A stretch of DNA of 34,284 bases. It comes from a virus. The position numbers and the translations under genes were made by a program. Location: IMG/VR virus record IMGVR_UViG_3300008050_000145, positions 1 to 34,284 of that record; one strand, written 5' to 3'. Numbering within the stretch: the first letter of the stretch is position 1; every line of letters starts with the position of its first letter. The notes beneath the pieces are model-generated. The model searched no databases. It was given only the letters and a program-made list of their open reading frames with translations, and had not been told where the DNA came from. Of this stretch, positions 1 to 34,284 are shown piece by piece.

Positions 1-1254
1 AATTATAGTTTTTTGGGGTGTTCTATAGATACGACCCCCCCGCAATATTTTGCTTGTGTAGATTTGAGACGAATGGGGAGAGTCAGCCGCTTTGCTCCAG
101 ATTATACAGATTCTAAATGTACTATCTCAAATAATACGTTTAGAATATTTGGAGACGACCTATTAGGTAACGATAATCAAGATTTGACTACCACTATGGG
201 GGTCAGAATAGCAAAATTTCCTCAGGTATTACACGTTACGAATAATACATTTATTGGTGCTCCGCTTATATTAAAATGGACGTGGAACTGCCCCTATTTT
301 TCAACGAACGCTGTAGTGGAGAATAGTAAAGATAATATTGGTTTTAGCATGGATATTACTGGAAACACGTTTGTGGGAGCAGACACCGCAAGTACGATGG
401 TAGATATAAACCCCGCTACTGGGTTTGGTCATGAAATAGGGGCTAATGGGACAAGGACCGCTGGGTATCCTCAGCCAAATCTGAGTCAGTGGGTAACAAT
501 TAACTTTACTAATAATACTGTCGAGAACCCCTCCTATGCACTTAGGAATGACCCCTACCCTTATACTAGTGTAGTAAGATTTTGGTTCCCCAACAGAGAC
601 AGTTGGTGTGCGAATAATCCTCCGGCCTTTTCGGGCGGCCATGTCGACAATTCCACCTTTTATTGGTTACATCCTTATGACACTACGACGAGCGGTACAG
701 CGTATGAGGGATGTCCCGGAGGATTTGGCTGGTCTCAAAATTACATCAGTGCCTCAATTACAGCCCATGATAATTCGTTAAGAAATTCTTACTTTATTCT
801 TACGTGGGATCAGACGGGGGGAGATACTTCACCCGTCGAAAACGACAATGAAAAGTTTGAATTAATGAGGGAGGACGCTACGGCTGAAAAGAAAAGGGGG
901 CGAAGTCCGGGCGGCTTGGCCGTTACGAAGCCGTGCTATCACTGGCTGTCGTTTAAAGATAATCGTCTTACTAACTTCGAAAGTTCTTCTATTCTAGTGG
1001 GGGCTGGAGCGGCAACAATGACTAGTTTACTAGGACATACAGATTTCGGGAAATCCGCGAATGAGATACCTAATTATTTTGACCTATATATAGGGGGCGG
1101 CGGCGTTCACGAGAACCGGATGCCCTATGACCTTGATGCTAGCCAGGAATACGGAGTAGTGAGATACACCTCAGTTAGTATCGGAGACGGCAGCACGACC
1201 GATCCCACCGTAAAACTGATTGAAATGAGCGGGTCTGGTATCGGCCAGGCTTAA
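1..1254 (+). CDS. Beta-helix-like virion protein, C-terminal part
   Basis: The reading frame is open from the first base of the window, so this is the C-terminal end of a longer gene; the TTG at 13 is only the first start-like codon inside it. The visible 417 residues carry recurring Asn-Asn-Thr-Phe/Val or Gly-Asn-Thr-Phe turns (SNNTF, TNNTF, TGNTF, TNNTV) spaced by roughly 35-50 residues. This is the pattern of parallel beta-helix (pectate-lyase-like) proteins, in which Asn sits at coil turns. In phages such proteins are tail spikes, fibres or other surface-binding structures. No catalytic motif could be recognised. It is followed 13 bases later by small membrane proteins. The family class is inferred from repeat style; the exact virion position is unknown. 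Confidence 0.6.
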   Translation, partial: NYSFLGCSIDTTPPQYFACVDLRRMGRVSRFAPDYTDSKCTISNNTFRIFGDDLLGNDNQDLTTTMGVRIAKFPQVLHVTNNTFIGAPLILKWTWNCPYFSTNAVVENSKDNIGFSMDITGNTFVGADTASTMVDINPATGFGHEIGANGTRTAGYPQPNLSQWVTINFTNNTVENPSYALRNDPYPYTSVVRFWFPNRDSWCANNPPAFSGGHVDNSTFYWLHPYDTTTSGTAYEGCPGGFGWSQNYISASITAHDNSLRNSYFILTWDQTGGDTSPVENDNEKFELMREDATAEKKRGRSPGGLAVTKPCYHWLSFKDNRLTNFESSSILVGAGAATMTSLLGHTDFGKSANEIPNYFDLYIGGGGVHENRMPYDLDASQEYGVVRYTSVSIGDGSTTDPTVKLIEMSGSGIGQA

Positions 1255-1267
1255 TGCAGGAAAATAA

Positions 1268-1627
1268 ATGACTGAAACAATCTTCTCCCTGTCTCTAGCT
1301 CTGGTTATTATCGGCGGCGTTACTTACGCGCTTATGGCCGCAGCTAAGCCCAACATCCCTACAGCGTGGCGCAAGACCACCGCACTGGGCAAGACCACCA
1401 TGCTGGCCCTCCCCATGTGCATAGGAGGCACTTTAAGTGTGTTCTCTATGGGGAGCCTCGTTGGCCTCGTCTCTGGCCTTACAGGGGGCCCTCCTGACCT
1501 CCCTGTGTCCTGGCTCGCTGCGTTCGTTCTGGGCATGTTTAGTGGGTCGTTCGCGACCCAGATACACAGCGCAGTACGTAGCCGTATCAAAATAGCAGCC
1601 GAGAAAGCTATCGCTGAAGAAGACTGA
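1268..1627 (+). CDS. Small membrane protein, holin-like candidate
   Basis: This 119-residue protein has three hydrophobic stretches, at about residues 4-24, 43-75 and 82-100, separated by short charged loops, and a charged C-terminal tail (RSRIKIAAEKAIAEED). Small size, several membrane segments and a charged tail are typical of class I holins, which open the inner membrane at lysis, but no family signature is recognised. The start has an upstream AGGAAA at good spacing. The stop overlaps the next start as TGATG, so the two are probably translationally coupled. The secreted lysozyme-like gene lies far away at 17792, so a lysis role rests on topology alone. Confidence 0.5.
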   Translation: MTETIFSLSLALVIIGGVTYALMAAAKPNIPTAWRKTTALGKTTMLALPMCIGGTLSVFSMGSLVGLVSGLTGGPPDLPVSWLAAFVLGMFSGSFATQIHSAVRSRIKIAAEKAIAEED

Positions 1628-2016
1628 TGCTCTTTTTCTACCTGGCCTGGAAGTTCCTTCAAAGGACTATCTTCAGTCTCAAGTGGTGGAAAGAACACTG
1701 GTATCTTCCTTGGCTGTTCCTTGCCGGCGCTATCGGTTGGTTGCTCTCCGGGGGAAAAGGATCTGCCCCCTCCCTTGTGCGTAAGACAACTGAGATACGA
1801 ACGGAAGAGCGTAATAACGTAATAGATATACGTCGTGAGCGTATAAAGGAAGAAGCAGTTATAGAACGAAAAGCTAATCTCAAAAAAGAAGAAGTAAAAA
1901 ATAAGGCCACTGCTGATTTAAAAGCTCTTAAAGCACGTATTAAAAAAGAACGAGAGATACTCAGTGGAAATAGCGAAGCTATCAATAAAGATTTAAACGA
2001 TGCCCTCGATAACTAA
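1627..2016 (+). CDS. Membrane-anchored coiled-coil protein, spanin-like candidate
   Basis: The 129-residue protein has a single hydrophobic segment at about residues 27-42 (LPWLFLAGAIGWLLSGG) followed by a long, strongly charged Lys/Glu/Arg helical region to the C-terminus that looks like a coiled coil. That layout, one N-terminal membrane anchor plus a coiled coil, resembles phage inner-membrane spanins (Rz type), but could also be a structural or injection-related membrane protein. Its start overlaps the stop of the preceding membrane protein by one base. The next gene begins inside its last codons in another frame, the kind of overlap seen in spanin pairs. Function is inferred. Confidence 0.45.
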   Translation: MLFFYLAWKFLQRTIFSLKWWKEHWYLPWLFLAGAIGWLLSGGKGSAPSLVRKTTEIRTEERNNVIDIRRERIKEEAVIERKANLKKEEVKNKATADLKALKARIKKEREILSGNSEAINKDLNDALDN

Positions 2017-2446
2017 AAGACTGATAGCTGCTCTGGTTCTCTGCACCTTCTCTACGGCTGCACTTGCCCAAGAGATAAAGCTCTACAAGGCGGGCATTAC
2101 TCTACACCTTACTGAAGACCTCCACTGTATGACCAACTCGGTGGCATTGAAGGTGTCTGAGAAACTCAAACTCTTACCGGCTCAGTGTGCTTTAAAAGTA
2201 TCTGAACTAGAGAAATTACACGCTATAGAATTAAAGAGTCTTGAGGATAAATTAGATTTACAAAAGAAAGAGTCTCTGAGTATTCTTGCTGAGAAAGATA
2301 AAGCGATAGATCAGATACAAATAGCAGCGGTTGACGAAGTCTCAAAAATAGAAAGCTCCACCTGGTGGAAGGTAACCCTGGGTGTAGTAGGTGGGCTGTT
2401 GGTAGGCGCGGGAGTCACAGTCCTGGTCATGGAATTTACGGAGTAA
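2000..2446 (+). CDS. Exported coiled-coil protein with C-terminal membrane segment
   Basis: The first 23 residues look like a Sec signal peptide: basic n-region, hydrophobic core, and an ALAQE cleavage-like site. The mature part contains a Lys/Glu-rich helical stretch (about residues 65-115) likely to be a coiled coil. Residues 121-145 (VTLGVVGGLLVGAGVTVLV) form a Gly/Val-rich membrane segment near the C-terminus. The mature protein would span the periplasm with its C-terminus in the inner membrane. The start lies 17 bases inside the preceding gene. Together with the upstream anchored coiled-coil protein it might form an envelope-spanning pair, but it lacks an outer-membrane lipobox, so it is not a classical o-spanin. 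Two Cys residues lie in the mature N-terminal half. Confidence 0.5.
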   Translation: MPSITKRLIAALVLCTFSTAALAQEIKLYKAGITLHLTEDLHCMTNSVALKVSEKLKLLPAQCALKVSELEKLHAIELKSLEDKLDLQKKESLSILAEKDKAIDQIQIAAVDEVSKIESSTWWKVTLGVVGGLLVGAGVTVLVMEFTE

Positions 2447-2450
2447 GAAG

Positions 2451-2789
2451 ATGTCCAACTGGCATGATGCATGTGATTTGTTGAAATCACAGAGTGGTGA
2501 AATTAAAAAGGGTTGGTGGGGTCGCCGCACGGGCCAAGAAGGTAAAAGACTCATCGAAGCTGAAGAGTTTGAAGAGCGTACCGGAAGAAAACCTTATACC
2601 CCCCCTAAGACACCTTCCACGACTAAGACACCTTCCACGACTAAGACACCTTCCACGACTAAGACACCTTCCGCAGCTGCAGTTGTAACGGGTAAAGAAA
2701 CTGAAAAGAGAGTTAAAGGTTTAAGAAGTCCCTTTAAGCCCATTACGAGTGTTACTGATCCAGGAACACCCCCACAAAGAAATCGATAG
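2451..2789 (+). CDS. Hypothetical basic protein with Thr-Pro repeats
   Basis: A 112-residue protein of unknown function. The N-terminal 50 residues are mixed and charged. Residues 53-74 are a low-complexity tract of the hexapeptide KTPSTT repeated three times plus a partial copy, encoded by a nearly perfect 18-base tandem repeat. The C-terminus is basic and proline-rich (PGTPPQRNR). No membrane segment or catalytic motif is seen. The start ATG lies 5 bases after the preceding stop, with an AAGAAG-type ribosome site. The Thr/Pro tract looks like a flexible linker. The perfect nucleotide repeat suggests the tract varies in length between relatives. Confidence 0.55.
   Translation: MSNWHDACDLLKSQSGEIKKGWWGRRTGQEGKRLIEAEEFEERTGRKPYTPPKTPSTTKTPSTTKTPSTTKTPSAAAVVTGKETEKRVKGLRSPFKPITSVTDPGTPPQRNR
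2607..2672 (+). repeat. 18-bp in-frame tandem repeat
   Basis: Three identical copies of AAGACACCTTCCACGACT lie at 2607-2624, 2625-2642 and 2643-2660, followed by a 12-base partial copy at 2661-2672. The unit is a multiple of three, so copy-number change by replication slippage would lengthen or shorten the Lys-Thr-Pro-Ser-Thr-Thr tract without breaking the frame. Confidence 0.95.
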
Positions 2790-2827
2790 CCCTGTTCCTA
2801 TATACACAATTGATATAGCCTCCACCT

Positions 2828-3232
2828 ATGTTCGTAGCGCGACTAGTTAAAGGGCGTTCAGGAAAGCAGTCTATGCTCATTGAGCTAGATAGTATCTTTC
2901 CTGAGTGTGAGAAACTTATAAAAGATACCGACCTCACCAAGCTATGTTGCTGGACCAATCCTGGCTCATGCCATAGAGGTTCTTTCACTACGGATATGTC
3001 CATTATAGTAGAGCGTGTTTATCGCATCTTCTACGCGATGCCGCACCTCGACCTCATTGTCCTTCACTGGATGGCACCCCACCCCAAAGCTCCTAGCAAG
3101 AAGAGGCGGTGGGGCCTCGTCATTGACCGGGACGAAAACAAAGAGATGCGCGTAAGTACACTCAACAAATGGGCCACCTATTCTGTTACGCACCGGATAG
3201 GTAAGCCCTACCGCATTGATATGGAACTATGA
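2828..3232 (+). CDS. Hypothetical protein
   Basis: A 134-residue protein I do not recognise. It has a Cys pair and a third Cys close together (LCCWTNPGSCHRGS, about residues 38-51), a Trp/Pro/Lys-rich middle (HWMAPHPKAPSKKRRWG), and no signal peptide or clear membrane segment. The ATG at 2828 has no purine-rich ribosome site upstream (the preceding bases are pyrimidine-rich), so the start could be wrong or translation weak. It sits alone between the membrane-protein run and the UvsW-like helicase and is followed by a 161-base non-coding stretch. The even codon content supports a real gene, but no role can be assigned. Confidence 0.5.
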   Translation: MFVARLVKGRSGKQSMLIELDSIFPECEKLIKDTDLTKLCCWTNPGSCHRGSFTTDMSIIVERVYRIFYAMPHLDLIVLHWMAPHPKAPSKKRRWGLVIDRDENKEMRVSTLNKWATYSVTHRIGKPYRIDMEL

Positions 3233-3393
3233 TACAATGATAGTCACTACGGTTCAGGTGCGTGTGCTAAGAGCGCTCGACCACGACACAACCTTGAGCG
3301 CTTGAGAAAAAGGGCCTCGTTAGTGGGGACAAGAAAGCGGGGTGGGTACTTACCCACAAAGACAAGATGTATTTAAATTCTATTTAGGTATTT
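3233..3393. other. Non-coding gap with two hairpins before the helicase gene
   Basis: This 161-base stretch has no convincing gene. It contains a GCGCTC...GAGCGC inverted repeat (about 3273-3300) and a perfect GTGGGT-ACTT-ACCCAC hairpin (3342-3357). Neither is followed by a T run, so they are not standard terminators. The last 25 bases before the helicase ATG are AT-rich. A promoter, leader RNA or processing signal is possible. Confidence 0.35.
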
Positions 3394-4869
3394 ATGGACA
3401 GTCCTACACTACATGTACATGCAAACTATACATTCATCGAAGGCGAGTTCGACCCAGACATAGTAGATAAAGCTACTAGGTTTAGAAAGTCAGGGTACCG
3501 ACATTCTACTGCCTATAAAAATCGCGCGTGGGATGGATTTACCCGACTCTTCAGTCAGGCAAAGAATGCTTTCCCTACAGGGTTAAAAGATAGGGTAATC
3601 AAATTCTATAAGAAACAGTACCCCAATATAAAATTTGAAATCGTAGACCACAGAGATTTCAAATCACGTCGAGCTATGCACAAGATAGAAGACGTTCCTT
3701 TGAACGGAGTCACGCTTAGAAAGCATCAAGTGAAAGCAGGCAACGCCATGCTCAAGAAGAAGCACGGCGTGCTCTGGGCGGCTACCAACAGTGGAAAAAC
3801 TGAGGTAGCGATTGCTGTAATCAAAGCAATTAATGAGCCTACTCTTTTCCTGGTTAAGGGAAAAGATCTAGTTATTCAAACCTACGAGCGTTTTAAAGCA
3901 CGGTTAGGGGACGAGGACATAGGCATCATCATGTCTAACAAGTGGGATGTGAGGAAGTTTACTATCGCGTCCGCAGATACCCTTGCTCGACGTTTCAAAC
4001 CTACCAAGGCTACTGCCTCTTCTACAGATAAGAAGCGGCAAGTAGAAGAGCTTCTTACTAGCATGAAGGTAGTCGTCATCGATGAGTGTCATACGCTCGC
4101 CTCAGATGGTCTATTCTCTATCGTCCGATACTGTACAGCCCCCTACCGTTTTGGGTTGAGCGGGACGCCTTTTAAACGCGGAGACAAGCAAGACCTCAAG
4201 CTCATCGCTCTCACAGGAGAGGTCTGCTACAAAGTAACGAACAAAGAGATGATAGAGGACGGCGTGAGCGTACCTACTCACATCGCTATGGTAGATATAG
4301 ATAAGCCTACATTACCTAAAGGGCTAGATTACCAGACTGCTTACGATGACGGCATCGTTTATAACATACACAGGAACACAGCTATATGTGAGGCTGCTTT
4401 AGCTTATAATGATATAGGTAAACAAGTGATGGTAATCGTTAAAAAGATAGACCATGGCAATCTCTTAAGTAATCTTCTTACCCATTCCGGTAAATTTATT
4501 CCTCATAAGTTTATACACGGAAGCTTATCAACCGAGGAAAGAACAGACGCACTAGATAATTTTAAAAATGGGATTACAAAAATCTTAATTGCTAGTAGTA
4601 TTCTAGATCAAGGCGTAGACATCCCTAATATCGATGTTCTTATCTTCGCCTCGGGTGGGAACAGCTATATCCGCGCCATACAAAGGGTGGGGAGAGGATT
4701 AAGATTACATGACTCAAAAGATAAACTCCTTGTTATCGACTTTAGTGACCGAACGAATAGATACTTGGCGAAACACAGCCTCGATCGTATACGGACGTAT
4801 AGTTTGGAGCGGTGTTTTTCTGTTGCTATTTTTGACACTATTGGGGAGTTGGTGAGTGTACATAACTGA
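3394..4869 (+). CDS. uvsW: UvsW-like SF2 DNA helicase
   Basis: A 491-residue superfamily 2 helicase. Motif I is TNSGKT (about 131-136), motif II is DECH (230-233), motif III is SGTP (256-259), and motif VI is QRVGRGLR (430-437). The N-terminal 100 residues before motif I, with an RAWDGFTRLF segment, match the small DNA-binding domain placed before the helicase core in T4 UvsW. UvsW-type enzymes unwind branched DNA, regress forks and remove R-loops, driving the switch to recombination-dependent replication. Length matches T4 UvsW (about 500 residues). The gene overlaps the next one by 14 bases. The helicase call is firm; UvsW orthology rests on the N-terminal domain, length, and company of RecA, SSB and gp46/47-like genes. 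Confidence 0.88.
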   Translation: MDSPTLHVHANYTFIEGEFDPDIVDKATRFRKSGYRHSTAYKNRAWDGFTRLFSQAKNAFPTGLKDRVIKFYKKQYPNIKFEIVDHRDFKSRRAMHKIEDVPLNGVTLRKHQVKAGNAMLKKKHGVLWAATNSGKTEVAIAVIKAINEPTLFLVKGKDLVIQTYERFKARLGDEDIGIIMSNKWDVRKFTIASADTLARRFKPTKATASSTDKKRQVEELLTSMKVVVIDECHTLASDGLFSIVRYCTAPYRFGLSGTPFKRGDKQDLKLIALTGEVCYKVTNKEMIEDGVSVPTHIAMVDIDKPTLPKGLDYQTAYDDGIVYNIHRNTAICEAALAYNDIGKQVMVIVKKIDHGNLLSNLLTHSGKFIPHKFIHGSLSTEERTDALDNFKNGITKILIASSILDQGVDIPNIDVLIFASGGNSYIRAIQRVGRGLRLHDSKDKLLVIDFSDRTNRYLAKHSLDRIRTYSLERCFSVAIFDTIGELVSVHN

Positions 4870-5242
4870 GCTAAACGTCGGAGATAAGATTCTTATAACG
4901 TTGAACGGAAAGTCTCCAGCGTATCCTGTGAAGGTAGGCCCGTCTTTGATATATAAAACGGGTAAACAATACGCGAGAAAACAAGATCTTTATTTTAGTG
5001 AAGGTACCGCTTCAGTAATTTTAAATAGTGAGAATGTATTGATTTTGAGTTTTGCTGCTTTAATCAATCCCTCTTTCAGTGGAATAGCTGAAGTAGATTA
5101 CTCCTCAGTTCAGTCTATTTACCTCTATACGGGTGAGACTAATACCAGTACTGTGGCGAAGGGTCTCTACAACAAGGCTACTGCACCGGCTATGGATGTT
5201 TATAGGAAGAAGATAATATTACGATGGACAGAATTAGCGTAA
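4856..5242 (+). CDS. Hypothetical protein
   Basis: A 128-residue protein of unknown function. It starts at a GTG that overlaps the end of the helicase gene in another frame, suggesting translational coupling. It looks globular and beta-rich, opening with ITELNVGDKILITLNG and containing a LYFSEGTASVIL segment; no signal peptide, Cys cluster or catalytic motif is evident. The two genes that follow also encode small proteins that open with alternating hydrophobic residues and lie in overlapping order, so the three may form a functional set. No role can be assigned. Confidence 0.55.
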   Translation: MYITELNVGDKILITLNGKSPAYPVKVGPSLIYKTGKQYARKQDLYFSEGTASVILNSENVLILSFAALINPSFSGIAEVDYSSVQSIYLYTGETNTSTVAKGLYNKATAPAMDVYRKKIILRWTELA

Positions 5243-5718
5243 TAAAGCCGAAGTATGTTTGGCTAACGGTGGGGACGGGGAAGTGGACTAATGAAAAGGC
5301 CGCTAAAATACTCGCAAAAAGAGATGCCCGTATAGATAAATTCACTATAATAAACGTTGCTAGACTTCTGAACTCTGATTTCGGGATGGTCGACGAGGTC
5401 GAGTTTACACAGAAGTCTAGCAACAGTAAGTACGTTTACATGTATGGAACCGTAATGCAAGCTCCGAAAGATGAACATCTATACGGAGATATTTCAGCAA
5501 TAAGTACTGAAGATTGGTGTGATATTATATATAGTACCAATAGTGGTACTAAAAAAAGTACTCCCCCATCCCAACGGGAGTTAATGATAAACTTTGAAGC
5601 AGAAAGGGGGGGTATTTCTCCCCAACCTCTTACGTTAAGTACCGACATAGAAGAGGTAGACCCTAACTATTATTACTACATGATTCTTGCGGCTATGATC
5701 ATTGGAGAGCCTCAATAG
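5224..5718 (+). CDS. Hypothetical protein
   Basis: A 164-residue protein that I do not recognise. The start ATG lies 19 bases inside the preceding gene with AGGAAGAAG about 8 bases upstream as ribosome site. The protein has a Lys-rich N-terminal half and a Tyr-rich C-terminus (DPNYYYYMILAAMIIGE) that could be a buried helix or a short membrane-associated segment. Its stop overlaps the next start as TAGTG. It belongs to the co-transcribed set behind the UvsW-like helicase. Confidence 0.55.
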   Translation: MDRISVIKPKYVWLTVGTGKWTNEKAAKILAKRDARIDKFTIINVARLLNSDFGMVDEVEFTQKSSNSKYVYMYGTVMQAPKDEHLYGDISAISTEDWCDIIYSTNSGTKKSTPPSQRELMINFEAERGGISPQPLTLSTDIEEVDPNYYYYMILAAMIIGEPQ

Positions 5719-6113
5719 TGGAGTCTATCAAGGTACAAGATTTGGTTATGGGATCTACCGTGGAAGTCATTCTCCACCACAACTATCCCTTAGAGATATC
5801 CAATACCAAAAACGGATTAAGGTGGGGTGTATCCCGGAACAGGGGAGGGGCCAAGTCCAAATACGTCACTCACATCACGGGTAGGTTGTCCGCTAACAAC
5901 TTGGTCTCCAAGGTGTTGGACATCTATGGGGGACCATACGCAGGACAGGGACTTGGAAGAGACGTTCCAGGACAAGGAGAGAACTACACAGCTCTTGCTA
6001 CTATTCCGTGGAATTATGTGATGAGAATGTGGGTGCTCACTCAAGGAGAGATCCCAACTATCTCCAAAGTCTATGGACGCATGAACATAATTAAAACAGT
6101 AGTGAAGTTTTGA
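5718..6113 (+). CDS. Hypothetical protein
   Basis: A 131-residue basic protein of unknown function starting with GTG at a TAGTG overlap with the previous stop. It has a beta-rich opening (SIKVQDLVMGSTVEVIL), a Gly-rich middle (GGPYAGQGLGRDVPGQG) and a basic end. The opening resembles the opening of the protein encoded at 4856 (hydrophobic-x-x-Gly/Asp-x-hydrophobic pattern), so the two could be distant relatives, which I cannot test here. The next gene starts within its stop codon. Confidence 0.5.
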   Translation: MESIKVQDLVMGSTVEVILHHNYPLEISNTKNGLRWGVSRNRGGAKSKYVTHITGRLSANNLVSKVLDIYGGPYAGQGLGRDVPGQGENYTALATIPWNYVMRMWVLTQGEIPTISKVYGRMNIIKTVVKF

Positions 6114-6568
6114 ACGATAGAACCCTTACGTTAAGACATAATATGTTATCAGAAGTTATAGAACTCTATTTTAAAAATAAAGAGTTACAAGACTTTCTTT
6201 CTTCGTTACCTGCTCACACCCGTACATGGAATTCTAATTTAAAATGCTGGGCTGTAGTTCCTGAAATCTTACACAAAATAGTATCGTATAGTAGGTATGC
6301 TTTTAATAGAATAGATTCTAGTTCTCTTCCTATTCACTACCAAAGTGTAGTGCAGAGAGCTTTACAAGGACTTCCAGATACTGAAATTTATACCAATAGA
6401 AAGTCTTCTCCTTATTCAGTTCTTTATATTTCCAAAGGAGCCCCCGAGTGTGTAGTGAAAGCGGCATATAAAGCACTAGCGTTTAAGTACCACCCTGATA
6501 GGGGAGGGAATGCTGAAGAATTTCAAAAGGTTAAGGCTGCTTACGATCAGATCATGGGAAAGACCTAA
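6110..6568 (+). CDS. J-domain (DnaJ-like) protein
   Basis: A 152-residue protein whose C-terminal 50 residues form a J-domain: helix II AAYKALAFKYHPDRGG with the invariant HPD at 128-130, followed by a helix III-like EEFQKVKAAYDQIMG. J-domains stimulate the ATPase of Hsp70 (DnaK) and recruit it to clients; phages use host DnaK in replication complex remodelling or folding. The N-terminal 70 residues contain a R-x-W-x5-K-x-W-x-V-P-like pattern (RTWNSNLKCWAVVPE), a small domain also known ahead of some SF2 helicases and J-domain proteins. The start is a TTG overlapping the preceding TGA. It is the last gene before the terminator at 6594. Its partner, host DnaK, is inferred. Confidence 0.85.
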   Translation: MNDRTLTLRHNMLSEVIELYFKNKELQDFLSSLPAHTRTWNSNLKCWAVVPEILHKIVSYSRYAFNRIDSSSLPIHYQSVVQRALQGLPDTEIYTNRKSSPYSVLYISKGAPECVVKAAYKALAFKYHPDRGGNAEEFQKVKAAYDQIMGKT

Positions 6569-6593
6569 CCGACCCTCTTCTTTTTCTTTTTGA

Positions 6594-6626
6594 CTTCCCC
6601 CTTTAGGGGGAAGGTTTTTCTTTTTA
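6594..6626 (+). terminator. Rho-independent terminator
   Basis: A perfect 8-bp stem CTTCCCCC / GGGGGAAG with a TTTA loop (6594-6613) is followed by GTTTTTCTTTTTA. It lies 25 bases after the J-domain gene and closes the operon that begins with the UvsW-like helicase or earlier. Confidence 0.9.
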
Positions 6627-6872
6627 TTGTATTGTATTATATTAATATTTTTATTATTGATTTTCTTTTTTGGTACTTTTTTCTTTGCTTGGGGGGACTC
6701 CCTCGACAGTCGCTGCCGCTCCTGCCTTACGATCCCCCCAAGGTATTGTGTTGTGGCTCCCTAACGGTCGCCACCCACAAATAATGGAGTAAACCCAAAC
6801 ACTTATAAATTAGTCCTTTCTTTTCTAAGCTCAATCGCTTACGACCGTAAGCCGGGATTATAAGGTGGTCGC
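6627..6872. other. Non-coding T-rich and structured region, possible origin or leader
   Basis: No convincing gene lies here. The first 60 bases are almost only A and T. A 10-bp inverted repeat, CTTGGGGGGA (6688-6697) and TCCCCCCAAG (6733-6742), encloses 35 bases. Two related boxes, CTCCCTCGACAGTCGC and CTCCCTAACGGTCGC, lie about 55 bases apart. A GCTTAC-GACC-GTAAGC hairpin sits near 6837-6852. A TATAAA box at 6804-6809 could be a promoter -10. The region follows a terminator and precedes the replication operon, so it should contain that operon's promoter and might hold an origin or a structured leader RNA. Confidence 0.35.
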
Positions 6873-7649
6873 TTGGTAGACGAATGTCACGAAGAAGAGT
6901 TTACGAGTCGTAAACTTAAACGAAAGCTGTCGGCTAGCAGCCACACAGTTGTGGTCAAAAACTCCGACTGTTTTACTGTCCCGATATTTGAGAGCAGGGT
7001 TCAGGTTCTTGGCGCAGAGGTCACTGAATTTGTCAGGTGCTATGAGCAGAAGCTTGGTTCCTACTTGGGCAGTCCTTTCCTCACGCTGCTCACAGATGGG
7101 ATGCTTCTCCGAAACCTGAAGAACTTCAAAGTTTACGTGTTAGGTACGGCCATCTGCAAACACTATGGGTTCCCTCCTAAACGATTCATTGAGGTCCAAT
7201 TTTACTATCACGATGAGTGGAAGAATACAGCACCAACGGTTCAGTACGTCACATCATTAAATTCTGAGTGGAATTCCGTAGGCAGATACAAAAAATACTG
7301 TGAGAGATATAGCTCTGAAATTAATTACTTCGGAGAAGGTAAAGATAATGTCAATGCCGCGTACAAAGGTCGGGTGCTCCGACAAAAGCAGGAACCTATA
7401 AGTGAATCTCTCAGGGCTGTATATGAGGGAATGATCACTTTTCAAATAGAAGCTAAGAATATAGATCGCAAAAAAGCTTTAAAACTTCTTGGGCATCCTG
7501 GACGAGAATTAGTCCCTCTCAGGTATCTCAAAACTCTTCCTCTTTATATGGAGTTGGTGGAAGAAGATGCGTGGGGAGATTCAGTTAAAAAAATAGATTC
7601 TTATAAAAAATTAAAAATAGAAATAGAGAACTTAAGATATGCAAGATGA
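6873..7649 (+). CDS. Unknown protein upstream of the replicative helicase
   Basis: A 258-residue protein that I do not recognise. The start is a TTG with an AAGGTGG ribosome site 5 bases upstream. The N-terminus is charged (RKLKRKLSASSH), the middle is mixed alpha/beta, and the C-terminal third is Lys/Glu-rich and helical. No Walker motif, Cys cluster or membrane segment is seen. Its end overlaps the start of the DnaB-like helicase by 11 bases, so the two are co-translated. In several phages a helicase loader or primosome accessory protein is encoded beside the helicase, and that role is possible here, but it is inference from position only. Confidence 0.6.
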   Translation: MVDECHEEEFTSRKLKRKLSASSHTVVVKNSDCFTVPIFESRVQVLGAEVTEFVRCYEQKLGSYLGSPFLTLLTDGMLLRNLKNFKVYVLGTAICKHYGFPPKRFIEVQFYYHDEWKNTAPTVQYVTSLNSEWNSVGRYKKYCERYSSEINYFGEGKDNVNAAYKGRVLRQKQEPISESLRAVYEGMITFQIEAKNIDRKKALKLLGHPGRELVPLRYLKTLPLYMELVEEDAWGDSVKKIDSYKKLKIEIENLRYAR

Positions 7650-8949
7650 ATATATAGGTGATATAAATACTGAGTTCGATCTAGAATTTCAGACTGGTAT
7701 ACTGTCTCTTATGTACCGGGATTCTAAGTTCCTGGCATACGCAGTTGACAACTTATCCCCCACGTATTTCACGGACAAAGATCTGTCTTGGATGTTTGGT
7801 ACGTTACGTGCTCACTTCTTGGACACTAGGAGTGTTATTAGTGAGAGGGCTATTAAAGATCGATTGCGGGTAGCTATCAAGCGGGGGAAGCTGGACAAGG
7901 AGCGTCTCAAGTACATCCGGCTCGTGTTTATGAGCGTTCGGGACGACCCCCTTGCGGATGCTGGGTACATCCAAGAGCGAGTGGTTTCGTTTGTGAAGAA
8001 GAATGTTATGAAGGAGGCGTTTGTTGCTGCGTCTACCGCCTACCAGCGTGGGGAGTACGAGCATGTAGTTAGTATTTTCTCGGAGGCATACAAGCGGTCT
8101 GACATTATATTCAAGACGGGGCAGACTTACCCTGATGTCGGTGAGTTTGCGGAGCGCGTTAAGCGCAGGAGCGTTATTCAGAAAGTGGTCCCGACAGGGA
8201 TCATGGACCTCGACACTTATCTCCGGGGTGGGGGGCTCGGTGAAAAGGAGCTGGGAGTCATCCTTGCCCCCACCAACCGGGGTAAGTCGATGATGCTCAA
8301 GCATATTGCTGAGTTTAATATGTTTCGAGGATTGAGTGGTCTGATATTCACTCTAGAGATGAGTGAAGATCGCTATCTCGATCGATTTGATATGAGCATA
8401 GCTAGGCTTACCACTACTGAGATGTTGTCCCACCCCGAGAAGGTGGAGAAGAAACTAAAAGAGATAGATAACAACCCTGCTTGTGGAAGGGTTCATATTA
8501 AAGAGTATCCCACCCAGAGTGCTACAGTGGAAAATCTACGCTCGTATACGGAGAATTTAAGAAGAGGTGGTTTCTTCCCAGAGTTTATAATCGTTGATTA
8601 CGCAGACCTTTTGCGGTCGGAAGCTCGCTATACAGAGAAGCGGCATGAGCACTCTCACATCTACGAGACGTTACGTGGGTGGTCTGTTGAGGCCGGTCTT
8701 CCTATATGGACAGCTACGCAAGCTAACAGGGCGTCTCTCAGCAAGACTCAGGTCACTGTGGCTGACATATCGGAAGACTTTGGTAAGGCTATGATCGCAG
8801 ATGTCATTATAGGACTTTGCCAAAATAAGAAGGAGAAGGAGAACCGAGAGATGCGGCTGTTCGTAGCGAAGAATCGTGACGGCACCTCTGGCATGGAGGT
8901 CTTGGTGCGTACCGACTTCGCTCACGGTCGTTTTTATGATGGTCCTTGA
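7639..8949 (+). CDS. DnaB-like replicative DNA helicase
   Basis: A 436-residue RecA-fold helicase of the DnaB/gp41 class. The N-terminal 150 residues resemble the DnaB N-terminal domain. The ATPase core has a Walker A of APTNRGKS (210-217), with Ala in place of the usual first Gly, a TLEMSEDR segment matching the conserved DnaB motif after Walker A, Walker B FIIVDYADLL (316-325), a TATQANR sensor-like motif, and a VAKNRDGTSG segment near the end, also typical of DnaB. These enzymes form hexamers that unwind the fork 5' to 3' on the lagging strand and engage primase. The phage primase lies at 9892. It overlaps the upstream gene by 11 bases. The assignment is secure at family level. Confidence 0.93.
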   Translation: MQDEYIGDINTEFDLEFQTGILSLMYRDSKFLAYAVDNLSPTYFTDKDLSWMFGTLRAHFLDTRSVISERAIKDRLRVAIKRGKLDKERLKYIRLVFMSVRDDPLADAGYIQERVVSFVKKNVMKEAFVAASTAYQRGEYEHVVSIFSEAYKRSDIIFKTGQTYPDVGEFAERVKRRSVIQKVVPTGIMDLDTYLRGGGLGEKELGVILAPTNRGKSMMLKHIAEFNMFRGLSGLIFTLEMSEDRYLDRFDMSIARLTTTEMLSHPEKVEKKLKEIDNNPACGRVHIKEYPTQSATVENLRSYTENLRRGGFFPEFIIVDYADLLRSEARYTEKRHEHSHIYETLRGWSVEAGLPIWTATQANRASLSKTQVTVADISEDFGKAMIADVIIGLCQNKKEKENREMRLFVAKNRDGTSGMEVLVRTDFAHGRFYDGP

Positions 8950-8978
8950 CAAGGTAGTCTCTATATGTTAATTGTTGG

Positions 8979-8995
8979 GTAGTCCGTAAGACTAC
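8979..8995. promoter_or_regulatory. Inverted repeat GTAGTC/GACTAC, possible operator
   Basis: A perfect 6-bp inverted repeat GTAGTC-CGTAA-GACTAC sits in the 59-base gap between the helicase and the SprT-like gene. A further GTAGTC lies at 8954-8959 and a TTGACA box at 8946-8951. The repeat ends just before the GAGGT ribosome site of the next gene, so it could act as operator or as an mRNA hairpin. Related repeats occur at 10894 and 23678. Confidence 0.35.
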
Positions 8996-9008
8996 GAGGT
9001 ATATAATA

Positions 9009-9500
9009 ATGTTAGACTATAATAATTTCCACTGGTTCACTCCTATGTTTTTAACAGATGAGATTCATCGTCTGTTTAAACTTTTTGTACCGCAGGAGGA
9101 GTTGGGGCCGGTCAATATAATGGTTGAGCCGTCTAGTGGGGATGGAAAGGCAGCTTTGGCGTCGTTTAGCCCTCCGGGAGTGGTGATGTACCAGGACTAT
9201 CACTTCATGTACCCGGAGGATTATAAGTTGACGCTGTTACATGAGGCTGGTCATTTTATTTACTCTAGAGATCATAGTGATTTTGAAATTTACTATAACT
9301 ATTTGAAAGTTAGACAAAGATTTATAGAAGAGAAGGTGGTACCAGATTCTTACGAAGAGTTTTTGTATTGTAAGTCTGGGGCGCATGGGAACTACAAGTT
9401 TATGTGCAGCGGGTGTAGAAGAAGTATTGTTCGTAATTCTGCTTTTTTTGTGGATTGCCCGTCTTGTAAAACCAATATGCTTTTGGTTGGTGGGTTGTAG
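9009..9500 (+). CDS. SprT-like zinc metalloprotein
   Basis: A 163-residue protein with an HEAGH motif (HExxH, residues 78-82) in the context LLHEAGHFIYS, the zinc site of gluzincin-type metallopeptidases, and a C-terminal four-Cys zinc ribbon (CSGC at 133-136 and CPSC at 150-153). HExxH followed by a C-terminal zinc ribbon is the layout of the SprT/Spartan-like family, whose eukaryotic members degrade DNA-protein crosslinks. No signal peptide is present, so it acts in the cytoplasm. It has a GAGGT ribosome site 8 bases upstream of ATG. Its place in the replication operon fits a DNA-repair or replisome role. Substrate is unknown. Confidence 0.75.
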   Translation: MLDYNNFHWFTPMFLTDEIHRLFKLFVPQEELGPVNIMVEPSSGDGKAALASFSPPGVVMYQDYHFMYPEDYKLTLLHEAGHFIYSRDHSDFEIYYNYLKVRQRFIEEKVVPDSYEEFLYCKSGAHGNYKFMCSGCRRSIVRNSAFFVDCPSCKTNMLLVGGL

Positions 9501-9518
9501 TGTTACGTTTAGTTCAGT

Positions 9519-9899
9519 ATGACTGATCACGAGCTAGATCTTATCTACCGGGTTTCCCAACACCCTTTGTGGGTCTGGCGAGAGGGGATGTTGGGGGTGA
9601 AAGTGTCGCCTCAGACCATTTTTATGAACGACCTAGATTACGAGCGCTATGTAAAAGATCAGAACTTTTCTGATTTTGGCCCGTCTATAGTCGACCCGTA
9701 TACTGTGTATCTTATCTGGGAAGAGTTAAAAAAGTTTAATCTTCCAGCGTATTCTATAGTTAGATCTTACGATGGGACGAACTATAAGGGCGGTTTTAAG
9801 AAAGGTACTAATAAATCTATTTTATTATATTCTTCCAATTCTGAAGGGGTAGTAGCTCTTAGACTGTGGTTTTGGTTTGCTGCGAGGTCTCTTGAATAG
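9519..9899 (+). CDS. Hypothetical protein
   Basis: A 126-residue protein of unknown function lying between the SprT-like gene and the primase. It is mixed alpha/beta, rich in aromatic residues (LWVWREG near the start and ALRLWFWFAARSLE at the end), without Cys clusters, signal peptide or recognised motif. Its stop lies 8 bases beyond the probable primase start, so translation is probably coupled to primase. Confidence 0.55.
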   Translation: MTDHELDLIYRVSQHPLWVWREGMLGVKVSPQTIFMNDLDYERYVKDQNFSDFGPSIVDPYTVYLIWEELKKFNLPAYSIVRSYDGTNYKGGFKKGTNKSILLYSSNSEGVVALRLWFWFAARSLE

Positions 9900-10884
9900 G
9901 CTTGAGTTTTTATCAAGATTTGACTTTCACGGGTATATTATCTCTAGATTTTCTCCGGTTATAGAAACTAGTGAGGAGGATAGGGTCCGTGTGTGGTGCC
10001 CCATGTGTGACGACGACAGCGGGCACTTGTATGTGTTGTTGTCTGCCGGGCTTCCCTACTGTCAGCGCTGCAAATATAATCCTAAGTCCCCTATTAGATT
10101 TATAGCAGACCTAGAGAATATTAGTTTCTCTGAAGTCATTCGGATGTGTGGGGATTCGTTTTCTCATATAGATGTTTCGGTTGAGGAGGTGGTGGACGAT
10201 CTCTTTGCTGACGAAGAAGAAGAGTTCTTTGAGTATGAAGTATTAGATTTTGATAATACGTTCTTGCCTATTTTTGAGAAGACTAATATTGCGCCCCTCG
10301 ATAGTGCTTTAATGAAAGCACAAAATTATATATTGGGAAGGGGCCTTACCCCGGAGTTAGTAAATGATTACGGCATTAAGTACTGCTACGAGGGACAGTA
10401 CGCGGGACGCATCATAGTTCCTTGTTTTTATAAGGGGGATCTTGTAACGTTTGTAGCCCGAGACGTTTTTGGGGCTAGCTCTCGTAAGTATTTAAACCCC
10501 AAAGGTAATAAACAATCAGATTTTTTGTTTAATATAGATAGCGTTTGTTCAGACTCTATTATCTTGACAGAAGGGGTCTTTGATGCCATTAACGCTTCCC
10601 TGGTTGGCCCCTCAGTAGCCTCTTTTGGTAAGTCACTCTCTGCTCGTCAGTTGTCGATGTTGAATGCGTTTAAAACAGTGGTGTTTTACTGGGACGTAGA
10701 TGCTTATCCTCAGGCTGAGAAGTATGCAGCAGAGCTGCAGAGCGCCTGCCTCGTAGTACTCCACGCTGACGGTAAAGATGCCGGATCCCGGAGTGTAAAA
10801 GAGAATAAATCTCTTTTAGAATCTGCCGTAAGGTTTGATTCTGTGGGTTATGAAATGTTTAAGCTTTTGGAAATAAGTTGTTGA
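9892..10884 (+). CDS. DnaG-type primase with zinc ribbon and TOPRIM domain
   Basis: A protein of about 330 residues. The N-terminal zinc ribbon has CPMC (36-39) and CQRC (57-60), the CHC2-like template-reading module. A TOPRIM domain follows, with the catalytic Glu in ILTEGVFDAINA (Glu227) and the metal-binding Asp-x-Asp in FYWDVDAY (Asp268 and Asp270). It makes the RNA primers for lagging-strand synthesis and would work with the DnaB-like helicase at 7639. An Asp/Glu-rich stretch links the two domains. I chose the TTG at 9892 because GAGG lies 4 bases upstream; an in-frame TTG at 9877 would add five residues. It is shorter than bacterial DnaG and lacks its C-terminal helicase-binding domain. 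Confidence 0.87.
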   Translation: MNRLEFLSRFDFHGYIISRFSPVIETSEEDRVRVWCPMCDDDSGHLYVLLSAGLPYCQRCKYNPKSPIRFIADLENISFSEVIRMCGDSFSHIDVSVEEVVDDLFADEEEEFFEYEVLDFDNTFLPIFEKTNIAPLDSALMKAQNYILGRGLTPELVNDYGIKYCYEGQYAGRIIVPCFYKGDLVTFVARDVFGASSRKYLNPKGNKQSDFLFNIDSVCSDSIILTEGVFDAINASLVGPSVASFGKSLSARQLSMLNAFKTVVFYWDVDAYPQAEKYAAELQSACLVVLHADGKDAGSRSVKENKSLLESAVRFDSVGYEMFKLLEISC

Positions 10885-10909
10885 CTTTGTTGGACTACTG
10901 TGGTAGTTG
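10881..10909 (+). promoter_or_regulatory. Candidate promoter with internal inverted repeat
   Basis: TTGACT (10881-10886) and TAGTTG (10904-10909) are separated by 17 bases, with a TG one base before the second box, an extended -10 arrangement; the second box is a poor match to TATAAT. The inverted repeat ACTAC-TGTG-GTAGT (10894-10907) lies between and over the boxes, where a bound repressor would block polymerase. The gene that follows encodes a ribbon-helix-helix protein, so autoregulation is plausible. Confidence 0.35.
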
Positions 10910-10943
10910 ATTTGTACTCTAATTACACGTGCAGGAGGCACTG

Positions 10944-11111
10944 ATGAGATTAAAGAAGAAAAGTACTGTAAAGACTAAAATACAGATTTATGTATCCCCA
11001 GTCGATTATGATTTACTGGTTAAAGACGGGGAGATCTGTGGAGTTACGGTATCCGAGCTGGTTCGTAGTCTTATTAGAAAACATTATGATGAGAAGTTGG
11101 ATCGAGTTTAA
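10944..11111 (+). CDS. Ribbon-helix-helix DNA-binding protein
   Basis: A 55-residue protein with the layout of Arc/MetJ/CopG-type regulators: a basic N-terminus, a short beta strand of alternating hydrophobics (KIQIYVSPVDYDLL), then two helices with VTVSELVRSLIRKHYDE. Two chains pair through the strand, which reads the DNA major groove. I chose the ATG at 10944 because a perfect AGGAGG lies 5 bases upstream; a GTG at 10929 in frame would include that site in the coding region. An inverted repeat at 10894-10907 just upstream may be its operator. Its stop overlaps the next start as TAATG. It probably represses or modulates phage transcription; targets are inferred. Confidence 0.75.
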   Translation: MRLKKKSTVKTKIQIYVSPVDYDLLVKDGEICGVTVSELVRSLIRKHYDEKLDRV

Positions 11112-11680
11112 TGACCCCCGACTGTTTCGGTCGTGAGTATGTAGACACTGGGGGAGCAGAGTGCCCCCATGAAGAGTGTCTGTTGCGTTATGAGTGTAAA
11201 GGTGTCTTTGCTGTTGCGCGCGGCTTGCTTAGCTCTTCTAGGAAGGAGGAGGAAGACGCAGCGCCCAAGGGCCGCCCCATAATAGATAGGTCTATCAAGA
11301 AGAAGCGTTCAGGCTATGTAAAGCCGGGGCGTCTTTTGTATAAGGATGAGGGTACTCTTAGAGATAAGTTACTTTTTATTCTCAGGGATTTTTTAGAGTC
11401 CTACGGGTACACAGTTCGTGCTACCAAATGCCTACATTCATTTGTAGGAGAAGATAAGAAGTTCATATTGAAGGTGGATACCCGGCGTAAAAATTCTATC
11501 CTATTATATGTAGCAGATGTTTTATCAGATGAGTTATTTGAGGGGGGTATCAGGTGTCGCGGGTTGTTTGATTCCGAGCGTCCTAACTTTCCTTCTTATT
11601 TAAACTGGGTAGCTACCCTTCATGGTGAGGGGGATGTGGATAAGTTTATGGCTGCGTTTACTAGAACGAGATCTGATTAA
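11111..11680 (+). CDS. Hypothetical protein with N-terminal Cys cluster
   Basis: A 189-residue protein. The first 30 residues carry four Cys (C5, C18, C23, C29) in the order Cys-x12-Cys-x4-Cys-x5-Cys, which could bind zinc or an iron-sulphur cluster. A basic linker (SIKKKRSGYVKPGRLLYK) leads to a C-terminal alpha/beta domain with ILRDFLESYGY and FILKVDTRRKNSILLYV. I do not recognise the family with certainty. It starts at a TAATG overlap with the ribbon-helix-helix gene and ends in a TAATG-type overlap with the zinc-ribbon gene, so all three are translated together. Confidence 0.6.
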   Translation: MTPDCFGREYVDTGGAECPHEECLLRYECKGVFAVARGLLSSSRKEEEDAAPKGRPIIDRSIKKKRSGYVKPGRLLYKDEGTLRDKLLFILRDFLESYGYTVRATKCLHSFVGEDKKFILKVDTRRKNSILLYVADVLSDELFEGGIRCRGLFDSERPNFPSYLNWVATLHGEGDVDKFMAAFTRTRSD

Positions 11681-11946
11681 TGATTCTGAATGATTTTAGA
11701 TGCGATGCTTGTGGGTTGGTGAACGAGTATCGCTATAAGTATGCCGATAAAAATAGCTTAGTGTGTTCGGAGTGTGGGAGTGGGGAGATGGTGATGCTCC
11801 TGAGTGCTCCAGCGTTACGCACACTAAATACAAGAGAGAAGGTAGAAGATGCGCTTAAAAAGAGAACCGTCCAAGACCACAACAAAAATAAAGAAAGGCG
11901 CCGGGAGCGCCAAAAAGCAAAGCACCCGAAGTTATTCGAGGGGTAA
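11680..11946 (+). CDS. FmdB-like zinc-ribbon protein
   Basis: An 88-residue protein with a zinc ribbon made of CDAC (8-11) and CSEC (29-32), opening NDFRCDACG like FmdB-type small regulatory zinc-ribbon proteins, and ending in a very basic, probably helical tail (NKERRRERQKAKHPK). It could contact nucleic acid or a protein partner; its function in phages is not established. It begins one base inside the preceding stop. Its last 98 bases overlap the start of the DNA polymerase gene in another frame, which is long for this window, and the basic tail is encoded in that overlap. Confidence 0.65.
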   Translation: MILNDFRCDACGLVNEYRYKYADKNSLVCSECGSGEMVMLLSAPALRTLNTREKVEDALKKRTVQDHNKNKERRRERQKAKHPKLFEG

Positions 11947-13849
11947 ACCTAAGAGTCGGGAGCAGGTGCTCGCCAAGGTGTTGTCTGAGGTGGACATGGA
12001 TGCTGTCGACTCGGATGACACGTATAAGTTCACTTGTTTGGATACGGTACCTAAACTTTTGGAAGCGTTTGAGTGTTTTCTAACAGACGACCCTTCCACC
12101 ATTGCTGTAGACACTGAGACGCAGGGGCTTCGGTGGGAGCACCAGATCATTGGAGTGTCTTTCTCCTGGTCTGACGAGCACAACTATTACGTTCCCCTTC
12201 GCCATCTAGGGGATGAGAACCAACTTGATATTGAGGACTGCGCCTCTGTCCTTAATGAGTTACTGTCTTATCCCGACAAGAACTACGTGTTCCACAACTA
12301 CAAGTTTGATTTTCATAAGCTTTCGAAAGAAGGAATCTATGTAAAGGGGAAAGTGCATGACACCATGCTCATGCATTACGTTCTCGATGAGAACGACAGG
12401 CACTCACTCAAGCACCTTGCTACCAAGTTTGTAGATAAGAATGCCTCACATTACGGGAAGGTCATCGGTAACATCCGGCGTAAGCTTGCGCGGGGGCTAA
12501 AAATAAAGCTAGCTGACTTCGGGTTTGAGCATATCCCCGTGTCGATTATGGTGCAGTACGCCTGTAGAGACACCCTTTATACTTTGCGTCTTTTCGAGAG
12601 GTTCCACGGGGAGATGTATGCTGATGAGGCACAAGGTAAGGTGTATGAGCGCGAGCTAGATACTCTTCCTGTGCTGTGCGGGATGGAGGAGGAAGGGGTC
12701 TACATCGATCAGGGCTTGTTGATGGAGAAGTCGGGCCATCTTCAGGTAGAGATTGATGAGCTTCACGCAGAGGTAATAGATCTTGCTGGGTGTGAGTTTG
12801 ATTTAAATAGCCCGACTCAGCTTTCCAAGGTTCTGCAGAACAAAGGAATACATACCCACCAGTATACTCCTAAAGGAAAGATGTCGACGGACAAGAAAGC
12901 TTTGAAAGGTATCGCTAAGAACTTTCCTTTCGTTTCTAAGCTTCTAGAGTATCGTGATAAGTATAAGAACAAGAATACCTATACCGATCCTCTTTGTGAT
13001 TTTTGTGACGACAACAGCAGGATTCATTGTAGTTACTCGCAGGCTGTGGCTGTGACGGGACGCTTGACCTGTAGGAGTCCCAGTCTCCAGGTCATCCCGC
13101 GTTCAACGGGAATCAGGGAGGCGTTTGTGCCTCCTTCGGATGAGTACCTTGTGGTACCTATCGATCTTAGCCAGATTGAGCTGCGTTTGACAGCTCATTA
13201 TAGTCAGGACCCCATTCTCCTCCACGCATACACCTGTGATGAGGACATTCACAGTCGTACTGCTGCGGAGATCTTCTCGATTGAGATCGATGAAGTCACA
13301 AAAGATCAACGAACAGTTGCAAAGCCGATCAACTTCGGTATTATCTACGGCATCGGACCTTCGAAGCTGGCAGAGACCCTTGAGGTGCCGGTGGAAGAGG
13401 CCAAGCATTATATCGACACCTACTTGACCAGATATTCAGGCGTTGCAGATTTCATAAAGAAGTACCAATTCCTAGCAAAGAAACATGGATACGTTCGTAA
13501 CTATTTTGGAAGAGTCAGGCATCTAGATTTTTTGAAGAACACAGATATTGAATCGTGGCAGAGAGAAAGAGGATACCGACAGGCTGTTAACTTTGTGATT
13601 CAAAGTTCAGCTGCAGACATGTTCAAGATAATCATGCGAAGATGCCATGACCTTCTGGCGACCACCAAGTCTGCCATGGTTATGAACATCCATGACGAGA
13701 TTGTATTTTATATTCATAAAGAGGAGATAGATTTATTAATCCCTATAAAAGAGGCATTTGAAAATTGGAATTTTAGAGTTCCCATCACTGCTGAAATATC
13801 ATACAGCGATATATCTTGGGGAGCTAAGCAACCTTTAGAGATGGTTTAA
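11849..13849 (+). CDS. Family A DNA polymerase with 3'-5' exonuclease domain
   Basis: A 666-residue PolA-type replicase. The proofreading domain has ExoI DTE (88-90), an ExoII-like FHNYKFD motif, and ExoIII YACRD. The polymerase domain has motif A DLSQIELR (439-446), motif B RTVAKPINFGIIYG (488-501) and motif C HDE (615-617). There is no 5'-3' exonuclease domain, as in T7-like and other phage polymerases. The Phe/Tyr position in the O helix is Phe496 (NFG), typical for family A. The ATG at 11849 follows AGAAGG and overlaps the upstream gene by 98 bases; the first 40 residues are basic and low-complexity, so an internal start such as 11995 is possible. It is the likely replicative polymerase of the phage. 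Confidence 0.95.
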   Translation: MRLKREPSKTTTKIKKGAGSAKKQSTRSYSRGKPKSREQVLAKVLSEVDMDAVDSDDTYKFTCLDTVPKLLEAFECFLTDDPSTIAVDTETQGLRWEHQIIGVSFSWSDEHNYYVPLRHLGDENQLDIEDCASVLNELLSYPDKNYVFHNYKFDFHKLSKEGIYVKGKVHDTMLMHYVLDENDRHSLKHLATKFVDKNASHYGKVIGNIRRKLARGLKIKLADFGFEHIPVSIMVQYACRDTLYTLRLFERFHGEMYADEAQGKVYERELDTLPVLCGMEEEGVYIDQGLLMEKSGHLQVEIDELHAEVIDLAGCEFDLNSPTQLSKVLQNKGIHTHQYTPKGKMSTDKKALKGIAKNFPFVSKLLEYRDKYKNKNTYTDPLCDFCDDNSRIHCSYSQAVAVTGRLTCRSPSLQVIPRSTGIREAFVPPSDEYLVVPIDLSQIELRLTAHYSQDPILLHAYTCDEDIHSRTAAEIFSIEIDEVTKDQRTVAKPINFGIIYGIGPSKLAETLEVPVEEAKHYIDTYLTRYSGVADFIKKYQFLAKKHGYVRNYFGRVRHLDFLKNTDIESWQRERGYRQAVNFVIQSSAADMFKIIMRRCHDLLATTKSAMVMNIHDEIVFYIHKEEIDLLIPIKEAFENWNFRVPITAEISYSDISWGAKQPLEMV

Positions 13850-14328
13850 TGTCAGACGAACATTTTATATCAATAGATGGAAAATCATATGACCTACGCC
13901 CTCTGTATTCAGAGTTAGATCCGATTGAGGATGTAAAGGTCGACCAGTCTAATCTCCATCTTGAGTTCATGCGCCAGTCAGAGTTGTCTGCTGCGTATGG
14001 TTACTTGATGGCAGAGGCAGAGAAGCAAGAGAAGTTGGTCGAGTATCAGCTTGAGAGGCTCGGGGCCATGTTGGACCGGCAGGTGAGAATGGACTTTGAA
14101 GCAGCAGGAGAAAGAGCAACAGAAACCAAGATAAGAAATACCGTAATTACTAATGTAGAATACCAACAATTAAAACTTGATTCGATTGAAGCAAGAAAAA
14201 ATAAGCAATTGTTCAAGGCGACTTGCGGTGCGCTTTCACACAAGCTTCAAGCGTTGATAAACGCTGGGGCAGATCATCGTAAGACGTTCAATGAACCAAC
14301 GATCCTTCGGGAGAAAAATAATGGGTAA
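13849..14328 (+). CDS. Possible UvsY-like recombination mediator
   Basis: A 159-residue mostly helical, charged protein. The middle runs VDQSNLHLEFMRQ, a Tyr-containing helix, LERLGAMLDRQVR, then Thr-rich and Lys-rich helices ending in ALSHKLQALINAG. That order of helices, the length and the position immediately before gp32-like SSB and RecA genes are like T4 UvsY, which helps recombinase displace SSB from ssDNA, and like UvsY proteins of other phages. I see no diagnostic catalytic motif, so the call leans on context. It starts at a TAATG overlap with polymerase and its stop lies inside the first codons of the SSB gene. Confidence 0.45.
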   Translation: MSDEHFISIDGKSYDLRPLYSELDPIEDVKVDQSNLHLEFMRQSELSAAYGYLMAEAEKQEKLVEYQLERLGAMLDRQVRMDFEAAGERATETKIRNTVITNVEYQQLKLDSIEARKNKQLFKATCGALSHKLQALINAGADHRKTFNEPTILREKNNG

Positions 14329-15250
14329 CTTTGATAATTTTGTAAGTCTAGATCTCGGTAAGCTGTCTGAAGATGACAGCCGATTTGGTCGCGGTAAACG
14401 GGTCAATCGGTTGAAGGTTCAGGTCGGGCAACCCCGTGTCATTCGTATTCTTCGTGGCCCCACAGATTCTACGTTTTATAGAGTACGTTCCCAGCACTGG
14501 GGAATCCCTGTGGGGCATGGAAACACACCGCCTCTGGCGTGTGCTCGGAAGCACGCTGATGAGCCGTGTTACTTCTGTGAGATGGTTAACGAGTATTTCA
14601 ACAGCGGTGACCCCCGGCAGGCTGCCCTGGGTCGGAAGATGAAGATCGCAGTGAGCGTTCTTCTGAACGTCATCGACGTGAAAGATCCGCATAACGAGGA
14701 TGGAACCCCAAAGGTTCTCTTGTGGAACCCTAGTTGGAAGTTGTTCCAGGAAGTCAGGGCGTATTTCAGAGATCCTGACTACGGCGATCTCACCCACCCT
14801 GAAACTGGTAGAAACTTCAAAATCAGTAGTTCTCAGGTTTCTTCTCAAGGTGAGCGCACTTGGACTCGCTACGACTTACAGGTGGGGGCGAAGCCCACTG
14901 AGCTTGAGGTGCCTGAGGCCCTGGACCATCTCTACGACCTGGACAGTACCTTCCCGGTCAAGCTCTACTCGTATGAGCAGCAGACGATGATTTTCGACGG
15001 CACTTGGGACCCCCGCACGGGTAGCGCAGCCCTTCCTGCTTCCGCTGCTTCGGTGGCCCCCAAGCTGACGAGCGAAGTACCAGTTGCGTCGGATGACGAT
15101 GAGTTTGAGCCCTCTTCAACGGAGGACAGTGACGAGTTCGAGACTGCCGATGATGATGAGTGGGATGACGTCTTGGCTGATGATTCCAGTAAGCAGGCAG
15201 CTATGAAGAAAAAGCTTCAAGCACTTAAACAAGCAGCGAGAACTAAATAG
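14321..15250 (+). CDS. gp32-like single-stranded DNA-binding protein
   Basis: A 309-residue protein with a T4 gp32-like layout: a basic N-terminus ([13 protein letters not shown]), a core containing a Cys-His-Cys-Cys zinc site (C74, H78, C83, C86 in [15 protein letters not shown]), and an acidic Asp/Glu/Ser tail (about 260-290). It coats ssDNA at forks and during recombination, and its acidic tail normally recruits other replication proteins. Unusually, about 20 basic residues ([14 protein letters not shown]) follow the acidic segment. I chose ATG 14321 because GGGAG lies about 7 bases upstream; an ATG at 14291 in frame would add 10 residues. The stop overlaps the recA start as TAGTG. Confidence 0.82.
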
Positions 15251-16317
15251 TGAAGTTAAAATCCTCCAAGACTGTAGGTAAGTCAAAAAAGGCCAAAGCT
15301 AACGCGATGGCCACATCTCTACCTAACTCTGCTGACAAGGTTAAGGCGTTAGCGGAACTGATGAGTGCTGTTTCCAAAAATCATGGAGATGGCTCTTTAA
15401 TGCTGATGGGCGACAGTCCTTCCCGAAATATTTCTGTCATTCCGTCTGGTTCTGTAGGGATAGACTATGCCTTTGGTGTTGGGGGTTACCCTCGGGGTAG
15501 GATTGTAGAGGTCTACGGCCCTGAGAGTTCAGGCAAGACCACCCTGACGCTACATGCCATTGCACAGTGTCAGCGACAGGGTGGTGTTGCCGCCTTTATT
15601 GATGCGGAGCACGCGCTGGACCTGGAGTACGCAAGTAAGATCGGTATCGATACAGATGCGTTGCTCTTCTCGCAGCCTGACTACGGGGAACAAGCCCTGG
15701 ATATCGTCGAGGATATCGTGCGAGCTAATATTGTAGATCTTGTGGTCATCGACTCGGTTGCCGCCCTCACTCCCAAAGCGGAGATTGAGGGGAACATGGA
15801 GAAGAATCACATGGGTCTTCAGGCTCGCATGATGAGCCAGGCCCTACGTAAACTCACTGCTGTGGTGGGTAAGACTAATACGTGTCTCATGTTTATCAAT
15901 CAGACACGTCAGAAGATTGGTGTGGTGTTCGGCAACCCGGAGACTACTCCGGGAGGGAATGCCCTCAAGTTTTACTGCTCTATAAGAGCGTCCATTCACC
16001 GTACCGCCTCCATTAAAAGGGGTGAGGATGTGATTGGAAATAAAGTCCGTGTGAAGGTAGTCAAAAATAAGCTAGCCCCTCCCTTTAAAGAGGCTTACGT
16101 AAGTATCGTATTTGGGAAAGGTATTGATGCGCTAGGAGACATAGTAGATATGTCGGTCGAGCGTGGACTCTTAGAAAAGAGTGGTGCATGGTTTAAATAT
16201 GATGGTGAGTCCATTGGACAAGGAAGAGCTGGAGCAATTAAATATTTAGAGAAAAATAAAGATATAGCAGAATTACTTGAGTCAATATTACGAGAGGGGT
16301 TGACAACGACTCCCTAA
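15250..16317 (+). CDS. recA: RecA recombinase, bacterial type
   Basis: A 355-residue RecA. Walker A is GPESSGKTT (90-98), followed by [20 protein letters not shown], Walker [11 protein letters not shown], the loop L1 region [16 protein letters not shown], and the INQ...QKIG...[15 protein letters not shown] loop L2 block. This is the bacterial RecA consensus rather than the divergent UvsX of T4-like phages. It catalyses ATP-dependent strand exchange in phage recombination-dependent replication. The C-terminus lacks the very acidic tail of E. coli RecA. It begins with GTG at a TAGTG overlap with SSB. The first 35 residues are a basic extension ([17 protein letters not shown]) beyond the usual start of the RecA fold. 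Confidence 0.95.
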
Positions 16318-16323
16318 GGTGTT

Positions 16324-16551
16324 ATGTATATGAAGATGCTAGAGACGACGCTCTCCATTGGGCGTACTATTAATCTTGGTAATTATGAAAGTCTGCGAGT
16401 TGATTTATCCATCAAAGTAGAAATTGATTCTGACGAATATTCAACTGACCTGAAATCTTTAGAGGATGTACTCTCTAAGAACTTGGAAGCCGTTGTTTGT
16501 CGTCAATTAAATAAATCTATAGAAGATACAAATAGTGAGGAGTTTATATAA
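16324..16551 (+). CDS. Small protein with INLGNYES motif
   Basis: A 75-residue protein containing SIGRTINLGNYESLRVDLSIKV, a short motif (I-N-L-G-x-Y-E-S) that I recall from small proteins of other phages and plasmids with no assigned role. The rest is acidic and helical. ATG codons occur at 16324, 16330 and 16336; AAGG four bases before the first favours 16324. It lies 6 bases after recA and its stop overlaps the next start as TAATG. Confidence 0.6.
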   Translation: MYMKMLETTLSIGRTINLGNYESLRVDLSIKVEIDSDEYSTDLKSLEDVLSKNLEAVVCRQLNKSIEDTNSEEFI

Positions 16552-16715
16552 TGGCGCTTATTATAGCTTTGTTTCTTTCGTTTTGTGAGCCTGCGGTTTC
16601 CTTTGAGAACGCTCTTATCCCCTGTTACGTAGATAGCGAGTGTGGACAAGGGCAGTGTTGGACAGGCGTTTGTGCAGAGACAGGGTACTGTATTGCTTAT
16701 TCCAACTGTGTTTGA
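16551..16715 (+). CDS. Secreted Cys-rich microprotein
   Basis: A 54-residue protein starting at a TAATG overlap, with GAGGAG 8 bases upstream. The N-terminus MALIIALFLSFCEPAVSF is a short hydrophobic signal-like segment. After it, six Cys residues occur at 25, 31, 36, 41, 47 and 53 in the spacing x5-x4-x4-x5-x5, with Gly, Thr and Asp between (SECGQGQCWTGVC). Such regular Cys spacing in an exported small protein suggests disulphide bonds, as in EGF-like or knottin-like folds. The Cys at 12 is a doubtful lipobox because Phe precedes it. It is read in the recombination operon yet appears exported, which is odd. Function is unknown. Confidence 0.7.
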   Translation: MALIIALFLSFCEPAVSFENALIPCYVDSECGQGQCWTGVCAETGYCIAYSNCV

Positions 16716-16721
16716 GTAACT

Positions 16722-17795
16722 ATGAAGATTGCTCTCTACTCAGATCTTCATGCTCATCCGTACAACAACGGGGTTATATTAGAGCACGGTGTTAATAGCC
16801 GCGTGATGGATGCTGCGCGTGTTATTGAACAGGTGTATTCGTATGCTGCAGAGCATGAAGTAGATTACGTGGTCTTTGGTGGGGACCTATTCGATAGACG
16901 TAAGTCTATTGACGTCAACACCTACAACACTATCCACAGATTTATCTACGAATGGTCCAGGCAGGTATCATCTATAATGATACCTGGAAATCATGACCAA
17001 GCCAATAAGTCGGGCACTGTCCATGCTCTGGAGAGGTTTCATTCCACAGATTGCACGGTTATTACTCAACCTCACTGGTGTGAGCTGGTGGGTGGTGTTT
17101 ACCTGTTTGGGGTGCCTTACTACGATGATGGAGAGGTAATTGCTCAGCATATCGAGGAGGGGCTGCGGGAGAAGCCGGAGGGGTTGAGACATATTCTCCT
17201 TATTCATTACGGTATTGAGGGTGCCAAGGTAGGCCCCTCTGACTACGTCTTACCTTGTGAGTTGAAGCTTCCCATGCTTCGTCTTGATGAGTGGGACATT
17301 GTTTTTAGCGGGCACTACCATATAGGTCAGCAGCTAGGGAGCAAGTTCCATTATATTGGGTCTGCGATGCAGCACAGGTGGGATGACGTAGGTTTCGAGA
17401 AGAGTTTCATAGTCTATGACTCTGAAGATAATTCTATAGCGCGTATTCCTATTGAGGCTCCTCGTTTTCTGGAGGTACGAGATAAGACAAAGAACTATGA
17501 TGTATCAAATTGTTTCGTAAGGATAATACGAAACTACGATATAGATAATGATAAGAAAAGTAAGATAGAAGAGAAGTTAAAATGTCGGGGGGCATTAGCT
17601 GTTGAGTTCAGATACGAGCCTGAAAAAGTAAAAGATACTGCTTCAGAACGTATAGAGTTCTCTGAGTCTGGTGGAGATTATCAGATTTTAGATGACTATA
17701 TGGCTTCAGATCTGATAGATACATCGCTGTTGGATAGGGATAGACTTCTTGATATAGGCAAGAAGATCCTTTCACAGGCGATGGATAAGATATGA
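16722..17795 (+). CDS. SbcD/Mre11-type nuclease subunit (gp47-like)
   Basis: A 357-residue calcineurin-fold phosphoesterase of the SbcD/Mre11/gp47 class. Metal-site motifs are DLHAH (8-12), GGDLFD (53-58), GNHD (89-92), a His in LLIHYG, and GHYH (197-200). With the SbcC/Rad50-like ATPase at 24007 it would form the end-resecting nuclease that produces ssDNA for RecA and trims DNA ends. The length matches the phage gp47 group. In most phages the two subunit genes are adjacent; here about 6 kb, including the minus-strand block, separates them. Its stop overlaps the next start as ATGA. Confidence 0.9.
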   Translation: MKIALYSDLHAHPYNNGVILEHGVNSRVMDAARVIEQVYSYAAEHEVDYVVFGGDLFDRRKSIDVNTYNTIHRFIYEWSRQVSSIMIPGNHDQANKSGTVHALERFHSTDCTVITQPHWCELVGGVYLFGVPYYDDGEVIAQHIEEGLREKPEGLRHILLIHYGIEGAKVGPSDYVLPCELKLPMLRLDEWDIVFSGHYHIGQQLGSKFHYIGSAMQHRWDDVGFEKSFIVYDSEDNSIARIPIEAPRFLEVRDKTKNYDVSNCFVRIIRNYDIDNDKKSKIEEKLKCRGALAVEFRYEPEKVKDTASERIEFSESGGDYQILDDYMASDLIDTSLLDRDRLLDIGKKILSQAMDKI

Positions 17796-18352
17796 ATTTG
17801 TATGTTCTTTTGTTTACTACGTTGTTGGTAGCTGTGACCCCTTTAGACGCGCGAGGAGATACCACACATGATGTGGTATTTGATGCTGTTTTAGTGGACG
17901 TAGCTTTGGAGCAGTGTGGTTCGTCCACGTCAGACAGCGTGAACCACAGGCTCCTTTCTGATCTGCTTTCTATAGAGCGGGCTGCGGGTATCCCAGAAAA
18001 GTATAGGGGGATGGTATTAGCTGCTGCGTGCAGTGAGTCACGTTATAGTTCGAAAGCTCGTGGCGACGAGGGTAAAGCCATAGGTATTTTGCAGTTGTGG
18101 CCTTGGTGGGAGAGGGTGTATCAGGTAGATCGCACAGACCCCTATGATTCAGCAGATGCCTGGACTGGTCAGATAATGAAGGCGTTGCCCAAGGCTCGAC
18201 GTAAGTGTGGAAAGCGGCGTGGGTTTGTGTCTGCGTGGGCTTGGGTAGCTTCGGGGCCGAAGGGTTGGAGGTGCCGGGCTCCCCGTCACTACAAGCGCCT
18301 AAGGCGGTGGCAACGGCTCGTGAGAGAGCGTCTTCAAGATTATGAAGAGTAG
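17792..18352 (+). CDS. Secreted lysozyme-like lytic transglycosylase
   Basis: A 186-residue protein with an N-terminal hydrophobic signal-like segment (LYVLLFTTLLVAVTPLDA). The mature domain reads RGMVLAAACSESRY with a candidate catalytic Glu at 82, then KAIGILQLWPWW, a match to the Glu...GxxQL/W pattern of SLT/GEWL-type lytic transglycosylases, and a basic Arg-rich C-terminus. It would cleave peptidoglycan, either as the phage endolysin exported by the host or as an envelope-degrading virion enzyme. It starts within the ATGA overlap with the SbcD-like gene and is followed directly by two tRNA genes. The family call is good; the lysis role is likely. Confidence 0.8.
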   Translation: MNLYVLLFTTLLVAVTPLDARGDTTHDVVFDAVLVDVALEQCGSSTSDSVNHRLLSDLLSIERAAGIPEKYRGMVLAAACSESRYSSKARGDEGKAIGILQLWPWWERVYQVDRTDPYDSADAWTGQIMKALPKARRKCGKRRGFVSAWAWVASGPKGWRCRAPRHYKRLRRWQRLVRERLQDYEE

Positions 18353-18355
18353 TTA

Positions 18356-18429
18356 ACCCTCGTAGCTCAGCTGGACAGAGCAACGGCCTTCTAAGCCGTG
18401 GGTCACAGGTTCGAGTCCTGTCGGGGGTG
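18356..18429 (+). tRNA. tRNA-Arg (anticodon TCT)
   Basis: The 74-base sequence folds into a full cloverleaf: acceptor ACCCTCG / CGGGGGT, D-arm GCTC...GAGC, anticodon arm ACGGC-CTTCTAA-GCCGT, five-base variable loop, T-arm ACAGG-TTCGAGT-CCTGT and discriminator G. CCA is not encoded. It reads AGA codons, which the phage genes use often. Confidence 0.95.
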
Positions 18430-18434
18430 TTTAG

Positions 18435-18507
<73 letters not shown>

Positions 18508-18508
18508 T

Positions 18509-19099
18509 TTATATCCCTAGATGGCAGAGTTCTTGTTTGACTGTTTCGATAAGCGCCGAGTGGTCCACGGTCCAGCCTGCGTATTTGCCCCCTAGATGGT
18601 CCGGGTCTCCGTCTGTCCCTTTAAGTACCCAGATTGATGCGTGTACTAGTTCGTGTATTAGACTGCTTCTACATATCTGGGTTTCTCTGTCTTTTTTTAC
18701 CCAGATGGTACCTTTTGTGTGAGCTATACCTATAGCTCTGAGATTGTCGCGGTACGTACCATCCATTCGGTACCCGCGAGTAGATCGTACTTTCTCTCCC
18801 CACAAGATCATCATTTTGTGTAAGTTCTTCTTAATTAAATTGAGAGGATCGCCAAACATGTCTAACCAGTGCATATAGAATATTTTCATAGCTATAGAGA
18901 CTTGTATAGGGTCGGCTGTGGAACACTCAGGCGTGACGTGCCATGCGTTTTCCCACCCAGGTAGTTTTACTAGTTGTTTATCCTTACTAGAATTACACGT
19001 GTACAGGGCGTTTCCTCCCCGTAGGGTGCCGCTCGCAGTGCAGGAACACATGAGAAGTATGAGGAAGGAAATGATGGTTCTTTTAGTGGGGGGGTTCAC
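18509..19099 (-). CDS. Exported HExxH metalloprotease-like protein, probable lipoprotein
   Basis: A 196-residue minus-strand protein with an N-terminal export signal (RTIISFLILLMCSC) and a possible lipobox Cys at 20, so it would sit in the envelope. Near the C-terminus it has an HELVH zinc motif (149-153) in LIHELVHASIWV, followed by His residues in DPDHLGG and TVDHSALIE that could be further ligands or structural. It is a metallopeptidase candidate, SprT-like or another gluzincin; substrate unknown. I chose the GTG at 19099 because AAGGA lies 4 bases upstream and just after the previous stop; an ATG at 19153 in frame would overlap that gene by 47 bases. It is the last gene of the inverted cassette. 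Confidence 0.65.
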   Translation of the reverse strand: MNPPTKRTIISFLILLMCSCTASGTLRGGNALYTCNSSKDKQLVKLPGWENAWHVTPECSTADPIQVSIAMKIFYMHWLDMFGDPLNLIKKNLHKMMILWGEKVRSTRGYRMDGTYRDNLRAIGIAHTKGTIWVKKDRETQICRSSLIHELVHASIWVLKGTDGDPDHLGGKYAGWTVDHSALIETVKQELCHLGI

Positions 19100-19106
19100 G
19101 AATTCC

Positions 19107-19307
19107 TTAGTTAATCGTGTCGTCGGTGGGCATACGAAGAAGGATACGATCAAGTTCGATGCGGTCGTGTGCTGCCTGTAAGGCTTCTTGGAAGTTCTTC
19201 ACTTCGGACTTACGTAGCTCTTCAAGCATGTCCCAGAGCGCCTCATTCTCTTCTTCTAGTATTTCTATTTTGGATTGAAGCTCTGCTATTATTATCTCGG
19301 CTTTCAT
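19107..19307 (-). CDS. Small coiled-coil protein
   Basis: A 66-residue acidic/basic helical protein with a leucine-zipper-like stretch (IAELQSKIEILEEENEALWDMLEELRK covers residues 7-33; Leu/Ile at heptad spacing). It has AAAGGG 7 bases before the ATG. It probably forms a dimer or trimer, resembling small phage coiled-coil proteins. The 5' end overlaps the 105-residue membrane-protein frame by 65 bases and its stop lies 7 bases before the start of the HExxH gene. No function is assigned. Confidence 0.6.
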   Translation of the reverse strand: MKAEIIIAELQSKIEILEEENEALWDMLEELRKSEVKNFQEALQAAHDRIELDRILLRMPTDDTIN

Positions 19308-19560
19308 GTTGGACCCTTTCTGTTTTATGAATTCTTTGGGTGACTGCGGTGGCCACGTCGTACTCGGCAGAGTTTATGGTTATGTGGATATTTAGATTTT
19401 CGTATAAATAGATATTAGAAAACATGTTTTTTTTTATAAGATTCTCTATATCAGTCTTTTTAATCCTTCTATTTTCTATGTGCGCTCCTATGCCTATACC
19501 TAATGCGAATGTACATATTGTAGTAATTACGTATAGTAGCGTGTCTGGTGTGGTCTCCAT
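19243..19560 (-). CDS. Small membrane-anchored protein
   Basis: A 105-residue frame with one membrane segment at about residues 8-26 (LLYVITTICTFALGIGIG), then a basic region and a beta-like stretch (NIHITINSAEYDVATAV). A GGGGGAG ribosome site lies a few bases before the ATG. The last 22 residues (from about 84) overlap the next gene in another frame and have an unusual Arg/Asn-rich composition, so the C-terminus may have been extended by loss of an earlier stop. Function unknown. Confidence 0.5.
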   Translation of the reverse strand: METTPDTLLYVITTICTFALGIGIGAHIENRRIKKTDIENLIKKNMFSNIYLYENLNIHITINSAEYDVATAVTQRIHKTERVQHESRDNNSRASIQNRNTRRRE

Positions 19561-19572
19561 ATCTCCCCCGTT

Positions 19573-19932
19573 TTAAATTATGGTGTGGTCTGGGTCGTTT
19601 TTTGTGTCCCCTTCTTTGTAAACGGTAGGGGCGGTTAATCTCCCCTCCATGGAGATACAACCTGCGTTTATCAACCTCACTTCTACGTTCCAATCGAGGG
19701 AGAAGAATACGATTTCCCCTTTTGGGGAAACTCTTATCGGCCCGAGGATGTCACCCATAAAGACTGACTGCCCCCCTATGAAACACCCAACTGTATATTT
19801 ACTAGGGGGGCTCGGTAGTTCGATTTTGGGGGGACTGGGGGCTAGTAGATTGACTGCGGCTAAGAGCATCGCTCCTAACGTAGGCATACATATCCAGAAT
19901 AGAGATTTCTTTAGTATGTTGTTCTTATTCAC
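19573..19932 (-). CDS. Signal-anchored hypothetical protein
   Basis: A 119-residue protein with an N-terminal membrane or signal segment (SLFWICMPTLGAMLLAAVNLL, residues 10-30), then a Pro-rich linker (APSPPKIELPSPPSK) and a short beta-rich domain with two Cys (GCFIGG, AGCISM) that could pair outside the membrane. It begins with a GTG that overlaps the last codons of the MopE/vWA gene, so both are translated together. No family recognised. A partner role for the large surface protein is possible but unproven. Confidence 0.55.
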   Translation of the reverse strand: MNKNNILKKSLFWICMPTLGAMLLAAVNLLAPSPPKIELPSPPSKYTVGCFIGGQSVFMGDILGPIRVSPKGEIVFFSLDWNVEVRLINAGCISMEGRLTAPTVYKEGDTKNDPDHTII

Positions 19933-21841
19933 AAATGTTCTCGTCTAGTATTTCCAGGAGGTGGGTGTACATCACCCCAGGGTCTGGTGTTAATTCGAAC
20001 CACTCCCCTCCTGTGGCAACGGCGACGGGTGCCCACCCGTTTTCTAAAAATCCGTTTTCCTTGGAGGAGTTATTTGTAAATGCGTAGACGTTCAGGTCTT
20101 CTACAGCCTGGGTAGTTGCTATCAAGTCTGTTTGCTTGATGCTGGGGTCTAAGTAGCTTTGCCCTTCTTCGTCCGTGAATACGATCACTACTCTGTTAGC
20201 GTCTTCCCTCCAGGAGAATGCAAAGCTACTCAGAACAGGGCTGGAGTTGACCTTGTTCTCCCACAGTAAAAGGTCTTTGTCGGGGGGAGTGGCGGGAGTA
20301 GCTATGCTGAACAAGGATAAATAGAGGGCGTCGTAGAGCATTTCTCTACCACCACTGAGGCTGGGGGCGTCGGTAGCTAGGGTGGTTACAAAGGTTTGGA
20401 AGTCTGTAAAGTTAGTGAGGATCACTAACTCTTCTACTCCTCCGAATTTGGTAATGGGCCCAACTGCCATACCCCACTGGATGACCTCTTCGTCCGAGTA
20501 GTTAGAGGCGAACATCGTAAGAGCTTGCTTTACAGCCTCTATTTCTTCGGACATGCTCCCGGACCAGTCTACTAAGAATAGAATATCTGTGTCTTTTAGC
20601 TCTTTTCCGTCGTCTACGAGTCCGTCGCAGTCATCGTCAGTACCGTTACAATTATCGGAGTCTTCGGGTAATACCTCTCCATCACAGAATCCTGGTTGAA
20701 AAGATTCTTCCAGGTAATTACCCCACACGCCTTCTTCGCAGATGATTTCCCCAGGTAAACAAATACCTATACCACTGGTACCGTCAGGTCCTGTGTAGCA
20801 TCCGGCGACTAGAGCCTCGTCTATAAGCTCGTCACAGTCGTCGTCAAACTTGTTACATGCCTCTACCTCCATCTCCATCCCTACGAGGGGGTCACAGTTG
20901 GGGTTGAGAGAGGGGTAGTAAGAGCAAGCAGCTTGGCAGGGGGAAGTTATAAACTCTATACACTCAGGTGTTTTACACTCACATGATTTAAAGCCCTGTC
21001 CGCACAGTAACGGCTCTTCTGCACAGGGGATAAGGATCCCAACCATGTCTTCTGTACAACCGCAGTCTAGATCTTCGTCTACAAGCCCGTTGCAGTTGTC
21101 GTCTAGGTTGTTGCAGATCTCTTTTTCTACTGCAGGGGCTGTGCAAGATATCCAGTTACCGGAGATGCAGTACTCCACACCACTTCCACAAGAAGTAAAA
21201 CACTCTTGAATAAGATCTTCATCTACGAGACCGTCACAGTCGTTATCCAGATTGTCACACGCTTCAGAAGGAACCAGTCCGCATACCCCACAAGCGTTGG
21301 TCTGGCTCTCGTCTATCTGGCCGTCACAGTCGTTGTCTTTGTAGTCACATATCTCTTCTGTACAGGGGGTAACGCATTCCCCGTACTCGTAGTGCCCTTT
21401 ATTGCAGTATATCTTTTGGGCACCAGGAAATCCGTTCTCTGTCGTACAGTCGTTTTCTCCTTGCTCAAAGACAGAGGGGTCGCATTCGAAGTACTCCTCA
21501 CATTCTCCTACTTCTATCACCTGAGGAGGATCGATACAGATATCAACTATGACCGGCATCTGCCATATTGCGTCGAGCGGCGGGCAGAACCAGTACTGTG
21601 TGCGATAGCAGTCTAATGCATAAGTGTCTTCTTCTACGTCAGCGTCTTCTATAATTATATCTTCTATATATTCTTCTGTATCAGATTGTAAATAAGAGTC
21701 AGTACGTTGTTCGTGTGAACACCTAGTTAGGGACACTAGGATTAAAAGTAAAATAATATCTGCTATTAGAAAGTTAACAGATATAAGTTTTATTTTTCTG
21801 TTGTTCATGGTTAAGGCGTGGGTCTCCCTACCTATAACCAT
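19925..21841 (-). CDS. MopE-repeat and von Willebrand A surface protein
   Basis: A 638-residue exported protein. Residues 18-42 are a signal/anchor segment ending in Cys (SLTRC), a possible but non-canonical lipoprotein site. The next 370 residues are Cys- and Asp-rich with five copies of a Cys-x-x-x-Asp-x-Asp-Cys-Asp-Gly-x-x-Asp-Glu-like repeat (for example CDNLDNDCDGLVDE), the MopE-type putative metal-binding repeat. From about residue 418 comes a von Willebrand A domain with MIDAS DWSGS (425-429), a GREMLYDALYLS segment and VVIVFTDEEGQ. It would act in the envelope or outside, binding metal ions and a protein ligand. Such proteins are typical of bacterial surfaces, so it is unexpected in a phage. 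Start 21841; ATG 21808 is an alternative. Confidence 0.85.
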   Translation of the reverse strand: MVIGRETHALTMNNRKIKLISVNFLIADIILLLILVSLTRCSHEQRTDSYLQSDTEEYIEDIIIEDADVEEDTYALDCYRTQYWFCPPLDAIWQMPVIVDICIDPPQVIEVGECEEYFECDPSVFEQGENDCTTENGFPGAQKIYCNKGHYEYGECVTPCTEEICDYKDNDCDGQIDESQTNACGVCGLVPSEACDNLDNDCDGLVDEDLIQECFTSCGSGVEYCISGNWISCTAPAVEKEICNNLDDNCNGLVDEDLDCGCTEDMVGILIPCAEEPLLCGQGFKSCECKTPECIEFITSPCQAACSYYPSLNPNCDPLVGMEMEVEACNKFDDDCDELIDEALVAGCYTGPDGTSGIGICLPGEIICEEGVWGNYLEESFQPGFCDGEVLPEDSDNCNGTDDDCDGLVDDGKELKDTDILFLVDWSGSMSEEIEAVKQALTMFASNYSDEEVIQWGMAVGPITKFGGVEELVILTNFTDFQTFVTTLATDAPSLSGGREMLYDALYLSLFSIATPATPPDKDLLLWENKVNSSPVLSSFAFSWREDANRVVIVFTDEEGQSYLDPSIKQTDLIATTQAVEDLNVYAFTNNSSKENGFLENGWAPVAVATGGEWFELTPDPGVMYTHLLEILDENICE

Positions 21842-21876
21842 GTTCTTTTTATGTCATGTTACCGTCAAGAAATATA

Positions 21877-23586
21877 TTATCCGTTACTAGATCCGTATAT
21901 AGAGGAAAATATTCCTTCTTTATTATCTATAAGTACCGCTGCTATCATCTTTCTGTTTCCCACGTATCCTTTTCTGGCGTGCCACTTATCTTCCCCAGAC
22001 AGGCTAGGCAGTTGATAGCGTGTGAAGCCCCGATCCTCCTCTATCTTTTCGTAGTGAAGGTGTCCCGTAAATGCCATGTGGTGGGCACATCGCCCCCAGT
22101 CGTGGGGAGCCTCTATTGCTGCCAATCTGGCGAGGTCGCTTGTTTTCGTAACGGCGTCACCATGGTGAAAGCACAGCAAGTTACTGTCGTATACAATGTA
22201 TTGACGGCTCTGAGCGCACTTGATGGTGGTGACAGAGTCACAGTTGTTATACCAAGCTTGGAGGTAGAGGTGGAGGCTTATACTGAGGATACGGTCGTGG
22301 TTACCCGCCATCAGAACTAACTCTACAGGAGCGACTTGCCGCAGGAGGTCAATGTACAAGGTCATGAGGTCGCATCCTGTGGAGAGGATGTCAGCCATGT
22401 TCCCGTCGTTATCTTGGGGAGTACCTTTGGTGGTGGTCCCTGCGTATGTGTCAGCGTTAAAGAAGTCGGAGCCAATGCCCATAATGATTTTTTCAGGACG
22501 ACCGTATTTAGTTACGTCGGCTATGACTTTCTCAGTAGAGGAGAGGAGCCTCTCTTTTGCAGTAGTACGATTGTACTCTTCTCCACACTCGTATACTCCC
22601 CCGTATTTGCCCCAGTGAAAGTCGGTTGGGGTTATGACAGCTGCGAATTTTCTGTTTGAAGGAGGGATGCTTATTTTTTGTATTTTTCCTTCTTTCCTTT
22701 TACTGGTGATGTTTTCCAGTCTGCGAAGAGTACATGCTTCGTACTCACGCCATTTCTGTGCATCTTTTTGTATTTCTTTCCACTTGTCTCTCTCAAGGCG
22801 AGTGTAGAGGGCGGCTCGACGTATCTGGAGAGCTTCTTGCGCCAGCTCTTCTTCAGATTTCGACATAATTTCTTCGGGTGTAAATGGCTCTCGGTCATGT
22901 GTAATCTCGTGAACGCGTAAATATTTTACTATCCAGTTTCTGGGGAGTTGAAATGTTCTAGCTAGTTCGTTGACTGATGCTGGATTTCCAGCGAAGTTGC
23001 TGTATGCTCTTACCAAGTCTCGGTGGACTTCGCCTGGTAATTCTATTGCGTGAGGTACTCCAGGGAGATAGGTTGTGTAGGTGTCTCGGTCCTCGTCGTA
23101 CCAGATGCGCTTATCGCTTATGTATTTCTTTGATCCTTTCTTTTCTATTTCTTCTTTTTCTACCTCTGGAAGTATTTCTTCTTTTTCAAACAGGGGCTCT
23201 AATTCTATCAAGTAACCGACTTCTTGTCGGGCGACTAACCAGTGCCCCCACGGTTTTAACTCTTCTTCCTTAAAATCTAATTTGTGTCCGTGACTCTTGT
23301 AAAATGCGTTCCACTCTCTGTTTTTTATGTATCGTATAGCGGTTCTTCCTATTAGGGTAGCCGCTTCGTACCAGTGGTGGGATACGCCCTCTTCCTCTTG
23401 TTGTTCAAGAGAAAATGCCCGTACATAATTTCTTACTTCAATTACTTCTTCTTGGGAGATGTTGAACTTTTCTGAGAGCGCCTTATTATTTATTCCCACA
23501 GATAATATTTTTTCTCTGTGTTCCCTAGCTATCTGGATTAAGTTTTTTTGACCACACAAACTATGATACCTCGTTCGTGACAGCAT
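21877..23586 (-). CDS. HTH-containing metallophosphoesterase
   Basis: A 569-residue protein. The C-terminal half (from about 315) is a calcineurin-like phosphoesterase: TDFHWG (Asp322, His324), a GSDFFN segment in place of the usual GD, GNHD (428-431), a His pair in CFHHGDA, and GHLH (508-511). The N-terminal half is helical and charged, with two segments resembling helix-turn-helix units (NKALSEKFNISQEEVIEVR and VNELARTFQLPRNWIVKYL). That combination, DNA-binding-like N-terminus plus phosphoesterase, is seen in some phage proteins of unclear role, possibly DNA nucleases or phosphatases. It heads the minus-strand block and is divergent from the small gene at 23778. Confidence 0.8.
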   Translation of the reverse strand: MLSRTRYHSLCGQKNLIQIAREHREKILSVGINNKALSEKFNISQEEVIEVRNYVRAFSLEQQEEEGVSHHWYEAATLIGRTAIRYIKNREWNAFYKSHGHKLDFKEEELKPWGHWLVARQEVGYLIELEPLFEKEEILPEVEKEEIEKKGSKKYISDKRIWYDEDRDTYTTYLPGVPHAIELPGEVHRDLVRAYSNFAGNPASVNELARTFQLPRNWIVKYLRVHEITHDREPFTPEEIMSKSEEELAQEALQIRRAALYTRLERDKWKEIQKDAQKWREYEACTLRRLENITSKRKEGKIQKISIPPSNRKFAAVITPTDFHWGKYGGVYECGEEYNRTTAKERLLSSTEKVIADVTKYGRPEKIIMGIGSDFFNADTYAGTTTKGTPQDNDGNMADILSTGCDLMTLYIDLLRQVAPVELVLMAGNHDRILSISLHLYLQAWYNNCDSVTTIKCAQSRQYIVYDSNLLCFHHGDAVTKTSDLARLAAIEAPHDWGRCAHHMAFTGHLHYEKIEEDRGFTRYQLPSLSGEDKWHARKGYVGNRKMIAAVLIDNKEGIFSSIYGSSNG

Positions 23587-23777
23587 TGTCTCGACAGGAT
23601 TTTACTAGATGCTATTTGAAGCACCTAAACTTTTATTTAGTGTAGTATTCGTAGTGATTCTGTTGAATGATATTAATACTACTCAAGTAGTCTGGTTGTG
23701 TGCCTTATAGGTTGACTTTGGGCGTTGTTGGGTGGAAGATGAGGCGTAAACATAGATACTGAGGTGGGGAGGTTGGT
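23587..23777. promoter_or_regulatory. Divergent intergenic region with GTAGT/ACTAC repeats
   Basis: This 191-base gap lies between divergent genes and should hold promoters in both directions. GTAGT occurs at 23642 and 23651, and a nearly perfect palindrome ACTACT-CA-AGTAGT occupies 23678-23691. TTGACT follows at 23712-23717. No good TATAAT box is seen downstream of it. The palindrome resembles the repeats at 8979 and 10894, so a common DNA-binding protein is possible. Confidence 0.4.
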
Positions 23778-24002
23778 TTGACCCAGGCTGGGACGAATAA
23801 GCTCGTAGAGAACACTTTGGCTGCTAAGGACTGTGTTAGGAAGTGGCAGAGTGTAGCTGTTATTTTATCTGATGCCTTGGCGGCATTGGATTTTAGAGAT
23901 ATAGAATCGAATTTAGAACCTTACTATTCTGCTGAGAAGATAGCTGAGCGGATAAAAGAAGGTAATTTAGATGAGGTTTTATCAATACTTAAAATAGGTT
24001 AG
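23778..24002 (+). CDS. Small helical protein upstream of SbcC-like gene
   Basis: A 74-residue protein of unknown function, largely helical, acidic at the C-terminus (AERIKEGNLDEVLSILKIG). It starts at a TTG with GGGGAGG 5 bases upstream, one of the strongest ribosome sites in the window, and is followed 4 bases after its stop by the SbcC-like gene, so they are probably co-transcribed. No motif is recognised. Confidence 0.6.
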   Translation: MTQAGTNKLVENTLAAKDCVRKWQSVAVILSDALAALDFRDIESNLEPYYSAEKIAERIKEGNLDEVLSILKIG

Positions 24003-24006
24003 AGTT

Positions 24007-25944
24007 GTGGATATAACTAATATCAAACTTGATAATTTCTTAATTATTGGACACGCGGATATAGATTTAAGTAGTAGGGGCCTCTGTAGAATTGCAGGGG
24101 AGAACTCCGATGACGTCACTTCTTCAAGTAATGGTTCTGGTAAGTCTTCTATTGTTGAGGGCATCTATTGGGCTTTGTTTGGGGAGACTCTTAGAAACCT
24201 CAAATCAGCTGATAGTGTGGTTAATAAGAAGTCCAAGAAGAATTGCTCGGTGGTTTTGGAAATTAAAGAGGGGGAGACTGCGTATCGAATAGAGCGGTAC
24301 CGAAAGCACTCCAAGAACAAGAATAATCTTTATCTCTATATCAACGATGTTGATTCGCGAGGTAAGGACAACCGAGAAACCCAGAAGTACATTGAGTCTA
24401 TTATCGGTATGGACAAGATGGCTTTTTCTAATTCGGTTATTTTTGGGCAGGGACACAGTAAGAATCTTAAACGTTTTTCTGAGATGACGGATTCAGAGAA
24501 GAAAGAGACGTTAGAGAAGATTCTTAATTTGGAGATATTTGTCCGTTCGCATGAGCACGTGAAGGACAACCTCCGGTCGTTGGGGTCTGCGAGGCAGGAG
24601 GCTGCGCGCAGAGCGCGGGAGCTAAGTGAGCGTGTATCCTCCTGTGAGGAGAAAGTTACGCAGGCACTACACCGTGCTAGTAAATTCGATGAAGAGAAAT
24701 CTATTGAGATTTCTGTACTAGAGGGGAAGAAAGCTTCTCTAGAAGAGTTAATAGGTGCTTTGGGGGGGCGGGTACGCGCGCTTGAGGTGGAGAGCGTAGA
24801 AGATGTAGAGGGATCTATTGCGGATTGTGAAGATTTTTCTAGGGCTCAAGAGTGTGATAAGCGAACTATATTAGATACTTTTGCAGAGAAGCGTAACGAA
24901 CAACTTCTTATCAAGCGTGGTATTGAACGTGATATCTCGGAGCTTGAGTTACGGGTGGGTAATCTCTTAAGTGACGATTATGTGGGAGAAGAGTGTGAGT
25001 CCTGCGGAGGAGTAGTAACTTCCAAGTCCCTCCACTTGGTAAAAGAAGGTTACGAATTTAATATCAGAGATATGCAAAAGTCTCTTTCTTCTGTAGAAGG
25101 AAAACTTTCTGACCTTAGTAACAAGCGTAAGAGTAAGGTAGCCGACATAGAGGATAACATCAGAGAGATAGGGAAGATTATAGCGGAGCAAAAATCTCGT
25201 CTTAGAGATGTTACAAAGATTAGGGATAAACGTACTGAACTTCTTTTACAGATAAAGACCAAGAAGGAGTTGGTACAGGCTCACCATCAGGCTATTGAGC
25301 GGCTTGAGGCGTCTGAGAACGTCTGGGAGCAGGCTGCTTTGGAGTATGGGACAGAGTTAGAGGCGCTAGGCGTCTCTGTGACGGAGTTTGAGAAAGAGGT
25401 CGAGAAGATCGATACGGATATGAACTACTATGAGTTCTGGAAGAATGCTTTTTCCAGGACAGGTATTCGATCTTACCTGTTAGATAAAATAGTCCCCTTC
25501 CTTAACGAGCGAGTGGGGCATTACTTGGAGATCCTCACGGATGGAGGAATCGAGGCCAAGTTCAATACGGTCAAAGAGCTAGCTTCTGGAGAGAAGCGAG
25601 ATAACTTTAACCTGGAGATCTCTAACAGGAACGCTGCTGACAGCTATGAAGGTAACAGCGGGGGCGAGAAGCGCCGTGTGGACCTTGGTGTAGCTTTGGG
25701 GTTCAACGACTTCGTCTCTGCTCGATCAGGGAAGCGTTTTAACTTATTGGTTCTTGATGAGGTCTTTGAAGGCGTGGATGCTGATGGTCTTTATTACGTA
25801 ATCAAGGTACTAGAGGATATAGCGAGACGTAAGTCCTCTGTGTTTGTCATTACCCATCGTGATGAGTTGAAGAGTTATTTCTCCGATGAGATACTTATGG
25901 AACGTAGAGATGGTCTCAGTTATGTGAGAGAGCTAAGTGAGTAG
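24007..25944 (+). CDS. SbcC/Rad50-type ATPase (gp46-like)
   Basis: A 645-residue SMC-like ATPase. Walker A is NGSGKSS (42-48), a long coiled coil of two arms is split by a zinc hook CESC (330-333), then the ABC signature NSGGEKRR (550-557), Walker B LLVLDE (580-585) and an H-loop His617 in VITHRDEL. It pairs with the SbcD-like nuclease at 16722 to resect DNA ends for RecA. The size matches phage gp46 proteins and is shorter than bacterial SbcC. It starts with GTG 4 bases after the preceding stop. It lies on the far side of the inverted cassette from its partner, an uncommon arrangement. Confidence 0.92.
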   Translation: MDITNIKLDNFLIIGHADIDLSSRGLCRIAGENSDDVTSSSNGSGKSSIVEGIYWALFGETLRNLKSADSVVNKKSKKNCSVVLEIKEGETAYRIERYRKHSKNKNNLYLYINDVDSRGKDNRETQKYIESIIGMDKMAFSNSVIFGQGHSKNLKRFSEMTDSEKKETLEKILNLEIFVRSHEHVKDNLRSLGSARQEAARRARELSERVSSCEEKVTQALHRASKFDEEKSIEISVLEGKKASLEELIGALGGRVRALEVESVEDVEGSIADCEDFSRAQECDKRTILDTFAEKRNEQLLIKRGIERDISELELRVGNLLSDDYVGEECESCGGVVTSKSLHLVKEGYEFNIRDMQKSLSSVEGKLSDLSNKRKSKVADIEDNIREIGKIIAEQKSRLRDVTKIRDKRTELLLQIKTKKELVQAHHQAIERLEASENVWEQAALEYGTELEALGVSVTEFEKEVEKIDTDMNYYEFWKNAFSRTGIRSYLLDKIVPFLNERVGHYLEILTDGGIEAKFNTVKELASGEKRDNFNLEISNRNAADSYEGNSGGEKRRVDLGVALGFNDFVSARSGKRFNLLVLDEVFEGVDADGLYYVIKVLEDIARRKSSVFVITHRDELKSYFSDEILMERRDGLSYVRELSE

Positions 25945-26140
25945 AAATCGAAGTGAGCGTATAAATTGTATCTGTTCCAAATCGGTTAAGATTGATGATG
26001 TTATACTTGTGTCTCGGCTTGAAGATCGCTTTGATCTGAGAACTAGAAGAGAACATGCATATTGTAGAAATTGCCTCGACGGGAAGCGCATGGCATCTGT
26101 GTGGTTGAAGGGTGCGGTTATACGGGAAAGAGATCCGTGA
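25937..26140 (+). CDS. Small zinc-ribbon-like protein
   Basis: A 67-residue basic protein overlapping the end of the SbcC-like gene by 8 bases (GTG start). Cys pairs CIC (11-13) and CRNC (43-46) could form a zinc ribbon. The rest is charged with no other motif. The last 16 residues (after CRNC, from about 52) are less typical, and the next frame continues past its stop with a CVVEGC pattern, so a frameshift or a second small ORF is possible. Confidence 0.5.
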   Translation: MSRNRSERINCICSKSVKIDDVILVSRLEDRFDLRTRREHAYCRNCLDGKRMASVWLKGAVIRERDP

Positions 26141-26254
26141 AGGTAAGAACCCCCGCGCGTCGTGTGGGGTCTGATGGGAATACGTTTTCTTCTTGCCTTC
26201 CTTTTGGGCATGTGATAGAGAGGTACTTAGTCGTCGGTAAGGCGGCTTATATGC

Positions 26255-26341
26255 GCCGGAATGGCGGAATTGGTAGACGCAAGGGACTTAAAATCCCTCG
26301 CCCTTAAGGGTGTGCGGGTTCGACTCCCGCTTCCGGTACCA
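26255..26341 (+). tRNA. tRNA-Leu (anticodon TAA)
   Basis: The 87-base sequence has acceptor GCCGGAA / TTCCGGT, anticodon arm AGGGA-CTTAAAA-TCCCT, a long variable arm (GCCC-TTAA-GGGT) as required for leucine, T-arm GCGGG-TTCGACT-CCCGC, discriminator A and an encoded CCA at 26339-26341. It reads TTA codons, common in these genes. Unlike the other two tRNAs it encodes CCA. Confidence 0.95.
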
Positions 26342-26361
26342 TATTATAAATAGGAGTAAAA

Positions 26362-27279
26362 ATGACTGTTTTAAGTCAAGTTAACGCTGAGAGATTTGCT
26401 AATTTGGTTCGAACTATATTTCCTGAGAATAGGATTTTTGATCCTATTGACTATTGGGATGTTTTCAACAGTAGGAGGGATATCCCTCTTGGGAAGCATA
26501 CTTTCAAAAAGTATTTGAGTATTATTTGTGACTCTACATATTTCCCTGGTCTTTCAAGGGTTAGAGATAACAGTACTGCTCCCTATCGGTACTTTGTAGA
26601 TAAAACTGGAGAAGCAGTTACTAATCTGTCCAGGTCAGCAGTGAGGGCTTCTTCAGAAGGTAAGCAGGGCTTGAGTCCGTCTATCTCAGATGAGTCGTTG
26701 ATTAACTTTGCTAAAAAGATTGAGCCGTTGATGACGCTGGGTACGTGGTATCTCCCTGCCACGTTGACGAGGAAATATAACAACCGATATAAGAAGCATC
26801 TTAGGCCCGACACGCTTAAGGATTACATGTCTCAGTCTTTTCGTCGTGGTCTTTGGGGGCGACTAGAGAGAAAGGCTGGACGTAGAAATGCTCTTTCCTA
26901 TCGCGTTCATACGGCTCTTTCTTTTCAAGAGAAGAGTACTCAGACTTCTACAACAAAAAATGTAGTGCAGGAAAAGGGTACCGACTCGTCGTCCCACAGT
27001 GGGGTTATATGCGCTCTTGCACTTCCATGTAGGAGGTGTACGGGGGAGAATCCAGAAGTTGCTCGCTTCTGTATGCACTGCGGGGAAGGTCTGCGGATTT
27101 CTCTCAAGGTTGTTATGCAGGAGTCAGTCTTTACTGTTCCTGTGAACATGGCGGGCCTCACTACGCCCAAGCACTTGAACGATCTCGTGAGGACGCATAT
27201 AGCTCGTCACGCCGAAGTGGTTGTGGTAAACGGGGACTCGGCAGGCGAGAAGGTCTACGCAGTAACGGTTAAGGAATAG
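26362..27279 (+). CDS. Hypothetical protein with zinc ribbon
   Basis: A 305-residue protein of unknown function. The N-terminal 180 residues are mixed and basic (TFKKYLSII, RRGLWGRLERKAGRRNAL), a Ser/Thr-rich linker (EKSTQTSTTKN) follows, and a zinc ribbon is formed by CRRC (223-226) and CMHC (237, 240). The last 60 residues form a small alpha/beta domain. Linker plus ribbon suggests nucleic-acid or protein binding. A GGAG site lies 7 bases before the ATG. It follows tRNA-Leu by 20 bases. Confidence 0.6.
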   Translation: MTVLSQVNAERFANLVRTIFPENRIFDPIDYWDVFNSRRDIPLGKHTFKKYLSIICDSTYFPGLSRVRDNSTAPYRYFVDKTGEAVTNLSRSAVRASSEGKQGLSPSISDESLINFAKKIEPLMTLGTWYLPATLTRKYNNRYKKHLRPDTLKDYMSQSFRRGLWGRLERKAGRRNALSYRVHTALSFQEKSTQTSTTKNVVQEKGTDSSSHSGVICALALPCRRCTGENPEVARFCMHCGEGLRISLKVVMQESVFTVPVNMAGLTTPKHLNDLVRTHIARHAEVVVVNGDSAGEKVYAVTVKE

Positions 27280-27284
27280 GCTAA

Positions 27285-27497
27285 ATGGACAGGGAAAGTA
27301 TTGAATCTAGTATGATCAAATCTTTGGGATATGATGCTTCTAGTTTTCTGTTGGAGGTAGAGTTTACCAACGGTAAGGTGTATCAGTATTTGGATGTTCT
27401 TCCCGATGTTTACTCTTCACTCGTTGACTCGGATTCGGTAGGTAAATCGTTTATTGCTTTGATTAAGAAGCCGGGGTACGAGCATATACAACTATGA
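27285..27497 (+). CDS. KTSC-domain protein
   Basis: A 70-residue protein matching the KTSC domain layout: SSMIKSLGYDASSFLLEVEF, then NGKVYQYLDVLPDVYSSL and a terminal DSVGKSFIALIKKPGYEH. KTSC is named after the C-terminus of some lysyl-tRNA synthetases and is widespread as a stand-alone small protein in phages and bacteria; its function is not known, though RNA binding has been proposed. The start ATG lies 5 bases after the previous stop and its stop overlaps the next start as ATGA. Confidence 0.8.
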   Translation: MDRESIESSMIKSLGYDASSFLLEVEFTNGKVYQYLDVLPDVYSSLVDSDSVGKSFIALIKKPGYEHIQL

Positions 27498-27712
27498 TCC
27501 ATGGCCTGTTCGCGTATATCTCGTACTTGTCTATTTATTATCTAATCCTGGTGGTATTAGATTTGGTGGGCACTTTCGTGTCTTACAGAAAATCTATTAT
27601 TACCAGTCAAGAGCCTTCTGAAATAAAATTCAAGGTAGACTTTAACTCAGATATAGCCGTTGCTTCTCTTATTTACCTTATATCTTATTACTTAGGTTTG
27701 TTTAGTGGCTGA
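27494..27712 (+). CDS. Small membrane protein
   Basis: A 72-residue protein with two membrane segments, at about residues 4-26 (FAYISYLSIYYLILVVLDLV) and 54-70 (AVASLIYLISYYLGLF), linked by a polar loop. It overlaps the KTSC gene by 4 bases and the next gene by 8, so it is part of the same translation unit. No function recognised; superinfection or lysis-related roles are possible but unsupported. Confidence 0.6.
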   Translation: MIHGLFAYISYLSIYYLILVVLDLVGTFVSYRKSIITSQEPSEIKFKVDFNSDIAVASLIYLISYYLGLFSG

Positions 27713-28073
27713 CTACGAAGATGTTATTGTTGTAGATTTTGACAACACTATTTGTCCTTTTCGTGACGACTTTGCGTGTGTAGGGCTCGTGCCCGGCGCT
27801 GCGGAGGGGCTTGCGCGCCTCAAGAAGGGTGGGTACCTCGTCATGATTAGCTCTGCTCGTAACAACGCGCAGTATGGCGGTGCGGCGGGCGAGGCGTATG
27901 GCCTAATGGTGCAGTTCTTGAAGAGCCAGAACCTTCTTTACGACCGGCTCGACACTGGGTTTAATGGCAAGCCTGTGGGCTATGCACACATTGATGATAA
28001 GGGTGTGGGCTGCCCTCTTACCCCCGAAGGGTGGGTGGATTGGTACAAGGTGTGCGACCTATTGGGGGTGTGA
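27705..28073 (+). CDS. HAD-like phosphatase
   Basis: A 122-residue HAD-superfamily hydrolase. Motif I is VDFDNTI (10-16) with nucleophile Asp11 and acid/base Asp13, motif II is in ISSARNN (Ser of motif II at about 49-50), and motif IV is HIDDKG with paired Asp residues. The basic lid loop is small, as in the compact polynucleotide- or nucleotide-phosphatase type HADs of phages (for example T4 Pnkp-like phosphatase domain), so the substrate could be a nucleotide or a DNA/RNA 3' phosphate. It starts at a GTG overlapping the membrane-protein gene. Confidence 0.7.
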   Translation: MADYEDVIVVDFDNTICPFRDDFACVGLVPGAAEGLARLKKGGYLVMISSARNNAQYGGAAGEAYGLMVQFLKSQNLLYDRLDTGFNGKPVGYAHIDDKGVGCPLTPEGWVDWYKVCDLLGV

Positions 28074-28103
28074 CCCCTCGCGCGAGCACTGTCGTTCGTG
28101 TAA

Positions 28104-28122
28104 CTCCTTTTGAAAAAAGGAG
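28104..28122. other. Perfect 8-bp hairpin
   Basis: CTCCTTTT-GAA-AAAAGGAG forms a perfect hairpin in the 115-base gap after the HAD-like gene. It is not followed by a T run on the plus strand. It could be a weak terminator, an RNA stability element or a binding site. A TTGACA box follows at 28153, and a GTAGT at 28130. Confidence 0.5.
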
Positions 28123-28188
28123 AATTCAGGTAGTATCCTTAATCGAGAAATCTTGACAGAGTATGTTGGAACTCCTTAACCTGCAGAT

Positions 28189-28404
28189 ATGAACTACCGT
28201 GAAGTTTTAGTGTCTGAGGCGGGGGAACATTTAGTAGGTGTTTTTAGGGCCTTGTTGGGTCTTCCTAAGTTTCAAAAATTCGTAGATAAAAACTTTGTAA
28301 TCAAGCAGTACTACGACAGTACTGATGGTAAAATACTAAGAGTAGAGATAAAAGATAGAAATGATGATGAAGACGATACCTCCGACCTCACTTCGTATAA
28401 CTGA
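28189..28404 (+). CDS. Hypothetical protein
   Basis: A 71-residue protein of unknown function with a helical N-terminal half and a very acidic C-terminus (DRNDDEDDTSD). No ribosome site is obvious before the ATG. A TTGACA box lies 36 bases upstream, so the start could be near a transcription start. It overlaps the next gene by 44 bases. Confidence 0.45.
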   Translation: MNYREVLVSEAGEHLVGVFRALLGLPKFQKFVDKNFVIKQYYDSTDGKILRVEIKDRNDDEDDTSDLTSYN

Positions 28405-28972
28405 TATTCCTGACTCTCTGGATATTATTCCTGTTTCTTCTTCTGATCGCCGTAGGGCGGGTAAAAAAGCGAAGAGGAAGGGTTCTTCTTACGAGCGCAC
28501 TTTATGTAAGTCGTTTTCTGATTTATGGGGTGCCAAGTTCTTTCGCACTCCCATGTCTGGTGGGTCCCAGCTTAAGCACGACTATAATTTGGCGGGCGAC
28601 ATCAGTACTCCCGACGAGACGTTTCCGTACCATGTCGAGGCTAAGAACCAAGAGGCGTTGAAGGGATTTCATACAGTATTTACATCTAGCAAGTGTCCTG
28701 TTTGGAAGTGGTGGACACAATGTAGTAGTGAGTGTCCTCCCGACAAGATTCCACTATTAGTATTTACTAAGAACTATATGCCTTCTTTCGTGATGTTGTG
28801 TAGCGAATACGCGGAGATCTTATCGCGGTTGGCTGACGAGGGTGTCGGGGGGCACGAGGAGATAAGCTCCTTTAAAGAGTTTTTGTGTGTGAGAGAGCAC
28901 GTAGTGATGACACTGAAACGTTTCCTCTCTTTTAATAAAGAAATCCACAGAAGGGCAGCGAATGAGTGGTAG
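28361..28972 (+). CDS. PD-(D/E)XK-like nuclease, resolvase-like
   Basis: A 203-residue protein with a basic N-terminus (RRRAGKKAKRKGSSYER) carrying an early Glu, then FRTPMSGGSQ and a NLAGDI...VEAKNQ arrangement in which Asp and Glu-x-Lys are spaced as in the PD-(D/E)XK nuclease fold; the TPMSGG element resembles archaeal Hjc-type Holliday-junction resolvases. It might process branched DNA before packaging. A Cys-rich middle (KCPVWKWWTQCSSECPP) may bind metal. Three consecutive ATG codons begin it. The family match is structural by pattern and has not been tested. Confidence 0.6.
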   Translation: MMMKTIPPTSLRITDIPDSLDIIPVSSSDRRRAGKKAKRKGSSYERTLCKSFSDLWGAKFFRTPMSGGSQLKHDYNLAGDISTPDETFPYHVEAKNQEALKGFHTVFTSSKCPVWKWWTQCSSECPPDKIPLLVFTKNYMPSFVMLCSEYAEILSRLADEGVGGHEEISSFKEFLCVREHVVMTLKRFLSFNKEIHRRAANEW

Positions 28973-29051
28973 CACCCAAGTAGCTAGGTGCATTCATTGC
29001 GGCAAAGTACTTCTTCACTGTATATGCGACACGAACGATCTCAATAAGTAG
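28962..29051 (+). CDS. Cys/His microprotein (29 residues)
   Basis: A short frame starting inside the preceding gene's last codons with AAGGG 6 bases before the ATG. It reads ARCIHCGK then LLHCICD: two Cys pairs (CxxC and CxC) with a nearby His, a possible tiny zinc knuckle. It is followed 10 bases later by the NYN gene, whose AGGA site overlaps its stop. Small size makes it uncertain, but the SD and Cys pattern support translation. Confidence 0.45.
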   Translation: MSGSTQVARCIHCGKVLLHCICDTNDLNK

Positions 29052-29060
29052 GAATTTAGA

Positions 29061-29612
29061 ATGACGGTAAAAAAAGCCTATCATGTGGCGATAGATATCC
29101 AGAATCTATGGTATTCTTGTAGGTATGCTTTTGGCCCCAACTACCGAGTGGATTATCGTGCGCTATTAGATTTTATTGATGACATAGCGGAAGATGGTGC
29201 GTCTGAGGTGAACGTCGTGGCGTATTTAATTGCCAGCCCTAACCACGACCAGAATAGCTTTATAAATACTCTAAAGATGTTAAATATGACGGTTAAAAAA
29301 AGGAATCTTCATTACGACGCAGAGAAGAAGCACGCCAAGAATACTAATTGGGATGTTGGTATTACAGCAGATGCTTTTTATAGGTCGGAAGATTATGACT
29401 GCTTTATTCTAATTAGTGGGGATGGTGACTTTACGTATATGACTACCCCTCTCATGGAGTACGGGAAGGAAGTTATTGTTTGTTCTTTTGAGAATGCTCT
29501 CAGTCGTAATTTAGCGAACTCTGCCGATCGAGTTTATTACTTGGAAAAAGACTTAGTGTACGATCCTAAGCTTCGCTATGAAGAGCGCCAAAAAGAATAT
29601 GAAGATGCCTAG
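29061..29612 (+). CDS. NYN-domain (PIN-like) ribonuclease
   Basis: A 183-residue protein with the NYN/LabA (DUF88) fold pattern: AIDIQNLWYS (Asp12), a central segment, NWDVGITADAF (about 95-105) and ISGDGDF (about 117-123), the acidic residues that bind a metal in PIN-like nucleases. It may cut host or phage RNA, or act in RNA turnover. It has AGGA upstream of ATG and its stop overlaps the start of the terminase gene as TAGTG, an unusual neighbour for a ribonuclease. Confidence 0.8.
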   Translation: MTVKKAYHVAIDIQNLWYSCRYAFGPNYRVDYRALLDFIDDIAEDGASEVNVVAYLIASPNHDQNSFINTLKMLNMTVKKRNLHYDAEKKHAKNTNWDVGITADAFYRSEDYDCFILISGDGDFTYMTTPLMEYGKEVIVCSFENALSRNLANSADRVYYLEKDLVYDPKLRYEERQKEYEDA

Positions 29613-31345
29613 TGGATGTTAACAGCCCTGGCCTATCTAAAAAACAGTTAGAAGCTCTCCGTATGGAGAACTTGGGGGTGTGGTGCGCGGTTAACGAGTT
29701 TAATGTTGACCACAAACCTTTTACTTTTAAGGGTCGTAAGTTTTTAAAAGATATATATCTTTGTGATAACCCTGTCATCTCTGTACGCAAGTGTACCCAG
29801 GTGGGTCTTACGATTTGGATGATTCTAAAGGTTTTACACCAACTTAGGTATTGTCAGTCTATTGGCAGGAAGATAGCTCGGAAAGGCGGTTTTTACTTTC
29901 CCGTTTTTGACTCGGTGGCTAAATTTTCTAAGGATCGATTACGCCCTCTTATTTATGGAATTCCTGAATTTAGAGAAACTATCTCAGGGCCTCCGAGTAT
30001 TGATCTTGTTCAGTTCGGGAACAGCTCTCTCTACCTGTCTTACACGGGTGGTGTGGCGTCTATGGACTCTACTCCCATGGACATCTTGTGCTTGGACGAG
30101 GTGCGTCTCATGCAGACGTCGACCATCAATCAGCTTGAAGAGCGGTTGAGTGGTTGTATGGACCCGTCTTTATACAAGATTTCTACCGCAGGTTACCCTA
30201 ACGACGCCATTGATAAGTCCTTTATGATGGGGGACCAGAGGTACTGGCACACTAACTGTAACTGTTCCGATGGCATTATTCTCCCTGATAGCTTTCCTGA
30301 GTGCATCGGGCAGCGGTCCAACACTAAAAGTGGTAGGCCAGAATATTTTTATCGTTGCTCTAAGTGCGGTAAGGAAGACTTAGACCCCCAAGCTGGAGGT
30401 TATGTAACCCATAACCCTCACTCAGATCATGCTAGTTTTCATATCCACCAAATGCTATCCCCAGCTAAGACGGCCAAGAATATCTGGGAACGGTATATGA
30501 CCACCGATAACCCTAAGGAGTTCTGGAACGCTACTTTGGGCAAGCCTTACGTAGATGAGGATAATATTGGTGTGACGGATGACGAGCTTAATGGGTGTAT
30601 AAATACTGACGTTTCATGGGGAGGAAAAGTAACTAATACGTGTATGGGTGTCGACCAACGTTCGGGTAACATGCATGTAATTATTGCCAAGATGGTAGAT
30701 AATAAGAAGCGCTTAGTTCATATAGAAGTCGTAGATAATCAATTAGATAAATATAAGGAAGCTGGTAAAATTGTTACTCCGTTTAAACGTTTGTATTCGT
30801 TGATGCAGGAGTTTGATGTAGACCTGTGTGTTTTAGATGCGTTACCTAATGCCAATGAGGCAAAGGATTTTGCGCGGGCGTTTCCTAAGCGTGTGTTTCT
30901 CTCTTATTACAAAGAGAGCACGGACATGGTGCGTTGGTCGGACAAGAAATCTGGTGGTAAGCAGTCGGAGAAGCCGCACAGTAGACGCAGTAGTGAAGAT
31001 CTGAAGTTCAAGTGGGTGGTGTTCTTAGATCGATATAAGAGCATTGACTATTGCCTTAGGCAGTGGGTAGACCGACGTGTAGAGTGCCCTAATCCCAGAG
31101 GGTTGATTCAAGAGGTTCGTAACGCCAAGACCGGGCGTTATGAGCCGTGCTTTGTGTGTGAGGATGAGCTTTTCAAGCATATGAAAGCTATTGTTAGGGA
31201 GCTTGTGCAGAATAAGCGTGATCCTACTAACTATAGATATAAGTGGAATTATCTTGGCTTAGATCCTCACTTACTCCACGCTTGGAATTACTGCTGTGTT
31301 GCGTTAGAGCGAAAGAAGAGGTCTTTTGCGTTTGATTTCGTATAG
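29612..31345 (+). CDS. terL: Large terminase subunit, GpA type
   Basis: A 577-residue packaging motor. The ATPase has a degenerate Walker A-like RKCTQVGLT (59-67), as in lambda GpA (KSARVGY), and Walker B DILCLDE (Asp162, Glu163). A zinc-ribbon-like stretch (NCNCSDG ... RCSKCGKE) in the middle is another GpA trait. The C-terminal nuclease shows GVDQRSG, a CVLDALPNANEA segment and LGLDPHLLHAWNY, with the acidic residues expected of RNase H-fold terminase nucleases. It pumps DNA into the prohead and cuts the concatemer. The start is GTG at a TAGTG overlap with the NYN gene. The HTH gene that follows could be its small-subunit partner. Confidence 0.9.
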   Translation: MDVNSPGLSKKQLEALRMENLGVWCAVNEFNVDHKPFTFKGRKFLKDIYLCDNPVISVRKCTQVGLTIWMILKVLHQLRYCQSIGRKIARKGGFYFPVFDSVAKFSKDRLRPLIYGIPEFRETISGPPSIDLVQFGNSSLYLSYTGGVASMDSTPMDILCLDEVRLMQTSTINQLEERLSGCMDPSLYKISTAGYPNDAIDKSFMMGDQRYWHTNCNCSDGIILPDSFPECIGQRSNTKSGRPEYFYRCSKCGKEDLDPQAGGYVTHNPHSDHASFHIHQMLSPAKTAKNIWERYMTTDNPKEFWNATLGKPYVDEDNIGVTDDELNGCINTDVSWGGKVTNTCMGVDQRSGNMHVIIAKMVDNKKRLVHIEVVDNQLDKYKEAGKIVTPFKRLYSLMQEFDVDLCVLDALPNANEAKDFARAFPKRVFLSYYKESTDMVRWSDKKSGGKQSEKPHSRRSSEDLKFKWVVFLDRYKSIDYCLRQWVDRRVECPNPRGLIQEVRNAKTGRYEPCFVCEDELFKHMKAIVRELVQNKRDPTNYRYKWNYLGLDPHLLHAWNYCCVALERKKRSFAFDFV

Positions 31346-31352
31346 GTAGATA

Positions 31353-31970
31353 ATGGCACGTAAACCAGTTACGTCTACGGACGACTTAGAAGAGGTCGGG
31401 GGGAAGACGAGTCTCGTAGTTAATACAGAGCGTTCTGTGGAGTTGCGTCGTATAGAGGTCATTAGGCGTAGATTGCGCGGGGAAACGATAATTGCTATAG
31501 CTGACACCCTTGGGTGCTCTGTAGGCACCATAAATAACGATATTAAAGCAATCAGGGATTCTAACGCAGAGCTTGTTTCCCAGTTTAGTCAAAAAGATTA
31601 TGTTGGAGAGACCCTTCAGACTTTTCAGAAGATAGAAGAAGAGGCGTGGCGTCAGGTCTTTGCGTTAGATGTGGGAGACTCTAGAAAGGCCAAGTTCCTG
31701 GATTCTATTCGTTCTACCCGTAAAGAGGCGATAAAGCTTTTACAGAGCAGTGGGCTTCTCCATAAGGAAGCAGAAAAAGTTGAAGTTCAGGTTACTTCAG
31801 AAGTGATTAACACTTGGTCTTCGGACCAAAAGATGCTGGTTGCAGACGCTTTAGTTGAGGCGGCCATCATTGATGTAGAGGTAGCCGAGGAGGAGGAGGA
31901 GTTTAACTCTCTCCCTTCTCGGGATGAAGATTTACAACTAGATGATATAGCTGAGTTTTTAGACGACTAA
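31353..31970 (+). CDS. HTH protein, candidate small terminase subunit
   Basis: A 205-residue protein with an HTH near the N-terminus (IIAIADTLGCSVGTINNDI, about residues 50-68), a helical middle with LQTFQKIEEEAWRQVF, and an acidic C-terminus (EEEEEFNSLPSRDEDL). Small terminases carry an N-terminal HTH, a helical oligomerisation region and a C-terminal segment that touches the large subunit. The position right after terL fits, although in many phages terS precedes terL. It could also be a transcription regulator. The stop overlaps the next start as TAATG. Confidence 0.55.
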   Translation: MARKPVTSTDDLEEVGGKTSLVVNTERSVELRRIEVIRRRLRGETIIAIADTLGCSVGTINNDIKAIRDSNAELVSQFSQKDYVGETLQTFQKIEEEAWRQVFALDVGDSRKAKFLDSIRSTRKEAIKLLQSSGLLHKEAEKVEVQVTSEVINTWSSDQKMLVADALVEAAIIDVEVAEEEEEFNSLPSRDEDLQLDDIAEFLDD

Positions 31971-32797
31971 TGACTAAAAGATCGTTTATAAAATGGGTAG
32001 GTGGTAAATACCGCAGTATTTATCAGATATTACCTTTCTTCCCGAAAGAGTATAAAACTTATTACGAACCGTTTATGGGGAGTGGTGTAGTTTTTTTTAA
32101 TGTTCAGCCGTATGAGGCTGTTTTAAGTGATAGAGAGTTTTCTCTAGTAGATGCGTTTAGGGCGGTTAAGAGAAATGTATCTTTGGTAGTAGAAGAACTA
32201 AGTTCTTTCGTTAATAACGCCGAGTCTTATTATAAGATAAGAGAGGAGTTTAATAATTCTACAGTAAGTGTTCCTGGCAAGAGGGGTGCCCAGTTTATTT
32301 ACTTAAATAAGTGTGGGTACAACGGACTGTATAGGGTTAATAAAAAGGGACAGTTCAATGTGGCCTTTGGGAAGAGAGAGGGCAGTCCTCACAAAGACTT
32401 TATGAATCTTAAGGGTTGTAGTGCAGCACTTCGCAATGCAACGGTTATGAATTCAGATTATAAAGAGATATTAGATCTTACACGGAGGGGGGATTTTGTG
32501 TATATGGACCCCCCCTATCACAAAGAGACTAGTAAATCTTTTGTGGGTTATAATTCTAAAGAATTTACTGAACGCGATCACGAGCGTTTGGCGCTGGAGT
32601 GTGAGTTCCTTACAAAGCGCGGTGTAATGTTTGCTCTTAGTAATAGTAATACTGATTTTATTTTAAATTTATATAAAAAATATAATATATACCCTATATA
32701 TACAACACGAACTGTGTCATGTGACATAAATAGTAGATTTCAGACCAAAGAAATCTTAGTGACTAACTACAAGAAGGATAGTAGTGAAACTAGCTGA
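31970..32797 (+). CDS. dam: DNA N6-adenine methyltransferase, Dam-like
   Basis: A 275-residue Dam-family methylase. KWVGGK (8-13) and the SAM-binding motif YYEPFMGSG (31-39) are followed by LSDRE, and the catalytic motif DPPY is at 180-183. The motif order FxGSG then DPPY is that of the alpha class, which includes T4 Dam and DpnM, usually acting at GATC. It would modify phage DNA, protecting it from host endonucleases or marking replication and packaging. It follows the candidate small terminase by a TAATG overlap and ends 14 bases inside the next gene. Confidence 0.88.
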   Translation: MTKRSFIKWVGGKYRSIYQILPFFPKEYKTYYEPFMGSGVVFFNVQPYEAVLSDREFSLVDAFRAVKRNVSLVVEELSSFVNNAESYYKIREEFNNSTVSVPGKRGAQFIYLNKCGYNGLYRVNKKGQFNVAFGKREGSPHKDFMNLKGCSAALRNATVMNSDYKEILDLTRRGDFVYMDPPYHKETSKSFVGYNSKEFTERDHERLALECEFLTKRGVMFALSNSNTDFILNLYKKYNIYPIYTTRTVSCDINSRFQTKEILVTNYKKDSSETS

Positions 32798-33275
32798 AAG
32801 ACATAGGCTAAATCCCCGGAAGAAGAAAGAGAAAGAGAGTGAGAAAGGTACTTCTCCTTCTTCAGTGAAGCTGCGACGTAAAGGTAGCACTGAAAATACT
32901 GCGGTTTTATATCTTAACAAGAGTGTATATGCGGACTCTGCGAGTTCTTCCGACGAGAGCGCTGAGAGCTTTCTTAAGAGGATTAATGACGAGTATTCGT
33001 TAAATATGGAGAACGATGCCGATCTGTTATTGGCTGAGATATTTAAGCGTGGCTGGAAAGTACGTCATATAGAATTGTCGATAGGCAGAATGTATTTAAT
33101 AAGATTTTTCAGGGACGTTGGTGGAGATAAATCCAGGGCTATTCATAAGAAAGATAAGAGTATCAAAAAGCTTCTTTTAAGAGCGTTAGAACATATACTA
33201 CAGGAAGAGAGTGGTAGATATTCTCTTCGGATGCGTCGTCAGCAACGTTCTAGGAAAGATTTAGATAAGGAATAA
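32784..33275 (+). CDS. Hypothetical basic protein
   Basis: A 163-residue protein with a GTG start overlapping the methylase by 14 bases. The first 40 residues are very Lys/Arg-rich and low-complexity (NPRKKKEKESEKGT), the middle is a Ser/Asp-rich linker, and the end is a basic helix (RMRRQQRSRKDLDKE). The central stretch, EIFKRGWKVRHIELSIG, is alpha/beta-like. No motif is recognised; basic flanks suggest nucleic-acid contact. Confidence 0.5.
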   Translation: MKLAERHRLNPRKKKEKESEKGTSPSSVKLRRKGSTENTAVLYLNKSVYADSASSSDESAESFLKRINDEYSLNMENDADLLLAEIFKRGWKVRHIELSIGRMYLIRFFRDVGGDKSRAIHKKDKSIKKLLLRALEHILQEESGRYSLRMRRQQRSRKDLDKE

Positions 33276-33278
33276 ATT

Positions 33279-34284
33279 ATGGGACGCGCACGGGTGAGGT
33301 TTGGCCCTTTTTCGTTTGATACGCGAACTGGGACAGTCATTGGTTCCCATACCTATGATAATTTACAACAGGTAGATAGTACTGGGGGAGAATTAATATT
33401 CTCCAGTTTAGGTGGGGACGTTTTTGCGCCTAGTATGGATACCAGTCTACCGTTAGCTGTAGAAGAAGATGCGCGAAATGCAGCGGCTCGGTCTTCTACA
33501 GCCGACCAGTTTGGCTATAAAGGTGTTGAAGAGGTGTCGCCCCCAATTCCTCCTCCGGTTAGAACTTTGACAGTAAAGTCCAGGTACGCAGCCGCACACG
33601 CTGCGTCAGCTACTGTTAGTGGGACTGCCAAGATAGTGGGCGATAATGGATCTGCTATTATTTTTCGTAATACAGACGCCACCACGCATACGTTTACTAC
33701 CGATAATACTAAAGATGAGGCCGCTTCTACTAACCTTCTTATTGGCACTCTTGGTGTAAATACTCCTGCTTTGGCAGCTGAATCTATGCATTTAGCGTTT
33801 TCATTAGCTATTGCGGCTGGCACTTTAAAAATGACACTTACTCCTGCGGTATATACTGATGAAACTGAGCTGACTTTAGCTCAGAATGTAATTGGTAGAG
33901 CTGGTAATACTTTAGTTACTGTTCCCTCTCCAAATGGTATTTTTGTTATACAAAATCTTGTAGATATAGCGGCTACAGCCAGTATTAGAGGAAATTCTTC
34001 GTTTGCTGGTACTAATGCCACTACTCTTAACCTTATAAATACAGACCTCAGTCCCTACCCATTTACTACAGATAATACTAAAGATGAGACTACTTCTACT
34101 GCGTCCCTTATTGGAACTAATGGGGTTAATACTCCAGCTTTAGTAGCCGAATCTCTTCATTTAGCGTTTTCATTAGCTATTACTGCTGGCACTTTAAAAA
34201 TGACACTTACCCCTGCAGTATATACCAATGAAACTGAGTTACTTTTAACTCAGAATGTCCCTGGGGCTGCTGGCAACACTTTAA
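33279..34284 (+). CDS. Repeat-domain virion protein, 5' part
   Basis: The frame starts at ATG 33279 with AAGGAA upstream and runs open off the window end, so at least 335 residues are present. After about 90 residues it has domains of a type common in phage virion proteins, each ending in a LAFSLAI...LTPAVYT...QNV-G-AGNTL pattern. Two copies lie 123 residues apart. The second copy is cut by the window end. Context after the terminase and methylase genes fits a head, decoration or tail protein. The function of the domain is not established. Confidence 0.65.
   Translation, partial: MGRARVRFGPFSFDTRTGTVIGSHTYDNLQQVDSTGGELIFSSLGGDVFAPSMDTSLPLAVEEDARNAAARSSTADQFGYKGVEEVSPPIPPPVRTLTVKSRYAAAHAASATVSGTAKIVGDNGSAIIFRNTDATTHTFTTDNTKDEAASTNLLIGTLGVNTPALAAESMHLAFSLAIAAGTLKMTLTPAVYTDETELTLAQNVIGRAGNTLVTVPSPNGIFVIQNLVDIAATASIRGNSSFAGTNATTLNLINTDLSPYPFTTDNTKDETTSTASLIGTNGVNTPALVAESLHLAFSLAITAGTLKMTLTPAVYTNETELLLTQNVPGAAGNTL
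33693..34284 (+). repeat. Imperfect 369-bp tandem repeat within the last gene
   Basis: Segments starting at 33693 (TTTACTACCGATAATACT) and 34062 (TTTACTACAGATAATACT) match with a period of 369 bases. Conserved blocks include CATTTAGCGTTTTCATTAGC and GCTGGCACTTTAAAAATGAC in both copies. The second copy is truncated by the window end. The period is 123 codons, so the repeat duplicates a protein domain. Confidence 0.85.

Follow-up and report, generated by a model that had tools for sequence, protein, structure and literature searches.

Does a phage genome encode an exported protein that joins MopE repeats to a von Willebrand A (vWA) domain, and what might such a protein do for the phage? The question is raised by the 34,284 nucleotides of IMG/VR virus record IMGVR_UViG_3300008050_000145 (positions 1 to 34,284; this whole stretch is the window in what follows), which carry genes for a terminase, a DNA polymerase, a DnaB-like helicase, a UvsX/RecA-like recombinase and an SbcC-like protein, along with other phage genes. 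A first-pass annotation had placed at 19925-21841 an exported protein with five MopE repeats and a vWA domain carrying a DWSGS metal site (MIDAS), and this description is borne out by the ORF list, by Pfam and by a structure model.

The ORF is confirmed in coordinates and in strand (minus) and is 638 aa long as listed, while its true start is probably an in-frame ATG at about 21808 (MNNRKIKL...). With this ATG as the start, the protein would open with a lipoprotein signal of the ordinary kind, its last residue being Cys41. The product is strongly acidic (129 D/E, 25 K/R) and contains 41 Cys residues. The gene and the predicted parts of its product are as follows.

19925..21841, minus strand: MopE-vWA lipoprotein gene (ORF list, Pfam, 27-sequence alignment)
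21719..21808, minus strand: export signal, residues 12-41, ending at the lipobox-type Cys41 (Cys41 invariance, model helix, lipoboxes of relatives)
21362..21622, minus strand: N-terminal Cys-rich beta domain, residues 74-160 (model of residues 74-412)
20606..21361, minus strand: five MopE repeats with Cys-rich spacers, residues 161-412 (PF11617, repeat positions, DNA repeat D1)
19928..20605, minus strand: vWA domain, residues 413-638, with MIDAS D425/S427/S429 and E500, D504, D557 (model, Foldseek and VIA matches, invariant columns)

The MopE repeats lie at residues 165, 195, 243, 329 and 398, mirrored by a five-copy DNA repeat (D1) at 20604-21355. The window protein matches the Pfam family Cu-binding_MopE (PF11617) with an E value of 5.8e-11 and 42.9 bits, above the curated cut-off of 27, so the possibility that these Cys/Asp repeats do not match MopE fails. 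It is in the repeat, C-x3-D-[ND]-[DN]-C-[DN]-[GE]-x2-D-[ED], that the protein resembles MopE of Methylococcus capsulatus, a secreted copper protein that has no vWA head. Modelled separately, residues 74-412 give a pLDDT of 84, and a Foldseek comparison of the N-terminal and MopE part alone with the PDB returned no match at E <= 0.001, which does not in itself prove a new fold.

As to the vWA domain, the paired profile search foreseen in the first-pass annotation succeeded for MopE and fell just short for the head: VWA (PF00092) matches the window protein at E 1.5e-4 with 22.5 bits, the cut-off being 23.8, and it is found at E <= 0.01 in 20 of 27 relatives. While Pfam alone is thus marginal, the structure model settles the assignment. 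Built from 27 relatives, it has a mean pLDDT of 78.9, the vWA part being mostly at about 90 or above, and residues 413-638 match integrin and vWA chains in VIA at Z about 16 (rmsd 2.7-3.9 A); Foldseek likewise matches this part with integrin I and I-like domains in the PDB (integrin beta at E 3e-7). The vWA Rossmann-like fold is, in the model, present. None of the 38 vWA domains in the alignment departs from D425, S427 and S429 (the DWSGS residues) or from E500, D504, D557 and E558, and, as read from the sequence, the predicted MIDAS DxSxS and the other metal-loop residues are complete. Glu500 stands at the place of Thr in classical MIDAS loops, and integrin beta subunits carry Glu there too. 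The best PDB sequence match of the family profile is integrin beta-8 (E 4e-4), over an alignable WRxDAxR...DE segment. With integrin beta I-like and alpha I domains the phage protein thus has in common the complete fold, the DxSxS motif and the Glu and Asp of the other two metal loops; it differs in being only 11-18% identical over the fold and in being a bacterial-type lipoprotein with MopE repeats, without hybrid or PSI domains. The most variable part of the vWA domain is the loops around the metal site and the most conserved part of the whole protein is the MopE cores, a pattern that would suit a fixed metal site, changing ligand contacts and a rigid stalk.

The opposite end of the protein points to the cell envelope. 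The model places a helix at residues 14-38, within the export signal, and residues 42-72 form an acidic linker of low model confidence. Cys41 is invariant in all 27 aligned full-length relatives, and canonical boxes such as LPAC are present in close relatives; in the window copy an Arg directly precedes the lipobox Cys (SLTRC), which is atypical, and this copy would also be lipid-anchored. Asp at the +2 position after the Cys is the inner-membrane retention signal of E. coli lipoproteins. Only five of 110 scored members have Asp there (50 of the 110 have Ser), and its rarity favours the outer membrane as the most likely location, by a rule that comes from E. coli. Of the earlier interpretation, a phage-encoded and exported MopE and vWA protein anchored in the envelope is supported; an altered host surface, a block to superinfection or adhesion would be putative consequences.

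The protein is not peculiar to the window. Relatives were gathered by a repeat-core pattern scan and an alignment-based scan of viral contigs, among which a single-sequence search found no close relatives. The pattern scan returned 92 stretches, most encoding lipoprotein-like proteins with a MIDAS, the alignment-based scan returned at least 96 relatives, and a profile from 27 full-length members matches 172 of the 183 collected loci. After duplicate removal at least about 138 distinct members are found in IMG/VR, so that the family is widespread in phages, which the first-pass annotation had not foreseen. One member, L055, is carried by IMG genome 2716884848. Many uncultured, mostly large bacterial viruses carry one intact copy: within the window's subfamily almost every record has just one, adjacent same-frame matches being counted as parts of a single protein, and a 267-kb record holds two complete copies plus a partial one. 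Among full-length relatives that are 41-51% identical, over 40 Cys columns and about 100 positions stay invariant or almost so, an architecture conserved far beyond chance, and MopE repeats are detected at E <= 0.01 in 27 of 27 members. The gene is under strong purifying selection, the median dN/dS being about 0.06 among members at 68-93% identity, with dS often saturated. Of the 46 large carriers tested, half encode a terminase of the Terminase_6N (T4-type) kind and a single one encodes the window's type; with at least two unrelated terminase types among its carriers, the gene is shared by unrelated phages. In two more distant subfamilies (L011-like and L010-like) the MopE repeats are retained and the vWA domain is divergent.

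The family was previously unnamed. There was no convincing match in PHROGs (best E 0.0018, in five of 27 members), none in NCBIfam, none in the 50,697 phage records of INPHARED queried with three different members, and none in the 72,556 plasmids of PLSDB, and among the papers searched none combined MopE, von Willebrand and phage or dealt with the MopE-vWA family. Other proteins surfaced in the same collection. Two phage-contig proteins (L048:4615-6753 and L085:2008-4065) show a weak MopE match and, where vWA would stand, propeller-type matches (Vgb_lyase, SGL); judging by these matches they likely have the same stalk with another, propeller head, which fits the idea of one stalk that can carry different binding heads. 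A lipoprotein-like phage-contig protein with RCC1 repeats (L025:77-1588; PF00415, PF13540) was also caught by the MopE pattern scan.

The setting of the gene in the window is described by the following neighbours.

17792..18352, plus strand: probable SLT-type lytic transglycosylase, exported, facing the cassette (weak endolysin PHROG match, E 0.018)
18509..19153, minus strand: putative zinc metallopeptidase, exported or lipoprotein-like, HELVH, SprT-like (PF10263, E 0.007, below cut-off)
19243..19560, minus strand: 105-aa protein with one N-terminal membrane span (synteny)
19573..19932, minus strand: 119-aa membrane-anchored or exported partner whose start overlaps the MopE-vWA stop (same overlap in L101, L103, L104 and L105)
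21877..23586, minus strand: metallophosphoesterase of the recombination-nuclease type, first gene of the minus-strand block (phrog_704, E 6.7e-55; syntenic in relatives)

Three independent, related contigs (L103, L104 and L105) share one order: the transglycosylase-like gene, followed on the other strand by the small gene with the overlap, MopE-vWA and the metallophosphoesterase. This excludes the assembly join that had been considered as a source of the gene. In four more distant relatives, with terminases 74-77% identical and some of them contig fragments, the whole block is absent at that place, so it looks to have been gained or lost as a unit. The transglycosylase gene has no Pfam match, and the 119-aa partner has none in Pfam, PHROG or PADLOC. 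In L105 the place of the 105-aa gene is taken by an 82-aa ORF matching the bacteriocin/holin-like phrog_2429 (E 1.1e-4). SprT-like peptidases are recurrent neighbours of the family (neighbour cluster 13, 11 loci), and exported ones adjoin MopE-vWA in unrelated phages (L137:6944-7546, L011:9612-10241, L037:10507-11211), with no confident Pfam or PHROG name. Elsewhere in the window are three phage tRNA genes on the plus strand, Arg(TCT), Asn(GTT) and Leu(TAA), at 18356-18507 and 26255-26341, two of which sit between the transglycosylase-like gene and the envelope block; a D12-class adenine DNA methyltransferase gene at 31970-32797 on the plus strand, right after the terminase gene (PF02086, E 1.2e-53); and, at 33279-34284 on the plus strand, an ORF with internal repeats that runs off the contig end and probably encodes a structural protein.

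Across carriers, the next same-strand downstream gene has an exported or membrane product in 34 of 105 cases versus 59 of 494 among more distant genes (Fisher p 1e-6; exported and membrane products were called by crude criteria of hydrophobicity and lipobox pattern), and the gene upstream shows no such excess. This supports a link with the envelope in general terms only. The neighbours that recur encode a DUF5658 membrane protein, an SprT-like peptidase that is exported, a lipoprotein of trypsin-like type and an SLT transglycosylase; in other carriers the neighbours are GroES-like, ThyX-like, PurA/PurZ-like or DNA polymerase III alpha-like, names that are putative and drawn from sequence. Adenylosuccinate-synthetase-like genes (PurA or PurZ) lie just downstream at about 20 loci (cluster 8), for example at gene +1 or +2 in L004 and L126, and might be markers of 2-aminoadenine DNA. 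At gene +1 or +2 in L112, L113, L070 and L186 is found a 280-290 aa protein that begins MxTIIGxGxAGCNIAEKF, has a weak TrkA_N match and resembles tubulin/FtsZ-like or Rossmann proteins.

What, then, might the protein do? The reading that we favour, with moderate confidence, is that of a phage lipoprotein adhesin on the envelope of the infected cell, with a calcium-stabilised stalk and a MIDAS binding head, that alters the cell surface. The protein would be exported and lipid-anchored in the infected cell's envelope, most likely in the outer membrane; the acidic, disordered linker and the disulphide- and calcium-stabilised MopE stack would hold out the C-terminal vWA domain; and its integrin-beta-like MIDAS (D, S, S, E, D) would contact a ligand, protein or glycan, by way of a metal ion. 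Candidate ligands are surface components of the host, such as the receptor of the phage itself or of a rival, or an adhesin (matrix or cell-cell), and their binding would change the surface of the infected cell. The analysis establishes the architecture with its export signal, the intact MIDAS residues, the predicted vWA fold, the position in phage DNA, the strong purifying selection and the spread over unrelated phages; we infer from there a lipid anchor on this copy, its place in the outer membrane, calcium and ligand binding and the biological role. The invariant Cys, the scarcity of Asp at +2, the low dN/dS, the downstream envelope genes and the MopE proteins with another head also speak for this reading. 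As a first guess the likeliest use is superinfection exclusion, then envelope remodelling or assistance in lysis, and thirdly adhesion of infected cells. Phage superinfection-exclusion lipoproteins acting in the host outer membrane are known, such as Llp of T5 and Cor of phi80. These are under about 100 aa and without adhesion domains, while MopE-vWA is about 640 aa with a vWA head, and this difference in size speaks against the adhesin reading, as do the Arg before the lipobox Cys of the window copy, the nucleotide or replication genes, rather than envelope genes, that adjoin it in many carriers, and the strong sequence constraint, which is more readily expected for a fixed cellular target than for a decoy in an arms race. 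The PADLOC anti-phage models, a library that may not include exclusion lipoproteins, gave no match to MopE-vWA.

The alternative that survives best, while still unlikely, is lysis machinery, in which an outer-membrane lipoprotein would help to rupture the envelope, replacing a spanin pair; its helpers would be the small membrane protein whose gene overlaps its own, the transglycosylase, the exported peptidase and the holin-like protein. The block in the window and its close relatives, with its probable SLT transglycosylase, small membrane proteins and exported metallopeptidase, speaks for such a role, the downstream gene overlaps the MopE-vWA stop as is often the case for Rz/Rz1-type genes, and in 43 of 109 loci that could be scored a gene of SLT, trypsin-like lipoprotein, exported SprT-like or small membrane type is found no more than four genes away. 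However, the overlapping partner was found in the window's own clade only, and it is mainly from that clade that the case derives; many T4-like carriers have the gene among GroES-, ThyX- or purine-type genes; and a 640-aa MIDAS protein is unlike any known spanin, its binding head being superfluous for lysis. As a two-component spanin (Rz/Rz1) the pair was rejected, since the lipoprotein is not small and the partner is not general.

A rather improbable alternative is that infected cells are made to stick to uninfected cells, to particles or to the matrix, so that progeny would be likelier to meet new hosts. vWA/MIDAS heads are classic adhesion modules, and the fold matches are to integrin I and I-like domains; sequence alone cannot separate such a sticking adhesin from the surface-altering lipoprotein preferred here. 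Such a role would be comparable to that of CglB, reportedly the outer-membrane vWA lipoprotein of Myxococcus gliding motility, in which we know of no MopE array. Going by the description attributed to Islam et al. 2023 (cited in PMC10281127), CglB is, like the phage protein, a Cys-rich surface lipoprotein with a vWA adhesion domain, a likeness of description only, and unlike the phage-encoded MopE-vWA it is a cellular gene. Other phages do have vWA proteins, for example Streptomyces phage Jay2Jay and Acinetobacter phage ME3, with which MopE-vWA shares the fold at much lower similarity; for none of the listed ones does the description mention MopE repeats or an exported lipoprotein. More doubtful by far is a captured host gene for metal handling, copper binding being known for MopE of Methylococcus, after which PF11617 is named: the Asp/Asn/Cys loops of the repeats look more like calcium sites, and the constraint on the MIDAS and on the whole architecture points to binding rather than storage. 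Accidental capture or an assembly join without function for the phage can be dismissed, given at least about 138 distinct intact members, single copies in most records, shared synteny in independent contigs and low dN/dS.

With regard to the hosts, MopE repeats are common in Myxococcota and their relatives. No member of the family was found in 398, 395 and 388 genomes (0 in each) from the three phyla represented by an alphaproteobacterial, a Prevotellaceae and a Verrucomicrobiaceae genome, with no convincing match in about 1,180 in total. An empty result of this search carries little weight unless some genome scores positive; the same query matches 47 of 49 virus records in a whole-record search, which serves as a working control. 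Absence from these three phyla does not contradict the hint of a host among the former Deltaproteobacteria. In cellular contigs a generic vWA pattern gave, among the matches listed, three weak vWA proteins without MopE repeats, which does not amount to absence from cells. Shine-Dalgarno-like motifs precede 49% of starts over all carriers, versus 18% in shuffles, and only 30% versus 18% in the window; the excess over carriers speaks weakly against hosts without such motifs. A broader and tentative possibility is that one integrin-beta-like, calcium-stalked lipoprotein family is common to large phages without close kinship, the reason being a shared host group that is uncultured and rich in MopE (Myxococcota, SAR324 or similar). 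Acting on the infected-cell surface, it would be both a marker of that group and a new kind of surface-remodelling protein.

Overall, the locus represents a phage protein family that is real, well conserved and without a name, and its members are most plausibly surface-displayed binding proteins. The parts, MopE repeats and vWA, are known; their combination and phage setting are new. A highly constrained surface protein of 640 aa, present as a single copy in many uncultured phages, is missing from the phage protein-family libraries searched. It offers parts that can be tested, such as a MIDAS that one residue change should switch off. If it is an adhesin or an exclusion protein, it would far exceed the known small exclusion lipoproteins in size and elaboration as a surface tool, and its host range could connect many viral genomes that are still unassigned with bacteria for which few phages are known.
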